This document shows positions 1 to 64,000 of a stretch of DNA of 64,000 bases, piece after piece (position 1 is the first letter of the stretch; each line of letters opens with the position of its first letter). Source of the DNA: Flavobacterium crassostreae (GTDB taxonomy: Bacteria > Bacteroidota > Bacteroidia > Flavobacteriales > Flavobacteriaceae); assembly GCF_001831475.1 (NCBI RefSeq), contig NZ_CP017688.1, positions 2,046,001-2,110,000 on the forward strand, given 5' to 3'. The position numbers were made by a program, and so were the translations under genes. The notes beneath the pieces are model-generated. The model saw nothing but the letters and a program-made list of their open reading frames with translations. It was not told the DNA's origin and made no database searches.

Positions 1-1
1 G

Positions 2-484
2 AGTAATTTTTTCTTTACCATTCAATTGCAGGTAGAAAGCAGTAACAACTCCAAGTCTAGTTCCAAGAAAATTAAAAAGGCAGTCCCAAAGGCGGCATTG
101 CTTAAAACACTAGGGCCAAAAAATATTCTTATTGTAGAAGACAACAAAATAAACATGTTATTGGCCAAAAAATTATTAAAAAGAATTTTGCCAAATGCCA
201 CCATTTATGAAGCAGTTGATGGTAATGAAGCAGTTGATAAATTTAAACAACTAGCCATAGATATTATATTTATGGACATACAAATGCCCAATAAAAATGG
301 CTACCAAGCCGCTACAGAAATTAGAGCCATGCAAAAAGAAATTCCGATACCTATAATTGCTATAACAGCAGGAATACTGGCAGGCGAAAAAGAAAAATGC
401 TTTCAATCAGGTATGAACGACTACTTGCCCAAACCCATTAATATTTCGGACTTAAAAAAAATAACTACAAAATGGATGTATTAA
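2..484 (+). CDS. Hybrid sensor histidine kinase/response regulator, C-terminal part (5' end outside window)
   Basis: The frame is open to the left edge. It begins S-N-F-F-F-T-I, which resembles the last strand of a histidine-kinase ATPase domain, followed by a Ser/Lys-rich linker. A full receiver domain then begins at ILIVEDNKIN. The acidic pocket (ED), the phospho-acceptor Asp in FMDIQMP, the Thr in ITA and the Lys in PKP are all present, so the receiver should be phosphorylatable. An internal TTG at 26 could be mistaken for a start, but the kinase-like residues before it argue that this is the end of a longer hybrid kinase. There is no output domain after the receiver. Its signal and partner lie outside the window. 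Confidence 0.85.
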   Translation, partial: SNFFFTIQLQVESSNNSKSSSKKIKKAVPKAALLKTLGPKNILIVEDNKINMLLAKKLLKRILPNATIYEAVDGNEAVDKFKQLAIDIIFMDIQMPNKNGYQAATEIRAMQKEIPIPIIAITAGILAGEKEKCFQSGMNDYLPKPINISDLKKITTKWMY

Positions 485-515
485 AACCGAATACTTAGCA
501 GGCTTTACGTTGTCT

Positions 516-1640
516 TTAATTGGTTTTTTTATAACTCCAAATAGCCAATAAATTACTAACAAAAGCATAAAAAACAATGCTATAGAATGGCGTTGCAATA
601 GCATCAAAAGAAGCTCCTTTGAGTAATACCATTCGGATAACTTGCACGTAATACCGAATAGGGTTTAATAAAGTAAGTTGCTGCGCCCAATCTGGCATGC
701 TTTCGATGGGAGTAAACAAACCACTCATTAAAATAAATAACACCGTAATAAACCAAGCAATAAACATGGCTTGTTGTTGGGTATTGGTAAAATTAGAAAT
801 AAACAAACCAATACCCAAAATAACCAATAAATACACGGATGTAAAAAGGTAAAGCAACCCGATACTACCTAACATTGGGATTGCAAAAACTATTTTGGCA
901 AGAACCAATCCTACGCTCAAAATTAGCAAACCTAATAACCAGAACGGAAATAATTTTCCTATAATAAATTGGTATTTTTTTATGGGAGTGGCATTAATCT
1001 GCTCTAGGGTTCCCATCTCTTTTTCACGTACTATATTCATGGCAGACAAAAACAAAGTAAGCATGGTTACCAGCAAAACCAAAATACCCGGTACCATAAG
1101 CGTTTTATAATTTAAGCTGTTGTTATACCAAAACAGAGGTATGGCAATACTGTTTTTGGGTGGTGCCAATACCTGGGATTTAGCGCTATTCCATTTGGTG
1201 GATACCATTGGATCAAAACTTCGAATAATCTGCGTTACATAAGCACTTTGTACTCCTGCTGCTGCTCCATCAATAGCGTTGATACGCACAGATAGTGGAG
1301 ATTTATTTTGGGTTACCAATTGACGTTCAAAATGATTTGGGATTTCGATAACTACTGCTATTGTGCCTTTTTTCATTGCTAAATCGGCTTCTTTTTTAGT
1401 ATCAAAAGGAGGGAACATTACAAAATAATCCGAAGATTGAAACTTGTGGATCAACGCTCTAGAGGCCGCAGAGTGGTCATGGTCTATATAGGATATGGCT
1501 ATGTTTTTTACCTCAAAACTAGCTGCATTGGATAGTATTATTAATTGTAAAAATGGCAAAACAAACAGAATAGGCAACATGGCCTTATTCCTGAAAATTT
1601 GTTTAAATTCTTTTTGTATTATAAATAATATAGTTCTCAT
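516..1640 (-). CDS. ABC-2 type transporter permease (YbhR/YhhJ-like)
   Basis: The 374-residue protein has one N-terminal membrane segment after a basic MRTILFIIQKEFKQIFRNK start, a large extracytoplasmic domain of about 140 residues, and a C-terminal block of five to six membrane helices containing the REKEMGTLEQINATPI signature of ABC-2 permeases. It is the last gene of the tetR-tolC-hlyD-ABC-ABC-permease-permease operon. With the neighbouring 368-residue permease it probably forms the heterodimeric membrane part of a drug or toxic-compound exporter, as in the E. coli YbhFSRG system. The substrate cannot be read from the sequence. Confidence 0.9.
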   Translation of the reverse strand: MRTILFIIQKEFKQIFRNKAMLPILFVLPFLQLIILSNAASFEVKNIAISYIDHDHSAASRALIHKFQSSDYFVMFPPFDTKKEADLAMKKGTIAVVIEIPNHFERQLVTQNKSPLSVRINAIDGAAAGVQSAYVTQIIRSFDPMVSTKWNSAKSQVLAPPKNSIAIPLFWYNNSLNYKTLMVPGILVLLVTMLTLFLSAMNIVREKEMGTLEQINATPIKKYQFIIGKLFPFWLLGLLILSVGLVLAKIVFAIPMLGSIGLLYLFTSVYLLVILGIGLFISNFTNTQQQAMFIAWFITVLFILMSGLFTPIESMPDWAQQLTLLNPIRYYVQVIRMVLLKGASFDAIATPFYSIVFYAFVSNLLAIWSYKKTN

Positions 1641-1752
1641 TTTTGTATTTTTATAAAAATTAGCTAAAAGTATTGGAGCCCAACAAAGCTTTTGGTATTG
1701 TTTTTTTAGAACTCAAAATGGGGGAGTACCAAGAGGCAGGTAGCCTTAAAAC

Positions 1753-2859
1753 TTATTCTAATCTAATTTTATATTTTTGGATGCTCCATCCTATAAAAAA
1801 AAGCATCATTACAAATAGTATAAGGGTTTCTTTCCAGATGAGTGCAAAAGAAGCTCCCTTTAGCATAATGGCTTTTAGAATGATAATAAACCACTTTGCA
1901 GGAATAATATTACTGATTAACTGCAAAGGTAATGGCATGCTGGATATCGGAAAAATAAATCCCGAAAGAATAATTACCGGTAGCATCAATCCCATTAACG
2001 AAATCATCATGGCCGTTTGCTGCGAGTTGGATAGCGTGGATATTAGGATACCTAAAGAGAGTGCCGTAAGGATAAAAAGAATACTCTCAAAGGCCAATAA
2101 TAAAAGACTTCCTTCTATCGGCATCCCAAAGACAAACACCCCCAAGGTTACAATCACAATTGCATTGATTATAGATAGAAATAGGTACGGAAACACTTTT
2201 CCTAAAATAACCTGTACGGGGTTAAGCGGGGATACCAAAAGTACTTCCATGGTGCCTAATTCTTTTTCTCGGGTGATGGATATTGAGGTCATCATTGCCG
2301 AAATAAGCATCAAAATAACGGTCATTACACCAGGCACAAAAGTAAATACGCTTTGTAGTTCCGGATTGTAATACAGTTGGGTTTCTATGGGTATTGAGGC
2401 ACCAATTTGGACCTTAGAATTGCTCTGTTGGTTATAATTCTGCAAAATTGACTGAGTGTAAGTGGTTATAGCATTGGCCATGTTGGGATCTGTGGCATCT
2501 GCGATGAGGTGTATTTTTGCTTGTTTTAGGGTTTCTAAATTTTTTATATAATCTTTTTCAAAAACCAATACTGCTTTGACTGTTCCTTTCTGGAAAGTAG
2601 GTTCTATTTGTGCCTCGGAATAAATTTTTTGTTCTATATAAAAATACTTAGAAGCACTTATTTTCTGGATTATTTTTTGAGTTTCGGTATCGTTAGATTT
2701 ATCCATAATAGCAATCGGAACTTTATTAATCTCGTTAGTTATAGCAAAACCAAACAATAAAATTTGAGCAATAGGCATCCCAAATAAAATAAACATGGAG
2801 CGTTTATCTCTAAAGATGTGGTAAAATTCTTTTGTTACAAAACCTAAAAATCGTTTCAT
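1753..2859 (-). CDS. ABC-2 type transporter permease (YbhS-like)
   Basis: The 368-residue protein has the same architecture as the downstream permease: an N-terminal helix, an extracytoplasmic domain and a C-terminal helix block with REKELGTMEVLLVSPLNP, the conserved coupling-helix region of ABC-2 exporters. It starts 10 bp after the stop of the upstream ATPase gene, and a 112-bp gap separates it from the second permease. Two different permeases beside two different ATPases suggest a fully heteromeric exporter. Function is inferred from family and context. Confidence 0.9.
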   Translation of the reverse strand: MKRFLGFVTKEFYHIFRDKRSMFILFGMPIAQILLFGFAITNEINKVPIAIMDKSNDTETQKIIQKISASKYFYIEQKIYSEAQIEPTFQKGTVKAVLVFEKDYIKNLETLKQAKIHLIADATDPNMANAITTYTQSILQNYNQQSNSKVQIGASIPIETQLYYNPELQSVFTFVPGVMTVILMLISAMMTSISITREKELGTMEVLLVSPLNPVQVILGKVFPYLFLSIINAIVIVTLGVFVFGMPIEGSLLLLAFESILFILTALSLGILISTLSNSQQTAMMISLMGLMLPVIILSGFIFPISSMPLPLQLISNIIPAKWFIIILKAIMLKGASFALIWKETLILFVMMLFFIGWSIQKYKIRLE

Positions 2860-2869
2860 CAGTAGGGAG

Positions 2870-3610
2870 TTAAGAGTTATTTTTTTTACGGGCTAATTGC
2901 AAAAAGACTTCGTTCATAGAACGTGCCTGGTAGTGTTGTTTTAGGTTTTTGGGAGTATCTAAGGCTGCAATTTTTCCATCCACCATTATAGACACCCGAT
3001 CACAATATTCTGCCTCATCCATATAGTGCGTGGTCACAAAAATGGTAGTTCCTTTGTGGGCTTGAGCATAAATCATTTCCCAGAATTGTCTTCGAGTAAT
3101 GGGATCTACGCCACCGGTTGGCTCGTCCAGAAATACAATTTTGGGATCGTGTAATAATGCCACCGAAAAAGCTAATTTTTGTTTCCAGCCCAAGGGCAAA
3201 TTTCCTACTAATTCGTTGGCCTTATCCTCCAAGGACAAGGCTAGGAGAAGTTGGGCAGTTTTATGCTTTATTTGGGTATTGCTTAAACCATAAATTCCAC
3301 CAAAAAATGCAATGTTTTCTTGCACCGTCAAATCATTATACAAAGAAAATTTTTGACTCATGTATCCAATACTTTTTTTGACCTTTTCGGTGTTATTTTG
3401 CACCTCATAACCGGCCACCCAAGCTTCTCCAGACGAAGGTTTAGAAATACCAATTAGCATTTTCATTGCGGTGGTTTTGCCTGCGCCATTTGCTCCCAAA
3501 AAGCCAAAAATTTCTCCTTTATATACCTCAAAAGAAATAGCATTCACTGCCGTAAAAGTGCCAAATTTTTTGTTGAGGTTTTTTACTTCTATAATTTTTT
3601 CGGTTTTCAT
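2870..3610 (-). CDS. ABC transporter ATP-binding protein (second NBD of the efflux pump)
   Basis: The 246-residue nucleotide-binding subunit has Walker A GANGAGKT (residues 39-46), Walker B FLDEP and a switch His in TTHYMDEAE. The ABC signature is degenerate: LPLGWKQ stands where LSGGQ is expected. Its start overlaps the stop of the upstream ATPase gene by 4 bp, so the two are probably translationally coupled and form a heterodimer. Together they correspond to the two halves of the single long YbhF/RbbA-type ATPase of enterobacteria. Energises the exporter from the cytoplasmic side. Confidence 0.92.
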   Translation of the reverse strand: MKTEKIIEVKNLNKKFGTFTAVNAISFEVYKGEIFGFLGANGAGKTTAMKMLIGISKPSSGEAWVAGYEVQNNTEKVKKSIGYMSQKFSLYNDLTVQENIAFFGGIYGLSNTQIKHKTAQLLLALSLEDKANELVGNLPLGWKQKLAFSVALLHDPKIVFLDEPTGGVDPITRRQFWEMIYAQAHKGTTIFVTTHYMDEAEYCDRVSIMVDGKIAALDTPKNLKQHYQARSMNEVFLQLARKKNNS

Positions 3611-4524
3611 TGGCTAGAATTTAAAGAGGTTATATCCATAAACACATCCTCTATAGTAGCTACAGAAAGATGGATCTCTATGTGTTGGTGTTGGTTTTGT
3701 TGCAAATACGCCAGTAAGTCTTTGGGATCAAAATCTTTTTGGGTATCGCAATAATGTACGTATTCACCAAAGGCATACACACTGTATTGGCTGGGGTATT
3801 TTTTTAGATCCTGAATTAATTGGTGGGTGTTTTGAGCCCGCACGTGATAAAGTTGTTTATCATAATCCGAAACAATATGCTGGGGGCTATCTAATTTCAC
3901 TATTTTTCCTTTTTCAATCCATGCAATTCTATCGCATAATGTAGCTTCATCCATATAGGGCGTAGATACCAATATGGTCATTCCTTTTTGTTGTAATTGT
4001 TTTAGTATTTCCCAAAATTCACTTCTAGAAACCGGATCCACTCCCGTGGTTGGTTCGTCCAAAAACAATATATTTGGCTTATGAATCAAAACACAGCATA
4101 AGGCTAATTTTTGTTTCATTCCGCCAGATAACGCTCCAGCTCTTCGGTCTTTAAAGGGTTCTAGTTGGGTATAAATGTCTTTAATTAAGGCATAATTCTC
4201 TGAAATAGTAGTTCCAAAAATCGTTGCAAAAAAATGCAAATTTTCGGTAACGGTTAAGTCTTCATACAACGAAAATTTTCCGGGCATGTATCCAATTTCC
4301 TTTCTGATTTTTTTGTAGTCTTTTACTACATCCAAACCAGCCAGAGTTGCAGTACCTTCATTTGCCAGCAATAGGGTAGTTAGTATTCTAAAAAGGGTGG
4401 TTTTGCCTGCGCCATCTGGACCAATTAATCCAAATAACTCGCCTTTATTTACTGCAAAGGACACCGCCGTAAGCGCTGGAGTGCCTTGGTACGATTTAGA
4501 GATGTTTTGAACAAGAATACCCAT
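3607..4524 (-). CDS. ABC transporter ATP-binding protein (first NBD of the efflux pump)
   Basis: The 305-residue subunit has Walker A GPDGAGKT (residues 35-42), a canonical signature LSGGMKQ and Walker B FLDEP. The switch-loop His is replaced: VSTPYMDEA has Pro where STHYMDEA would carry His. About 80 extra C-terminal residues follow the core. Together with the next gene, whose signature is degenerate but whose His is intact, this gives one consensus and one degenerate ATP site. It lies 25 bp downstream of the adaptor gene in the same operon. Confidence 0.92.
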   Translation of the reverse strand: MGILVQNISKSYQGTPALTAVSFAVNKGELFGLIGPDGAGKTTLFRILTTLLLANEGTATLAGLDVVKDYKKIRKEIGYMPGKFSLYEDLTVTENLHFFATIFGTTISENYALIKDIYTQLEPFKDRRAGALSGGMKQKLALCCVLIHKPNILFLDEPTTGVDPVSRSEFWEILKQLQQKGMTILVSTPYMDEATLCDRIAWIEKGKIVKLDSPQHIVSDYDKQLYHVRAQNTHQLIQDLKKYPSQYSVYAFGEYVHYCDTQKDFDPKDLLAYLQQNQHQHIEIHLSVATIEDVFMDITSLNSSQ

Positions 4525-4549
4525 TTTTTTTGGTGTTTTTTTATAAAAA

Positions 4550-5446
4550 TTATAATTTTGATTTGTGCCTCCACATCTCTGCAGGCATTCCTATTTTGAG
4601 GTAGCCATCATTTTGGACCAAAACTTTTACGCCATATACTAAACTCACGCGTTCTTCTTTTGTTTGGATAATTTTTGGGGTAAATTCTGCCACAGACGAA
4701 ATCCAGGAAACAGTAGCTGGATAAGATTTAAGCCCGTTCTCAACATCTACTTTGACTGTTACTGCTTGCCCAATTTTTATTTGAGATAATTGGTTGGCAC
4801 TCACATAAACCCGAAGTATCATTTGATTGGTATTGGCAATCTTGTAGAGTGGTTTTCCAAATGTAGTAATTTCGTTAGGTTCAGCATATTTAGCCAAAAC
4901 GGTGCCATCTATAGGGTTAATAATCTTACTTTTTTGGATTTGATCGGCAATTTTATCTATTTGAATACCAATAGCATTTGCCTCAGCAAGTATTGGCGCA
5001 TTTTGTGTCTGGATGCTTTTTATTTGTTCCTGGATTACATTTGCTTGGCCATTGATTGCATCGAGTTGTTGTTGGGTGGCCGCATTTGCATCCAATAGAT
5101 TTTGTATTCGGGTTTTTTCTGTTTGAATGGTTTTGCGCTGTTCTTGCAGGATAGTAACTTGGGATAGTACATTTTTGGATTTCAAAAAAACCGCATTTTT
5201 GGTAGCCTCTAATTGTTGTTGGCTGTAATACAACTGGATGGTATCAATTAAGCCTATGGGTTTGTTTGCAGCAATAAAATCTCCTTCATTTAGAGCAAAG
5301 GATACAATTTTTCCGGTGGCTTCTGCCGATACGGTAACTTCTGTGGCTTCAAAATTACCATAACCATCTGCTTTGGTGTCCTTTTTATCACAAGAGAGCG
5401 TACTTATTGCTAAAACTGCCCACGATAGTATTTTTATTTTTTTCAT
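4550..5446 (-). CDS. HlyD/YbhG-family periplasmic adaptor lipoprotein
   Basis: The 298-residue membrane-fusion protein starts with a lipoprotein signal (hydrophobic stretch ending LSC, Cys about residue 19), so it is probably lipid-anchored. A biotinyl-lipoyl-like half motif (ATGKIVSFALNEGDFI) is followed by a coiled-coil hairpin rich in Gln/Lys and by the second lipoyl half (NPIDGTVLAKYAEPNEI) with beta-barrel. It should bridge the ABC permeases to the TolC-like outer-membrane channel encoded upstream. Part of the tetR operon. Confidence 0.9.
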   Translation of the reverse strand: MKKIKILSWAVLAISTLSCDKKDTKADGYGNFEATEVTVSAEATGKIVSFALNEGDFIAANKPIGLIDTIQLYYSQQQLEATKNAVFLKSKNVLSQVTILQEQRKTIQTEKTRIQNLLDANAATQQQLDAINGQANVIQEQIKSIQTQNAPILAEANAIGIQIDKIADQIQKSKIINPIDGTVLAKYAEPNEITTFGKPLYKIANTNQMILRVYVSANQLSQIKIGQAVTVKVDVENGLKSYPATVSWISSVAEFTPKIIQTKEERVSLVYGVKVLVQNDGYLKIGMPAEMWRHKSKL

Positions 5447-5500
5447 TTTACACTTTTTTGGATATAGTAAGTCGTTTTTTTTTTAGAATATAGTTTGTAC

Positions 5501-6775
5501 TTATTGGGTATTTAGAATATCCTGTCCTTGCAGTAATTGGTAATTTTCTTGTGCCAAAGCTAGTTGTAGTAAATGGCATTTTTCATTTGTTTTGGCCTCA
5601 TATAATTCTGTCAAGGCCACCACATATTCTGAGGCCGTAATTACACCATATTTTAGTTGTGCAGCAGCAGATTTTTCGACATATTCTCGTAATCTAATAA
5701 TTTCTTTATCTGTAGTTACCATCTCTTGTAGTGCGTAGCTTTGGTTTTCTGTTTCTTGCAACTGAACTTGGTTTTGGATTACAAAACGTTCTTTTTCTGT
5801 GGCAATAAGTCCCTTAGAGAGCGTGAGGGCTTGTTGTTCTTTTTGAGATTGGTTCCAGTCCAATACCTTCCAGCTGGCTCGGATACCCAATACATAAAAA
5901 GTTTGAAAAGAATTATCCAGCATATTCAAACCTGGGTTTCCGTAGCCTATTTGTCCAAAAGCATTTATTTTGGGCAAATTGTTTTTGCCAATAATGTTTT
6001 TTTGAAGATCTATTTGTTGGCTTTTTAAGTCCAATAATTGCAGTTCGGGTCTTTGGTTGGTTTTCGCTACTATAGTTTGGATTGTTGGACGAACCAAAAC
6101 TACATTTTGATCTATATTTAAAACCGTAAGAGTGGCTAGGTTTTCAATCTGGTTTTTTCGTTGGTATTTAATCTCCGTGAGTTGTTGTTTTATGCGCAGA
6201 CTCTCGGCTTCGAGTGTTTTTTTAGAGGCAATTAAAACAGCACCTGATTGCACACCAGATTGCATTTCGGCACTTTTTAAAGCCAATTGTTTTTGTTTGG
6301 CCAGTAGTAGTAGGTTTTTTTCTTGCAATACCAATATTGAAAAAAATAAAGGTGCAATTCTGGATTGTAGTTGGTATAATTGGATGCTAATTTCTTGTTG
6401 TTCTGTGGCCATTTGCAAGGCATTTAGTTTTACATTGACTCCAATCAAACCGCCGTGGTATACCAATTGGTTGGCCTGTGCGGTCAACCGGTATTGGTCT
6501 TGGTTTGCAGGAGTTATTGCCATATTTGGAATAGCAATCGGCAATTGGGTGACATCCGATTGGTATGTAGCCTGCGCTTGAAGGTCTATTTTAGGTAATT
6601 TAGCCCTGTAGAGTGCGGCAGTTTCTAAATGGTTTTTTTGTTGCCACAAATCCCGTTGTTTTGCAATAGGATAGTTTTGAATTGCTGCGGCATAACAAGC
6701 CTCTAACGACAACGGTTGCTGTGCTGTGCTCCAAAAAGAAGCCATACAAAGCACCAAAATAAGGATATTTCTCAT
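5501..6775 (-). CDS. TolC-family outer membrane efflux protein
   Basis: The 424-residue protein has a Sec signal peptide (MRNILILVLCMASFWSTAQQ) and two long helical repeats rich in Gln, Leu and Ala, the usual pattern of outer membrane factors. It starts inside the tetR stop codon (4-bp overlap), so repressor and channel are co-translated, and the lipoprotein adaptor follows after 54 bp. It supplies the outer-membrane exit duct of the ABC pump. Confidence 0.9.
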   Translation of the reverse strand: MRNILILVLCMASFWSTAQQPLSLEACYAAAIQNYPIAKQRDLWQQKNHLETAALYRAKLPKIDLQAQATYQSDVTQLPIAIPNMAITPANQDQYRLTAQANQLVYHGGLIGVNVKLNALQMATEQQEISIQLYQLQSRIAPLFFSILVLQEKNLLLLAKQKQLALKSAEMQSGVQSGAVLIASKKTLEAESLRIKQQLTEIKYQRKNQIENLATLTVLNIDQNVVLVRPTIQTIVAKTNQRPELQLLDLKSQQIDLQKNIIGKNNLPKINAFGQIGYGNPGLNMLDNSFQTFYVLGIRASWKVLDWNQSQKEQQALTLSKGLIATEKERFVIQNQVQLQETENQSYALQEMVTTDKEIIRLREYVEKSAAAQLKYGVITASEYVVALTELYEAKTNEKCHLLQLALAQENYQLLQGQDILNTQ

Positions 6776-7365
6776 TTTTTGATGGTATTAATAATTTGTT
6801 CGGCAATACTGGTTTGACGTTGTTGCATTAATTGGTTAAATTCTGGATCTGAGATTTGCAGCAAATTTTTAACTAAGGTTTGTGCCGCAAATGGAAATAC
6901 CGTCATAGAAAAAACATCCAATAGTAGTTGTTTCGGATTCAGTTCTTTAAGGATTCCGGATTGAATTTCGTGCTCTATTTGAGTAATCAAAAAGGAAGGA
7001 TTGGGCCTGTTGGTGTTTTTTAAAAAAGTAGTAACAAATTCGGGGTTATTATTCATTTCTTGAATTATAAATGGAGGCAAGAAGGGGTTTTTTATCACAA
7101 ATTCGAGATAACTGTGGGTAAACTCTTTAATTTTCTCAAAAACGGTTGCATCACTATTAAAGATTGCATTTACCTGAGGGGCTAATTGGTTAAAGGCATT
7201 ATTAAAAACGGCTTCAAACAACCGTTGTTTGCTCTTAAAACAATAGTGTAGCATGGCTTTATTGATGCCTGCTTGGTCTGCAATTTCTTGCATTCGTGCA
7301 CCGGAGAACCCTTTTTTTTGAAATACAATTCTGGCGGCATTAAAAATTTTTTCTTCGGTTGTCAT
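6772..7365 (-). CDS. TetR/AcrR-family transcriptional repressor
   Basis: The protein has an N-terminal helix-turn-helix (ARIVFQKKGFSGARMQEIADQAGINKAMLHYCFKSK split over residues about 10-45) and a variable ligand-binding C-terminus. The reading frame also has an upstream ATG at 7410, but the start is set at 7365 (MTTEEK). A -7 box (TATCTTTG, 7399-7406) and a perfect operator palindrome (7383-7398) lie between the two ATGs, so 7410 would be upstream of the transcription start. First gene of the efflux operon and overlaps the channel gene by 4 bp. It probably represses its own operon until the pump substrate binds. Confidence 0.9.
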   Translation of the reverse strand: MTTEEKIFNAARIVFQKKGFSGARMQEIADQAGINKAMLHYCFKSKQRLFEAVFNNAFNQLAPQVNAIFNSDATVFEKIKEFTHSYLEFVIKNPFLPPFIIQEMNNNPEFVTTFLKNTNRPNPSFLITQIEHEIQSGILKELNPKQLLLDVFSMTVFPFAAQTLVKNLLQISDPEFNQLMQQRQTSIAEQIINTIKK

Positions 7366-7382
7366 GAGTTTAACTTTTTGGT

Positions 7383-7406
7383 TTAACCATTTGGTTAACA
7401 AAGATA
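7383..7406 (-). promoter_or_regulatory. tetR operon promoter (-7 box) and TetR operator palindrome
   Basis: On the minus strand TATCTTTG (7406-7399) fits the Bacteroidota -7 consensus TAnnTTTG. It is followed directly by TTAACCATTTGGTTAA (7398-7383), a perfect inverted repeat with 7-bp arms and a 2-bp spacer. The predicted transcription start falls inside the palindrome, so a bound TetR dimer would block initiation. Confidence 0.7.
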
Positions 7407-7408
7407 CC

Positions 7409-7437
7409 AAAAAAAAAGCAATGGGTATTGCTTTTTT
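7409..7437 (-). terminator. Intrinsic terminator of the thioredoxin operon
   Basis: A perfect 9-bp stem AAAAGCAAT/ATTGCTTTT (7414-7422 with 7427-7435) with a 4-base loop is followed on the minus strand by a T run. It lies just after the thioredoxin stop codon and abuts the tetR promoter, insulating the two units. Confidence 0.8.
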
Positions 7438-7441
7438 GTGT

Positions 7442-7741
7442 TTAATGGCTTTTTTCTAAAATAATTTGGATCAGCTCTGTTTTTGACAAAACACCAGACT
7501 GTCTCCATACTTGTTTTCCATTTTGGAATAAAATCATGGTAGGAACGCCTTTAACTTGGTATTGGGAGGCTAGTTGCTGGTTTTTGTCTACATCAATTTT
7601 GATAATGGAGATGCCGTCTGCTAAATGGTCTTTGACTTCTTTTAAAATAGGTCCAAGTACTTTGCAAGGCCCACACCAGCTGGCAAAAAAATCTACTAGT
7701 ACGGGTTTGTCGGATTGAATTAGGGTAGTAAAATTACTCAT
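7442..7741 (-). CDS. trxA: Thioredoxin
   Basis: A single thioredoxin fold of 99 residues has the redox motif WCGPC and the cis-Pro region KGVPTM. The start is set at ATG 7741 (MSNFTTLIQ) rather than the in-frame ATG at 7777. That choice gives the usual thioredoxin length and an 8-bp overlap with the stop of the upstream small membrane protein gene. The distal position in a rhodanese/persulfide group suggests a role in reducing protein persulfides or sulfur-transfer enzymes rather than being the housekeeping thioredoxin. That role is inferred. Confidence 0.92.
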   Translation of the reverse strand: MSNFTTLIQSDKPVLVDFFASWCGPCKVLGPILKEVKDHLADGISIIKIDVDKNQQLASQYQVKGVPTMILFQNGKQVWRQSGVLSKTELIQIILEKSH

Positions 7742-7940
7742 TTTTATTTTTTTTATACGATGGAACGGCGCATCCATTTAGACCACAGCCGATATTAAAT
7801 AGTGCCTGAAAGATAAAAACTAAAGCCATAACACCCAACAAATAGTGTCGGTATTGTATGGTTTGTTGCATAAAAAACACACCAATGCCTAAACGAATCC
7901 AGCGCATGCTGTGCCAATTGGTAAAGAGAATTTGTTTCAT
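7734..7940 (-). CDS. Small membrane protein, DUF2892/YgaP-tail-like
   Basis: The 68-residue protein has one or two hydrophobic segments and a C-terminal cysteine-containing motif (GCGLNGCAVP). It resembles the YgaP-type membrane anchor proteins found next to rhodaneses and MBL persulfide dioxygenases. It is embedded between methyltransferase and thioredoxin genes with overlaps on both sides (4 and 8 bp), so it is surely part of that operon. A role in handling reactive sulfur at the membrane is inferred from context. The paired Cys could carry persulfide or bind metal. Confidence 0.7.
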   Translation of the reverse strand: MKQILFTNWHSMRWIRLGIGVFFMQQTIQYRHYLLGVMALVFIFQALFNIGCGLNGCAVPSYKKNKNE

Positions 7941-8773
7941 AATGTTATTTTGCTAATGCTATATTGGCCAGAACTGGCAATCGTTTTTTGTAATTGCGCC
8001 ACTGCTATTTGTTGTTCGGTAACCAATAATAGGGTTTTAAAATCAGTGCTTATACTTGCATTTTGTATCGTATCTAGAGCTTGTAGTTTTTTTAGAATTT
8101 CATTTTTGCAATCGATACAACTAACGCCTTCAAGGGTATAAAGGCTAACGGATACGGCACTGTTTTTTTGCAATTCTATAGCCAATTCGGATTGGGATCT
8201 TGGCGCAACAGATTCTAACTCTGGAATTGCTTTTAGAGTTCTAAAAGCGCCTTTAAAAAGCATTTCGTATTCTGCTTGGCTACCGCCAAATGGTGGTCCT
8301 ACGGCAAAGGATCTGTTAAATAAAACTCCAGCAAGTATGCCATTTGGGGTCAAGAGATCGTGCATTTTGTACACATACTTTTGGCGTAGGCTAGGAGGTA
8401 GAGCACACAAAAAAGTTTGCTCCAGAATGATATCATAAAGGCCTTGATGGGCAAAAAAATCTCCTAGCAAAACCTGTATATTGGTGTTGGTCATAAATTT
8501 TTCTTGAAGAATTTTGACCAAGCTAGGCGCGATGTCTAGAACGGTAATGTTTGTAAAACCTTGTTCTGATAAATAAGCAGCCTCATAGGTATTGCCACAA
8601 CCAGGAATTAAAATGGCGCTATTTTTATTTTGGATGCGGTCTATATACGCACGCATTGGTGGCGATATTTGCCCCAGATCCCAGCCAGTGGTGTTGGCTT
8701 GGTATTGGGCATCCCAATATTTTTGGTCTAGTGGTTGCTCGCAGGCAACGGTACAACAGGATGTGTTATTCAT
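7937..8773 (-). CDS. TPMT-family S-methyltransferase fused to a C-terminal heavy-metal-associated (HMA) domain
   Basis: The 278-residue protein has a class I SAM-methyltransferase core of thiopurine methyltransferase type: YWDAQY and GWDLG near the N-terminus, the SAM loop LIPGCGNTYEA, and DIAP and GDFF strands, up to about residue 205. An HMA-like ferredoxin fold follows with GVSCIDCKNEIL supplying the CxxC pair. The N-terminus is cysteine-rich (SCCTVAC). TPMT-like enzymes methylate thiols, halides, selenium or tellurium compounds. Here, among rhodaneses and a persulfide dioxygenase, a thiol or sulfide methyltransferase is plausible. The HMA fusion is unusual. Confidence 0.85.
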   Translation of the reverse strand: MNNTSCCTVACEQPLDQKYWDAQYQANTTGWDLGQISPPMRAYIDRIQNKNSAILIPGCGNTYEAAYLSEQGFTNITVLDIAPSLVKILQEKFMTNTNIQVLLGDFFAHQGLYDIILEQTFLCALPPSLRQKYVYKMHDLLTPNGILAGVLFNRSFAVGPPFGGSQAEYEMLFKGAFRTLKAIPELESVAPRSQSELAIELQKNSAVSVSLYTLEGVSCIDCKNEILKKLQALDTIQNASISTDFKTLLLVTEQQIAVAQLQKTIASSGQYSISKITL

Positions 8774-9065
8774 AATATGCTATTTTGTAATCTCCTATGT
8801 GTTTTCGGTTTTGGGCAATTCTTTTTTTGTGTCTCCAAAAATTTATAATTCCTAAAACTAAAATCACTACAGAACTGGTGTAAAATCCAATTTCAATTAG
8901 TAAACTATTTTGTATTTTTAACACATTATGGGTGCTTAATCCTGCTACAGCAAAGTACATTGCGGTGCGCAAAAATGCCAATAATGTGGTTTGATTGGCT
9001 AGGGTTGTTCTTTGGAGCGCTAATCTTTCTCTTAAAATTAAGTCTTTATTGATGGAATTTGTCAT
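8766..9065 (-). CDS. DUF202 (YidH-like) inner membrane protein
   Basis: The 99-residue protein has the DUF202 pattern: a charged N-terminus (LILRERLALQRTTLANQTTLLAFLRTAM) followed by two membrane helices. It overlaps the methyltransferase gene by 8 bp and lies 89 bp downstream of the MBL-rhodanese gene, so it is probably read from the same promoter. The family is widespread and its biochemical role is not established. Confidence 0.85.
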   Translation of the reverse strand: MTNSINKDLILRERLALQRTTLANQTTLLAFLRTAMYFAVAGLSTHNVLKIQNSLLIEIGFYTSSVVILVLGIINFWRHKKRIAQNRKHIGDYKIAYYE

Positions 9066-9154
9066 TTTATATGCAATAATCTATAATTTAGGGCAACGGA
9101 TTTTTTTTTGGATATCCAACGTGTTTTTTTTAAATGGCTGTTGGCAGTTAATTA

Positions 9155-10573
9155 TCAAGATTTCAAAACTTTACTTTGGCATACAAAATTAGTTTTGGGA
9201 ACCGTAGTTTTTGCAATAGCGTTAAAACCACCTTCAATTTCTTTAAAATTTCGAAACCCTCTTGCTTGCAATATCGAGGCTGCGATCATGCTACGATACC
9301 CTCCTGCGCAATGTAAAAAGAAGGGTTCTTTGGGATCAATGTCTTTAATCCATTGGTTTATATTGGATAGTGGTTTGCTATAGGCTTGGTCTACGTGTTC
9401 GGCAGCATATTCGGTTTCTTTTCGGATGTCTATTACGGTGCTTTGGCCTATTTTTATTTCTTGGGAAAATTCTGTTGCAGTAATTCTATGGATGCTGTCG
9501 GTTTCTTTTCCTGCTTTTGCCCAAGCGGCATATCCTCCTTCTAGATGCCCTAGCAGATTATCAAAACCTACTCGGCTCAAACGGGTAACGGATTCTTCTT
9601 CTTGGCCTATTTCGGTTACCAACAGGATGGGTTGTTTTACATCGGCAACTAAGGCGCCTACCCAAGGGGCAAAATCACCGTCTATGCCTATGTTTATGGA
9701 TTGCGGTATAAAGCCCTGGGCAAATTTACCATTTTGGCGCGTATCCAAAATTAAGGCGTTTGTCTCTTGGGCAACTGCCTCGAGTTGGTCTACAGTTATG
9801 GCGCGCATTCCGTTGTTCAAAACGGTTTCAAAGCTTGCATAGCCTTGTTTGTTCATGGCTACGTTCATGCCAAAATAGGCCGGAGGTGGTAGCAAACCTT
9901 CGGTTACTTCGGCTATAAATTCTTCTTGGGTCATGTTTGCTCTTAGGGCATAGTTGGTTTGTTTTTGGTTGCCAATGGTACTTACGGTTTCTTTGCTCAT
10001 GTTTTTGCCGCAGGCGCTACCGGCACCATGAGCTGGGTAAACAAGTACGGCATCTGGCAGAGTCATAATTTTGTCTCTTAAAGAATGGTATAGTGTACCG
10101 GCTAATTGTTCTTGGGTTAGGTGTGCGGCTTTTTGGGCTAAATCAGGTCTTCCGACGTCTCCAATAAATAAGGTGTCTCCCGAAAAAATGGCATGGTCTT
10201 TTCCGTTTTCGTCTCGCAACAAATACGTGGTGCTCTCCATGGTATGTCCAGGGGTGTGCAAGGCTTTTATTGTAATGCCACCCACAACAAACTCTTGTCC
10301 ATCGGTGGCAATAATAGCTTCAAACTCTGGTTTGGCCGTTGGACCATACACAATTGGAGCGGCAGTGGCTTTGCTTAAATCGATGTGTCCAGATACAAAA
10401 TCGGCATGAAAATGGGTTTCAAAAATATATTTGAGTTGTACCTTATCTCGCTCTAATCTCTCGAGATAGGGCTGTACTTCACGTAGTGGGTCTATTATTG
10501 CGGCCTCTCCGTTGGAAGTGATATAATAAGCTCCTTGGGCTAAACATCCGGTGTATATTTGTTCTATTTTCAT
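9155..10573 (-). CDS. MBL-fold persulfide dioxygenase-like protein with two rhodanese domains
   Basis: The 472-residue protein has an N-terminal metallo-beta-lactamase fold of ETHE1/BlH type: HFHADF (His54, His56, Asp58), His110 in TPGH, Asp133 in SGDTL and His182 in PAHG. A first rhodanese domain (about 255-350) has no Cys in its active loop (LLVTEIGQEE), so it should be inactive. A second (about 365-455) has Cys422 in HCAGGYRS. Such proteins oxidise glutathione- or cysteine-persulfide to sulfite and pass sulfane sulfur. The gene has its own promoter with a Crp/Fnr-type operator and leads the DUF202-TPMT-DUF2892-trx series. Confidence 0.9.
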   Translation of the reverse strand: MKIEQIYTGCLAQGAYYITSNGEAAIIDPLREVQPYLERLERDKVQLKYIFETHFHADFVSGHIDLSKATAAPIVYGPTAKPEFEAIIATDGQEFVVGGITIKALHTPGHTMESTTYLLRDENGKDHAIFSGDTLFIGDVGRPDLAQKAAHLTQEQLAGTLYHSLRDKIMTLPDAVLVYPAHGAGSACGKNMSKETVSTIGNQKQTNYALRANMTQEEFIAEVTEGLLPPPAYFGMNVAMNKQGYASFETVLNNGMRAITVDQLEAVAQETNALILDTRQNGKFAQGFIPQSINIGIDGDFAPWVGALVADVKQPILLVTEIGQEEESVTRLSRVGFDNLLGHLEGGYAAWAKAGKETDSIHRITATEFSQEIKIGQSTVIDIRKETEYAAEHVDQAYSKPLSNINQWIKDIDPKEPFFLHCAGGYRSMIAASILQARGFRNFKEIEGGFNAIAKTTVPKTNFVCQSKVLKS

Positions 10574-10599
10574 GGTAGTGTTTTTAGGTATTGGTTACA

Positions 10600-10607
10600 C
10601 AAAGGTA
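10600..10607 (-). promoter_or_regulatory. -7 box of the MBL-rhodanese promoter
   Basis: The minus strand reads TACCTTTG, a match to TAnnTTTG, 27 bp upstream of the start codon at 10573. The Crp/Fnr-type site at 10630-10643 begins exactly 30 bp further upstream, centred about 40 bp before the predicted transcription start. Confidence 0.65.
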
Positions 10608-10629
10608 CTGGTTGTATTTGTATTATATA

Positions 10630-10643
10630 GTGACTAATGTTAC
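10630..10643 (+). promoter_or_regulatory. Crp/Fnr-type operator upstream of MBL-rhodanese gene
   Basis: GTGACTAATGTTAC has half-sites GTGAC and GTTAC (GTAAC on the other strand) separated by 4 bp. The same motif, with one half GTGAT, occurs at 11495-11508 before the TauE gene at an identical distance from that -7 box. The spacing suits a class II activator. The likely binder is the Crp/Fnr protein encoded at 11519-12145. Confidence 0.6.
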
Positions 10644-10662
10644 ATATTGGGCTAGAATTTAT

Positions 10663-11448
10663 TTAAAAAAAGAGTTCTTTGGTTATAATGTATATTCCCA
10701 TAACCAATACAAACCAACCAAAGGCGGGTTTTAGTTTGGCGCCGTCTATTTTTTTGGACAATTGGGTTCCTAGCAACAAACCCAGTATGGCCATAATAGA
10801 GATTGTAAAAAGCAATTGGTAATCTAGCACAATGCCAGTTATAATATCTCCTACAAAACCCAGAATAGAATTGATACTGATGATAAAGAGGGAGGTTCCA
10901 ACGGCTTGTTTTATGGGTAAATTTGCAAAAAACAACAAAGCAGGAATGATTAAAAATCCGCCACCAGCGCCCAGAAAGCCAATGATTAAACCTACCAAAA
11001 AACCGATAAAGCCCACCATTTGTAAGTTGATTTCTGGACTTGCTATTTCTTTTTTGGATTTTTGGAGCATGGATATAGAGGCTGCAATCATCAAAATGGC
11101 AAAAACCACCATAATCAACAGGTTTTTGGTCAATACCAAATAGGGCAAATCCAATAGTATATCGGGTATTAAATGCAGTACAAATTTTCGAACTAGTAAT
11201 ACCGAAAAGATTGAAGGTATGGCAAAGACCAATGCAAACTTAATCTTTAAATTGCCTAAGCGGTAATGGCTATAGGAGCCTATCATGGCAGTAATACCAA
11301 CAATAAATAAGGAGTAACTTGTGGCTTGTTCTGGATGTATTTTAAATAAATACACCAATATGGGCACCGCTAGTATCGAACCACCGCCACCAATTAGCCC
11401 TAAAGAAAGACCAATAATTATTGAAGCCAAATATCCTAAAATTTCCAT
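10663..11448 (-). CDS. TauE/SafE-family sulfite/sulfonate exporter
   Basis: The 261-residue membrane protein has about eight helices and the duplicated glycine-rich family motif: LGLIGGGGSILAVPIL near the N-terminus and IGFLGAGGGFLIIPAL in the second half. Family members export sulfite, sulfoacetate or related organosulfur anions. Placed between a persulfide dioxygenase, whose product is sulfite, and a Crp/Fnr regulator, sulfite export is the simplest reading. It has its own promoter with the shared operator. Confidence 0.88.
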   Translation of the reverse strand: MEILGYLASIIIGLSLGLIGGGGSILAVPILVYLFKIHPEQATSYSLFIVGITAMIGSYSHYRLGNLKIKFALVFAIPSIFSVLLVRKFVLHLIPDILLDLPYLVLTKNLLIMVVFAILMIAASISMLQKSKKEIASPEINLQMVGFIGFLVGLIIGFLGAGGGFLIIPALLFFANLPIKQAVGTSLFIISINSILGFVGDIITGIVLDYQLLFTISIMAILGLLLGTQLSKKIDGAKLKPAFGWFVLVMGIYIITKELFF

Positions 11449-11464
11449 TTATACTTATTTGTTA

Positions 11465-11508
11465 CAAAGATGGGTAAATCCAGTATTTGGTACAGTAACA
11501 TTTATCAC
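11465..11508 (-). promoter_or_regulatory. TauE promoter: -7 box plus Crp/Fnr-type operator
   Basis: On the minus strand CATCTTTG (11472-11465) is a near-consensus -7 box, 17 bp before the start codon. GTGATAAATGTTAC (11508-11495) is the same motif as at 10630-10643. The distance between the starts of box and operator is 30 bp in both promoters. Confidence 0.6.
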
Positions 11509-11518
11509 ACAAAGGCTT

Positions 11519-12145
11519 TTATTGTAGTAGCGCAATATGGTTTCTGTACAACCGTACCAGATTGCGTTGTTCCATTTTTTTGAGCAAACGAGAAATAACC
11601 TCTCTAGAGGTGTTTAATTCTGTAGCAATTTCTTGATGGGAGAGTTTTAGGTCCAAACAGCCGCAAGCCTCGCTATGGCGTTTTAAATAAAATTCCAAAC
11701 GCTCATCCATGGCTCTAAAGGCAATACTATCAATTACCTCCAAGACTTCTTCAAAACGGCTTCTGTAGGTAAAAATCACAAACTCATACCAACTGCGGTG
11801 CTCCATCATCCATTTTTCCATAATAGCAAGTGGTACCAGGATCAACTCTACATCGTCTACGGCTTTGGCCATCACCTGGCTGGTTTGGCTCTTGGAGGCA
11901 CAAATCATCGAAACGGCACAGGCTTGACCCGGTTGTAGGTAATACATAAAAAACTCTCCGCCATTTTCTCCTTCTCTATAAATTTTTAATTGTCCTTTGG
12001 TAACCAATATAGTATGGTTAATGTACTGTCCAGTACGCATGATTGTATCTCCAGACTGGTAACTTTTTACCACAGCATGGGTATGGATGTCTTGGACTAA
12101 ATCTGCAGAAAAATTAGGAAATGTTTTTTGGATAGTCTCTTGCAT
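11519..12145 (-). CDS. Crp/Fnr-family transcriptional regulator (probable sulfur-gene activator)
   Basis: The 208-residue protein has an N-terminal cyclic-nucleotide-like beta-barrel and a C-terminal winged helix. The recognition helix TSREVISRLLKKM has Arg181, Glu182 and Arg186 in the positions CRP uses to read GTGA, matching the GTGA half-sites before the MBL and TauE genes. Cys76, Cys82, Cys161 and Cys163 could sense thiol or persulfide state (inference). The start is set at ATG 12145 (MQETIQ); the frame extends to 12226, but those residues are not family-like. It ends 11 bp upstream of the TauE operator, so the two may be read together. Confidence 0.88.
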   Translation of the reverse strand: MQETIQKTFPNFSADLVQDIHTHAVVKSYQSGDTIMRTGQYINHTILVTKGQLKIYREGENGGEFFMYYLQPGQACAVSMICASKSQTSQVMAKAVDDVELILVPLAIMEKWMMEHRSWYEFVIFTYRSRFEEVLEVIDSIAFRAMDERLEFYLKRHSEACGCLDLKLSHQEIATELNTSREVISRLLKKMEQRNLVRLYRNHIALLQ

Positions 12146-12420
12146 GGGGTGTTTTTTAGCAATTATAATAGTAGTAATAACGTAAAAGTACATTAAATTT
12201 TGCAGACTAGCAGCAAAGAAATACACTACTGCTACATCTAAAAAAGGATTGTTTTGCCTATAGAATAAATAGACTTTAGCCTTATCTCATCCATCCTTGG
12301 TCTATAAAATAGAAGTAATTAAAGTCTATCCAATCTTTAGAAACATAATTATCTAAATAATTCACAAATAGGTAGTTTTTAGTTTCCAAAAAACATTGTA
12401 TTTTTACAAAAAACAACCAC

Positions 12421-12726
12421 ATGAATTTAACACAAACCGATTGGACTACGCAATTAGAGGCAGATACCAATGCAGTAATTTTAGATGTACGCACTGAAGA
12501 TGAGTGTAATGAAGGCATTATTGAAAAGGCTATTAATATAGACATCCACCAAGGGCAAGCTTTTATAGATGCCATAGGAGCATTAGATAAAAACAAAAAC
12601 TACTATGTGTATTGTCGTTCTGGAGCCCGTAGTGGTAAAGCCTGCGAAATCATGAACGAATTAGGAATAGCCAATGCTTATAATTTAACTGGAGGTGTTT
12701 TGGCCTGGAACGGAGAGCTAGTATAG
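12421..12726 (+). CDS. Single-domain rhodanese
   Basis: The 101-residue rhodanese domain has DVRTEDE at the conserved Asp-Arg position and an active loop with Cys in YCRSGARS. The Arg-rich loop is typical of sulfurtransferases of GlpE/PspE type. It is cytoplasmic, as no signal peptide is seen. It sits divergently beside the sulfur gene group and probably belongs to it functionally. A clear terminator follows. Confidence 0.92.
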   Translation: MNLTQTDWTTQLEADTNAVILDVRTEDECNEGIIEKAINIDIHQGQAFIDAIGALDKNKNYYVYCRSGARSGKACEIMNELGIANAYNLTGGVLAWNGELV

Positions 12727-12747
12727 CCCCAAAAATCAATTGAAATT

Positions 12748-12788
12748 AAAAACCGTAAGAAGATCTTGTTGTCTCTTACGGTTTTTTT
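12748..12788 (+). terminator. Intrinsic terminator after rhodanese gene
   Basis: AAAACCGTAAGA and TCTTACGGTTTT form a 12-bp stem around a 13-base loop and are followed by a T run. The leading A run makes it potentially bidirectional. Confidence 0.8.
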
Positions 12789-12983
12789 AAATGTGAAGTG
12801 AATATGGCTTCAATCGAATGCCTTTTTGCAGTTTTAACTTTTCTGTATGGTTTTGTTCATTGATAATGCTACCTATGTTATAAAAGAATCGGGTTAGTTA
12901 TACGGCTAAATAATAAGGATTTGTACATAAATACCCTTGACGAATCGGTAAAACATCTTTTTTTTTATGAGATAAATAAATAG

Positions 12984-14033
12984 CTAATTTTTTAACTTAC
13001 TCATTTGTTCGAGATTTATAATCTTTATTTTACTGCCTTTTTTTTCAATTAGTCCTTCATTTTTAAATTCCGTAAGAGTACGGCTAACGGTTTCGGAAGC
13101 TGTTCCTGACAAAGCCGCAAGATCATCTCTACTGATACTGATGCTGTCAACTTCATTGTGGTTTTGTAAAAACAAACGTAAAATAGCCTCGGCAACTCTT
13201 TTTCGTACCGATTGATAAGCCAGTTGTAAAAGATATTCATCTTTATTGCGAATGTCATTGGATAGAATTTTTAGAAACTTTTCGGCAACGTCAGGATATA
13301 GCCGCAATAGTTCATCAAATTGTGCTTTAGGAAAATAACATAAGCAACTATCTTCTAGAGCAGTTGCAGTATCATCGTAGGGCTTGTTAGATAATATGAT
13401 ATTGGTTCCTAGAAAATCATCTGATTGGTAAATACCAGTCATTAATTCACGTCCTTCTTGGGTCATTTTGATGGTTTTTATTTTACCCGAAAGGACAAGG
13501 TACACTCCCACAGCACTATCGCCTTCATAATATAATATCTGACTTTTTTTGTAGAATCTGCTTTTTCGTTCGGCTATGATTTTTTTTAATTCGTTCAAAC
13601 CATTATTTTTGGACACAAGCTTATCGAGTTTATCTAAGGACTGGCTATAAAAATGCTGCATTACATCTTTTTTCTTGAGCCTAGTTTCGATAGCGTTTAA
13701 GAGTTCTAATCTTCCAAATGGTTTTGTGAGATAATCATCAGCACCCATTTCCATTCCTTTGCGCATATCCATTCGTTCTGATTTTGCAGTAATGAAAATA
13801 AAAGGAATATTAGTGGTTTCGGGGTTTTTATTTAGTAGATACAACACACCATAGCCATCCAGTTCTGGCATCATGATATCACAAAGAATGATGTTTGGTA
13901 AAATTATTGTTGCCATTTCGACTCCTTGTTTGCCATTTTTGGCCACAGAAACCTCATAATCTGCCAATTCCAGAATTTCAACGATATTTTCTCTTATCTC
14001 ATTGTGGTCTTCAATTACGAGTACTTTGTTCAT
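12984..14033 (-). CDS. Response regulator: receiver domain fused to a Crp/Fnr-type DNA-binding module
   Basis: The 349-residue protein has a receiver domain (residues 1-120; IEDH, phospho-acceptor Asp52, Thr82, Lys104), a helical linker, a cyclic-nucleotide-like beta-barrel (about 150-260) and a winged helix whose recognition segment SETVSR matches the E-x-x-S-R pattern Fnr uses for TTGA half-sites. It overlaps the kinase gene by 4 bp, which establishes the pair. Functionally it looks like FixJ and FixK combined in one chain. Targets are not proven; the divergent BON/GH130 cluster is the obvious candidate. Confidence 0.9.
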   Translation of the reverse strand: MNKVLVIEDHNEIRENIVEILELADYEVSVAKNGKQGVEMATIILPNIILCDIMMPELDGYGVLYLLNKNPETTNIPFIFITAKSERMDMRKGMEMGADDYLTKPFGRLELLNAIETRLKKKDVMQHFYSQSLDKLDKLVSKNNGLNELKKIIAERKSRFYKKSQILYYEGDSAVGVYLVLSGKIKTIKMTQEGRELMTGIYQSDDFLGTNIILSNKPYDDTATALEDSCLCYFPKAQFDELLRLYPDVAEKFLKILSNDIRNKDEYLLQLAYQSVRKRVAEAILRLFLQNHNEVDSISISRDDLAALSGTASETVSRTLTEFKNEGLIEKKGSKIKIINLEQMSKLKN

Positions 14034-15217
14034 TTTAATGAAAATTTTAGTGTAAATAATGTACCTATATTTAGCGTACTGCTATAGGAGATTGTACCTT
14101 CCATGAGCGTTATGTATCGAGCAACAATATTTAAACCCAATCCAGTACCTGGAATATTACCTGTATTTTGTGCTCTAAAAAAAGGTTGAAACAAATATTT
14201 TTTGTCTTCTTCTGGAATGCCAATTCCTTCATCCTGTACACTTATGGTACAATGATGATCTGTAATTTCTGTTGTAAATACGATGGTAGAATGATCCTTG
14301 GAGTATTTTATAGCATTAGTAATTAGGTTTATAACGCAATTTTTTATTAAATTTTTATCTAAATTAATTAGTCTTTGTTCGCCATAATGGGTAAATTGTA
14401 TGTGCTGTTCTCCATTTGCCAATAATTGCATTTCTTCGGTAATTTCTTCGGCTAATTTTACCAAATCAAAACAAGATAGTTTTACGGGTACTATTCCTAC
14501 TTCTAATTGTTCAATGTATAAAAAGTCGTTGAGTACTGTGGTCAAGTTGTTTACCGCATTTATTATTTTCCCGGCATGCCTAATGATATTGGCGTTAGCT
14601 ATTGGTTCGGCATATTTTTCTATAAGTGATGCAGATAGGTGTGCGGTGCTCAAGGGCGTCCGAAACTCATGTGATGCCATGGATAAAAATCGGTTTTTTA
14701 GTGTGCTCAGATGTTTTTCTTTTTCTAAAGTTACACTTACTTTAGCTTTAGCTTTTTCAAGGTCTTTAATTGTTTTATTGAGGATCTTCGTTCGTTGTTC
14801 AACTAGTTCTTCCAAGTGAGAAGCATATTTTTTCAACTGTTCCTCATTTGCTTTTTGTTGTGTCAGGTCATGTATAAACCCAGCATAAATTCGTCTACCT
14901 GCATAGTTAACTTCGCTTACTCCAAGTTTAAAAGGAAACTGGTTTCCCGCTTTTTTTCGACCTGTGAGTTCTCTTCCAATACCTATAATATGAGCCTGAC
15001 CGGTGGTTTTATAATCCTCAAGGTGTTGGTTGTGGGATTCTTGATCGTCTGATAGCATCAACATCGAAATGTTGTTGCCTATAACTTCTACTTCTGTATA
15101 ATCAAAGAGTTTACATGCCGATGGGTTGATACTTTCGATCGTTCCAAAATCGTCAATAGTGATAATGCCGTCGATGGCATTATGCACTAAAGCATGTAAT
15201 AGAGCAGCGTTTTCCAT
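14030..15217 (-). CDS. PAS sensor histidine kinase, FixL-like
   Basis: The 395-residue soluble kinase has an N-terminal PAS domain (about 5-120), a coiled coil, an H-box ASHEFRTPL (His183) and an ATPase domain with NLITNA, DEGIGIP and GTGLGLNI. The PAS has HIIGIGRELTG followed by FPFKLGVSE, very close to the heme PAS of FixL. His62 aligns with the FixL heme-ligand His200 and Arg82 with the O2-sensing Arg220, while the position of Arg206 is Asp68. No membrane segment is seen. Oxygen or redox sensing is inferred, since non-heme PAS domains can share part of this pattern. Confidence 0.88.
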   Translation of the reverse strand: MENAALLHALVHNAIDGIITIDDFGTIESINPSACKLFDYTEVEVIGNNISMLMLSDDQESHNQHLEDYKTTGQAHIIGIGRELTGRKKAGNQFPFKLGVSEVNYAGRRIYAGFIHDLTQQKANEEQLKKYASHLEELVEQRTKILNKTIKDLEKAKAKVSVTLEKEKHLSTLKNRFLSMASHEFRTPLSTAHLSASLIEKYAEPIANANIIRHAGKIINAVNNLTTVLNDFLYIEQLEVGIVPVKLSCFDLVKLAEEITEEMQLLANGEQHIQFTHYGEQRLINLDKNLIKNCVINLITNAIKYSKDHSTIVFTTEITDHHCTISVQDEGIGIPEEDKKYLFQPFFRAQNTGNIPGTGLGLNIVARYITLMEGTISYSSTLNIGTLFTLKFSLK

Positions 15218-15322
15218 AACTATTTCATAGTCAAATAGTATTGGCTATTTGTAAATGTAATACTAATTAGATGGTTAATACTATCTATAGTGATATAAGT
15301 CATATATAATACTGTTGCTGCG

Positions 15323-15355
15323 CATTTCATTAAGCGGGTTTTGGTGCCAAATTTG
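15323..15355 (+). promoter_or_regulatory. Promoter P1: CATTTCA-N18-CAAATTTG before the first BON gene
   Basis: CATTTCA (15323-15329) and CAAATTTG (15348-15355) are separated by 18 bp. The same pair with the same spacer occurs at 15993-16025 and 22891-22923. It differs from the usual TTTG...TAnnTTTG at both elements. A partial dyad TGATATAAGTCA lies upstream at 15291-15302. Confidence 0.5.
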
Positions 15356-15416
15356 CATCGGAACAAAAGAAGAAGAAAGATTCTGTTTTGTATAATTTTT
15401 TCAACAATGCATACAA

Positions 15417-15875
15417 ATGGAAATAGATGTAAACAATCAAGAAGAGAAAAGGGATATGGAAATCACAACTGAAATACTTTTTATTTTCAGATGGAATTGG
15501 AATACCTTAAACGATACCATTAAAGTGAACGTTATAAAAGGTTGGGTAACGCTCTCAGGTGAAGTAGCATGGAATTATCAAAAAGAAGTTGCTACAAAGG
15601 AGGTTGCTAGTCTTATAGGTGTTTTGGGAGTTAGTAATAACATTAGAATACAATCTCAAAAGGATACTATAATAAACCCAACAGCACTCAAACTAGCCTT
15701 AGAAAACCATTTAGCTTTGGATTCAAAAAACATCAGAATAACGGTGTTAGGTTCCAATATAATTTTGAAAGGAATTGTTGATTCTTATTATCAAAAGGGA
15801 ATTGCGGAGTGTATTGCATGGAAAACTCCAGGTGTTGTTCATATTGATAATGAATTGCTGATAGAAGAAGATTAA
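15417..15875 (+). CDS. BON-domain protein (OsmY-like, two BON repeats)
   Basis: The 152-residue protein has a first BON domain (about 20-80; IKVNVIKGWVTLSGEVAWNYQKEVA, then GVLGVSNNI) and a second (about 90-150; IRITVLGSNIILKGIVDSYYQKGIAE, then GVVHIDNEL). There is no signal peptide, so a cytoplasmic or peripheral role is likely. It shares the WVTLSGE...YQKEVA core with the BON protein at 22945-23406 and a matching promoter. An alternative start is the ATG at 15456. BON proteins typically respond to osmotic or envelope stress and bind phospholipid. Confidence 0.85.
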   Translation: MEIDVNNQEEKRDMEITTEILFIFRWNWNTLNDTIKVNVIKGWVTLSGEVAWNYQKEVATKEVASLIGVLGVSNNIRIQSQKDTIINPTALKLALENHLALDSKNIRITVLGSNIILKGIVDSYYQKGIAECIAWKTPGVVHIDNELLIEED

Positions 15876-15992
15876 ATAAAAAAATATTCTTTCACAATGA
15901 ATGACTCATGCCTTTTTGCATCTTTTTAAATGCTCTGTCGAGACTGTATTTTTTTAAAAGTGTTTGACGTCACTTTTGAATGGAAGTAGTAT

Positions 15993-16025
15993 CATTTCAA
16001 TTAGAAATAAAGAACCTCAACTTTG
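15993..16025 (+). promoter_or_regulatory. Promoter P2: CATTTCA-N18-CAACTTTG before the GH130/GT4 genes
   Basis: CATTTCA (15993-15999) and CAACTTTG (16018-16025) have the same 18-bp spacer as P1 and P3. The dyad TGACGTCA lies upstream at 15965-15972. The resulting leader of about 230 nt to the GH130 start contains a 15-codon ORF (16092-16139) of doubtful significance. The rest of the 383-bp gap shows nothing else. Confidence 0.5.
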
Positions 16026-16258
16026 TTAAAATAATTTATCAAAAATGTCCTAAAGTAAGCTATTAATAAAAACAATTAAAGCACTACAGATATGAAAACA
16101 AAAGGAGAATTACAAAAAAAGTTCAGATTGCTATTATAAAAAAGATAAAAGCAGAAAATGCAACCTAGAAACGAAGGAGGAGTAATAATGGTTCTCAAAT
16201 AATTACTAAAATTCTATTTTCAAGAACGGGCTAAAAACCAATTAAGAAGCAATAAACC

Positions 16259-17299
16259 ATGATACAAGTCAAAAAAGAAGGAGTGCTATTAAGTAAAACC
16301 ATACTTCCGTTTGAAAATGAAGGCGTTCTAAATCCTGCAGTTATAAGCGAGGGGAATTTTGTCCATTTATTTTATCGTGCTGTGGCTGAAGGAAATCATT
16401 CTACTATTGGTTATTGCAAATTTGATGGTCCTTTGAGCTTAAAGAAGAGAAATAGAAAACCACTTTTAGTTCCAGAATTTGACTATGAGAGTCACGGTAT
16501 GGAAGATCCAAGAATTGTAAAAATAGAAGACCTCTATTATTTAACCTATACCGGTTTTGATGGCATCAATGCCTTAGGATGTCTGGCTATTTCGAAAGAC
16601 CTGATACATTTTGAAAAAAAAGGAATTATAGTACCGCAAATTACCTTTGCAGAATTTGATCAATTGGCAGAGGAAGAAAGTGCCATCAATGCTAAATATT
16701 TTCGCTACAATGAGCACACCAATAGTTTAGAAAAAGACAATAGTAAATACTTGGTTTGGGACAAAAACGTTATTTTTTTTCCTAGAAAAATTAAAGGTAA
16801 TTTTTACTTTTTGCACCGCATTAGACCTGAAGTTCAGATTGTTGTAGGAGTAAAAGAGTTGAAAGATTTGACGGAAGTTTTTTATCAAGATTATTTAAAG
16901 CATTTTAATGACTATGTAGTTCTTACTTCTAAATTTGATCACGAAATCAGTTACGTTGGTGGCGGTTGCCCTCCAATCGAAACAGAACAGGGTTGGCTAT
17001 TGATATACCATGGTGTTAAAGACGGGCTTGATGGTTATGTTTATTCAGCATGTGCCGCATTGCTTGATCTAGAGAATCCACAAAAAGAGATTGCTCGACT
17101 TCCTTATCCACTCTTTAAACCAGAAATTAATTGGGAATTAAAAGGCGAAGTAAATAACGTTTGCTTTCCTACGGGAGCCGTTGTTTTCAAAGATACCTTA
17201 TACATCTATTACGGCGCAGCTGATGAAAGAATTGCCTGCGCTTCTGTTTCCTTTTCAGGATTGATAAATGAATTAATGCTTTATAAAAAAACAAGATGA
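16259..17299 (+). CDS. GH130-like glycoside phosphorylase/hydrolase
   Basis: The 346-residue five-bladed propeller-type protein has LNPAVI, LFYRAV, GMEDPRIVKIEDLYYLTYTG and GGGCPPIETEQGWLLIYHG, the repeated motif pattern of family GH130 (beta-mannoside phosphorylases). The central EDPR motif carries the usual acidic residue. No signal peptide is seen, so it is cytoplasmic. It overlaps the next gene by 4 bp (ATGA), so both products probably act on the same manno- or gluco-configured saccharide. Confidence 0.85.
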   Translation: MIQVKKEGVLLSKTILPFENEGVLNPAVISEGNFVHLFYRAVAEGNHSTIGYCKFDGPLSLKKRNRKPLLVPEFDYESHGMEDPRIVKIEDLYYLTYTGFDGINALGCLAISKDLIHFEKKGIIVPQITFAEFDQLAEEESAINAKYFRYNEHTNSLEKDNSKYLVWDKNVIFFPRKIKGNFYFLHRIRPEVQIVVGVKELKDLTEVFYQDYLKHFNDYVVLTSKFDHEISYVGGGCPPIETEQGWLLIYHGVKDGLDGYVYSACAALLDLENPQKEIARLPYPLFKPEINWELKGEVNNVCFPTGAVVFKDTLYIYYGAADERIACASVSFSGLINELMLYKKTR

Positions 17300-19662
17300 T
17301 AAACAACGTAAGGTCAAAGCAGCATGATGGATATGTAGCGCTAAACGAAACCATTTTTAGCGAAATAAATACTCCAATACAAAAACAAAATAATAATAAT
17401 AATAAGTCTGAAGTCTTAATTATTACTTCCTATCCACCACGAGAATGTGGTATTGCTACCTATTCACAAGATCTAATTTTTGCATTAAACAACAAATTTG
17501 AAAACACATTTGATATAAAAATAGCAGCTTTAGAAACCAAAAACAACAAGTATAGTTATGGTAAGGAAGTGGTATCAATTTTAGAAACAGAAAATGAAAA
17601 TTCGTATCGTGAACTCGCAGAACAAATTAATAACAATGCGTCTCTAGAGTTAGTTCTGATTCAGCATGAATTTGGCCTATTCAGAACCAATGAAACTGAT
17701 TTTATTCAATTTTTAAAGAATATAAAAAAAAGTAGCATCATTGTTTTTCATACGGTTTTGCCAAACCCTGATACACTCTTAAAAAAAAATATAGCATTAA
17801 TTAATGCCAATGTTGATTCTTTTGTAGTAATGACTAATAATTCAGCCAGATTACTACATCAGGATTATGGCATTGCAATGGCTAAAATTAGTCTGATTCC
17901 TCACGGCACACATTTAGTGAAGTACACCAATAAGGAAGTCCTAAAAGAAAAACACAATTTGTTAGGCAGGCAGGTAATTTCCACTTTTGGTTTATTGAGT
18001 TCAGGAAAATCAATCGAAACAACATTAGACGCCATGCCGGCCATTATTGAGAAAAACCCAGCTGTTTTGTTTTTGATTATTGGTAAAACGCATCCATCAG
18101 TCGTTTTAGAAGAAGGGGAAAAATATCGAGATAGTTTAAAACAGAAAATAGAAACCCTTGGCTTACAACAGCACGTAAAGTTTATCAATGCTTTTTTACC
18201 GCTTAAAGAATTATTGGAATATTTACAACTTACGGATATTTATCTTTTTACTTCAAAAGATCCTAATCAAGCCGTAAGTGGTACGTTTTCGTATGCTATA
18301 AGCTGTGGCTGCCCAGTAATCTCAACACCCATACCGCATGCAACTGAATTAGTAAAGAACAAAGGGGGAATTACGATCGACTTTGGAAACTCAAAGCAGT
18401 TAGCTAAGCAAGTAATAGTGTTATTGGATAATCCAGTTTTGTGTAAAGAAATTTCAAATAATGGGATTCATAAAATGGCTCCAACGGCTTGGGAAAACTC
18501 AGCTCTAGCACATGCAACATTATTTCAAAGATTTCTTAACAAAAAAATAAAACTACAGTATATCAAGCCCAGTATTAACTTGAACCATTTGAAAGAATTG
18601 ACTACTTCATTTGCCATGATACAATTCTCGATAATCAACAAACCCGATTTAAAAAGTGGGTATACGCTAGATGATAATGCGCGAGCCTTAGTAGCAATGT
18701 GCCAACATTTTGAGTTGACCAATGATCCTGAAGATTTAGTTTATATCCATCGATATTATGAATTCATACATTTTTGCCAACAAAAAGACGGTACTTTTTT
18801 GAATTATGTAAATACCGATAAAAAATTCACGTCACAAAATAGCGAAAACCTAGAAGATTCGAACGGTAGGGCGATATGGGCTTTAGGTTTTTTGATTTCG
18901 ATGTACCAATTATTACCCGAAGTATTAATCCTAAAAGCAAAGAAAACCATGCAGGATGCAATAGCAAATGCCACCGCAATGCATTCAACAAGAGCAATGG
19001 CTTTTACCATAAAAGGAATTTATTATAGTAATAAAAGAGCAATGGTTTTTGAAAACAAGAAAATAATTAAGACTTTGGCTAACAGGTTAGTACAGATGTA
19101 TAGGCATGAATCTAAACCAACTTGGCTATGGTTTGAGAGCTATATGACTTATGGTAACAGCATTCTTCCCGAAGCGATGCTTTGTGCTTATTTGGCTACT
19201 GGCGAAATGAAATATAAGGAAATTGCAAAGACTTCATTTGATTTTTTATTATCCAAAATAGTTTCTCAAAACAGTATTAATGTTATTTCTAATAAAGGAT
19301 GGTTACACAATGACATCGTAGTAAATAAAAAAGTAATTGGTGGCGAACAACCCATTGATGTGGCGTATACCATACTTGCATTGGCTAAATTCTTTGATAC
19401 CTTTAGAACTGCTCACTACCAATACAATATGGAAACCGCATTTAGTTGGTTTTTGGGCAACAATCATTTGCGCCAAATTATTTACAATCCTTGTACAGGT
19501 GGTTGTTACGATGGATTGGAAGAAAACTATGTCAATCTTAATCAAGGAGCCGAGTCAACAGTCAGTTATCTGATGGCAAGGTTAACTATCGAAAAATACA
19601 CAAGAGAAATACCAAGCAATAGGTTGCCAACTAAAAACAGCAATTTAGCACTAACCAATTGA
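17296..19662 (+). CDS. Glycosyltransferase family 4 fused to a C-terminal alpha/alpha-toroid domain
   Basis: The 788-residue protein has an N-terminal GT4 GT-B fold (about 35-415): TSYPPRECGIATY acceptor-side loop, FGLLSSGKSIETTLDA, and the donor-site region TSKDPNQAVSGTFSYAISCGCPVI. A helical region of about 360 residues follows (LDDNARALVA, SNGRAIWALGFL, WLWFESYMTYGNSILPEAML), resembling six-hairpin glycosidase or epimerase folds. It is translationally coupled to the GH130 gene. The pair may make and turn over a mannose-containing oligosaccharide or compatible solute, but the substrate is unknown. Confidence 0.85.
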   Translation: MINNVRSKQHDGYVALNETIFSEINTPIQKQNNNNNKSEVLIITSYPPRECGIATYSQDLIFALNNKFENTFDIKIAALETKNNKYSYGKEVVSILETENENSYRELAEQINNNASLELVLIQHEFGLFRTNETDFIQFLKNIKKSSIIVFHTVLPNPDTLLKKNIALINANVDSFVVMTNNSARLLHQDYGIAMAKISLIPHGTHLVKYTNKEVLKEKHNLLGRQVISTFGLLSSGKSIETTLDAMPAIIEKNPAVLFLIIGKTHPSVVLEEGEKYRDSLKQKIETLGLQQHVKFINAFLPLKELLEYLQLTDIYLFTSKDPNQAVSGTFSYAISCGCPVISTPIPHATELVKNKGGITIDFGNSKQLAKQVIVLLDNPVLCKEISNNGIHKMAPTAWENSALAHATLFQRFLNKKIKLQYIKPSINLNHLKELTTSFAMIQFSIINKPDLKSGYTLDDNARALVAMCQHFELTNDPEDLVYIHRYYEFIHFCQQKDGTFLNYVNTDKKFTSQNSENLEDSNGRAIWALGFLISMYQLLPEVLILKAKKTMQDAIANATAMHSTRAMAFTIKGIYYSNKRAMVFENKKIIKTLANRLVQMYRHESKPTWLWFESYMTYGNSILPEAMLCAYLATGEMKYKEIAKTSFDFLLSKIVSQNSINVISNKGWLHNDIVVNKKVIGGEQPIDVAYTILALAKFFDTFRTAHYQYNMETAFSWFLGNNHLRQIIYNPCTGGCYDGLEENYVNLNQGAESTVSYLMARLTIEKYTREIPSNRLPTKNSNLALTN

Positions 19663-19764
19663 AGTTGTGTTGCTACTAATAGAAAAATTTAAAGGAACAC
19701 AAGTCCAGAAATTACCTAAAAAGCGTTACTAATAACCTAATCATTTATCAAAAACAACAACAGT

Positions 19765-20100
19765 ATGAAACCAAAAAAATATATTTCGAAAGTATCAGAA
19801 TCAGAAAGTGATAATTTAGATCGAATGAACTATCCACCTAGCGACGATATTTTTAATAAACTTACAGAAGAGCAAGATATCAATCCTGAGGATATTTCGA
19901 AAAAGAAGTTCCGCATTAAACCTAGAAACAATAAGTGGAATGAAAAGGATTTTGAAGAAGATGTTTCGGGTTCCGATTTAGATATTCCAGGTGCCGAACT
20001 CGATGATGCCATGGAACAAATTGGAAGTGAAGACGAAGAAAATAATGGTTATAGTTTAGGGGGCGATGCTCACAACAATCTGGACGAAGACCATGGCTAA
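19765..20100 (+). CDS. Acidic hypothetical protein
   Basis: The 111-residue protein is highly charged and probably disordered. It starts with a Lys-rich segment, has a KKKFRIKPRNNKWNEKDFEEDVSG core and ends with a run of Asp, Glu and Asn. The PGAELDDAMEQIGSEDEENN section, where acidic residues surround a short helix, resembles a conserved motif in small Bacteroidota proteins of unknown function. No membrane segment or signal is seen. It lies between the GT4 gene and the mla operon on the same strand. Confidence 0.7.
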   Translation: MKPKKYISKVSESESDNLDRMNYPPSDDIFNKLTEEQDINPEDISKKKFRIKPRNNKWNEKDFEEDVSGSDLDIPGAELDDAMEQIGSEDEENNGYSLGGDAHNNLDEDHG

Positions 20101-20202
20101 CATAAATCTTGGATTGAATGGTCTAAAGAATATGTACCTGAAAACTTCAAATCAATCGGTTTCTAACCAAATAATATTTTCTAGTTATTAAAAAAAATAA
20201 TC

Positions 20203-20961
20203 ATGATAGCTTTTATAAAAGAGCAATTTAATCAGGCTGGAAAATTCTCCTTATTTGTGGGAAGATTTTTTAGAGAACTACTTGTTGCTCCTTTTCAATT
20301 CAATGAATTTATTAGGCAATGTTATACCATTGGACACAAATCACTACCCCTTGTTGGTATTACTGGATTTATTATGGGGTTAGTGCTTACTATACAGTCC
20401 AGACCAACAATGACAAATTTTGGTGCAGAATCGTGGTTGCCTAGCATGGTGTCGCTTTCACTGATCAGAGAAATTGCACCTGTAATTACAGCATTAATTT
20501 GTGCTGGAAAAATTGCGTCGGGCATTGGTGCTGAACTAGGTTCTATGAAAGTAACCTCACAGTTGGATGCAATGGAAGTATCGGCTATAAACCCATATAA
20601 ATATCTTGTGGTTACCCGAATTTTAGCCACAACTTTAATGGTTCCATTATTAGTAATTATTGCTGATTTAGTTGGGATTTATGGGGGTTATATTGGATAT
20701 AATGTGCATGGTAAGATTGGCTTATTGCGTTATTTCTCAGAAGTTATCGAGCATCTTGATTTTCTGGATCTTTTACCAGCAACCATAAAAACGTTTTTTT
20801 TTGGTTTTTTTATAGGTGTTATAGGTTGTTACAAAGGATTTAATGCTTCAGGCGGAACCGCAAGTGTGGGTCAAGCCGCTAATTCTGCGGTAGTAACTGC
20901 TTCACTTTCAATTTTTATTTTGGATATGGTAGCAGTTCAAATAACCGATTTATTTTTCTGA
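20203..20961 (+). CDS. mlaE: MlaE-family ABC transporter permease
   Basis: The 252-residue integral membrane protein is of the MlaE/TtgB type, with conserved FIMGLVLTIQ and the LGSMKVTSQLDAMEVSAINPYKYLVVTRI loop that contacts the ATPase. It is followed after 4 bp by the ATPase and then by an MCE-domain protein, the core of a phospholipid transport complex between inner and outer membrane. There is no MlaB (STAS) or MlaC gene nearby. Its location in a stress cluster suggests a conditional paralogue for outer-membrane lipid homeostasis. Confidence 0.93.
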   Translation: MIAFIKEQFNQAGKFSLFVGRFFRELLVAPFQFNEFIRQCYTIGHKSLPLVGITGFIMGLVLTIQSRPTMTNFGAESWLPSMVSLSLIREIAPVITALICAGKIASGIGAELGSMKVTSQLDAMEVSAINPYKYLVVTRILATTLMVPLLVIIADLVGIYGGYIGYNVHGKIGLLRYFSEVIEHLDFLDLLPATIKTFFFGFFIGVIGCYKGFNASGGTASVGQAANSAVVTASLSIFILDMVAVQITDLFF

Positions 20962-20965
20962 AACC

Positions 20966-21706
20966 ATGCAAGAACAAGTGCTCATAAATATCGAAAATCT
21001 TTCTAAATCCTTCGGGAAAAATAAAGTATTGAGAGGTATTAATCTAACGGTAAATAAAGGCGATAATTTGGTCATTCTAGGTCGTTCTGGCTCTGGTAAA
21101 TCCGTAACCATTAAATGTTTGGTAGGATTGCTGAAGGTCGATAAAGGAAAGATAGAGGTATTTGGTACCGATGTTACAGAATTAAACTACAAAGAGCTCA
21201 ATAAAATTCGCTTGAGAATTGGTTTTTTATTTCAAAATGGAGCCTTGTACGATTCGATGTCGGTACGAGATAATTTGGCTTTTACTTTAAAACATCATAC
21301 GAAGGATTTATCAAAAGAAGAGGTTGAAAAACAGATTTACGAAGCATTAGAAAATGTTGGTTTAGAAGACGCTATAGATAAAATGCCTTCGGAATTATCA
21401 GGCGGTATGGTAAAACGTATTGCTCTGGCAAGAACCTTAATCATTAAACCAGAAATTATTCTGTATGATGAACCAACGGCAGGATTGGATACCATCACTG
21501 GCAAAGAAATTAGTGAGTTAATACTATCGATTCAAGAAAAATACAAAACCACTTCAATAGTTATAACACATGACATTATTTGTGCAAAAATGACAGCCAA
21601 CAGAATTAGGATTCTAAAAGATGGACTGATACACGTAGAAGGAAGTTTTGAAGAACTCAAAAATAGTTCAGATGATTGGGTACGTTCTTTTTTTGAATAT
21701 GAATAA
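20966..21706 (+). CDS. mlaF: MlaF-family ABC transporter ATP-binding protein
   Basis: The 246-residue ATPase has Walker A GRSGSGKS, Q-loop FLFQNGALYDSMSV typical of MlaF, signature LSGGMVKR, Walker B ILYDEPTAGLD and switch VITHD. All catalytic motifs are intact. It is coupled to the mlaE gene (4-bp gap). Confidence 0.94.
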   Translation: MQEQVLINIENLSKSFGKNKVLRGINLTVNKGDNLVILGRSGSGKSVTIKCLVGLLKVDKGKIEVFGTDVTELNYKELNKIRLRIGFLFQNGALYDSMSVRDNLAFTLKHHTKDLSKEEVEKQIYEALENVGLEDAIDKMPSELSGGMVKRIALARTLIIKPEIILYDEPTAGLDTITGKEISELILSIQEKYKTTSIVITHDIICAKMTANRIRILKDGLIHVEGSFEELKNSSDDWVRSFFEYE

Positions 21707-21757
21707 GTTGTAAACACAACTATTGCTTAGATAGTACTGTTTTTAAAAATAAACGTA

Positions 21758-22696
21758 ATGGAAAAAACAACAATTAAAACATGGAAATTAGGAATGTTCG
21801 TCCTGCTATCGCTTACAGTATTTCTGGTAACGGTATATTTTATTGGCAAAAGCCAGAATCTTTTTGGAAAAACCTTTCACTTGCAGGCAAAATTCAAGAA
21901 TGTAAGCGGTCTTGAAATTGGTAATAACGTACAACTTTCAGGCATCAACATTGGCACGATAAAAGAAATTGAATTCGTGTCTGATTCTATTGTAATTGTC
22001 AATATGATTATTCGTTCAGAAGTACAACAGTATATAAAAACAGATGCTTTTGCGACCATTGGTTCTGACGGGCTGATGGGCGACAAAGTACTGATGATTG
22101 CTGCCGGAAGCATGTCACAAGTAAAGGTAGAAGATTACGCATTAATTGCCTCTAGAAAATCTGTTGACATGGAGGACTTAATGAGCGGACTCAAAAAAAG
22201 TATCGATAATGCCGAGATTATTACCAAAGAGCTATCAGAATTTAGTTATAAAATTAACAACGGAAAAGGCGCTTTATCAAAATTAGTAACCGATGAAGTA
22301 TTTGCTAAAAGTATAGACCGAACCTTACAAAATCTCGAAATAGGAACTGATGAATTTGTAGTTTTTACGACGAAGCTAAACGATAAAAACGGCACGCTAT
22401 CTAAACTGATGACTGACCCGGCTTATGCCAATAGCATCAAAAAAACCTTGTCGGGATTTGAAAAAAGTGCTGCCGATATAACTGTTTTTACGGCAAAGCT
22501 TAAGAATGATAAAGGGATTGTGTCCAAATTGCTTTCGGATGAAAAAATGGCCAATGCTTTAGACTCAATACTAATAAACACGCAAACAGCTACAGAAAAA
22601 TTAAATGAGATTGAGGAGGCAGCAAAGCATAACTTTCTTTTAAGAGGCTATTTTAGAAGACAAGAAAAAGCTAAACAAAAAAGAGAAGATCGATAA
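21758..22696 (+). CDS. mlaD: MlaD-like MCE-domain protein
   Basis: The 312-residue protein has a single N-terminal membrane helix (LGMFVLLSLTVFLVTVYFIG), an MCE domain (about 40-120; FKNVSGLEIGNNVQLSGINIGTI, GSDGLMGDK) and a long helical region with three imperfect repeats of the type NGKGALSKLVTDE / NGTLSKLMTDP / KGIVSKLLSDE. Such helices can form a needle or tunnel across the periplasm. It completes the mlaEFD set. Confidence 0.9.
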   Translation: MEKTTIKTWKLGMFVLLSLTVFLVTVYFIGKSQNLFGKTFHLQAKFKNVSGLEIGNNVQLSGINIGTIKEIEFVSDSIVIVNMIIRSEVQQYIKTDAFATIGSDGLMGDKVLMIAAGSMSQVKVEDYALIASRKSVDMEDLMSGLKKSIDNAEIITKELSEFSYKINNGKGALSKLVTDEVFAKSIDRTLQNLEIGTDEFVVFTTKLNDKNGTLSKLMTDPAYANSIKKTLSGFEKSAADITVFTAKLKNDKGIVSKLLSDEKMANALDSILINTQTATEKLNEIEEAAKHNFLLRGYFRRQEKAKQKREDR

Positions 22697-22890
22697 AATA
22701 AATAATAAAAGCATTGAACAAAAATTTTAAAAAAACACATAAGGCCATGGTATTGATGCAAAGGAGTTAATAATTTAATTCATTTAAAAACAATATTGAG
22801 ACTAAAAATGAAAATTAGATTTAATTGATTTATTGTTTTTGTTTTAAATAGATTAAAGTAATGAGCATCATTTTTTTACCCACGTTTCAT

Positions 22891-22923
22891 CATTTCAATA
22901 ACAGCCTTTAAGGCGCATCTTTG
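22891..22923 (+). promoter_or_regulatory. Promoter P3: CATTTCA-N18-CATCTTTG before the second BON gene
   Basis: CATTTCA (22891-22897) and CATCTTTG (22916-22923) share the 18-bp spacer of P1 and P2. The dyad AATGA-GCA-TCATT lies upstream at 22860-22872. The start codon of the BON gene is 22 bp beyond the box. Confidence 0.5.
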
Positions 22924-22944
22924 TTCAGAATCTAAAAGCAAAAA

Positions 22945-23406
22945 ATGAAAAGCAATGAAGAACTAATGAAAAATGTTTTAAATGCTATCAATTGGGAACC
23001 ACTTTTGCACGCTGCCGAAATAGGGGTAATGGTAAAATATGGAGTCGTAAAACTAACAGGCTCAGTAGATACGTATGCAAAAAAAGTAGAAGTCGAGAAA
23101 GCTGCTAAAAATGTAACTGGTGTCAAAGAAGTATTTGAAGATATTATTGTGGTTTGTAGAACCATGGACAAAAGAACAGATGCTGAAATCAGTACTGCTA
23201 TCGAAAAAAAATTCCGTTTGAATTGGGATATTCCTACAAAAAAAATTAAAGTGATCGTAAAGAGTAGCTGGGTATTTTTGAGTGGTGAACTGGAATGGGA
23301 ATATCAGAAAGAGGTTGCTACAGAGGCAGTCAAAAACCTCATAGGAATTACAGGGATTACTAACAATATCACTGTTGTTAGCTCAGCAGAAGATACCATT
23401 TTTTAG
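22945..23406 (+). CDS. BON-domain protein (two BON repeats)
   Basis: The 153-residue protein has two BON domains (about 10-70 and 75-145). Its second domain (VFLSGELEWEYQKEVATEAVKNLIGITGITNNI) is strikingly close to the first domain of the 15417-15875 protein, so the two genes are probably related by duplication. There is no signal peptide. It leads a run of four small genes of the stress cluster. Confidence 0.87.
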   Translation: MKSNEELMKNVLNAINWEPLLHAAEIGVMVKYGVVKLTGSVDTYAKKVEVEKAAKNVTGVKEVFEDIIVVCRTMDKRTDAEISTAIEKKFRLNWDIPTKKIKVIVKSSWVFLSGELEWEYQKEVATEAVKNLIGITGITNNITVVSSAEDTIF

Positions 23407-23455
23407 CATAATCCAAATAGCTTGGCTTTTACGCTCACACTTAAATAACTAAATT

Positions 23456-23674
23456 ATGATGAATTATAACAATTACAGTTTTGTAGGGATGCACCTAGTA
23501 TGGTGGTTTGTTTGGATGGTATTACTATTTTGGATTTTTGCGATCCCATATAATATTCCAGGACAAAAGGCAAAAAAAGATACCCCACTTGATATCCTAA
23601 AAAAGCGATATGCTTCTGGGCAAATTAGTATTGAAGAATATCAGGAAATAAAAAAAACACTTGAATTTAAATAA
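23456..23674 (+). CDS. SHOCT-domain small membrane protein
   Basis: The 72-residue protein has one Trp-rich membrane helix (LVWWFVWMVLLFWIF) and a C-terminal SHOCT motif (DILKKRYASGQISIEEYQEIKKTL). SHOCT modules are short oligomerisation segments attached to many membrane proteins. The function here is unknown. Confidence 0.85.
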   Translation: MMNYNNYSFVGMHLVWWFVWMVLLFWIFAIPYNIPGQKAKKDTPLDILKKRYASGQISIEEYQEIKKTLEFK

Positions 23675-23697
23675 TTTAAAATTCTAAAATCCATCGA

Positions 23698-23904
23698 ATG
23701 AAAAAAAATATGGGATCAGTTGATAAAGCAATACGAGGCCTTTTTGCGATAGTTTTTATAGGATTGTATTTAGCAAATGTAATTACAGGAACAGTCGGGA
23801 TAGCTCTTTTAATGCTTGCTGGGGTTTTTATTCTTACAAGTTTTGTGAGCTTTTGTCCATTGTATTATCCATTTGGATTCTATTCTAATAAAAAAATAAA
23901 ATAG
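23698..23904 (+). CDS. DUF2892/YgaP-like transmembrane protein
   Basis: The 68-residue protein has an N-terminal MGSVDKAIRGLFAI and two hydrophobic helices ending in CPLYYPFGF, the typical DUF2892 signature. It lies 23 bp after the SHOCT gene in the same direction, so the two are probably co-transcribed. Role unknown. Confidence 0.85.
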   Translation: MKKNMGSVDKAIRGLFAIVFIGLYLANVITGTVGIALLMLAGVFILTSFVSFCPLYYPFGFYSNKKIK

Positions 23905-24068
23905 GGAAATTAAAGTTCTACTATTAATTAAAAAATTTTAGTAGCAAGATTGGAATGGTAATCACATTTTTAAATTCCAAAACCAATACATTATTACTCT
24001 AGGTTACAATTTTATAGGATTAACTACATTAAGAGCAGCTCTTTTTATTACAATTAAACAAAAAAAAA

Positions 24069-24446
24069 ATGGCAACACAAAAAAACTTAGGCATTTGGAT
24101 GGATCATGCAACTGCTAATTTAATAGATTTGAATTCAGAGAAAAACAGTAATTCTATTGATTCAAAATTCACAACAAACACAAAAGAAGAAGTACTTGCT
24201 AGAAGTGAATTTACGATGCACAACAAAGAAGAACAAATGACCGAAGCCTTCTATAAGGAAATATCAGAAAAAATTTTGAATTACAATCACGTGCTTTTAT
24301 TTGGTCCAACCAATGCAAAAACAGAATTGCAGAATTATTTAAATAAGGATTTACATTTTAAAGAGATACAAATTGATGTTGAAGCAGCAGATAAAATGAC
24401 GGACAACCAACAAAATGCATTTGTTCGAGAATATTTTAAAAAATAA
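24069..24446 (+). CDS. Hypothetical protein, possible eRF1/host-attachment-like fold
   Basis: The 125-residue soluble protein starts GIWMDHATANLIDL and later has VLLFGPTNAKTELQNYL and ADKMTDNQQNAFVREYF. The order (strand with DHxxA near the start, a central LLFGP strand, a C-terminal helix with DNQxxAFVREYF) recalls small translational-machinery-like proteins found with stress genes in Bacteroidota. I do not recognise it with certainty. A strong hairpin follows directly. Confidence 0.75.
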   Translation: MATQKNLGIWMDHATANLIDLNSEKNSNSIDSKFTTNTKEEVLARSEFTMHNKEEQMTEAFYKEISEKILNYNHVLLFGPTNAKTELQNYLNKDLHFKEIQIDVEAADKMTDNQQNAFVREYFKK

Positions 24447-24463
24447 TGAAATAAGACTGTTTT

Positions 24464-24499
24464 AAAATATGGAATAGAGATTTCTCTGTTCCATATTTT
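24464..24499 (+). terminator. Long hairpin between two small stress genes
   Basis: A 17-bp stem (24464-24480 with 24483-24499) has one G-T wobble and a 2-base apex, and ends in TATTTTA. It lies 18 bp after the stop codon and 21 bp before the next gene, so it is a terminator or an mRNA-stabilising/attenuating hairpin. Confidence 0.65.
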
Positions 24500-24519
24500 A
24501 ATGTTTAAAAATAACCATT

Positions 24520-24831
24520 ATGGAAAAAACAAATATGGATAGTTTAGTTACTGTTTTGGCTGCGGTTGAAAAACTAGGCTTTCAATCGCAATTCGAGGTC
24601 AATGGAAAAAATTTAGTTTCCTTAAAAACAGATCAACATTTTCTATCAACCGAAGTGAAAATAGCACATTATTACCGTTTTGAAGGCGAATCCAGTCCTG
24701 ATGACAGTTCCATCATGTATGCTATTGAATGTAATACAGGAGAAAAAGGAACGCTAATTGATGGCTATGGACCTAGCGCAAACCTTGAAACAGCTAATTT
24801 TATAACGACTGTAAACAGCATCAAAAAATAG
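24520..24831 (+). CDS. Small conserved protein of a family often labelled phosphoribosylpyrophosphate synthetase
   Basis: The 103-residue protein has the pattern LGFQSQFEVNGKNL, HYYRFEGESSPDDSSIMYAIEC and GEKGTLIDGYGPSAN. This matches a Bacteroidota family whose database label as a PRPP synthetase is, from memory, not supported by its size: it is far too short and lacks the PRPP-binding loop. No signal or membrane helix is seen. Probably a stress-associated small protein. Confidence 0.75.
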   Translation: MEKTNMDSLVTVLAAVEKLGFQSQFEVNGKNLVSLKTDQHFLSTEVKIAHYYRFEGESSPDDSSIMYAIECNTGEKGTLIDGYGPSANLETANFITTVNSIKK

Positions 24832-24977
24832 TATGCAATAAAACAGTAGCCGTTGTTTTTTTAGAAAAATAGCAACTTTTTATTGAAGGTATTTTACAAA
24901 TATTCAACTGTATTCTAGAAAATTAAAAGTAATATTTTAGCAATACATCAGCCTAGTCTATGAAAAAATAAAACTTT

Positions 24978-27482
24978 ATGTCCCTCAATAAATTTAAAAT
25001 TAAAGGTCTAACAGATGCCCAAGTAATTGAAGCCAGGGAAAAATACGGACAGAATAAAGTTTTTTACAAAAAGACCAATCAATTTTTAAAAGGTTTATTT
25101 ATAATTGTCACAGAACCCATGACAATTTTATTATTTGTTGCTTCAACCATTTATTTTGTTAGTGGAAAAACCTCTGACGGAATTTTTTTAGCTTCAGCAA
25201 TTATTTTGATAGCAGTAATTTCATCATATCAAAAAGCGAGAAGTCGCAATGCATTAGATAAATTAAAAGATTTTACAAAGCCCAAATGCAAAGTCATTCG
25301 AAATGGAGTTGTAATCAAAATTAAAACAGAAAAATTAGTACTAGGCGACAGTTTATTGGTAGAAGAAGGCGATGCAATTGCAGCGGACGGAATCATTGTA
25401 CATTCGAATGATTTTTCGGTAAACGAATCCATTCTCACCGGAGAATCAATGGCTGTTACCAAAGACAAATCTAAAAAAGAAAACACTATTTTTCAAGGAA
25501 CTATGGTTGCTAGCGGATTAGCCATTGCAACCATTTCGGCTATTGGTTGTGCAACTAGTTTGGGTAAAATTGGTGCTAGTCTTCAAGAAATTAAAGAAGA
25601 AAAAACTCCATTAGAATTACAGATTAACAATTTTGTTAAAAAGATGACTATTGCGGGAGCTTTGGTCTTTTTTATTGTTTGGGCAATAAACTATTTTAAT
25701 TCCCGTCTATTGTTTGATAGTTTGCTAAAAGCATTAACGCTCGCTATGAGTGTTTTGCCCGAAGAAATTCCGATTGCCTTTGCCACCTTTATGGCACTTG
25801 GTGCTTGGCGTATGATGGAAAATGGAATCATTGTCAAGCAAATGAAAACGGTCGAAACCTTAGGAAGCGCAACCGTAATTTGTGTGGATAAAACAGGAAC
25901 AATTACCGAAAATAAAATGAGTTTGGCCAAAATATTTACGCTAAAATCTCAAAAAACAACCCATATCGGAAATGATTTGTCAGCCGATGAAAAGCAATTA
26001 ATTTCAATCTCCATGTGGGCGAGTGAGCCTGTTCCGTTTGATCCTATGGAAATAGCATTGCATGACGTATATGCAACTGAAATTGAAAAAGATCAACGTT
26101 CTCAATTTAAAATGGTGCATGAATATCCATTGTCAGGCAAACCGCCTATGATGACCCACATTTTTGAAAATAAAGCTGGAGAACGTATTATTGCCGCCAA
26201 AGGAGGTTCTGAAGCTATACTGGCAATTTCAAACATTTCTGCAAAAGAAAAAGCAGCAATTGAAGCAGCAATACAATCATTATCAACAGAAGGTTACCGT
26301 ATTTTGGCTGTTGGAAAGGCATTATTTAAAGGAGATAATTTTCCTGAAAAGCAACAAGAATTTTTATTTGAATTTATAGGACTATTGGCCTTTTATGATC
26401 CACCGAAAAAGAATATTAAATCGGTTTTACAAGAGTTTTACAAAGCAGGAATAAAAGTAAAAATAATCACAGGAGACAACGCTGAAACCACTGCTTCAAT
26501 AGCCAAACAAATCAGATTTATTGGTTATGAAAAATGTATCTCTGGAGATGCATTACTGCAGTTGTCCGACGAGGAACTTCAGAAACAAGTGGGAGAAATC
26601 CATTTATTCACCCGAATGTATCCCGAAGCAAAACTTAAAATCATCAATGCCTTAAAAGCGAATCAAGAAATTGTGGCCATGACTGGCGATGGCGTCAATG
26701 ATGGTCCAGCACTCAAAGCAGCACACATAGGCATAGCCATGGGCAAAAAAGGAACAGAAATTGCCAAACAAGCTGCCTCATTAATTTTAATAAATGATGA
26801 TTTGGCCAAGATGGTTGCTGCGGTTGCTGCTGGTCGAAAAATTTATGCCAACCTAAAAAAGGCCATACAATTCATCATTTCTATTCATATTCCGATCATC
26901 TTTACCGTATTTATACCATTGGCTTTAGGCTGGATTTATCCTAACATTTTTTCACCGATACATATTATATTTTTAGAACTAATTATGGGGCCTACTTGTT
27001 CTATCGTGTACGAAAATGAACCGATAGAGAAGAATGCAATGTCATTAAAACCAAGACCTTTTACAAATACCTTCTTCAGTTGGAAAGAACTCTCCACCAG
27101 TATTATTCAAGGAATAGTGATCACAATAGGGACATTATTTATTTATCAGTTTTCGGTGTATCAAGGTTTTAATGAACAAGTAACACGAACTATGGTTTTC
27201 TTGGTTTTAGTGACTGCCAATATTTTTCTAACCTTGATCAATCGTTCGTTCTATTATTCCATTTTTACTACTTTGCAGTACAAAAATAATTTAGTGTTCC
27301 TCATTACAGGTATTACCATTTTCATTACTGCACTATTGCTAACCGTGCAACCATTACTTGATTTTTGCTTATTCACAAAACTAAATTTGCAGCAAGTAGG
27401 CCTCGCTATCGGAGCAGGAATTGTTTCGGTACTTTGGTATGAACTGGTTAAAATTTGGAAGCGAAATTTTAAAAGGGCTTAG
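24978..27482 (+). CDS. P2-like cation-transporting P-type ATPase
   Basis: The 834-residue pump has the actuator motif LTGES, the phosphorylation motif DKTGT (about residue 304), ITGDN in the nucleotide domain and TGDGVNDGPAL in the hinge. About ten membrane helices are predicted. The ion-site helix M4 reads LPEEIP instead of the PEGLP of Ca2+ pumps, so ion specificity cannot be assigned; an H+ or cation pump of the bacterial P2/P3 type is possible. It ends the plus-strand stress cluster. Confidence 0.92.
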   Translation: MSLNKFKIKGLTDAQVIEAREKYGQNKVFYKKTNQFLKGLFIIVTEPMTILLFVASTIYFVSGKTSDGIFLASAIILIAVISSYQKARSRNALDKLKDFTKPKCKVIRNGVVIKIKTEKLVLGDSLLVEEGDAIAADGIIVHSNDFSVNESILTGESMAVTKDKSKKENTIFQGTMVASGLAIATISAIGCATSLGKIGASLQEIKEEKTPLELQINNFVKKMTIAGALVFFIVWAINYFNSRLLFDSLLKALTLAMSVLPEEIPIAFATFMALGAWRMMENGIIVKQMKTVETLGSATVICVDKTGTITENKMSLAKIFTLKSQKTTHIGNDLSADEKQLISISMWASEPVPFDPMEIALHDVYATEIEKDQRSQFKMVHEYPLSGKPPMMTHIFENKAGERIIAAKGGSEAILAISNISAKEKAAIEAAIQSLSTEGYRILAVGKALFKGDNFPEKQQEFLFEFIGLLAFYDPPKKNIKSVLQEFYKAGIKVKIITGDNAETTASIAKQIRFIGYEKCISGDALLQLSDEELQKQVGEIHLFTRMYPEAKLKIINALKANQEIVAMTGDGVNDGPALKAAHIGIAMGKKGTEIAKQAASLILINDDLAKMVAAVAAGRKIYANLKKAIQFIISIHIPIIFTVFIPLALGWIYPNIFSPIHIIFLELIMGPTCSIVYENEPIEKNAMSLKPRPFTNTFFSWKELSTSIIQGIVITIGTLFIYQFSVYQGFNEQVTRTMVFLVLVTANIFLTLINRSFYYSIFTTLQYKNNLVFLITGITIFITALLLTVQPLLDFCLFTKLNLQQVGLAIGAGIVSVLWYELVKIWKRNFKRA

Positions 27483-27693
27483 AAGCTAATTAGTTTTAAC
27501 GGGAATGCGCAGTCCGCTTGTTTTGAGTGGACTGTTGAGAAAATTTAATATATGTTATAGCGAGAGCACATTAACAGATACCGTAACTAAAATAGATAGT
27601 GCAATTTGTTAGCGAAAACACTTTGGTTATTAAGTAAAACTTTAATCGACACTAGAAAAGGTAAAAATAAAACGTAACTAGTGAGTTCTATGT

Positions 27694-28380
27694 TTATTTA
27701 CATAAATTAATAAAATAGTGATTAAGTTTTATTGTCGTTTGATCTAATTTTTGATTTTTAGAAATAGATTTTACTAGTCTCAAATCTTTAAAGTTACAAG
27801 TATTGAAAAGTAAATCCTTTGAAAACCAGTTCAAGGGAGATTCTATTTTTCCATCAATCAATTCTTGAATCCAATTGTTAATAGTCGAATGCCAGTATTT
27901 TCCATCTACATTCTGAACATAACCAATTATTGCACTATAATCTAAATTTACTCCATGAACATTGTGCTTAAATCGTTCAATTCCTCCAGAAAATTTAGTT
28001 GGATCACTACCCAAAACATATTCTTTTTCTCTATTACTAGGCATTGAAGTTGTTAATCGTTTAGCTTCAATAGTAAAAAAAGGAGTAGGGTCAGAAAAAT
28101 GCTTAAACACACCAATATCAACTCGTCGATCTATTCCTTTTTCTTGCTTTTGTTTGGTTTCCGCTTGGAAAATAAAAGCTTGATTTTTGGAAAAATAAGT
28201 TAATGTTTTACCAAGTTGTTCATTTAAATATTCTTCAGATTCATTTACTTTACCTTTAAAATGTTTCTGAAACGTATATAAAGTTTCTTCCAGAAAAATA
28301 AGTAGCTTTTCTTTAATTGAACCTTTCTTTATTGAAGGATTTGGAACATTAGCTATTGAATTATAGTTGTCTTTTAGCAT
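27694..28380 (-). CDS. Putative restriction endonuclease, PD-(D/E)xK fold
   Basis: The 228-residue protein has no full family recognition, but a credible PD-(D/E)xK core: Glu at about 53-55 in an N-terminal helix, RRVDIGVF (Asp88), and FFTIEAKRL (Glu105, Lys107). The start codon overlaps the methyltransferase stop by one base (TAATG), so the two are translationally coupled. The natural reading is the endonuclease subunit of a two-gene restriction-modification system. Other DNA- or RNA-cleaving roles in defence remain possible. Confidence 0.75.
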   Translation of the reverse strand: MLKDNYNSIANVPNPSIKKGSIKEKLLIFLEETLYTFQKHFKGKVNESEEYLNEQLGKTLTYFSKNQAFIFQAETKQKQEKGIDRRVDIGVFKHFSDPTPFFTIEAKRLTTSMPSNREKEYVLGSDPTKFSGGIERFKHNVHGVNLDYSAIIGYVQNVDGKYWHSTINNWIQELIDGKIESPLNWFSKDLLFNTCNFKDLRLVKSISKNQKLDQTTIKLNHYFINLCK

Positions 28381-31355
28381 TAGTATCCAGCATTATAAAG
28401 ATCAACAATAGTTTCATCAGCGTCTCTTAAAGCTATAGACTGAAGCCAGTATCTCAATTCTTTAGGTTTAATCAAATAAATTAAATTTCCATCATAAATT
28501 TTTACCACTCTATTTATCCTGTAACTAGTTCCTATCTTATTATAAACCAATTGAGCGATATGCTTTTCAATTTCATCTTCCGTTTTAAGTGTTTTAGAAA
28601 AAGTAATTTCATTTCCATATTCAAAAATATTACAAATAAAGGATTCCGTTTGATAAATACTTTTTTGAACGTATCTTTTTGATTCAGTTTCAAATAATAA
28701 ATTTAAAACTTCACAAAATATTTCTCCAAAACTTATTAATTCCTTTTCAGAAGTCGATTCTAAAACTTTTACATTGGTATCTTTTCCTAAAAACTCTAAA
28801 CTATAATTTAATGTATCGCTTATCAAAATTTCATCAAATTTCGTCAATTCAATTTCTCTCTCATCTTCTGGAAATGGGATACCTAAAATATCTTTCTGTA
28901 ATGTGGTTTTGGTTGAACGGCTTACTCCGCTTCTAGCACTTGTAGTAAGAATATAAAATCTATAAAGCGAATTTTCTTTAATTCTATTATATACATTAGT
29001 TAATTGTTCTGTTTGATCGATAGAAGCGTGTATTCCAATAACCTCATTTTTAAAAATCATATCATAATCAAGCAAAATACAAGGAATAGAATTCTTTCCA
29101 ATGTTCTTTTTAATTAATAAATGATTTTTTAAAAATATTTCTTTTTTAGTATTTCTGCTTCTTTGAAAATATTGCCTTTCACAAATATATGTTTCGTGAA
29201 TTCCATTCTCATCAAAATCTGATGGATTAAATATTCTTTTATTAGTCAAGAATTCTGCAGATTTATATTTCTTTTCTTCTAAATCTTTTTGCGTAATTTG
29301 ATTGTCTGTTTTTTTTCCTTCAATAACTCCATCACCATAAATCCATCCTTTTTCCTTTCTCTTGTCTAAAAAATCTTTTAAACTTTGAAAATTAGTTAGT
29401 CTATTGATAAAAGGGACTAATCTTCCGCCTCCAAGTAAATTAGATTTCCAAACAAAAGGATTTTCTAAAGCATCTGATTTAGCTACTTTATGAAAATCAT
29501 AGTGGTCAATTTCAAAGTACTGACGTTCTTTGGCAGTTTTTAATTTTTTTACTGTAATGTGATAAACAGGATCGCTATCTGGTACTTTGTTCTCTAGAAA
29601 AAAGGCCGAAACTGCTACATTTTTTTCGTTTCCTTTATTTTTAAAAAGGGTATTACTCAAATAAGTAAAATCAATTATTTGAGGAATGTTATATTCAGCA
29701 AACAACCACTTTCTAAAGTTTATAGGCTTTTGAGAGTTATTATACAATAAAGGTCCAGAGGGTAAAATAAAAGATAGTAATCCTTTCTCTTTTTTTAAAA
29801 GGTTCATTCCAAGAATAGTAAATAATAAGGCGCTTTGATTATTTGGCACTTGTTCTACCAAACCTAACCCTGTTATTAAACTATTAATTTTAGGTACTTT
29901 TAGTCCATACTCTACAAATGGAGGGTTTCCTATAACTAAATCAAATTTTTTGTCTGTATTTTGAGGATACCAATCAAAAAAATCGGAGGCCACTACGTTA
30001 TCGCTTAAATTATCAAATCGAAGGTTTTCCCAAATAACCTTTGGTGATAAAATATCACACAAGGTTAAACTCAAACTAAAAATAGCTAAATCAACTGCTT
30101 CATCAGCAATGTCAATTCCATAAATACTTTCCTTTAAAAGTTTTTTCAGTTCATTTAAGTTGTCTTTTCCTGGCTGAATCCATTCTCCTGTTTTTTCATG
30201 ATATGATACTCTCCACCAGTCGATAATTCTCTTATAGGCTGAAACTAAAAATATTCCAGAGCCACAAGCTGGGTCTAATATTTTAAAATTCTCTTTTGGT
30301 TGATTGATAGGCATACACTCATCAATCATAAAGCTTACCAAGTAAGAAGGTGTATAAGCAACTCCTGTACTATTATCAGCCTCTAAAAACATTTCATAAA
30401 TACTACTGATTAACTCAATAGGTAGATAATTAAAGGAATATAATCTCCAAAAAACAAATTGATTTTCATCTAATACTCCTGATAAAAAATCAGCTAAAGG
30501 AGATAAGTCTTTGCCTTTTATCTGCTCTTTAGAAATATCTGATAAATAAAATATTTTACCATTAAAATGATTGCTAAGGTATTCAAATAGGTTTAGCGTA
30601 TATTGATTACCTTTACGAATTGTTTCTGTAAAATCAGTTGCGTATCCAAATTTTTCTTGATTGAAAAAATCAGCAGCAAAAACTCTTGTTTCATTTCTGT
30701 TTTCATCAATATCAACTCTCTCTTCTAAGTATTTAACTAAAATCCCTAAAACTAAAAGTTTACTCGCAATTGTTTTATCTAATTTTATTTTATCCAGAAA
30801 TAAATTTCTTGTTTTTTTGAGTTCAGAAATAAGTTTTTCATAAGCGGTTTCACTATAACCAAAATCATATTTGGTTTGTTCCCAAAAAGAACCATTGTCA
30901 AATTTCTTAGCTGAATATTCTTTATATTTTTTTACAGCATCACCTGCAATTTTTAGCGTTTCAAAAGGAGAGACTTGTAAATTTCCACTTTTAGTGTGCT
31001 CTACAGGTTTAGATGAATTATAAAATTTTATTTCAGTTTTAGTAATTACAAGGTACAAACGAACTTCTGTACTACTCCAAACATTTTTATGTATTTCTAC
31101 AACATCTTGTTCTTTTGTGGTAAAATCAAAGATATAAAGTTGTGGCTTTGAGGGTCTATTTTGATTCGGAAAATTCCTAAAATAAACAGCATCAGCTCCA
31201 ATCTTTTTTGCTTTTTCAAGAGACAAGCGTTGATAATAGTTTATACTTGAATTTTCAAAATCAGATGTATGGATTAATCCAAAATATTTTCCATCAGCAT
31301 TGAGCATCTCTAGCTGAGATAATCCACTAATATATTCATTTGATTGTATATCCAT
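28380..31355 (-). CDS. N6-adenine DNA methyltransferase of Eco57I/type IIG-like architecture
   Basis: The 991-residue protein has an N-terminal domain of about 320 residues, then YTPSYLV (334-340), SAM motif I DPACGSG (361-367), IYGIDI (411-416) and catalytic NPPF (477-480), with a long C-terminal part (about 650-991) likely to hold the target-recognition domain. The N-terminal FDFTTKEQDVVEIHK resembles a nuclease core with no clear E-x-K, so cleavage is probably supplied by the coupled 228-residue protein. AT-rich and isolated from its neighbours, consistent with acquisition by transfer. Confidence 0.88.
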   Translation of the reverse strand: MDIQSNEYISGLSQLEMLNADGKYFGLIHTSDFENSSINYYQRLSLEKAKKIGADAVYFRNFPNQNRPSKPQLYIFDFTTKEQDVVEIHKNVWSSTEVRLYLVITKTEIKFYNSSKPVEHTKSGNLQVSPFETLKIAGDAVKKYKEYSAKKFDNGSFWEQTKYDFGYSETAYEKLISELKKTRNLFLDKIKLDKTIASKLLVLGILVKYLEERVDIDENRNETRVFAADFFNQEKFGYATDFTETIRKGNQYTLNLFEYLSNHFNGKIFYLSDISKEQIKGKDLSPLADFLSGVLDENQFVFWRLYSFNYLPIELISSIYEMFLEADNSTGVAYTPSYLVSFMIDECMPINQPKENFKILDPACGSGIFLVSAYKRIIDWWRVSYHEKTGEWIQPGKDNLNELKKLLKESIYGIDIADEAVDLAIFSLSLTLCDILSPKVIWENLRFDNLSDNVVASDFFDWYPQNTDKKFDLVIGNPPFVEYGLKVPKINSLITGLGLVEQVPNNQSALLFTILGMNLLKKEKGLLSFILPSGPLLYNNSQKPINFRKWLFAEYNIPQIIDFTYLSNTLFKNKGNEKNVAVSAFFLENKVPDSDPVYHITVKKLKTAKERQYFEIDHYDFHKVAKSDALENPFVWKSNLLGGGRLVPFINRLTNFQSLKDFLDKRKEKGWIYGDGVIEGKKTDNQITQKDLEEKKYKSAEFLTNKRIFNPSDFDENGIHETYICERQYFQRSRNTKKEIFLKNHLLIKKNIGKNSIPCILLDYDMIFKNEVIGIHASIDQTEQLTNVYNRIKENSLYRFYILTTSARSGVSRSTKTTLQKDILGIPFPEDEREIELTKFDEILISDTLNYSLEFLGKDTNVKVLESTSEKELISFGEIFCEVLNLLFETESKRYVQKSIYQTESFICNIFEYGNEITFSKTLKTEDEIEKHIAQLVYNKIGTSYRINRVVKIYDGNLIYLIKPKELRYWLQSIALRDADETIVDLYNAGY

Positions 31356-31492
31356 TTAATGATTTTTCTTTAAATACAAAAATGCAATAATTTAATTAAT
31401 ATTTGGATATTTGGATATGAATATTTTTTGCTTCGTGTAGTTTTATAAACCCATTTTACAATCGTATTTAGAAAACAAAAAGTTCTAACTAG

Positions 31493-31558
31493 CCCCGATA
31501 GTAGTGAAAATCCTCTAGTGCTGGGGTTCAGCACTAGAGATTGTAGCGAATAGCGGGA
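31493..31558. repeat. REP-like palindromic element (flavobacterial type)
   Basis: ccccgata at the left and tagcggga at the right flank a perfect 11-bp hairpin CTCTAGTGCTG/CAGCACTAGAG (31513-31523, 31529-31539) with loop GGGTT. The element is bordered by near-identical copies of acaaaaagttct (31475-31486 and 31558-31570, the second with one extra A). I recall similar ccccgata...agcggga elements scattered through Flavobacterium genomes. It sits about 140 bp upstream of the restriction-modification operon. Confidence 0.7.
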
Positions 31559-31726
31559 CAAAAAGTTCTTATGAAAAACAATCATTCTGCTCCTAAAAAA
31601 AAACACCAATCTCTCGACTGATGTTTTCGTTACTATTTTTTCGGGTCTACATTTTTGTACTACTTTTTAGGAAAAAAAAGGGATTAGGAAATGGAACTGG
31701 TTGATTTTGGGAATCGAGTTGCTGTA

Positions 31727-32362
31727 TTATTTAAATTCAATTAGAAATTCTTTTTTTGGAGTTCTCACTTTTTTCATGGGTGCAATCCAGTCGTTGGCTG
31801 TGTCGGCATAGCCTACATACATGAGTGAAACACTCTTTAAACCATGACTTTGTAAGCCTAATATTTCGTCCGTAACGGCATTGTCAAAACCTTCTACGGG
31901 GGTGCTGTCTATTCTAAGTTCGGCTGCTTGCGCCAACGCCAAACCTAGGGCAATATAGGATTGTCTGGCCGTGTGCGCAAAATTTTCTTCGGCAGGTTGT
32001 TTGAGATAGCTGGCTTTGAGTTGGTCTGTGTAACTTTCGAACCTTCCTTTGGGTAAGCCTCTTACTTCTGTGGTGTGATCGTAGACCTTATCAATTCGTT
32101 CAGCAGTGTAGCGATCCCAAGCGGCAAATATAATTACATGGGAACAATTGCGCATGCAATCCGGATTCAAGGCGGTTAACGCTAATTTTTCTTTGATTTC
32201 TTGGTTCTCGATCACTACCAATTGAAACGGTTGCAAACCAGACGAACTCGGGGCCAAACGTGCGGCTTCTACAATTTTATCGATGTTTTCTTGGGATACT
32301 TTTTTGTTGGCTTTATAGGCTTTTACGGCATGTCTCCAATTTAAATTTTCTAGTAAATTCAT
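31727..32362 (-). CDS. NAD(P)H-dependent nitroreductase family oxidoreductase
   Basis: The 211-residue FMN-binding nitroreductase fold (NfsB/YdjA type) shows the N-terminal NWRHAVKAYKANKKVSQENIDKIVEAARLAPSS FMN phosphate-binding region (in two parts), the LGLALAQAAELRIDSTPVEGFD dimer helix and a C-terminal KVRTPKKEFLIEF. Likely substrates are nitroaromatics, quinones or flavins. It lies downstream of the ATPase operon with a 39-bp gap and may be read through from it, though a functional link is not expected. Confidence 0.9.
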   Translation of the reverse strand: MNLLENLNWRHAVKAYKANKKVSQENIDKIVEAARLAPSSSGLQPFQLVVIENQEIKEKLALTALNPDCMRNCSHVIIFAAWDRYTAERIDKVYDHTTEVRGLPKGRFESYTDQLKASYLKQPAEENFAHTARQSYIALGLALAQAAELRIDSTPVEGFDNAVTDEILGLQSHGLKSVSLMYVGYADTANDWIAPMKKVRTPKKEFLIEFK

Positions 32363-32401
32363 AGTTTTTCGTATTTGTTAGTATTTAAAATTCGTCTAAT
32401 A

Positions 32402-33289
32402 TTAATCTTCTTTCATTACTTCAAAACCCGAAACGACATCAAAGAGTTCTTCGTCAATGGTGCTTTGGCGCAAACTGTGGAATTGTAGACTGAGTTCTTC
32501 TAGCAATTCGCCTATATTTTTTTCGGCACGTTGCATCGCAGCCAAACGACTGGCATTTTCGCTAGCCAAAGATTCGGCACAGCCTTTGAATAAAGAGGTG
32601 AAAAGATAGGCATGAATGAGCGCCAATAGGGTAGACTCATTCCCGCCGATAAGTTGCGGAATTCGTTTTGTAGGCCATTTTATGGCTGTATAGGATTGTC
32701 GCCATTTTTCATCCAAAGGCAATAAGCGTTGCATCGCAGGCTTGTAGGCCGCGCCCGATAAGGGTTGGTTGTGAAAGATGTAAATCTCATTGGTTTTGTT
32801 TTTATTGAAAATCGCTTCACTTTGCACTAAAATTTTTTCTACCAATGGGGTTATGGCATTCACAGATCCAGGAACCGAAAAGGTTTTTGCGGTATCATAC
32901 CCCATATCCGAAAGCAACAATTGCACTCGTTCGCCTACGGCCCATATTTCTTTTCGGCCTTCGATTTCTTGAAGGGATTGGGATACAAATTCGGCAAGAG
33001 AATCGTTAAACCGCCCCACCAACCCTTGGTCTGAACCAAAAACTAGAGCACAAACAACCTTGTCTTTGTTGGCGATGGGGGCGTTATTTTCGATTATGGG
33101 ATTGCTTTTTTCTTTTCCCAAATACGCAACGATGCCCAACGAAACCGTTTGATAATAATCACCAAGGGAACGCACTGCCGTTTCGTATTGCCCGATATTG
33201 GAAGCTGCTACTGCTTTCATGGTTCGTACCACCGATTTAAGATCTTCGGCACCACTCAATTTTCTGCGTAAACTTTCCTGTGTATCCAT
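32402..33289 (-). CDS. atpG: N-type ATPase gamma subunit
   Basis: The 295-residue central-stalk subunit has N-terminal MDTQESLRRKLSGAEDLKSVVRTMKAVAASNI (in two parts), the helix that inserts into the catalytic hexamer, and C-terminal EELSLQFHSLRQSTIDEELFDVVSG. It is the last gene of the atpDCQRBEFAG operon; its start overlaps the atpA stop. It is divergent from housekeeping gamma subunits, as is normal for N-ATPases. Confidence 0.93.
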   Translation of the reverse strand: MDTQESLRRKLSGAEDLKSVVRTMKAVAASNIGQYETAVRSLGDYYQTVSLGIVAYLGKEKSNPIIENNAPIANKDKVVCALVFGSDQGLVGRFNDSLAEFVSQSLQEIEGRKEIWAVGERVQLLLSDMGYDTAKTFSVPGSVNAITPLVEKILVQSEAIFNKNKTNEIYIFHNQPLSGAAYKPAMQRLLPLDEKWRQSYTAIKWPTKRIPQLIGGNESTLLALIHAYLFTSLFKGCAESLASENASRLAAMQRAEKNIGELLEELSLQFHSLRQSTIDEELFDVVSGFEVMKED

Positions 33290-34839
33290 TAGTTTCTGTT
33301 TTGGTCCGTCTGTGTTTTTTCTTGAAAAGGGGCAATGGCCTCTTTTGCTAGTTTTAAAATTGCTTCGTGGTCTGCATTACTTAATTCGTTATCTGAAAAT
33401 AAACGTTTTACTAAATCAAAATTTAGTTCTGTACCTATTTTTCGCAAGATCGTTTCGGCTTCTTGCATTTTGGCAATGGGTACGGTATCAAAAAGTTCGG
33501 CTGTCAAGGCCAACAAAACGACCATTTGTTCGGGTACCGATAGCGGTTGTAATTCTTGTTGTTTGAAACAAATTCGGATTCGTTTTCCGTGCTCGATGAT
33601 TTTCTTGGTGTCTTCATCCATGCGTGTACCAAAGCGCGAAAAAGTTTCTAATTCTTCAAACTGTGCGTAGGCCAATTTTAGATTTGCTGTTATGGAACGA
33701 TAGGCTGCTAGTTGCGCTTTGCTTCCCACACGCGAAACCGATTTACCCACATCAACAGCGGGTAGAATCCCTAGTTCAAACAAGGTAGGCGAAAGATAAA
33801 TTTGACCATCAGTAATCGAAATCAGGTTGGTGGGAATGTAGGCCGAAATATTTTGAGCTTCGGTCTCAATAATCGGCAAAGCCGTCAGTGAGCCGCCGTT
33901 GAGTGCATTATTTAAATGCGTGGATCTTTCTAATAATCTCGAATGGATATAAAAAATATCACCCGGAAAAGCTTCACGCCCAGGAGGTCTTCTTAGCAAA
34001 AGAGAAAGTTCACGATAGGCACGTGCATGATGCGTAAGATCGTCATACACAATGAGTACATCACGACCTTGTTCCATAAAATATTCGGCGATGCTGGTGG
34101 CGGCATAAGGCGCAATGTATTTTAGTCCAGGGGCATTGTTTCCTTCGGTTGCCACGACAATGGTATATTCCATGGCTCCTTTTTCTTCCAGATTGGCAAT
34201 TACTTTGGCAATGGATGATGCGCGTTGCCCGATGGCACAATACACGCAAAGCACATTTTTACCTTTTTGGTTTATAATAGTGTCAATGGCGATGGCTGTT
34301 TTGCCTGTTTGGCGGTCGCCTAAGATCAATTCGCGTTGCCCACGACCAATGGGAATCAAAGCATCAATCACTTTAAGTCCGGTTTGTAAAGGGACCGAAA
34401 CTGTAGCCCGTTCCATAATCGCATGAGCCGGACGTTCGATAGGCAGGCGTTTTGTAAAACCAATAGCCTTTTTGCCATCTACGGGCTCTCCTAACGGATT
34501 AATCACTCTCCCAATTAAGGTATTGTCTACCGGAATATCCGTGACTCGGCCAGTACGTTCTACTTCATCACCCACATTTATTAGGGAATCTTCACCCAAA
34601 AGAATCACGCCAATTTCATCTTCGTCAATATTATACGCTATTCCGAATATACCATTTGGAAATTGCAAGAGCTCTTCGAAACCAACACCCGGAAGCCCAG
34701 AAACTTTGACAATACCTGCCGATACCCTGATTACTGTTCCTATTTCGCGAGGGGTAAATGACAAGCTGTGTTGTTCTCTGCCTTCGTTTAATAGCTCGAA
34801 TGTAGTATGGATCGTTTTAGTAAATTGATTGAGAGGCAT
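33289..34839 (-). CDS. atpA: N-type ATPase alpha subunit
   Basis: The 516-residue subunit has Walker A GDRQTGKTA, VYDDLTHHARAYRELSLLLRRPPGREAFPGDIFY (in two parts) and SVSRVGSKAQ, all typical of the non-catalytic F1 alpha subunit. It lies between atpF and atpG. Confidence 0.95.
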   Translation of the reverse strand: MPLNQFTKTIHTTFELLNEGREQHSLSFTPREIGTVIRVSAGIVKVSGLPGVGFEELLQFPNGIFGIAYNIDEDEIGVILLGEDSLINVGDEVERTGRVTDIPVDNTLIGRVINPLGEPVDGKKAIGFTKRLPIERPAHAIMERATVSVPLQTGLKVIDALIPIGRGQRELILGDRQTGKTAIAIDTIINQKGKNVLCVYCAIGQRASSIAKVIANLEEKGAMEYTIVVATEGNNAPGLKYIAPYAATSIAEYFMEQGRDVLIVYDDLTHHARAYRELSLLLRRPPGREAFPGDIFYIHSRLLERSTHLNNALNGGSLTALPIIETEAQNISAYIPTNLISITDGQIYLSPTLFELGILPAVDVGKSVSRVGSKAQLAAYRSITANLKLAYAQFEELETFSRFGTRMDEDTKKIIEHGKRIRICFKQQELQPLSVPEQMVVLLALTAELFDTVPIAKMQEAETILRKIGTELNFDLVKRLFSDNELSNADHEAILKLAKEAIAPFQEKTQTDQNRN

Positions 34840-34891
34840 CGTGGAGGAAGTTTAAAAGTTTAAGGTTTCTGGTTTGAAGTTGGTTACCATT

Positions 34892-35680
34892 TTAGTCTTT
34901 TACTACTTTATCATTTAGTGTATCTGAAATACTTTTTTGAAGTGAATTCAGATAGGCTGCAATACTCCAGGCCACTTTATAGCCGTTGGAGGATAACTCA
35001 ATACCGCTAATGATTTCGGGAGCGGTTTTAAATTGAAATGGAGTTGTCGTGCCTAGTATTTCATTTACCATATTTTTAATAGCTGTTTGTTGCTCTTCTG
35101 GCAAGTCAAAAGCACTTTGAATAAGAACAGTATCTTGTTTTTCAGGTTGGTTGGAACCCATTTTGAAGGCTTCTAGAAATTGTTCCTTTTCTTCTTTTTG
35201 CAACTCTTTTAATCGGGTGATAAATACCTTGGTAGATTGTTCTTCCAAACTAAGCGAAGCAAGATCGTTAAGTGTTTTTTTGGCTATAGCAAAAACTTCT
35301 TTTTGTGCCTTTTGCGCAAGATCACGATTTAGGTTTTCTTGCATTTCGGCTACTGATTTTTCGAGTTTAGAACGCAATTCTGCGGCTTCATTTCGTGCCG
35401 ATTCAAGGAGTTTTTCTTTTTCTTTATTGGTTTCTGCAATCGCTTGATCCATCAGTCCCTTTTTTTCTTTATCGAAAGACTCGTTTTTCTGCTTGAATGC
35501 CGTTTGTTCTTTTTTAGCCAAGGCATCTTTTGCTTCAGCGGCATTAATTTTTCCAGCTATATTTTTTTCGCGTTCGTCAATAGCTTTCAGTATCGGTTTG
35601 TATAGAAATCGTTTCAGCAACCACACCAATACGATGAAGTTAACGAGCTGTGCTAGTACTGTGAACCAATTGATTTGCAT
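34892..35680 (-). CDS. atpF: N-type ATPase b subunit with delta-like C-terminus
   Basis: The 262-residue subunit has one N-terminal membrane helix (WFTVLAQLVNFIVLVWLLKRFLYKPI, in two parts), a long coiled coil and about 100 extra C-terminal residues that may replace the missing delta subunit. No separate atpH gene is present in the operon, consistent with N-type enzymes. It forms the peripheral stalk. Confidence 0.92.
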   Translation of the reverse strand: MQINWFTVLAQLVNFIVLVWLLKRFLYKPILKAIDEREKNIAGKINAAEAKDALAKKEQTAFKQKNESFDKEKKGLMDQAIAETNKEKEKLLESARNEAAELRSKLEKSVAEMQENLNRDLAQKAQKEVFAIAKKTLNDLASLSLEEQSTKVFITRLKELQKEEKEQFLEAFKMGSNQPEKQDTVLIQSAFDLPEEQQTAIKNMVNEILGTTTPFQFKTAPEIISGIELSSNGYKVAWSIAAYLNSLQKSISDTLNDKVVKD

Positions 35681-35691
35681 TTTTGTTGGGT

Positions 35692-35958
35692 TTATTTAAT
35701 AATGAAATTCCAAAACGGATTGGCAAAAATGAGAATCATCGAAACCACAAAACAATAGATGGCTGTTGACTCTATCATGGCTAATCCCACAAAAAGTGTT
35801 CTGGTAATGGTAGGAGCAGCATCGGGCTGCTGTGCAATTGAGGTTAAAGCCGTTGCTAAAGCTTTTCCTTCGCTTAGGGCAGGGAACATGCAACCAATTC
35901 CGGTTGTAAGTCCAGCAGTAATAATTGAGACTACTGCAATGATTGAAATACTATCCAT
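35692..35958 (-). CDS. atpE: N-type ATPase c subunit (two-carboxylate type)
   Basis: The 88-residue hairpin has AQQPDA as the loop. Helix 2 has AMIESTAIY, where Glu63, Ser64, Thr65 and Tyr68 match the Na+-type binding pattern. Helix 1 has SEG with Glu30 at the position of the Gln that ligates Na+ in Ilyobacter. Two carboxylates per hairpin are a mark of N-ATPases, whose ion preference is disputed (one studied case is H+ selective). Confidence 0.95.
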   Translation of the reverse strand: MDSISIIAVVSIITAGLTTGIGCMFPALSEGKALATALTSIAQQPDAAPTITRTLFVGLAMIESTAIYCFVVSMILIFANPFWNFIIK

Positions 35959-35960
35959 TT

Positions 35961-36671
35961 TTAATTCTTTTTATTATTTATACTAGTTTTTTGTTTCTTC
36001 TTTTTTCTGCCTTCCTCCACGGCAGCTGCAATGTAAACAGTTGCCAAAATGGCGAATATATACGCTTGTACTACACCCGTAAGTAAACCAAGAACTTTCA
36101 TTACGATTGGGAACAAAAACGGCGTTATGCTTAATAAAATCGCTATGATTAAGCCACCGCTCATCATGTTTCCAAACAGTCGTACTGCTAGAGCCAATGT
36201 TCGGGTTATGTCGCTAATGAGGTTAAATGGCAACATGATAAATGTGGGTTGGATATAGGTCTTCAGATATCCTAACACGCCTGTTTTTGCAATTCCAAAA
36301 TAGGGCACAGCTAGAAACACACAAATTGCAAGGGCTGTTGTAGTAGAGAGCGAACCCGTAGGCGGCTCATACCACGGCAATATGATGAGCACATTGGAAA
36401 TGACAATAAATAAAAACAGCGTACCAATAAATCCGATATACTCTTTTGGATTCTTCAGACCGATTTCTTCAATCTGATCGTTAATCCCTACTACCAACAT
36501 TTCAAAAAAACATTGCCAGCGCGAGATTTGAATACCGGTCTTCAGTTTTCGAGTTATTAAAAGTGCCGCAACAACCAACAATACCATTACGGCCCATGTC
36601 GTTACGATGGTCAGGTTGATGGTTATAAAACCATACTCCCAAAAAATAGTTTCGTCAGGGCTTAGCTTCAT
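35961..36671 (-). CDS. atpB: N-type ATPase a subunit
   Basis: The 236-residue membrane subunit has LALAVRLFGNMMSGG, carrying the essential Arg, and VVQAYIFAILATVYIAAAVEEG, the conserved C-terminal helix. It starts inside the atpR stop region. It forms the ion half-channels with the c-ring. Confidence 0.94.
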   Translation of the reverse strand: MKLSPDETIFWEYGFITINLTIVTTWAVMVLLVVAALLITRKLKTGIQISRWQCFFEMLVVGINDQIEEIGLKNPKEYIGFIGTLFLFIVISNVLIILPWYEPPTGSLSTTTALAICVFLAVPYFGIAKTGVLGYLKTYIQPTFIMLPFNLISDITRTLALAVRLFGNMMSGGLIIAILLSITPFLFPIVMKVLGLLTGVVQAYIFAILATVYIAAAVEEGRKKKKQKTSINNKKN

Positions 36672-36975
36672 GATATACCTCCTTTATTTTTCGTTTTTTG
36701 TCTCTTGATTTTGTGTAATAGGTAACCAAAATTCGGGCTACGATAAAACCAATTAGACTCATAATAATGCGTTCCAAACCTCCTTGTACAATGAGATAAA
36801 AACCAATTAATACCACAGCTAAGCGTAAAAATAAACTGCTAAAAAACCATATTGCTGGTGTTTTTGCACCAACCGCTTTTTTGACGGTAAACCAAAGTCC
36901 GCCAAAGAAAATAATCCCTAGTAATGTGCCTTCTATAAAAGCTAAAATCTGGTGTAAAATATCACTCATCGTCAT
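36655..36975 (-). CDS. atpR: N-type ATPase accessory subunit AtpR
   Basis: The 106-residue protein has three membrane helices, with Arg residues inside the hydrophobic stretches (FLRLAVVLIGF and FIVARILVTY), as described for AtpR. It overlaps atpQ upstream (14 bp) and atpB downstream (17 bp). It is found only in N-ATPase operons and may assist c-ring assembly or ion selectivity. Confidence 0.9.
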   Translation of the reverse strand: MTMSDILHQILAFIEGTLLGIIFFGGLWFTVKKAVGAKTPAIWFFSSLFLRLAVVLIGFYLIVQGGLERIIMSLIGFIVARILVTYYTKSRDKKRKIKEVYHEAKP

Positions 36976-37282
36976 TGTTTTGATTTATTTCTTTATGTTC
37001 TTTGTTTATCCAATTCCAAGCAATGATGCATCCCACAAACAATCCTATAATCAATCCGCTTAACGTCCATGAAAAGGTTTCTGGATATGCTTTGTCTAAC
37101 CATACCCCAAATAAAGCACCCAACAAGGTAGGAACAACAACCGCCCAACCGACAATTCCCATCATGCCTAGACCCATCCAAATCCCTCGATTGTCGTTGT
37201 GTAAAGCTTTCAACTTGCGCTGGGCTTTTTCACCCACTTTTTTGCTAAAATCTGCCGCTTCTTTATCTTCGTTGGGTTGCAT
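36962..37282 (-). CDS. atpQ: N-type ATPase accessory subunit AtpQ (AtpI-like)
   Basis: The 106-residue protein has a charged N-terminus, then two helices GMMGIVGWAVVVPTLLGALFGVWLDKAYPETFSWTLSGLIIGLFVGCIIAW (in parts). The GxxxGxWLD motif is that of AtpI-type assembly proteins. Position between atpC and atpR fits the N-ATPase order. Confidence 0.9.
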   Translation of the reverse strand: MQPNEDKEAADFSKKVGEKAQRKLKALHNDNRGIWMGLGMMGIVGWAVVVPTLLGALFGVWLDKAYPETFSWTLSGLIIGLFVGCIIAWNWINKEHKEINQNNDDE

Positions 37283-37284
37283 AA

Positions 37285-37674
37285 TTATTCTTTTTGAAAT
37301 TGCTTCATACTGTATAAAAACCCACTCTCCATTTTTGCCATAGAGACCCGTAAATCTCTTTCGCTATCATCTAACTTCTTGAATTCTTCTTCGACCGATT
37401 CATGAAGTTTTGCTAAGTCGGTTCCTCCAAAAGCATTTCGCACTGATACTGTTACCAGGTTTCCTGCTTTAACCAAAATCCCTTCATTTACTGCCAGGTA
37501 ATGTTTCTTTTTGGATTCGGTTTCATACGAAAATATGCTAGGAACAATAGCCGCTACACAGTCCAATCGATTTGGCAATAAGCCAAAGGAGCCTTCGCTT
37601 GTTTCTGCAACAATGTTGCTGACGTTTTTAATTTTAGCAAAAATGCGGTAGGGTAGTAGAATTTTTAGGTCCAT
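37285..37674 (-). CDS. atpC: N-type ATPase epsilon subunit
   Basis: The 129-residue protein has an N-terminal beta-sandwich (LLPYRIFAKI, EGSFGLLPNRLDCVAAIVPS) and a C-terminal helical pair. It probably links the gamma subunit and c-ring. It follows atpD with a 14-bp gap. Confidence 0.92.
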   Translation of the reverse strand: MDLKILLPYRIFAKIKNVSNIVAETSEGSFGLLPNRLDCVAAIVPSIFSYETESKKKHYLAVNEGILVKAGNLVTVSVRNAFGGTDLAKLHESVEEEFKKLDDSERDLRVSMAKMESGFLYSMKQFQKE

Positions 37675-37688
37675 GTTCTATTCTATTT

Positions 37689-39146
<1,458 letters not shown>

Positions 39147-39186
39147 TTAATATTTTTATTAAAATTTAAATAGTAATTATCTCTTT

Positions 39187-39194
39187 CAAAGGTA
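39187..39194 (-). promoter_or_regulatory. -7 box of the N-ATPase operon
   Basis: The minus strand reads TACCTTTG, a match to TAnnTTTG, 40 bp upstream of the atpD start. No clear -33 TTTG is seen. Confidence 0.6.
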
Positions 39195-39333
39195 GATAAC
39201 TAAAAAGGGATAAGTACTGTTTATATCATAAAAGAGTTGTAATATTCCTAAACTATGCTACAAGTTACTTTCAAAAAGATTGGCTTTTGTCTCTTATCCA
39301 TTTTTGTTGGTTTTAAAGGGTAAAGGCAAGCAA

Positions 39334-40413
39334 TTATTTACTTTTTAATTTACTTTTCAATGTTTCTATAAACACATTTTTTTTAGATCGTTCGATTTCG
39401 CCAATCAAAAATCCATAAGGTTTTAAAGGCTCGATGTAATCGCAAACAATTTTAAACATTGCAGTGATTGGGATTGCTAGAATAATTCCTGGAATTCCCC
39501 AAAGCAATTCTCCCAAAACCAAAGCGATAATAGTAAATAGAGAGTTAATTTTGACTTGTGGCCCAAGAATTAAAGGTTCTAGAATCCAACCTTGAATGAG
39601 TTGCACAGTGCCATAAACGATTAAAATACCTATTATTATTTCTATATTTGCGCCATGTAAAGTTGATACTAATACCGTCAACGTTGTGCCTGTAATATTC
39701 CCAACAAATGGTATGATTTCTAATAATCCACACAAAACGGCAAAGAAAATAGCATTTTCAACACCAATAACACTAAAACCGATACCATACATTATCCACA
39801 AAAGAAAAATCATTTTTGATAATCCGAGTAAATATTGTTGGGAAATAGATGTTACTTTCTGGATAACTTTTTGCATTTCTGCTTGTTCCGATTTTGCAGT
39901 CAATTTTACTAGAAAATTTTTGATGTGGTTTCGATAGTATAACAGAAATACAAAATAAACCAGCAATAAAACAAAACTGGATAAAAAGCTCGTAATCGAA
40001 CCGATCATTACTTGTATAATATTGGCATACGATGGTTGCTCGTTTTTTAGAATTGTATATTGTTCATCAATAGAAATATTAAAATGATTGAAAATGTAGC
40101 TCTGTAATTGAGTAGAAATTTCTATCGCTTTTTGTTTTAAAACGGCAATATCGTTAATGAGTTCTGAAATTTTGTAACCCAAAAGCGAAACCAGCATAAA
40201 AAGTAACAACAATAAACCTAAAAAGCATATAAAAACAGCCAAACCTTTTGGTAATTTTTTCTTTTCCATCCAATTACAAAAGGGCAAAAATAAAGTAGCA
40301 AGGATTCCTCCAATACAAAGTGGTATCAAGAAATCTTTAGCAAAATATAATCCTGAAATAATTAGAAAAACTAGCGTTATTTTTTTAATTAAGGATGTTA
40401 CTGATGTTGTCAT
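39334..40413 (-). CDS. AI-2E family (PerM/YdiK-like) membrane protein
   Basis: The 359-residue protein has seven to eight membrane helices and the family signatures FWLLWIMYGIGF-like central helix, LLEIIPFVGNITG and a C-terminal GKLLWGIPGIILAIPITA-type block (here LVLGELLWGIPGIILAIP). Family members are exporters of AI-2 or Na+/H+ antiporters, so the substrate here cannot be assigned. It lies on the same strand as the ATPase operon, downstream in no unit. Confidence 0.88.
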   Translation of the reverse strand: MTTSVTSLIKKITLVFLIISGLYFAKDFLIPLCIGGILATLFLPFCNWMEKKKLPKGLAVFICFLGLLLLLFMLVSLLGYKISELINDIAVLKQKAIEISTQLQSYIFNHFNISIDEQYTILKNEQPSYANIIQVMIGSITSFLSSFVLLLVYFVFLLYYRNHIKNFLVKLTAKSEQAEMQKVIQKVTSISQQYLLGLSKMIFLLWIMYGIGFSVIGVENAIFFAVLCGLLEIIPFVGNITGTTLTVLVSTLHGANIEIIIGILIVYGTVQLIQGWILEPLILGPQVKINSLFTIIALVLGELLWGIPGIILAIPITAMFKIVCDYIEPLKPYGFLIGEIERSKKNVFIETLKSKLKSK

Positions 40414-40474
40414 GAATACTTTTTTTTAGTATTTTTAATAATATTTAAACAGTTTTTTTACTGAATTATAAGTC

Positions 40475-40573
40475 TTAATTTATGGTTGTATCCGTTCTGC
40501 AAACAATACCGTATTGCGAAGATTCTGCTTCTACTAACATTTCTACAATTTGATCCGATACGTTTTTTGACAT
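40475..40573 (-). pseudogene. Relic of a TPP-dependent pyruvate-oxidase-like gene
   Basis: The minus strand encodes MSKNVSDQIVEMLVEA, which closely resembles the N-terminus of pyruvate oxidase/acetolactate-synthase-type enzymes (PoxB), then continues with 16 unrelated residues to a stop. Only 32 codons remain. The rest of the 371-bp gap between the AI-2E and desaturase genes holds no other gene that I can identify. Confidence 0.5.
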
Positions 40574-40784
40574 AAGTCGATTGATTTTTAAATTTAATTT
40601 ATTCTTATAAAATAGGTTGCACCGATTGCGCCAAGATTAGGCTAAATAATATTGCTCACGATACTGTTGGGAGCAATAAAAACTTCTTGAGCTTTGGTTT
40701 CATTTATTAAAATTTAATCGTTTGCTATAGTGCTATCACTTTACTTATTCAACATTATTTTCCTTTATTAAACAAAAATAGTTT

Positions 40785-41696
40785 CTAATTTAAAGACTCC
40801 TTTTTCTTTAAATAAATAGAATTAAATTTAATCTTAGAGGCTTCTAATTTAGATGGACTTATAAACAACATCACATATGCCTCTTTTAAGGACCTACTTT
40901 TAATCACGTCAAAGAAAATATCCTTCCATTCATGAAAATTTAAAGTAATCGGGTTATAAGAATTAATTGGTGTGGTAATGCCATAAAGGGTTTGCTCTTC
41001 CTCTGCTTGGAATGTTCCAAATAATCTGTCCCAAATAATAAGTGTTGATCCAAAGTTCTTATCTAAATATTTGTCATTACTGGAATGGTGAACTCTGTGA
41101 TGGGAAGGGGTCACAAAAACATATTCAATCGGAGCCGGCAATTTTCTAATATATTCGGTATGAATCCAAAATTGATATAGTACTTCAATTTGATGACATA
41201 TAAAAAAAAGTACAGGGTTGAAGCCCATTAAAATGACAGGGATAAAGAAGATAAATTTAATATGCTGTGTCCAACCCAATCTAAAGGCCACAGATAAATT
41301 GTATTTTTCTGAATTGTGATGTGTAACATGAGTTGCCCACCAAAAACGATTGACATGGGTTAATCTATGAGACCAGTATCTAAAAAAATCTATAGCAATA
41401 ATGCAAAGAACATAGGCCCACCATTCGCTTGGGATACTCCACGGTATAACATTATAAAAAAAAAGCATAACACCAAAGATTCCTATTTTTAATAAAGCGG
41501 AGATACCTACATTTACAAGACCAATAAATGTGGCTGATAACGTGTCTAAGCTGTTGTAATAATCTTTTTTTTGAATAATTGTAAGAATCCATTCGAGCAT
41601 AACAAGTAAAATCAGTGGAATGGCTGCAATTTGAATAATATTCAATCCTACTAGTTGATTTAACAGCATTTCCATAGTCAAAGGATTTTCTTTCAT
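40785..41696 (-). CDS. Sterol desaturase/fatty acid hydroxylase family protein
   Basis: The 303-residue membrane protein has the tripartite His motif of di-iron hydroxylases: HRLTH, HVTHH and, near the C-terminus, HHRVHH. About four to five membrane helices are predicted. Substrates of bacterial members are lipids (hopanoids, fatty acids, carotenoids), and none can be assigned here. The 624-bp gap upstream (41697-42320) is AT-rich and shows no convincing gene. Confidence 0.9.
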   Translation of the reverse strand: MKENPLTMEMLLNQLVGLNIIQIAAIPLILLVMLEWILTIIQKKDYYNSLDTLSATFIGLVNVGISALLKIGIFGVMLFFYNVIPWSIPSEWWAYVLCIIAIDFFRYWSHRLTHVNRFWWATHVTHHNSEKYNLSVAFRLGWTQHIKFIFFIPVILMGFNPVLFFICHQIEVLYQFWIHTEYIRKLPAPIEYVFVTPSHHRVHHSSNDKYLDKNFGSTLIIWDRLFGTFQAEEEQTLYGITTPINSYNPITLNFHEWKDIFFDVIKSRSLKEAYVMLFISPSKLEASKIKFNSIYLKKKESLN

Positions 41697-42320
41697 AGCA
41701 TAAAATTATAATAGCGTTGTTTGTTGTTGTATAATTTCTAAGCATTTTAACGTCTCAAAATTAAAAATGAATGCGGAGCATCTATCCGAATATTTTTATT
41801 TTCATAAGGTAGTTTTTTAAAATTTGATAACCATCATTAAGGATTTATTTAACTAATTATAAAGTACTTAAGTGGTAGTGATTCGTTGTTTAAAAGCGAT
41901 AGTTTTCTGTCAATACTCTCGGAAGTGGCGTTGTATTTCTACTATTTATTTTTATAAAGAAATGAGGTTTAAAACGTTAGTTATCAATACTATAATTTAT
42001 AATATTTCGGTAGATCGGCTTCATAAATAGCACTTGGTTCTAGGTTGGATCACTTTATGCTCGAATACTTTTTCAAAGCAACTATCTTTTTAAAACAGAG
42101 GCAACCTTTACATAGCTTCCTCACATCTTTTGAAGACCCTAAATTTCTAAATCCAAAATTTTTTCTCAAAATAGAAGTAGAATAAAGATTGGCGGTTGAT
42201 TTGATAAAATTCAGTGGAATAGCTATAAAATATAATCTGGTATTGTGCTTCCTAAAACAGAAAAAAGTGGTAAGTTTATACGATTAATTCTGCACTTATT
42301 TTTATTAAATAGATAGTTAA

Positions 42321-43412
42321 ATGAAATTCCAATACTACTCTTATTTCACCCTTTTATTTTTGGTGTTTTCTTGTTCAAAAAAAGCAGAAGCAATACAACC
42401 TACAGTTGGGGATGTAACCGAAAGTGTCTATGCATCTGGAGTGATTAAGGCGGACAATCAATATACTGTTTTTGCAACAGTAAATGGTATATTACAAACT
42501 ATAAAAGTCACTGCTGGACAAACCATTACTCAAGGACAATTATTATTCGAAATAGAAAATAAAAAAGCCGACCTTGATACTCAAAATGCGCAATTGACGT
42601 ATCAATTGAGTACAGAGAACAGTCGTTATATTCAGGATCGAATTGCTGAAATGGAAATGAAAGTGCAAGCTGCCAAAAACAAACTGATTCTTGACGAATC
42701 TCTTTGGAACAGAAATAAAAAAGTTCGAGCTCTGGAAGGTATTTCTGAGGTGGATTTTGAAGTGATAGAACTGACTTATAAAAGTTCGAAACTCAATTAT
42801 GAAAGTACTAAAAAACAATTGGCACAACTCAAGGCACAATTAGCAAACGATCAAAACCGCAATAGTAATCGACTCAAATATTCACAGGAGTCGCAAAGTG
42901 ATTATAATATAAAAAGTGCTTTTGCAGGACGTTTATTTGATGTTTTGGTCAAAGAAGGTGGCTTGGTAACCATCCAAACGCCGCTTGCCATTATAGGTAA
43001 ATCGGATTCGTTTTTATTGGAATTAGAAGTAGATGAAAATGACATGGCTCGAGTAGCCATTGGTCAAAAAGTGGTGCTAACGATGGATAGTTACAAAGGA
43101 CAAACCTTTGAAGCTAGGGTGGGTAAAATTTATCCCATTATGGACGAGCGATCTCGTACTTTTAAAATCGAAGCGCACTTTGTAAAACCACCACAAAAAC
43201 TCTATCCTAATCTAACGGCCGAAGCCAATATCGTTATCAAAACCAAGAAAAACACCATTACTATTCCCAGAAGTTATTTGATAGATAACCAATATGTGCT
43301 TGTGAATGAGGATGAAAAAAGAAACGTAAAAATAGGCTTGAGTGATTACGAAAAAGTAGAGATACTAGAAGGATTGAAAAAAGAGGAAACTATTTATACG
43401 CCAAAACAGTGA
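42321..43412 (+). CDS. HlyD/MacA-like periplasmic adaptor lipoprotein
   Basis: The 363-residue protein has a lipoprotein signal (LLFLVFSC, Cys about residue 18), a lipoyl half (VNGILQTIKVTAGQTITQGQLLFEI), a coiled-coil hairpin, the second half (SAFAGRLFDVLVKEGGLV) and a membrane-proximal barrel. It overlaps the following permease gene by 4 bp (GTGA). It is the adaptor of a MacAB-like three-gene exporter. No outer-membrane partner is encoded nearby. Confidence 0.9.
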   Translation: MKFQYYSYFTLLFLVFSCSKKAEAIQPTVGDVTESVYASGVIKADNQYTVFATVNGILQTIKVTAGQTITQGQLLFEIENKKADLDTQNAQLTYQLSTENSRYIQDRIAEMEMKVQAAKNKLILDESLWNRNKKVRALEGISEVDFEVIELTYKSSKLNYESTKKQLAQLKAQLANDQNRNSNRLKYSQESQSDYNIKSAFAGRLFDVLVKEGGLVTIQTPLAIIGKSDSFLLELEVDENDMARVAIGQKVVLTMDSYKGQTFEARVGKIYPIMDERSRTFKIEAHFVKPPQKLYPNLTAEANIVIKTKKNTITIPRSYLIDNQYVLVNEDEKRNVKIGLSDYEKVEILEGLKKEETIYTPKQ

Positions 43413-44665
43413 ATTATAGACTGATTTTAAATATCGCTTTTCACTTACTTAGAGCCAGACTCAAACAAACAATTGTTGCCGCTGTGGGGGTTGCTTTTAG
43501 TATTGCTATGTTTATCTCTTTGGTCAGTTTTATGAGCGGATTAAATGGTTTGCTAGATGGATTGATGCTTAATAGGACGCCTCATATCCGAATGTTTAAT
43601 GAAGTAAAACCATCGGAAAACCAACCTTTGTACCTGTCTGAGGACTACAAAGGGAATACCATTTTCATTCATTCGATAAAACCGAAAGATAGAGGAAAAT
43701 CGATCTACAACAGCATGTCTATTATTAGTACTTTGAAGCAAGATAAACGTATCATTGATGTTGCCCCAAAGGTAACTGCGTCTGTTTTATTTAATTCTGG
43801 AACAATTGAAATTTCGGGATTTATAAACGGGATCGATGTGGTTGCAGAAAACACTCTTTTTAAGATTAGTGATTATATAAAAGAGGGTAAATTATCTGAT
43901 TTGAATCAAAATAACAGCATTATTATCGGAAAAGGGTTGTCGGATAAGATGTTGCTTTCAAAAGGAGATATTATAAAAGTATCTACTTCAAACGGAAATT
44001 TAGCATCTTTAAAAATAGTAGGAATTTTGGAAACAGGTATCGCAGATATTGATAATATGTCGAGTTATACAGCATTGAACACGACGCAAACGTTATTGGG
44101 GCAACCTAAAAATTATATTACGGATATTCAGGTTAATCTTTATAATAAAGAATTGGCTGTGGCGATGGCTAAAGAATTCCATAGTACGTTCAATTTGGAC
44201 ACAACAGATTATTTGGCTGCCAATTTGCAATTTGAAACCGGAAGTACCGTTCGAAGCATTATTTCTTACGCAGTAGGAATCGTCTTGTTGATCGTAGCTG
44301 GTTTTGGGATTTACAATATATTGAATATGATGATCTACGAAAAAATGGATAGCATCGCAATTCTCAAAGCAACAGGGTTCTCTGGTAAGGATGTAAAATG
44401 GATTTTTATATCCCTATCCATAATCATAGGTGTTACGGGAGGTTTTTTCGGATTAATTTTCGGTTTTATTTTTTCGAGTATTATTGATATTATTCCTTTT
44501 TCATCACCATCAGTGCCTTCGGTAACCACTTATCCAATTGATTATAATAGTAGTTATTATGGCATTGGAATTGTGTTTGCCCTTTTTACAACCCTTATTT
44601 CTGGTTTGTTTCCAGCCATGAAAGCCAGTAGGGTAGATCCTGTGGAAATTATTAGAGGAAAATAA
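43409..44665 (+). CDS. FtsX/MacB-like ABC transporter permease
   Basis: The 418-residue protein has one N-terminal helix, a large extracytoplasmic domain and three C-terminal helices, with the GFGIYNILNMMIYEK and FPAMKASRVDPVEIIRG motifs of the FtsX family. It starts with GTG at 43409, overlapping the adaptor stop. It ends 1 bp before the ATPase gene. Confidence 0.92.
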   Translation: MNYRLILNIAFHLLRARLKQTIVAAVGVAFSIAMFISLVSFMSGLNGLLDGLMLNRTPHIRMFNEVKPSENQPLYLSEDYKGNTIFIHSIKPKDRGKSIYNSMSIISTLKQDKRIIDVAPKVTASVLFNSGTIEISGFINGIDVVAENTLFKISDYIKEGKLSDLNQNNSIIIGKGLSDKMLLSKGDIIKVSTSNGNLASLKIVGILETGIADIDNMSSYTALNTTQTLLGQPKNYITDIQVNLYNKELAVAMAKEFHSTFNLDTTDYLAANLQFETGSTVRSIISYAVGIVLLIVAGFGIYNILNMMIYEKMDSIAILKATGFSGKDVKWIFISLSIIIGVTGGFFGLIFGFIFSSIIDIIPFSSPSVPSVTTYPIDYNSSYYGIGIVFALFTTLISGLFPAMKASRVDPVEIIRGK

Positions 44666-44666
44666 G

Positions 44667-45344
44667 ATGAAAGAAACCGTTTTAGAAACCAAAGGCCTAA
44701 TTAAATATTTTTATAATCCCGCCAAATTTCAAGTGATTAAAAATATTAATTTAAAGATACAACAAGGAGAATTTGTATCCATTGTTGGTAAATCTGGTTG
44801 CGGCAAATCGACTTTGTTGTATTTATTATCTACCATGGATACCGATTATGAAGGACAATTATTAATCCATGATGAACTAATCACAGGACAATCAGATACG
44901 GATTTAGCTAAAATTAGAAATGAGAAAATTGGTTTTGTTTTTCAATTTCACTACCTATTGCCCGAATATAATGTGCTCAATAATGTCATGCTTCCGGGAC
45001 TGAAATTAGGAAAATATTCCAAACAAGAACTAGAGCAAAAAGCGTTGAAGCATTTAAAAACGCTAGAGATTGATCAGCATGCTCTAAAAATGCCTAATCA
45101 ATTGAGTGGTGGAGAAAAGCAGCGCGTTGCCATTGCTCGTGCCTTAATTAACGACCCCATAATAATCATGGGCGATGAACCTACGGGAAACTTGGATAGA
45201 AAAAGTGGGGATGTTGTATTTGATATTTTCAAAAAATTGGCAACAGATTATAAGCAAACCATACTCATTGTAACACATGACCCCGATTTTGCACAAAAAA
45301 CAGATAGAATCATCACCATGGACGATGGTAAAATTATTTCTTAA
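44667..45344 (+). CDS. LolD/MacB-like ABC transporter ATP-binding protein
   Basis: The 225-residue ATPase has Walker [10 protein letters not shown]-loop [16 protein letters not shown] typical of LolD, signature LSGGEKQR, Walker [13 protein letters not shown] and switch THD. It drives the FtsX-like permease, and the two together with the adaptor form the exporter. It could also act in lipoprotein trafficking, but the adaptor argues for export. Confidence 0.93.
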
Positions 45345-45396
45345 TAGCTATTTTAATATTCCAAATCAATAAAAGTAATCGGGAAAGCGGCAAAAT

Positions 45397-45438
45397 AAAA
45401 ACCGTAACTACTTAGTTAATAAGTGATTACGGTTTTTT
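45397..45438. terminator. Shared terminator between the ABC exporter operon and tmRNA
   Basis: AAAACCGTAA-rich left arm (45397-45407) pairs with TTACGGTTTT (45427-45436) and is followed by T on one strand and preceded by A on the other. It serves the plus-strand exporter and the minus-strand tmRNA. Confidence 0.75.
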
Positions 45439-45443
45439 AAAGT

Positions 45444-45836
45444 GGAGTCGCCGAGAATCGAACTCGGGTCCAAACAAGCAACTAAAGAGCTTTCTACACG
45501 TTTATTTTCTGATTGGATTTTCGATATAAAGTTAGGCCAGAAACAGCCACTCCATACGTATCTTCTTAATTTTGAAAACCACCCGAAGCTTATGGTAATC
45601 TAGGTTTATTTTTACGGTTCTCCTGAATAGAACGCCACAAACCAAGGCTTTCAAGGAGAATCCAGCTTTCCTATCTGATAGGAACGTGGCGTAATCGTAC
45701 TATAATTCGGATTATGCAGCTAAAGCGTAGTTATTTTCGCCGTGTAAAATGGTAAGATCTTATATTTACGAGCAAGGTCTCAATGCTCGACGTGCTTACT
45801 GTTCAATTCGACTTGCTGTCAAAACCAGTCGACCCC
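45444..45836 (-). ncRNA. ssrA: tmRNA (ssrA)
   Basis: The 5' end GGGGTCG pairs with CGACTCC near the 3' end to form the acceptor stem, and GTTCGATTCTCGGC gives the T-arm. The tag reading frame follows a GGC resume codon and encodes ENNYALAA then TAA (minus strand, about 45714-45740). Length is about 393 nt. CCA is not encoded, as far as I can see. It rescues ribosomes stalled on broken mRNA and tags the peptide for proteolysis. A -7 box lies about 30 bp upstream. Confidence 0.95.
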
Positions 45837-45866
45837 AATGTCAAAATAATATAAACTTTGAGACTG

Positions 45867-45874
45867 CAAAGGTA
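45867..45874 (-). promoter_or_regulatory. -7 box of tmRNA
   Basis: The minus strand reads TACCTTTG, a match to TAnnTTTG. The expected transcription start would give a short 5' leader of about 25 nt removed on maturation. Confidence 0.55.
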
Positions 45875-45902
45875 TTCTTTTTTTCTTACAATAACACAAA
45901 AA

Positions 45903-47099
45903 CTATTCCTCTTTTGCATTGTCCTCTAATTGGAACGGATAGGCACCAAAAAGAACGGCTAAATTGCGTACTTTATACGTTTTTCGAGTCATCTTGTTAG
46001 ACAAAGCAACAATCGTTACTGCCTCTTTAGGTAGTGTAATGTAAGAAGAAGTGTTGCCATGCCACCAGCCATTATGAAAATAAAAATTTTGTCCTGTAGG
46101 CCAATTAATCATTCGTATTCCTAATCCATAATTGTTTTTGCCCCGGTGCTCGTTGCTATAGCCTATAAAGGCTTGTTGCAAAAGTTTGGGATCCAAATAA
46201 ACCGCAGCATTGCGGCCTTGGTCAAATTTTAGCAAATCTCTAGGGGTAGAGTATATATTTTTGTCTCCATATATTGCATCCAAATAATCTAAATTAACTT
46301 TAGAAAAATTTCCTCTATAAGAAGGTACCGCTACATCTTTATCCCTATCATAATCAAAAACATAGGTATTGTGCATCTTTAAAGGTTTAAAGATAAGATT
46401 AGTCATGGCCTGACTGTAAGACAAACCGGTTATTTTTTCAATAATAAGCGCCAATACTGCATAATTGGTATTGCAATAACTAAAACGAGTATTGGTTTTA
46501 AACTCTAATGCAATGGCTTTGGTTGCCATAATAGTTACAATGTCTGTGTTTCGGAGTATTTTATGGCGGTCCCAAACACCTTTTTTTTCGGTAAAATAAG
46601 CATAATTGCGCATCCCAGACCGGTGGTTTAATAACGTTTGAATAGTAATCTCCGGGTATGGAAAGTTTTTTAATATAGAATTGACTTTTTGGTCTAAGCT
46701 AATTTTATTTGCTCCTATAAGTTGCAATACCGCCGTAGCAGTCATAACCTTGCTAACCGAGGCAATGTGCAATGCAGTAGTACTGTCCATGGGTTGTTTA
46801 GTACTATAATTTGCTATTCCTTGGTATTTTTCATAAATTATATGTCCATTTTTGGCTACCAAAACACTCCCATTTAAGCTATTGTTAGGCCAATTTTTGT
46901 TACAAAAATGCGCTATTGCTTGGTGGGTAGCCATCGTGTAGGTATCGGAGAGTTTAGGCCCTTTTTTGAGGGCATCCTGAATTGGTTCTTCGGTAGTTTT
47001 GGCAGTTTTCTCAATCGACTTGTTTTTTTGGTTACACGCATTAAATACGAGTGCCAACAAGAGTAATTGTAGTATATTTACTTTTTTTATAAAAATCAT
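45903..47099 (-). CDS. Class C beta-lactamase-like serine hydrolase (lipoprotein)
   Basis: The 398-residue protein has a lipoprotein signal (MIFIKKVNILQLLLLALVFNAC, in parts) and a beta-lactamase/D-Ala-D-Ala peptidase-like fold with SVSK as the catalytic SxxK, YCN as YxN and HNGWWHG at the third motif. The start is set at ATG 47099, since a -7 box at 47121-47128 overlaps the alternative ATG at 47123. Probable roles are peptidoglycan or ester hydrolysis at the cell envelope; a true beta-lactamase is unlikely. Confidence 0.9.
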   Translation of the reverse strand: MIFIKKVNILQLLLLALVFNACNQKNKSIEKTAKTTEEPIQDALKKGPKLSDTYTMATHQAIAHFCNKNWPNNSLNGSVLVAKNGHIIYEKYQGIANYSTKQPMDSTTALHIASVSKVMTATAVLQLIGANKISLDQKVNSILKNFPYPEITIQTLLNHRSGMRNYAYFTEKKGVWDRHKILRNTDIVTIMATKAIALEFKTNTRFSYCNTNYAVLALIIEKITGLSYSQAMTNLIFKPLKMHNTYVFDYDRDKDVAVPSYRGNFSKVNLDYLDAIYGDKNIYSTPRDLLKFDQGRNAAVYLDPKLLQQAFIGYSNEHRGKNNYGLGIRMINWPTGQNFYFHNGWWHGNTSSYITLPKEAVTIVALSNKMTRKTYKVRNLAVLFGAYPFQLEDNAKEE

Positions 47100-47120
47100 C
47101 TGTTTTTTTGTAATGTAGCG

Positions 47121-47128
47121 CAAATGTA
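47121..47128 (-). promoter_or_regulatory. -7 box of serine hydrolase gene
   Basis: The minus strand reads TACATTTG, a match to TAnnTTTG. It places the transcription start near 47114 and excludes ATG 47123 as the start codon. Confidence 0.6.
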
Positions 47129-47327
47129 TCGAATTATACTATTTAATTATTTGCATGCGTTTTTAAATGCAAACCATCAGTAACGGATTTAAGTATCTTT
47201 TATTTTGTATCTTTTTGAAATTCAGTAACTAAAAAAATAGATAATAATAATTATAAAAAAATTTAACAAAATAATATTAAATTGTTATATTGTCAATACT
47301 ATTTATAAAAAACAAACCCACTACACT

Positions 47328-48530
47328 ATGAAATTTGGAATCATCAAAGAAAGAAAGACCCCGCCAGATAGAAGGGTAGTATTTACCCCTGATGCGCTAG
47401 TTACCATTACAGAAACGTATCCCGATGCTCGTGTAGCGGTAGAATCTTCGGATATTCGATTTTTTTCGGACCAGCAATATCGTGATGCAGGTATAGAGGT
47501 CTGTAGTGATCTCGAGGATTGTGCCGTTTTATTTGGTGTAAAAGAGGTTCCTGTGGCTAATTTGATACCCAACAAAGCCTATTTCTTTTTTTCGCATACC
47601 ATAAAAAAACAACCCTATAATCGGGATTTATTACGAGCTATTCTGGACAAAAAAATTGATCTATATGATCACGAAACAATTGTAGATAGCGCCAACAAAC
47701 GCTTAATAGGTTTTGGGCGTTACGCTGGTATTGTGGGTGCCTACAACACTATTAGAGCCTTTGGTATTAAGTTTGAATTGTTTAAGCTACCCAAGGCAGA
47801 AACCCTTTCGGGAAAAGATGCCTTAATCACGCAATTAAAACGTATTGTTTTTCCGCCTATAAAATTTGTAGTTACCGGTAGTGGCAAAGCAGGGGGCGGC
47901 ATACAAGAGGTTTTAGATGCCATAAAAATCAAACGAGTTACCGTTACAGATTATTTGACCAAAAATTATGACCAAGCAGTCTATGCACAAATAGATGTTT
48001 TAGACTACAACAAGCGTAAAGATGGGCAGCTACTTGATTTTAAAGATTTTTATACCAATCCTAAAGATTACGTTAGTGATTTTGAACGTTTTACAAAAGT
48101 ATCGGATATTTTAATAACAGGACATTTTCACGGAATTAATGCCCCAGATATTCTGACCAAAACCATGCTACAGGCTAGAGATTGCAAACTAAAAGTAGTT
48201 GGAGATGTTTCGTGCGATATTGCGGGTCCAATTGCCTGCACTCTTAGAGCCTCTACAATTGCAGAACCTATATACGGCTATTTGCCCGATACCCATCAAG
48301 AAGTAGATTTTTTTCACCCTGCAGCAATTGTAGTTATGGCAGTAGACAATCTGCCTTGCGAACTGCCTAAAGATGCTAGTGAAGGCTTTGGTGCTATGTT
48401 TATGCAACACGTAATTCCAGCATTTTTTAACGGAGATGCAGACGGAATTTTGGCACGAGCAAAAGTAACAGACAAAGGAAAACTGACTCCAAAATTTAGT
48501 TACCTGCAAGAATATGTAGACGGATTGTAA
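47328..48530 (+). CDS. Saccharopine dehydrogenase-like NAD(P)-dependent oxidoreductase
   Basis: The 400-residue protein has the alanine dehydrogenase/PNT N-terminal fold (MKFGIIKERKTPPDRRVVFTP, in parts) with Lys72 in GVKEVP and His90 in FFSHTIKKQ, matching the catalytic Lys/His of lysine-forming saccharopine dehydrogenase. The dinucleotide loop is GSGKAGGG (184-191). It may act in lysine metabolism. It is monocistronic, with a terminator following at about 48669-48703. Confidence 0.87.
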   Translation: MKFGIIKERKTPPDRRVVFTPDALVTITETYPDARVAVESSDIRFFSDQQYRDAGIEVCSDLEDCAVLFGVKEVPVANLIPNKAYFFFSHTIKKQPYNRDLLRAILDKKIDLYDHETIVDSANKRLIGFGRYAGIVGAYNTIRAFGIKFELFKLPKAETLSGKDALITQLKRIVFPPIKFVVTGSGKAGGGIQEVLDAIKIKRVTVTDYLTKNYDQAVYAQIDVLDYNKRKDGQLLDFKDFYTNPKDYVSDFERFTKVSDILITGHFHGINAPDILTKTMLQARDCKLKVVGDVSCDIAGPIACTLRASTIAEPIYGYLPDTHQEVDFFHPAAIVVMAVDNLPCELPKDASEGFGAMFMQHVIPAFFNGDADGILARAKVTDKGKLTPKFSYLQEYVDGL

Positions 48531-48668
48531 CCTTTTGATTGTATTATAGTTGAGCGTATTCTAGGCCATCTAAATGGAGGGCAAAGAGTCTGTTGAATTT
48601 AAAAATTGGAGTTTTTAAGGACAGCAGTTACTACTATAGATCCGTTAGGCGAGATCTCTAAAAACGCC

Positions 48669-48703
48669 AAAAAAAGGGATCGCTTTAGGCTATCCCTTTT
48701 TTT
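48669..48703. terminator. Bidirectional terminator
   Basis: AAAAAAAGGGAT and ATCCCTTTTTTT form a 12-bp stem with an 11-base loop. It lies between convergent genes and can serve both strands. Confidence 0.85.
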
Positions 48704-48822
48704 GATTTATGGTCTATTAAATTAGTTGCTAATTAGATAATACCAATTTTAGTTTCAAGGCAAAACAAAGGAGAACTAAATTGCCAAAGCATTAACTCAT
48801 AGCCGTACGTTTTGCCAGAAAA

Positions 48823-49941
48823 TTAAAGGTCTTTTCGGAAAGTTTTTCTGCGGCAGTGAACCTCTGGGTTAAAATGCTTCCAGAGATTATGTACAGCGGT
48901 ATTATCGGCCAATTCTGGAGTTCTAAAACAATTTTGAATGCCTTTTTCTTTAAAGGTGTGGTAGTATTCGTTAAAAATTATTGCAGTAACGGCTTTATTT
49001 TGAAAATCAGGATGTACTCCAATAAGATAAAACAATACGTCTTTACTGTGTTTTTTGGCTTTTAATAAATGCAGAAAACCAAATGGAAATAGTTTTCCTT
49101 TAGCTTTCTGTAAAGCTCTAGAAAACGAAGGCATAACAATACTAAAGGCTACAATATTGTGGTCTTTGTCTTCCACAAATTTAATATATTCGGGATTAAT
49201 TAAACTAATGTATTTTTTTTTGAAATAGTCTTTTTGTGTATCCGATATGGCTACAAACGAAGACAAATTAGCATAAGAGGCATTAAAGAGGTCAAACATT
49301 TTGTCTACATGCGGCATTACCTCTTGGGTGGTTTTAAAATTAAGAGGACTTAATTGGTATCTTTTTTTGACCAAATCATTGGCTTTCTCAAAAAACTCGG
49401 GTTTAACATTTTTAAACGGAAATGTACTCTCAATATATTCTTTTTCGGTGGTGTAGCCTAGTTCTTCAAAGTGCTTGGCATAATACGGGTGGTTGTACCA
49501 AGTAATCATGGTGCCTAATTGATCAAAACCTTCGGTTAGAACGCCTACTTTATCTAAATTAGAGAATCCCATTGGGCCTTCAACGTAGGTTAAATTGTTT
49601 TTGAGCCCTAATTCATAGACTTTATTTAATAGGGCTTTGGTTACTTCTATGTTGTCTATAACATCAAACCATCCAAACCGTACTTTCTTTTTTGCTTGGC
49701 CATTAACTTCGCTCCAATTTATTATGGCAGCAATTCGGCCAACTATAACCTCATTTTGATAAGCAATATAAAAATAAGCTTCGGCATTTTCAAAGGCCGG
49801 ATTTTTTGTTTTGTCAAAAGACTCTAACTCATCGGCAATAATAGGCGGCACCCAGTACGGATTGTCTTTATATAATGAAAATGGAAATTTTATGTATTGC
49901 GTTAACTCTTTTTTGGTTATTGCTTCTTTTATTGTAATCAT
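48823..49941 (-). CDS. GNAT-like N-acetyltransferase (YghO type)
   Basis: The 372-residue soluble protein has two GNAT-like halves. The first contains YFYIAYQNEVIVGRIAAI and YVEGPMGFSNLDKVGVLTEGFD; the second has LFYLIGVHPDFQNKAVTAII with a cofactor-loop-like segment. It resembles the YghO family of large acyltransferases. The acyl acceptor is unknown. Confidence 0.75.
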   Translation of the reverse strand: MITIKEAITKKELTQYIKFPFSLYKDNPYWVPPIIADELESFDKTKNPAFENAEAYFYIAYQNEVIVGRIAAIINWSEVNGQAKKKVRFGWFDVIDNIEVTKALLNKVYELGLKNNLTYVEGPMGFSNLDKVGVLTEGFDQLGTMITWYNHPYYAKHFEELGYTTEKEYIESTFPFKNVKPEFFEKANDLVKKRYQLSPLNFKTTQEVMPHVDKMFDLFNASYANLSSFVAISDTQKDYFKKKYISLINPEYIKFVEDKDHNIVAFSIVMPSFSRALQKAKGKLFPFGFLHLLKAKKHSKDVLFYLIGVHPDFQNKAVTAIIFNEYYHTFKEKGIQNCFRTPELADNTAVHNLWKHFNPEVHCRRKTFRKDL

Positions 49942-49979
49942 GTTTTTTTGCTAAAATTGTATCCTTAGGGTTGCCCTTT

Positions 49980-50921
49980 TTATTTCTTTTTAGATTTGGA
50001 TTTTTTGTTGTTTCCTTTGTCTTTATTGATTCTTACCTCTTTATACTTGGCATCATAACGCCAAGAAAAACCAATACCTCCGTACAAAATAGAAGGAGTG
50101 TCTTTGAGACTACTACTTATAGAGGCATCTATTTGCATGTCTTCATTTAGTAAGTAGGCTGCTCCACCTCGGACTATGGCATCACTATAAACATCACTTT
50201 TAAAGCCTTGGTTTTCTAAAAATCCAGACCATTTTTCATTAAATCCTTTGGTTAAGGTCAATACATAACCATAACTAGGATAGTCTGTTGTGATGTAGTC
50301 TGCAATTAGGTTGGTCACAAAAACCCAGCTTCCGTCACCAAGGTGGTTTTGGGTTATCAGCATAATTTTGGGAGAGATGCCCCCATTGTAGTTATTCAAT
50401 AAAGGGGTTTTGTTGGAGTAGGCGTAGGGGTTGTTATCGGAGGTAAAATTAGCTCCTGCAAATACTGAAACTGCCGGAATAAGCTGGCGCCATTTAAAAC
50501 GGTGGTTTGCTTTCCAGCTAAATAGGTTTGGTTTTTCTTCGTAATTTTTAAATGGATCATAAAACAAATATTTTGCTCCCAAAACGGTTTGTTTTAATGC
50601 GGATCTATTGCTTTCTACAAATTGAGAGCTAAGTTTTTCGTTTTGATATTGCAAATCTACAACCAACTCTAGGTTTTCTTTAAAAACACCCCATCTAAGT
50701 GTGGCATCCAGACCAAAGCCATTGGCATCATAATTTAATAAATTATGGTGTTGTTTGATACCATAAATACCTACTTCTGCCTGAATTACTGTTTTACCTA
50801 CGGCATAGGCAGACATGGTTTCTCCAGGTCTATTGGAGTTAATGATGTCTGTGTGTTGGGCATAAGAGACGCCAGAAGCGGTCAGAAGCGTTAGCAGGAG
50901 TTTAAATTTATTTTGGAACAT
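49980..50921 (-). CDS. Outer-membrane beta-barrel protein (phenol-degradation MetA-like transporter family)
   Basis: The 313-residue protein has a Sec signal (LLLTLLTASGVSYAQ) and alternating amphipathic strands such as FGLDATLRWGVFKENLELVVDLQYQ. The start NSNRPGETMSAYAVGKTVIQAEVG is typical of this putative transporter family. It ends in a Lys-rich tail. A -7 box TACATTTG lies at 50953-50960 on the minus strand. Confidence 0.8.
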   Translation of the reverse strand: MFQNKFKLLLTLLTASGVSYAQHTDIINSNRPGETMSAYAVGKTVIQAEVGIYGIKQHHNLLNYDANGFGLDATLRWGVFKENLELVVDLQYQNEKLSSQFVESNRSALKQTVLGAKYLFYDPFKNYEEKPNLFSWKANHRFKWRQLIPAVSVFAGANFTSDNNPYAYSNKTPLLNNYNGGISPKIMLITQNHLGDGSWVFVTNLIADYITTDYPSYGYVLTLTKGFNEKWSGFLENQGFKSDVYSDAIVRGGAAYLLNEDMQIDASISSSLKDTPSILYGGIGFSWRYDAKYKEVRINKDKGNNKKSKSKKK

Positions 50922-50952
50922 GGGTTTTGTATTTAAAAATTGTATCGTTTTT

Positions 50953-51001
50953 CAAATGTACTATATTTTATTATTTATTTAAGAATGATAGTTTAGTTTT
51001 G
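50953..51001. promoter_or_regulatory. Divergent promoter pair (outer-membrane protein and DUF4834)
   Basis: Minus strand TACATTTG (50960-50953) serves the outer-membrane protein gene. Plus strand TAGTTTTG (50994-51001) serves DUF4834 with a leader of about 30 nt. Both match TAnnTTTG. Confidence 0.55.
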
Positions 51002-51038
51002 AACGTTTGATTTGTTAATTTTGTAAAAAATTTTGATT

Positions 51039-51320
51039 ATGCAAACAGCTTCTTTTGTAGGTTTTATTAGAACCTTATTTTATATACTAGCATTTTATTA
51101 TATTTTTAAGTTTTTGGCTAAATTATTTTTACCTTTTTTGTTAAAAAAAGTAGTTCAAAAAGCCGAAACAAAATTCCAACAACAGCAACAATACCGACCA
51201 GATAATTCTTGGAACAAGACTACAACCGAGCAAGAGGTGTTTTATAAACCGCCAACCTCCCAAAATAGATCTTCAACCAAAAAGGTAGGAGACTACGTAG
51301 ATTACGAAGAAATAGATTAA
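51039..51320 (+). CDS. DUF4834 family protein
   Basis: The 93-residue protein has one N-terminal membrane helix (FVGFIRTLFYILAFYYIFKFLAKLF, in parts) and a cytoplasmic tail rich in Gln and Thr ending VGDYVDYEEID. The ATG at 51039 is preferred over the in-frame TTG at 51033. DUF4834 is a Bacteroidota family of unknown role, commonly placed before YfhO-like genes, as here. Confidence 0.88.
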   Translation: MQTASFVGFIRTLFYILAFYYIFKFLAKLFLPFLLKKVVQKAETKFQQQQQYRPDNSWNKTTTEQEVFYKPPTSQNRSSTKKVGDYVDYEEID

Positions 51321-51369
51321 GTTTGCCTGTGTTTTGTATCTAATTCCTATCTCTTAAAAAGTTTTAAAA

Positions 51370-53796
51370 TTGAAAATTATAAATAAGTTATACCCACACG
51401 CAATTGCTATTTTTGGTTTTGTTATTGTTTCTTTACTTTACTTTTATCCTGTATTGCAAGGCAAACAAATTTTTCAGTCTGATATTGTTCAATACACCGG
51501 AATGGCCAAAGAACAAAATGATTTTAGAGCAGTAACACACACAGAACCTTACTGGACCAACAGCTCTTTTGGAGGAATGCCCACGTATCAATTAGGAGCA
51601 AAATACCCGCACGATTATATAGGCGCTATAGATGATGCTTTGCGTTTTTTGCCCCGGCCTGCAGATTATTTATTTTTGTATTTCTTGGGTTTTTATGGTT
51701 TGCTTTTGGTGCTAAAAATAGATCCTTTAAAGGCATTTATTGGATCCTTGGCCTTCGGTTTTTCTACCTATTTAATCATCATATTAGGAGTTGGGCATAA
51801 TGCCAAAGCCCACGCTATTGCGTATATGCCACTTGTAATTGCAGGATTTTTATTGGTATTTAAAAAAAGATATTTATTAGGTGGTTTGCTAACCATGTTT
51901 GCCAGTGCATTGGAGATTAATGCCAACCACTTTCAGATGACCTATTATTTATTACTTTTTTTGCTACTACTCTCGGGCTATTTTATATACCAAGAGCTCA
52001 AAAATAAAGCGTACCAATCCGTACTAAAATCTTTAGGATACCTAGCCATTGCCGGAATTTTGGCCGTTGGAGCCAATGCAACCAATTTATTAGCCACGGC
52101 AGAATATGCAGGATTTAGTATCCGGTCTAAGAGTGAATTGACCTACAATCCGGATGGCTCTCCAAACACTACCAGTAGTGCCATGACCAAAGACTATATT
52201 ACAGAATATAGCTACGGAGTTTTAGAGAGTTTTAATTTAATTGCACCCAGAATATTTGGTGGCTCCAACAGTGAAGCCGTAGGTAAAGACAGCCAAATGT
52301 ATACTTTGATGTTAAATAACGGAGTTCCAGAGGCGCAAGCAGCAGATTTTGTTTCAGGAATGCCTACCTATTGGGGAGACCAACCCATTGTAGCGGCACC
52401 AGCATATATAGGAGTAGTGGTTTTCTTTCTGGCTGTTTTGGCCTTGTTTGTAGAGAACAGAAAAGTTAGATACGTTTTTGCTGCAGGAGCAATGGCATCC
52501 TTGATGCTTTCTTGGGGCAAAAATTTCCCGTTATTGACGGATTTTTTTATTGACTATGTCCCAATGTATGATAAATTTAGAGCCGTTTCGTCCATACAAG
52601 TTATTCTAGAACTATGTTTGCCTGTGCTTGCAATAATGGGGTTACAATCTTTTTTTAGGTTAGAAAAATCCCAGCAATGGAAACCATTATGGCAAACCAG
52701 CGCCATTAGTTTTGGAATTATACTAATTTTATTTTTAAGCAAAAGCATGTTCCGTTTTTCGGGAGCCAATGATGGTTATTATTTAGAAAGCTATGGGCCG
52801 GAATTTGTGGACGCATTAGTGAGCGATAGAAAGAGCTTGTTTAGTGCAGATTTGTTGCGCTCTGCTTTTTTTATAATGCTTGCGGGTGGTACTTTATGGT
52901 TTTTTATTAAAAATAAAATTGCTCAAAATACCGCCATCATTCTAGTGGGGTTGTTTTTAGTTTCGGATTTGTTTTTTGTAGATAAAAAATACGTTTCAAA
53001 CAAAGATTTTGTTTCCAAACAAAATGTAGAAACGCCTTTTCAGGAAACCCCGACAGACCACCAAATTTTAAAAGATACCACGGTATACCGCGTTTTTGAA
53101 GTTCAAGATTTGATGGGCGCCAGAACCTCTTATTTTCATAAATCTATTGGAGGATATAGTGCCGTTAGACCACGCAGAGTACAGCAATTGTTTGATTATC
53201 AGTTGGCTAAAAATAACTTAGAGATGCTTAATATGCTCAATGTTAAGTATGTGATACAAAAAGATAAAGAAGGAAAAGATTTTCCGGTACGTAATCCAGA
53301 TGCAAACGGTAATGCATGGTTTGTAAAAGAGGTAAAGTTGGTAAATAAAGCCAACGACGAAATGCGCCTTTTGGATAAAATAGATACCAAACAACTGGCT
53401 ATTTTTAACATTCATTTGCATGGAGATAAGTTTAAAAACGCCCGATTAAAAAGAAATTTAGACACCACTGGAACCCTACTTTTAACTACCTACAAGCCCA
53501 ATTATTTAAAATATAACTCCAAAAGCAATAGCGAAGGATTGGCTGTTTTTTCTGAAATTTATTATGAAAAAGGATGGAATGCGTATGTAGACGGCATAAA
53601 GACATCGCATTTTCCGGTTAATTATGTGTTAAGAGCCATGATGGTCCCTGCTGGAAACCATACTATTGAATTTAAATTTGAACCCGAAGTAGTAAAAACC
53701 GGTAGCACAATTACCCTAATTAGTACTATACTTATGTTGCTGCTTTTGATTGGAGGTATTTATTTAGAAAAAAAGAAAAAATTAGACTCTCTCTAG
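51370..53796 (+). CDS. YfhO-like polytopic membrane protein
   Basis: The 808-residue protein has about twelve membrane helices in the first 550 residues, then a soluble domain of about 220 residues, then a final helix. The motifs SDIVQYTGMAKEQNDF and WTNSSFGGMPTYQ near the N-terminus are typical of the family. It starts with TTG at 51370, as no ATG lies before the first helix. Members carry out lipid-linked sugar transfer to polymers at the outer face of the membrane. Confidence 0.85.
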   Translation: MKIINKLYPHAIAIFGFVIVSLLYFYPVLQGKQIFQSDIVQYTGMAKEQNDFRAVTHTEPYWTNSSFGGMPTYQLGAKYPHDYIGAIDDALRFLPRPADYLFLYFLGFYGLLLVLKIDPLKAFIGSLAFGFSTYLIIILGVGHNAKAHAIAYMPLVIAGFLLVFKKRYLLGGLLTMFASALEINANHFQMTYYLLLFLLLLSGYFIYQELKNKAYQSVLKSLGYLAIAGILAVGANATNLLATAEYAGFSIRSKSELTYNPDGSPNTTSSAMTKDYITEYSYGVLESFNLIAPRIFGGSNSEAVGKDSQMYTLMLNNGVPEAQAADFVSGMPTYWGDQPIVAAPAYIGVVVFFLAVLALFVENRKVRYVFAAGAMASLMLSWGKNFPLLTDFFIDYVPMYDKFRAVSSIQVILELCLPVLAIMGLQSFFRLEKSQQWKPLWQTSAISFGIILILFLSKSMFRFSGANDGYYLESYGPEFVDALVSDRKSLFSADLLRSAFFIMLAGGTLWFFIKNKIAQNTAIILVGLFLVSDLFFVDKKYVSNKDFVSKQNVETPFQETPTDHQILKDTTVYRVFEVQDLMGARTSYFHKSIGGYSAVRPRRVQQLFDYQLAKNNLEMLNMLNVKYVIQKDKEGKDFPVRNPDANGNAWFVKEVKLVNKANDEMRLLDKIDTKQLAIFNIHLHGDKFKNARLKRNLDTTGTLLLTTYKPNYLKYNSKSNSEGLAVFSEIYYEKGWNAYVDGIKTSHFPVNYVLRAMMVPAGNHTIEFKFEPEVVKTGSTITLISTILMLLLLIGGIYLEKKKKLDSL

Positions 53797-53868
53797 ATAA
53801 CTAATTTTTGGTTACTATTCTAAACAACAAATACTATTTTTTAATCTTAGCATGCAATAAACATTATT

Positions 53869-55155
53869 TTGAAGAACAAAAAAATACTAATTATCACCTA
53901 TTATTGGCCTCCAGCGGGTGGTCCAGGAGTACAACGCTGGCTAAAATTTGTTAAATATTTGCCCGAGTTTGGAGTTACGCCTGTAGTCTACATTCCGGAT
54001 AATCCAACCTATCCTATTTTGGATACAGAGTTACAAAACCAGGTTTTAGATACAACAACCATTATTAGACAGCCAATTTTTGAACCCTACCAACTTGCTT
54101 CTTATTTTTCTAAAAACAAAACACAAAAAATAAGTTCTGGAATTATTCCTAACCCAAAAAAACAATCTTTTTTGGATGCTGTTTTTTTATGGATCAGAGG
54201 AAATTTATTTATTCCTGATGCTCGTGTTTTTTGGGTTAAACCCTCGGTTGCTTATCTTGAAAAATATATAGCTACACATAATATTGAGACTATTATCACC
54301 TCAGGACCACCACATAGTTTGCATCTTATTGGCCTAGAATTAAAGAAAAAATTAGCCTTAAATTGGATTGCAGATTTCAGAGATCCCTGGACCACCATTG
54401 GTTACCATAAATCCTTGCGTTTGTCTGGTTTTGCGGCTGCTAAACATAAAAAATTAGAGAAAAAAGTTCTCCATGCTGCGGATACCATTTTGGTTACCAG
54501 CAAAACCACCAAGCTAGAATTTCAGGCAATTACAACCAAACCCATTGCGGTGCTAACCAATGGATATGATGTGGAGCTGGTTCAAAATGAAGCTTTGGAT
54601 ACTGCGTTTTCTTTAGCGCATATTGGTTCGTTTCTCTCGGAGAGAAATCCTATGATTTTGTGGGAATCCATACAAGAATTACTTACCGAAATACCGAATT
54701 TTAAAAACCATTTGGAAATAAAATTAATTGGCGCTATTAGCCAAGAGGTTTTGGCTACAATAGCGCGTTTTGATTTAAATACCTATGTAAATAATTTAGG
54801 ATATGTGTCTCACTCAGAAGCAATTGCGCATCAAAAAAAATCCCAAGTTTTGTTGCTCATCGAAATTGACTCTCCAGATACCAAAAGCATTATCCCAGGC
54901 AAATTATTTGAGTATATGGTTTCTAACCGTCCTATACTTGCTTTAGGTCCCAAGGGTTCTGATTTTGCCGAAATCATTACCAACACCAATACGGGTGTGT
55001 TTTTGGAATATTCTGAAAAACAGAAGTTAAAAAATGTAATTTTGGATTATTATACCCAATTTCTGTCCGGAAAATTACAATCAAATGCGGTTGGCTTACA
55101 GCAATATTCCAGAAAAAATATAACCAAACAATTGGTAGAATTACTAAATAAATAA
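53869..55155 (+). CDS. Glycosyltransferase (GT-B, family 4-like)
   Basis: The 428-residue enzyme has a N-terminal YYWPPAGGPGVQRWLKF loop, ADFRDPWT in the centre, and a C-terminal donor-binding region IPGKLFEYMVSNRPILALGP. It starts with TTG at 53869. It probably adds a sugar to a lipid-linked precursor in polysaccharide assembly. Next to the flippase gene, 36 bp away. Confidence 0.9.
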   Translation: MKNKKILIITYYWPPAGGPGVQRWLKFVKYLPEFGVTPVVYIPDNPTYPILDTELQNQVLDTTTIIRQPIFEPYQLASYFSKNKTQKISSGIIPNPKKQSFLDAVFLWIRGNLFIPDARVFWVKPSVAYLEKYIATHNIETIITSGPPHSLHLIGLELKKKLALNWIADFRDPWTTIGYHKSLRLSGFAAAKHKKLEKKVLHAADTILVTSKTTKLEFQAITTKPIAVLTNGYDVELVQNEALDTAFSLAHIGSFLSERNPMILWESIQELLTEIPNFKNHLEIKLIGAISQEVLATIARFDLNTYVNNLGYVSHSEAIAHQKKSQVLLLIEIDSPDTKSIIPGKLFEYMVSNRPILALGPKGSDFAEIITNTNTGVFLEYSEKQKLKNVILDYYTQFLSGKLQSNAVGLQQYSRKNITKQLVELLNK

Positions 55156-55191
55156 TATAAAGAGACTGCTTGCATCTCACCACAACCTCTA

Positions 55192-56652
55192 ATGGGAATA
55201 GTATTAAATCAATCTTTAAAAAACACCATAATTACCTATATCGGTTTTGGTGTTGGTGCTATCAATACGCTTTATTTGTATCCCATTTTTCTTGGAGCAA
55301 CTTACTATGCTGTAACCAATTATATATTGTCTGCGGCCAATGTTATAATGCCCTTGTTTGCTATTGGTATGCAAAATACATTAGTCAAATTTTATTCGCA
55401 ATATAATACAGAACAGGAGCGAGAGCAATTTTTGTCATTTACAGTGTTGTTTCCGTTACTGTTGTGCATTCCGTTGGTATTGTTGGGACTTTATTTCTTT
55501 GAGGATTTGGTGTTTTTTGTGTCCAAAAAAAACCCTGTAGTCCAGACCTTTATTTGGCTAATCCCTTTTACGGGTTTGTGTATGGCTTATTTTGAAATAT
55601 TTTATGCCTGGGCACGGGTACACATGCACTCCGTATTTGGAAATTTTATTAAAGAGGTTGGTTTGCGTTTGTTTTCTTTATTTGCTCTTATTGGAGTATA
55701 TTTTAAATGGATAACCGTTGTGGATTTTGTGTATGTTACCTCCGGGATTTATTTTTTGGCTTTACTAGTTACCATGTTATATGCCTTTAAGATTAAAGCA
55801 CCTAAATTTCAGTTCCTTCTACCTCAGAATGTTAAGGCAATTCTAGAGTACACTTTTTATATTATTTTATCTGGTAGTGTAGCCAATCTACTCTTAGATG
55901 GAGACAAGTTAATGCTCAACCAATATATGGTTATTGAAAACATTGCCTACTATTCTGTGGCAACGTACATTGCCTTAGTAATTTCGGTACCTAGTAGGTC
56001 CATGCATCAAATTGTATATCCTATTACGGCCAAATTAATGCACGAAAATAAATATGTAGAGCTCAATGCCTTGTACCAAAAAACGTCAATCAATCTCCAG
56101 GTTGTTGGAGGTTTTGTAATGCTTTGTATTTTTGTAAACATTAACCAATTGTATCAATTGGTGCCCAAAGAATATAGTGGTGGGATTGTAGTGGTATTTA
56201 TGATTGGTTTGTCTAAATATTTTGATTTAATTCTAGGAAACAATAATGCTATAATTTTTAATTCGAAGTACTACAGAATGGTGTTGTTTTTAGGATTGTT
56301 TTTGGTGGTTATCACCATAGTTTTGAATATTATTTTTATACCAACCTACGGAATAATAGGCTCTGCATTTGCCACCTTGCTATCTATAACCTTGTATAGC
56401 TTGGCTAAATTAATGTTTGTAGTAAAAAAAATGCACTTATATCCATTTACAAAACAAACCTTAGTATCCTTGAGCGTAACCATGGTATTGTTTTTGGTAT
56501 TCTATTTTTGGGAGTTTCCTATGCATCCTATTATAGCCATTGGTTTAAAATCGGTTTTAATAACCGTAGCTTATGTGTATTTGAATTATAAATTAAAGGT
56601 TTCTAAAGAAATTAACGGCGTATTAGATGGTTTGCTTAACAAATTAAAATAA
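55192..56652 (+). CDS. Oligosaccharide flippase (Wzx-like, MATE/MVF fold)
   Basis: The 486-residue membrane protein has about fourteen helices and typical features GFGVGAINTLYLYPIFLG, NVIMPLFAIGMQNTLVKFYSQY (in parts). It exports lipid-linked sugars across the inner membrane. It is preceded by the GT gene. Confidence 0.9.
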   Translation: MGIVLNQSLKNTIITYIGFGVGAINTLYLYPIFLGATYYAVTNYILSAANVIMPLFAIGMQNTLVKFYSQYNTEQEREQFLSFTVLFPLLLCIPLVLLGLYFFEDLVFFVSKKNPVVQTFIWLIPFTGLCMAYFEIFYAWARVHMHSVFGNFIKEVGLRLFSLFALIGVYFKWITVVDFVYVTSGIYFLALLVTMLYAFKIKAPKFQFLLPQNVKAILEYTFYIILSGSVANLLLDGDKLMLNQYMVIENIAYYSVATYIALVISVPSRSMHQIVYPITAKLMHENKYVELNALYQKTSINLQVVGGFVMLCIFVNINQLYQLVPKEYSGGIVVVFMIGLSKYFDLILGNNNAIIFNSKYYRMVLFLGLFLVVITIVLNIIFIPTYGIIGSAFATLLSITLYSLAKLMFVVKKMHLYPFTKQTLVSLSVTMVLFLVFYFWEFPMHPIIAIGLKSVLITVAYVYLNYKLKVSKEINGVLDGLLNKLK

Positions 56653-56695
56653 AGTGGTTTTTAGAGGGGCTATTTTTTTTAAAGGTTTTACAATA

Positions 56696-56869
56696 TTAAT
56701 CCCAATAGTCATTTATTCCGTATTCTTTCAGTACTTCTTCCCATTTAAACGCTACTTTATTTGGAATCAAAATACTTTCCTCATTCGCTATTTTTTGTCC
56801 TTTCTCTTTATTGAAAGATAAAAAATTGAAATTCCATTTTTTAAAGAAAAAACAACAAGCTGGAAGTGT
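56696..56869 (-). pseudogene. Relic coding fragment without start codon
   Basis: A 57-codon open stretch on the minus strand ends in EEVLKEYGINDYWD then TAA. It has the composition of real coding DNA, but no start codon or promoter is visible. It is probably the surviving 3' end of a lost gene; the family is not recognised. It occupies part of the 413-bp gap before the MBOAT gene. Confidence 0.35.
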
Positions 56870-56902
56870 TTATTGGCTATTGCTACAGGGCGTAGCAAAC
56901 GT

Positions 56903-56997
56903 CTTAATCAATTTGCAAGTTTTGTGGAATTACCGTTTTTAATTGTATATTCGTCACACAGAAAATACTCGTCTCCAAAACTTGCAAACTGGTTAAG
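56903..56997. repeat. Imperfect inverted repeat upstream of the MBOAT gene
   Basis: Two 22-bp arms (56903-56924 and 56976-56997) are complementary except at two positions and enclose 51 bp. Flanking text (cgtagcaaacg to the left, gcgggaagttatgcg to the right) resembles repeats I recall at the borders of accessory genes in Bacteroidota. The 63-codon ORF across it is probably not a gene. Confidence 0.55.
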
Positions 56998-57065
56998 GTG
57001 CGGGAAGTTATGCGTTTTGCTAAAAGTCCGACAAATAACAAACACTATAAAAATAGACAGATAAT

Positions 57066-58502
57066 ATGTTTTTTAACTCATTAAATTTTGCAATCTTCTT
57101 ACCTATTGTCTTCTTACTCTATTGGTTTGCAACAAAAGGAAATTTAAAACTTCAAAATGTTTTATTACTTGTTTCAAGCTATTTCTTTTATGCCTGCTGG
57201 GATTGGAGATTTTTATTTCTTTTAATCTTTTCAATACTACTAGATTATTATACCGGAATAAAAATGTCGGACGCTAAAAATAACAATTCTAAAAAGTTTT
57301 GGTTTTGGTTAAGTATATCTGTAAATCTTGGCTTTCTTGGTATTTTTAAATATTATAATTTTTTCGCTGAATCCTTTGCAAGTGCTTTGGGTAATGTAGG
57401 ATTAAATGTTAATCCATGGACATTAAAAGTTATTTTACCAGTAGGTATTTCATTTTATACATTTCATGGATTGTCTTATGTAATCGACATTTACAAAGAC
57501 CGAATTAAGGCAGAAAAGAATTTCATTGATTATTCTGTCTTCGTTAGTTTTTTTCCATTATTAGTTGCTGGTCCAATAGAACGTGCGACTCATCTTTTGC
57601 CTCAAATTCAAAAAAAGAGAACTTTTGATTATGCCAAAGCGGTTGATGGCTTAAGACAAATTTTATGGGGATTATTTAAAAAAGTTGTAATTGCTGACCA
57701 ATGTGCTGAATATGCAAATCAAATTTTTAATAATTCAGCAGATTATTCAGGAAGTACGCTTCTTTTAGGTGCTATATTTTTTACTTTTCAAATTTATGGT
57801 GATTTTTCAGGATATTCTGATATTGCTTTAGGGACAGCTCGTCTTTTGGGTATAGATCTATTAAGAAACTTTGCTTTCCCATATTTTTCAAGAGACATTG
57901 CCGAATTTTGGAGACGATGGCACATTTCACTTTCTTCTTGGTTTAAAGACTATCTCTACATTCCATTAGGCGGCAGTAAAGGAGGAATGTGGATGAAGAT
58001 TAGGAATACCTTTATTATTTTTCTTGTAAGTGGTTTTTGGCATGGAGCAAATTGGACATTTATTATTTGGGGTTTTCTAAATGCTTTGTACATAATGCCT
58101 TCAATAATATTTAATACAAATAGAAATAACCTTGAAATCGTTGCGAAAGGAAAATACATACCTAATCTAAAAGACTTATTTTCAATTTTAATTACATTTA
58201 GCTTAACTGTATTTGCTTGGATTTTTTTTAGAGCAGAAAATCTAGGTCACGCAATACAATATATTTCTCAAATATTTTCAAAATCAATATTTTCAACTCC
58301 TATTATAATACCGAATCGTTTATTCATTTTGCTTATACTATTTATAATCATCGAGTGGATTGGAAGAGAAGAACAATATGCCCTCGAAAAAACTTGCTTA
58401 CAACTGCCTACTTTTATTAGATGGGGTTTTTATTACATACTAGTATTTGCAATATTTTATTTTGCAGGTTCTGAACAACAATTTATCTATTTTCAATTTT
58501 AG
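57066..58502 (+). CDS. MBOAT family O-acyltransferase
   Basis: The 478-residue polytopic enzyme has NSLNFAIFLPIVFLLYWF at the start, PVGISFYTFHGLSYVIDIYK in the middle and GFWHGANWTFIIWG with the catalytic His in the FWHG motif. Members (AlgI, DltB, PatA) pass acyl groups across the membrane to a SGNH-type partner. The partner gene follows after 2 bp, but it is broken by an IS element. Confidence 0.93.
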   Translation: MFFNSLNFAIFLPIVFLLYWFATKGNLKLQNVLLLVSSYFFYACWDWRFLFLLIFSILLDYYTGIKMSDAKNNNSKKFWFWLSISVNLGFLGIFKYYNFFAESFASALGNVGLNVNPWTLKVILPVGISFYTFHGLSYVIDIYKDRIKAEKNFIDYSVFVSFFPLLVAGPIERATHLLPQIQKKRTFDYAKAVDGLRQILWGLFKKVVIADQCAEYANQIFNNSADYSGSTLLLGAIFFTFQIYGDFSGYSDIALGTARLLGIDLLRNFAFPYFSRDIAEFWRRWHISLSSWFKDYLYIPLGGSKGGMWMKIRNTFIIFLVSGFWHGANWTFIIWGFLNALYIMPSIIFNTNRNNLEIVAKGKYIPNLKDLFSILITFSLTVFAWIFFRAENLGHAIQYISQIFSKSIFSTPIIIPNRLFILLILFIIIEWIGREEQYALEKTCLQLPTFIRWGFYYILVFAIFYFAGSEQQFIYFQF

Positions 58503-58939
58503 TTATGTCAAAATTCATAAAACTATTTGCATTATTTTTAATCCCAATTTTAGTTGTAATGACTTCATTTGAATTACTTTTAAGAAATATTCCTAATGAT
58601 TATTCATATAAAAAAAAATATTTAGATGCCAAATCTGACGGTATTGAAGTATTATTTTTAGGTAGCTCTCATATTTATTTTGGAATTAATCCAGAATATA
58701 TCACGAAGAAATCTTTTAATGTAGCACATAGTTCTCAATCCTTGAATTTTGATTTAGAAATTATTAAAAAGTATAAAAACCGATGGAAAAACTTGAAGTA
58801 TATTATTGTTCCAATAGATTACTTTTCAATGTATACAACACTTGAAGATGCTATTGAAAAATGGCGTGTTAAAAATTATAGTATTTATTTGTTTTGACCC
58901 CTATAAAACAAGAGTATTATTGTAAATTTCGATTATTAT

Positions 58940-59785
58940 TTATGCGGTTAATTTTTTCATCAAAATTAGATGCTTATCCTGGTTCCATTTCTCTATTGGG
59001 GTAATGCGTCCTAAAAGTCCATGTAGCCTAGTATTATTATAGAAAATCACATATCTTTTTAGTATTAGTTCAATTTCTCCAAAAGTTCTATAATCAACTC
59101 TTTGGAACACTTCTTTTTTTAGTATTCCATGATAGGCTTCAATATGTGCATTTTCTTCTGGTGTTGCTACATGGGTAAATTCTTGCTGAACTCCAATGAG
59201 TCCAAGGTATTCCCGAACTCTTTTGGCAATAAATTGACTTCCATTATCACTTCTTATCACAACATTTTCAGGGTATTGGTATTCTAAAAATAAATCAGAA
59301 AGCAAAGCGATTACTTTGTTTTGTTTTATAGAAAAAGAGAAAAAATCCTTTAATATTCTGCGAGTATGAACGTCTATTATAGATAGTAAATAAGCGTTTT
59401 TACCTACCTTTGGGATCCAAACCATCTTAATATCCATTTCTAAACATTCAAAAGGTTTAGTGGTTTTAACTTTTCTATATTTTACAAATTTACGACCAGA
59501 ACCACTCCTGTTTATTCGGTTTTCTAGTTTCAACAAACCCTCTTCTCTCATAATTCGATACAACTTTTTAGGATTAATTAAGTACCCCTCTCGTTGTAAA
59601 TAGGAAGTCATTAAACGGTAACCGCAGTCAATAAACTCATTACTTAAAACATCTTTAACAGATTCAACAACAGTATCTTGACTTACATATCCTTGATGTT
59701 TATTAAAGGTAAATTCACTAGGTTTAATACCTTTCTTACCTGAGCTTGGTCTTCTATAATAACTACTTTGAACCATGCCTACCAT
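58940..59785 (-). CDS. IS3 transposase OrfB (DDE integrase)
   Basis: The 281-residue part has the DDE catalytic residues: Asp in LEMDIKMV, Asp in VIRSDNGSQF and Glu in ATPEENAHIEAYHG. It has an N-terminal HTH_21-like domain and a C-terminal RLHGLLGRITPIEKW. It is normally made as an OrfAB fusion by -1 shift at A9G (59866-59875). The -1 frame is open from the shift to the ATG at 59785, adding about 28 residues. Confidence 0.92.
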   Translation of the reverse strand: MVGMVQSSYYRRPSSGKKGIKPSEFTFNKHQGYVSQDTVVESVKDVLSNEFIDCGYRLMTSYLQREGYLINPKKLYRIMREEGLLKLENRINRSGSGRKFVKYRKVKTTKPFECLEMDIKMVWIPKVGKNAYLLSIIDVHTRRILKDFFSFSIKQNKVIALLSDLFLEYQYPENVVIRSDNGSQFIAKRVREYLGLIGVQQEFTHVATPEENAHIEAYHGILKKEVFQRVDYRTFGEIELILKRYVIFYNNTRLHGLLGRITPIEKWNQDKHLILMKKLTA

Positions 59786-59835
59786 AGCAATAATTTTAGT
59801 TTTACTAATCTTATGTTTACTATAAAAACTATCTA

Positions 59836-60147
59836 CTAAATCTTTCTTGGATCGGATGTCCCAAACTTTTTTTTTAAAAGTTCACGCCCGATTTCTAATT
59901 CGATTTCCTTGTTAGCTAATAATTTGCGTAGAATTCTGTTTTCTTCCTCAGCTTGCTTTAGCTCTTTACTACTAGTGTCATAAGTTACTTTTAAACCTGC
60001 TTCTCCCTGCTTCTCGTGTTTCTTCTTCCAGCTATACAAAGTGCCAGTGCTAAGGCTGTATTTACGGCAGGTTTCAACGGCTCCTAATTCTTCTGAAAAG
60101 GATAGGATTTCTAGCTTTTCTTCTAAACTCCATTTCTTGTATTTCAT
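59836..60147 (-). CDS. IS3 transposase OrfA
   Basis: The 103-residue protein has a helix-turn-helix (YKKWSLEEKLEILSFSEELGAVETCRKYSLSTGTLYSWKKKH, in parts) and a leucine-zipper-like region. The slippery run of nine A and G lies at 59866-59875, at codons 89-92, before the OrfA stop, the normal site for the programmed frameshift. Confidence 0.92.
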   Translation of the reverse strand: MKYKKWSLEEKLEILSFSEELGAVETCRKYSLSTGTLYSWKKKHEKQGEAGLKVTYDTSSKELKQAEEENRILRKLLANKEIELEIGRELLKKKFGTSDPRKI

Positions 60148-60756
60148 ATCTCAAATGTACTATTTGAAATTTAAAATATCACTCCGAACTATTAAGGGGC
60201 TAAAATATTATTATGGTATCTCTACAAATGAAAGTTATTGGAATAACTTTGAAATATTTAGCGGGAAATTACCCAATAATATCTCAAGAGCTAAAGCATA
60301 TTTATTTAAACAAAGAACAGATGTTACTTGTACTGAATTGGGTTTTGGGACTGCATATAACTCAAAAGATAGTAAAGACTTAATCGAAACTGGTAAAACT
60401 GCTGCTAAAAGACATACTATAGAACTAGATAATAACCAATTTATTTTTTCTAAAAATATTAAGACTGTTAATTCGATAATTGAATTTTCTAAAAATCATA
60501 ATATAAAAATTATTTTTATTACTTGTCCTGCATATTCAACATACCGTGAAAATCTAAATCCAATTCAACTTGACAATTCTCTAAATATTATTAAACAATT
60601 ATCTGCAAAAAATAAAAACACAACTTATTATAATTTTTTGACAGACAAAACATTTATTGCAGATGATTATTATGACGCAGACCATTTAAACGAAATTGGT
60701 GCTAAAAAATTAACTTTAAAAATAGACAGTATAATTAACAATATAGAAAGCACGAA

Positions 60757-60845
60757 CGTACAACAGTCGTTTGTTAAAAAAGCGGGTTCTGTGCTAAAAT
60801 GAAGTTTTGTGCTTCGAGATCCGCTTCTTAGTAAAACTTTAAAAA
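60757..60845. repeat. Imperfect hairpin repeat at the 3' end of the MBOAT-SGNH pair
   Basis: AAGCGG (60780-60785) and CCGCTT (60821-60826) bracket a stretch with AAAAT/GTTTT pairing and TGTGCTTCGAG. Outside, TCGTTTGTTA and AGTAAAACTT are partly complementary. It overlaps the last codons of the SGNH gene. I recall similar aagcggg...tgtgcttcgag elements in other Bacteroidota. The rest of the gap to 61186 is AT-rich with nothing recognisable. Confidence 0.5.
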
Positions 60846-61185
60846 TATTGTTCTTGGCTTAATGTTGCAGAAATACCAAAGTCTAAAATCATTTAATAAT
60901 ATTAGTTTTTTAATTTAACTACAACTTTTTTTATTGGCATCTATGCGAAAATAAAAAAAATAAATGTATGTTTTTTACGGTTTTCCACATTTGTTAAACG
61001 TATTAATTATTGCTAATAAGTTTGTTATAAATGGTTTGTTGCGCCATATAACAATAAAGTTTAAAAAGTCAAAACCCAAATATCACTAAAAGTGGGTATT
61101 GTAGGATGGACTTAAAGAACTTAATTTTGTGGCATCAATATTGTTATTAAACATATTATTATTGCAATTAAATCAGAAGGTTGTT

Positions 61186-61482
61186 ATGAATAAACCAATA
61201 GCTGTTAAGGACGAAAATTCTAATAAATTTTCTGAAATCGTACAAGAAAAAATTAGTAAAGGATTTGTAATAGAAGAGCGTAATGACAAACTGCCTTTTG
61301 CGGTTATGTCAAAGAAAAAGAAAAAAATAAACCATAATATCTATTTTTTAGTGTCCTGTATAACTTTAGGTATTGGTTCTATTGTTTGGATTTATACCAG
61401 TTTTATCTCCTCCAAAGAAATAAGAATACTTGTGGGTCTGGATGAAGATGGCAACGTATTTGAAGACAAATGTTATAATTAA
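61186..61482 (+). CDS. Small single-helix membrane protein, unknown function
   Basis: The 98-residue protein from ATG 61186 (MNKPIAVKDE) has a charged cytoplasmic N-terminus ending in a Lys-rich patch, one membrane helix (IYFLVSCITLGIGSIVWIYTSF) and a short tail. The frame is open from ATG 61129, but the added residues are hydrophobic and atypical; an AGAAGG sequence precedes 61186. No family recognised. Confidence 0.6.
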   Translation: MNKPIAVKDENSNKFSEIVQEKISKGFVIEERNDKLPFAVMSKKKKKINHNIYFLVSCITLGIGSIVWIYTSFISSKEIRILVGLDEDGNVFEDKCYN

Positions 61483-61500
61483 TTTTATTTTTATTTAGAT

Positions 61501-61539
61501 AAAAAAACAGCCTACTATTGATACGTAGGCTGTTTTTTT
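61501..61539. terminator. Bidirectional terminator between small gene and uvrA
   Basis: A perfect 15-bp stem AAAAAAACAGCCTAC/GTAGGCTGTTTTTTT with a 9-base loop has A and T runs on both sides. It serves the convergent uvrA and small membrane protein genes. Confidence 0.88.
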
Positions 61540-61559
61540 TTGAAGTAAATTATAACAAG

Positions 61560-64000
61560 TTATAATTTATCTTTTAAATACGGGCCAGTAACGGATTCTT
61601 TATTGGCAACAATGGTCTCTGGAGTGCCATAGGCCAATAATTTACCTCCATTTTCTCCACCTTCAGGGCCGAGATCAATAATCCAATCTGCGCATTTAAT
61701 AAGGTCTAAATTGTGTTCAATAACCAATATAGAATGGCCTTTTTCAATCAAAGCATTAAAGGAGGCTAGTAATTTTTTAATATCATGAAAATGCAAGCCT
61801 GTTGTAGGCTCGTCAAAAACAAATAGTGCTTTCTCTTTGGTGGCTCCTTTGACCAAAAACGAAGCTAATTTTATTCGTTGTGCTTCTCCTCCAGACAATG
61901 TAGACGAAGATTGGCCTAATTGTACATAACCCAAGCCCACTTCCTGTAGGGGTTTTAGTTTTTGGGTGATTTTGGTTTGTTTGTTTGTGTCAAAAAACAA
62001 CAGTGCTTCATCAATGGTAAGGCAGAGTATGTCGTGAATGTTTTTACCTTCAAATGCAACTTCGAGTATTTCTTTTTTAAAACGTTTTCCGTGACAGGTT
62101 TCGCAAGGTAGTTGTACATCGGCCATAAAAACCATTTCTACATTAATAGTACCTTCGCCCTTGCAGGTTTCGCAACGGCCTGCATCTACATTAAAAGAAA
62201 AATGCTTAGGCAGATAGCCTCGCAATTTGGATATTTTTTGTTTGGCAAATAATTCGCGGATATCGTCATAGGCTTTTATGTAGGTTACTGGGTTAGATCG
62301 AGAACTTCTTCCAATAGGGTTTTGATCTACATATTCAATGTGTTTAATGTGAGAGAAAGAACCACTTAGTTCCCTAAATTGACCGGCTTTTTCTCCAGCA
62401 TTTTCAAGCTTTTTTTGCATAGCCGGAAACAATATTTTTTTGACTAGTGTGCTTTTACCGCTTCCTGAAACTCCGGTTATAACCGTTAGTACATCTAGCG
62501 GAAACAGAACATCAATGTTTTGCAAATTGTTTTCTCTTGCGCCTTTTATTTCAATATAATTGGTGTATTTGCGTCTTTTTTTGGGTACGGATATTTCTAA
62601 ATTGCCATTCAAATATTCTGCCGTAAGAGAGTTAGATTCGAGGATTTCAACATAAGTTCCTTCTGCTACTAATTCGCCGCCAAAAGTACCTGCTTCTGGA
62701 CCAATATCAATAATTCTATCGGCAGCTTTCATGATATCCTCATCGTGTTCTACCACAATAACGGTATTGCCTAAATCTCTTAAATCCAGCAGTACTTTTA
62801 TTAATCTTTGGGTATCTTTGGGATGCAAACCAATACTTGGCTCATCCAAAATATACATAGAACCCACTAAGCTGCTTCCCAAAGAGGTGGCTAAATTGAT
62901 ACGTTGGGATTCTCCTCCGGATAGCGTAGCAGAGTTTCGGTTTAAGGTTAGGTAATCTAAGCCTACATCTGTCAAAAAAGAAAGACGGTTGTTGATTTCA
63001 ATCAATAAACGCTTTGCAATTTGTTTTTCGTAGGTATCGAGGCTAATGTTTTTAAAAAAAGTTGCCAGATGTTGGATAGGTAAATCTACTAATTCAGAGA
63101 CTGTTTTAGAATTAATTTTTACATAAGAAGCCTCCACTCGCAAACGTTTTCCTTTACAACTGTGGCACTTTGTTTTTCCTCGGTAACGAGAGAGTAAAAC
63201 TCTGTTTTGTATTTTGTAATTTTTTTCTTCTATTTCTTTAAAAAAAGCATGCAAACCCTGAAAATAACTGTTTCCTGTCCAGAGCAGCTCTTTGTGTTCT
63301 GGAGATAGCTCAAAATAAGGTTTGTGGATCGGAAAATCAAATTTATAAGCATTGTTTACTAATTGGTCTCTAAACCAACTCATGCTTTCTCCGCGCCATG
63401 GATAAATAGCATTTTCAAACACCGAAAGACTGGTATTTGGGATAACTAATTCGGAGTCTATACCTATAATGTTTCCGTAGCCCTCACAAACCGGACATGC
63501 TCCGTATGGATTATTAAAACTAAATAAATGAACATTTGGTTCCAAAAAAGAGATACCATCTAGCTCAAAATTATTAGAATATGCCTGTCTGGTATTGGTT
63601 TGTAGGTCTTGTAGATAACAACTGCCTTTTCCTTCATAGAAAGCCGTTTGTACCGCATCTGCAAGCCGATTATAAAAAGCATCTTCCTCTTTGACTACAA
63701 TTCGGTCAACAATCAAAAAGAGTTCTTTTTGGTTCCAACCAGCTGGCAAATCATCCAAACGAACCATTTGATTGTCTACCAAAATTCTGGCAAAACCTTG
63801 TTGCAACAAGACCTTAAGTTTGTCTTCTAGTTTTCTGCCTTTTTCCAGTACAATTGGTGCTAACAAAAGCCATTTGCTATCCAGGGGCATTTTTTTTACC
63901 TCAGTCACCACATCGGTCACCGTATCTTTTTTTACCTCTTGGCCAGAAATAGGAGAGAAGGTCCTGCCTATACGCGCATACAATAATTTGATATAATCGT
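61560..64000 (-). CDS. uvrA: UvrA-family excinuclease ABC subunit A (5' end outside window)
   Basis: About 813 residues are visible. The frame is open to the right edge, where DYIKLLYARIG matches the UvrA sequence before the first zinc region. Visible parts are signature LSGGESQR and Walker B YILDEPSIGLH of NBD1, Walker A GVSGSGKST of NBD2, the zinc motif CETCKGEG...CETCHGKR, LSGGEAQR and VFDEPTTGLH. The usual YARIG...C-P-x-C-G is here YARIGRTFSPISG without Cys, as in some Bacteroidota UvrA. The N-terminal 120 or so residues, with Walker A of NBD1, lie outside. It recognises DNA damage in nucleotide excision repair. Confidence 0.93.
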   Translation of the reverse strand, partial: DYIKLLYARIGRTFSPISGQEVKKDTVTDVVTEVKKMPLDSKWLLLAPIVLEKGRKLEDKLKVLLQQGFARILVDNQMVRLDDLPAGWNQKELFLIVDRIVVKEEDAFYNRLADAVQTAFYEGKGSCYLQDLQTNTRQAYSNNFELDGISFLEPNVHLFSFNNPYGACPVCEGYGNIIGIDSELVIPNTSLSVFENAIYPWRGESMSWFRDQLVNNAYKFDFPIHKPYFELSPEHKELLWTGNSYFQGLHAFFKEIEEKNYKIQNRVLLSRYRGKTKCHSCKGKRLRVEASYVKINSKTVSELVDLPIQHLATFFKNISLDTYEKQIAKRLLIEINNRLSFLTDVGLDYLTLNRNSATLSGGESQRINLATSLGSSLVGSMYILDEPSIGLHPKDTQRLIKVLLDLRDLGNTVIVVEHDEDIMKAADRIIDIGPEAGTFGGELVAEGTYVEILESNSLTAEYLNGNLEISVPKKRRKYTNYIEIKGARENNLQNIDVLFPLDVLTVITGVSGSGKSTLVKKILFPAMQKKLENAGEKAGQFRELSGSFSHIKHIEYVDQNPIGRSSRSNPVTYIKAYDDIRELFAKQKISKLRGYLPKHFSFNVDAGRCETCKGEGTINVEMVFMADVQLPCETCHGKRFKKEILEVAFEGKNIHDILCLTIDEALLFFDTNKQTKITQKLKPLQEVGLGYVQLGQSSSTLSGGEAQRIKLASFLVKGATKEKALFVFDEPTTGLHFHDIKKLLASFNALIEKGHSILVIEHNLDLIKCADWIIDLGPEGGENGGKLLAYGTPETIVANKESVTGPYLKDKL

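Follow-up and report, generated by a model that had tools for sequence, protein, structure and literature searches.

A candidate Crp/Fnr-type activator of sulfur-detoxification genes with a fixed-distance operator in Flavobacterium and other Bacteroidota

Bacteria use several kinds of regulator to respond to reactive sulfur. A 2022 review names CstR, SqrR, BigR, PigS and FisR, which are of the CsoR, ArsR and Fis types, and its main text makes no mention of 'Fnr' (PMC9774590); MarR- and PerR-type regulators are also known, as judged from paper titles. The portion of that review drawn on here describes CstR as a dithiol persulfide sensor, and FisR of Cupriavidus as an activator that senses reactive sulfur by conserved cysteines and serves sigma-54-dependent sulfide-oxidizing genes (PMC9774590). 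BigR of Xylella and Agrobacterium, a sensor of sulfide and polysulfide, is described in the available text of another source as controlling a sulfur transferase/dioxygenase that makes sulfite (PMC5823870). Among titles and abstract openings, a coverage outside which most subscription journals fall, we found no Crp/Fnr persulfide regulator.

Here we analyse a locus in a 64,000-nucleotide stretch of Flavobacterium crassostreae DNA (the window; positions 2046001-2110000 of one 3,027,315-base contig) that resembles several of these systems in part. Like the BigR-Blh regulon, it includes a sulfur dioxygenase/transferase gene, and the BigR-Blh operon also includes a TauE-like transporter. BigR is, however, an ArsR-family repressor, whereas the regulator in the window is of the Crp/Fnr family, has its operators at the class II activator position and carries cysteines in a cyclic-nucleotide-type pocket segment. 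The CstR-cst system of Staphylococcus aureus is mirrored by a metallo-beta-lactamase (MBL)-rhodanese protein that matches the structure 3r2u over nearly its full length, but CstR is a tetrameric CsoR-family repressor. With FisR the regulator would share activation and conserved cysteines, although FisR is of Fis type and works with sigma-54, whereas the promoters here have a housekeeping -7 box. The class II activators CRP and NtcA are similar in family, in predicted fold, in an operator centre at -41.5 and, for CRP, in an Arg-Glu-x3-Arg motif, but in the window regulator the segment QACAVSMIC replaces effector-binding residues and the regulon concerns sulfur. The gene set is thus of a known kind; what is new is the regulator family, the activator geometry and the cysteine-bearing pocket. 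We put at roughly two in three the probability that the regulator is a class II activator of a sulfur-detoxification regulon whose signal is most likely persulfide, sensed by C76 and C82. The locus would thereby supply a candidate Crp/Fnr reactive-sulfur regulator with a base-exact operator, a defined promoter geometry and a predicted regulon that includes an RND efflux pump.

The locus and its products

The minus strand of the locus encodes, in order of transcription, the regulator, a TauE/SafE-type exporter, the MBL-rhodanese protein, a DUF202 protein, a TPMT-like methyltransferase and a thioredoxin (Table 1). An N-terminal cNMP_binding beta-roll (PF00027, 44.1 bits) and a C-terminal Crp-type HTH (PF13545, 43.8 bits), each above its cut-off, place the regulator in the Crp/Fnr family, and the order of helices and strands in its AlphaFold model (mean pLDDT 89.9, pTM 0.68) agrees with the family fold. 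It falls below the cut-offs of the models for cAMP-CRP (PRK11753, 45.5 bits against 266), with C76 and C82 lying in the pocket segment, and for NtcA (TIGR03697, 56.2 against 244.95). FNR-type Fe-S oxygen sensors have an N-terminal cysteine cluster, and no cysteine precedes C76 in the regulator sequence, which sets it apart from that type. Its best PDB match is the Crp/Fnr-family structure 3dv8, in which C-x5-C likewise occupies the corresponding position, and its best-matching named relatives belong to Flavobacterium species.

Table 1. Features of the locus and of further operator sites in the genome (window positions unless marked as contig positions)
Feature	Position	Strand	Basis and remarks
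Thioredoxin, possible mbl operon member	7442..7741	-	TIGR01068 above cut-off
TPMT-like thiol methyltransferase, possible mbl operon member	7937..8773	-	TPMT 97.5 bits
DUF202 membrane protein, possible mbl operon member	8766..9065	-	Pfam; same strand, 89-bp gap, without own operator
MBL-rhodanese protein (mbl), persulfide dioxygenase-like, 472 aa	9155..10573	-	Pfam Lactamase_B and two Rhodanese domains
mbl -7 box TACCTTTG	10600..10607	-	TTTG begins 40 bp from operator start; predicted start site 10595
mbl operator, GTAACATTAGTCAC in gene direction	10630..10643	-	Sequence; seen in 27/28 clade-A mbl promoters
TauE/SafE-type exporter (tauE), 261 aa	10663..11448	-	Pfam TauE 143 bits; family annotation: sulfite exporter
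tauE -7 box CATCTTTG	11465..11472	-	TTTG begins 40 bp from operator start; predicted start site 11460
tauE operator GTGATAAATGTTAC	11495..11508	-	Sequence; seen in 24/26 clade-A tauE promoters
Crp/Fnr-type regulator, 208 aa	11519..12145	-	Pfam cNMP_binding and HTH_Crp_2, alignments, AlphaFold model
Single-domain rhodanese, divergent from regulator gene	12421..12726	+	Pfam
Response regulator-Crp fusion, neighbour of regulator	12984-14033		Pfam
Site at DUF983 gene	91805 (contig)		TTTG at +40
Site at outer-membrane efflux (OMF) gene, first gene of an OMF-MFP-RND operon	2042727 (contig)		TTTG at +40
Site at rhodanese pair, unlinked to the window locus	2858850 (contig)		TTTG at +40

The MBL-rhodanese protein matches the solved structures 3tp9 (218 bits) and 3r2u (190 bits), the latter of which we take to be S. 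aureus CstB, over residues 3-453, nearly its full length, and its MBL part matches the ETHE1 structure 4chl. Domain architecture and structure match together assign it to the CstB/PDO-type persulfide dioxygenase-rhodanese proteins, and it would oxidise persulfide to sulfite, which TauE would export, while rhodanese and thioredoxin would pass on sulfane sulfur. The initial annotation had counted the methyltransferase and the thioredoxin among the regulon's products; neither gene has an operator of its own, and their place downstream of mbl speaks for operon membership only. The methyltransferase also has a weak HMA-like match at its C-terminus (20.6 bits, under the HMA cut-off). The single-domain rhodanese gene adjoins the regulator gene in most loci with a close regulator ortholog (clade A, see below), and no operator was found in front of it in the window.

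Operators at a fixed distance from the promoter

The two sites reported in the initial annotation are present as described, GTGACTAATGTTAC on the plus strand (10630-10643) and GTGATAAATGTTAC on the minus strand (11508-11495), with 12 of 14 bases in common, and GTGAYWAATGTTAC occurs in the 3.03-Mb genome at these two operators and nowhere else (reversed control, 0). In the direction of its gene the mbl site reads GTAACATTAGTCAC, and the tauE and mbl sites therefore have opposite orientations relative to their genes, which is immaterial since both are imperfect palindromes of the form GTRAY-N4-RTYAC. Their spacing from the -7 box is equal in the two promoters, as had been claimed, but the distance had been misjudged: 36 bp, not 30 bp, separate the beginning of the operator from that of the box, and it is the operator centre that lies 29.5 bp away. 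In both promoters the TTTG of the box begins 40 bp from where the operator starts (hereafter +40). The tauE box is a weak form of TAnnTTTG. The TAnnTTTG box of F. psychrophilum occupies -12 to -5, according to the part of the source used here (PMC9723704); adopting that position gives the predicted start sites of Table 1 and an operator centre of -41.5 in both promoters. The proposed class II activator position thus holds, with the fixed spacing expected of a class II activated promoter, relative to these predicted starts.

The motif is of little use by itself: GTRAYN4RTYAC occurs at 77 places in the genome compared to 69 for the reversed pattern, with 38 of the 77 in one 300-bp tandem repeat, and we therefore rejected the motif alone as evidence. 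When the repeat is counted once, 40 distinct perfect sites remain, all of which we inspected, and five of them have TTTG at +40 where 0.9 are expected on either strand, so that motif and spacing together discriminate where the motif does not. Six of the 40 lie outside ORFs of at least 120 aa, and five of those six have TTTG at +40. The five +40 sites lie before tauE and mbl and at the three further genes listed in Table 1; the regulon is larger than the two operators in the window.

Conservation was assessed in 61 genomes of the genus, 54 of which encode a regulator relative at E 1e-20: 29 with a close ortholog of 68-100% identity (clade A; one ortholog broken by a contig end) and 25 with a 34-40% relative only (clade B), a split drawn from the listed identities. 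The tauE operator was found in 24 of the 26 clade-A loci that show the tauE start (the exceptions being L010 and L014) and the mbl operator in 12 of the 13 that show the mbl start, and all 36 operators (24 and 12, respectively) have TTTG at +40. A wider test of mbl, taking one copy per clade-A genome (which covers part of the mbl copies) and excluding G031 with its partial gene, recovered the operator in 27 of 28 genomes, with the same spacing wherever it was found. The sites are thus conserved before orthologous genes where a close regulator ortholog is present, the very point on which the initial annotation had invited refutation. Consistent with this distribution, the 61 genomes together contain 38 places with GTGAYAAATGTTAC versus 11 for the reversed control, and GTGAYAAATGTTAC is present in 23 of 29 clade-A genomes versus 7 of the 32 others. 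The 29 stretches upstream of clade-B mbl genes comprise one with a perfect site at +40, 12 with a perfect site that has no TTTG at +40, three with a one-mismatch site at +40 and 13 with no perfect site at all and no one-mismatch site at +40; nine of the 12 perfect sites without TTTG have TAnnTTTA at the identical place, and the spacing therefore holds there with a variant box.

The targets outside the window locus recur in the genus as well. An operator precedes the OMF gene in 19 of 20 loci, 16 of them at +40, and a rhodanese operator lies at +40 in 19 of 30 loci examined (32 genus genomes have a match), a set in which 17 of the 30 fall below 50% identity and which may include non-orthologs. 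Two arrangements around the OMF operon were also seen: G059 has a clade-B regulator beside the operon and no perfect site, and in G055 the regulator lies directly before the operon with an operator between them.

To extend the comparison beyond these genomes, named genomes were scanned with the regulator alignment, and the best 80 of 586 confirmed loci (1,031,407 bases) were taken from Flavobacterium, Chitinophagaceae, Pedobacter, Dyadobacter, Pontibacter and others. In these best 80 of 586 loci GTRAYN4RTYAC occurs 155 times versus 30 for the reversed pattern, and ten first-order Markov resamplings of the same loci gave 6-15 palindromes. TTTG is found at +40 for 110 orientations of the 155 palindromes, in 63 of the 80 loci, against 12 at +41, 6 at +42 and a mean of 1.9 for the other offsets from 25 to 55 without +41; none of the 30 reversed places has TTTG at +40. 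Pooling 29 clade-A, 29 clade-B, the best 80 of 586 named and 29 phylum-search loci, and dropping duplicates, yielded 187 distinct +40 operators, which precede tauE (88), mbl (62), rhodanese (6), OMF (4) and crp (1) genes, other genes (20) or no ORF of 70 aa (6); the tauE and mbl counts are favoured by their neighbourhood to the regulator, by which the pooled loci were chosen. Twelve of the 20 other targets were scanned against Pfam and gave the sulfur transporter PF04143 (YeeE/YedE) four times, a sulfate permease, a peroxiredoxin, a cytochrome c, a thioredoxin reductase, a methyltransferase, an HMA protein and a TetR protein, and one had no match. As judged by their operators, the targets in the Bacteroidota loci examined are mainly sulfur-detoxification genes, in keeping with the sulfur/persulfide regulon first proposed.

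The promoters behind these operators have two further traits: TTTG near -33 is present in 6 of the 187, and the first T of the -7 box is degenerate (33% T among 166, a pool mainly of Glu type). Both are marks of activator-dependent promoters and bear on the question of whether the regulator might instead act by repression, overlapping the promoter until its signal releases it, like BigR, SqrR and CstR. The ArsR- and CsoR-family persulfide regulators named in the part of the 2022 review drawn on here are indeed repressors (PMC9774590), and the operator is within reach of the promoter. A repressor would have no need for one exact distance, yet the best 80 of 586 loci peak at +40, and an operator centred at -41.5 leaves the -7 box uncovered; repression is thus highly improbable here. 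Class II activation, to which this geometry points, is very probable. A regulator dimer would bind GTRAY-N4-RTYAC centred at -41.5 and take the place of the missing -33 element at tauE and mbl, and in the same way at the unlinked rhodanese pair, the RND efflux operon and the DUF983 gene. For inducible expression, the operator would offer a precisely defined activator site in the context of the unusual Bacteroidota promoter.

The recognition helix and its operator

In E. coli CRP the base-reading residues are Arg180, Glu181 and Arg185, as given in the part of the source used here (PMC12531629). The recognition helix of the window regulator, TSREVISR, has R181, E182 and R186 at the corresponding places, bearing out the RE-x3-R reading of the initial annotation, and these three residues would read the half-site in the manner of CRP. 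The genome encodes three Crp-family proteins above the Pfam cut-off, and S-R-E-x3-R is found in this one alone; the helices of the other two, TATESCIR and TASETVSR, have no Arg at the place of CRP Arg180.

Clade-B regulators have Val where clade A has the recognition residue Glu. Val at the place of CRP Glu181 favours A:T there, as known from old CRP genetics. We compared this residue with the operator lying from 45 bp before to 300 bp after the stop codon of 123 distinct regulators and found at least one GTGA half in the operators of all 97 Glu regulators, whereas 20 of the 26 Val regulators had none. The OMF promoter follows suit, with a GTGA half in 9/9 clade-A loci (8 genomes) versus 0/10 of the nearest clade-B operators, two clade-B OMF loci having a second, farther site with a GTGA half. 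The rhodanese-pair operators in clade-A (Glu) genomes are an exception to the rule, 9 of 10 having no GTGA half. Glu and Val were exchanged at least six times on the tree (one change is counted when operators that overlap the regulator stop codon are left out, at least six when they are included), and three independent pairs bear on the operator match, about two agreeing, none opposing and one showing no difference, which is not significant. Most of the 123 rows are therefore non-independent, and we rejected the match as independent statistical proof. E182 is the residue singled out for the DNA code.

These data also weigh on the alternative in which the sites are bound by a different regulator, leaving the adjacent Crp gene as a bystander. 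Two further Crp-family proteins exist in the genome and one of them, the response regulator-Crp fusion, adjoins the locus; both lack the Arg at the CRP Arg180 position, and on its recognition helix we rejected the fusion as the operator binder. Moreover, operator type follows the residue in this regulator's own helix, and in five genomes of the genus without a detected regulator none of the mbl promoters has a perfect site at +40, although in one (G039) a one-mismatch site is accompanied by TAAATTTG at that distance. A bystander role is therefore scarcely credible, and the regulator almost certainly binds these operators, as far as sequence comparison can tell.

The cysteine pair and the signal

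The four cysteines noticed in the initial annotation are all present, but as a sensor set they do not hold up: C161 and C163 are variable and are lost in close relatives, and we rejected the four-cysteine sensor on this ground. C76 and C82, the conserved ones, occur in all 34 relatives of an alignment hand-picked, before a single-cysteine branch was known, from the two clades and the named loci, and CX5C is found in 173 of the 187 sequences of a wider set. Alignment with NtcA places the two cysteines, within QACAVSMIC, at the segment that forms the effector pocket. In the AlphaFold model a short helix spans residues 77-84; C76 immediately precedes it and C82 lies within it, with no obvious disulfide geometry.

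Regulators of a sister branch, which emerged from the phylum sample, have a single cysteine, at the first of the two places; 13 of 20 loci examined are without CX5C, which changed once on the tree. At least some of these single-cysteine regulators use like operators, and the cysteine pair is thus not needed for DNA binding; the signal of this branch may differ.

The place of the pair, its conservation and the target genes lead us to infer that C76 and C82 sense persulfide, and these two residues, singled out for the sensor, probably do form it. By its operators the regulator would control persulfide-detoxification genes, and together with the conserved candidate sensing cysteines this is the profile of a persulfide-responsive regulator. 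Excess persulfide or sulfane sulfur would be sensed where CRP and NtcA bind their small-molecule effectors, and a di-, tri- or tetrasulfide between C76 and C82 would move the short helix and so set the DNA-binding state.

With regulator, operators and class II activation unchanged, the signal could instead be sulfite, thiosulfate, H2S, hypochlorite or electrophiles, copper, or a bound metal or Fe-S centre on C76/C82. The operator-bearing targets also include HMA-domain proteins, a peroxiredoxin, a cytochrome c gene and the RND efflux operon, CX5C could bind metal, and 5 of the 13 single-cysteine loci have a thioredoxin match shortly downstream. The dominant targets are, however, TauE and the persulfide dioxygenase, accompanied by rhodanese and YeeE/YedE, and BigR, a sensor of persulfide type, likewise controls a sulfur transferase/dioxygenase in the available text of its source (PMC5823870). 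A different signal is therefore rather unlikely, and the balance tips towards persulfide or sulfane sulfur as the signal.

More tentative, and to our mind slightly short of an even chance, is the wider proposal of a phylum-wide class of Bacteroidota Crp/Fnr activators in which the cyclic-nucleotide pocket has become a polysulfide-bridge sensor (CX5C). Its members would be the first Crp/Fnr persulfide sensors, would act on housekeeping-sigma promoters from -41.5 and would be retuned between GTGA and GTAA by the Glu/Val switch. With the regulator alignment as query, 160 of the 392 Bacteroidota genomes sampled gave a match at E 1e-30; the CX5C class makes up a part of these, since the broad profile also catches the single-cysteine branch.

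Possible variant operators and single-cysteine regulators

Upstream of four copies of mbl, the gene for the persulfide dioxygenase-like MBL-rhodanese protein, in clade-B genomes (those with only a 34-40% relative of the regulator; loci L362, L371, L379 and L380), the operator GTRAYN4RTYAC is replaced by [AC]TGAY-N4-RTCAT, with TAnnTTT retained at unchanged spacing; a different Crp paralogue may use this variant as its operator. A separate branch of Crp/Fnr regulators (n = 13; L382, L383, L385-L390, L392-L395 and L397) carries one cysteine at the place of C76 (e.g. GESCIMS) and none at that of C82; a thioredoxin match lies ~250-450 bp downstream in 5 of these 13 loci, and the branch perhaps represents a different thiol sensor. 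Matches to the MBL-rhodanese protein in five genomes (G017, G036, G030, G038 and G039; mbl relatives L322, L323, L327, L346 and L347) are reported as containing one internal TAA; since these reading frames stay open over nearly their whole length, the TAA may be just the match end.

Genes at the sulfur locus and in the efflux operon

The C-terminal part of the TPMT-like methyltransferase weakly matches a heavy-metal-associated (HMA) domain (20.6 bits, below the cut-off), making a methyltransferase-HMA fusion possible. Adjoining the sulfur locus is an unusual pair, a response regulator-Crp fusion and a sensor kinase-like gene, which share a 4-bp overlap. A Pfam scan of the protein encoded by the last gene of the OMF-MFP-RND operon returned no match; proteins of similar length and, by eye, similar sequence occupy the same operon place in L208 and L209.

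Coordinates of the features
Feature	Location	Remark
TPMT-like methyltransferase	window 7937-8773	
Response regulator fused to Crp-type DNA-binding part	window 12984-14033	recognition TASETVSR
Sensor kinase-like gene	window 14030-15217	assigned by eye
Final gene of OMF-MFP-RND operon	L205:2964-3266	101 aa
Head-to-tail repeat, 300-bp unit	G000:C1:1025688-1036801 (L141)	outside window

A tandem repeat elsewhere in the genome

Each unit of the head-to-tail repeat contains GTGACGCCAGTTAC, found 38 times in the motif match list. The fetched copy of the unit lies within an ORF, and the repeat probably encodes a repeat protein of very large size.
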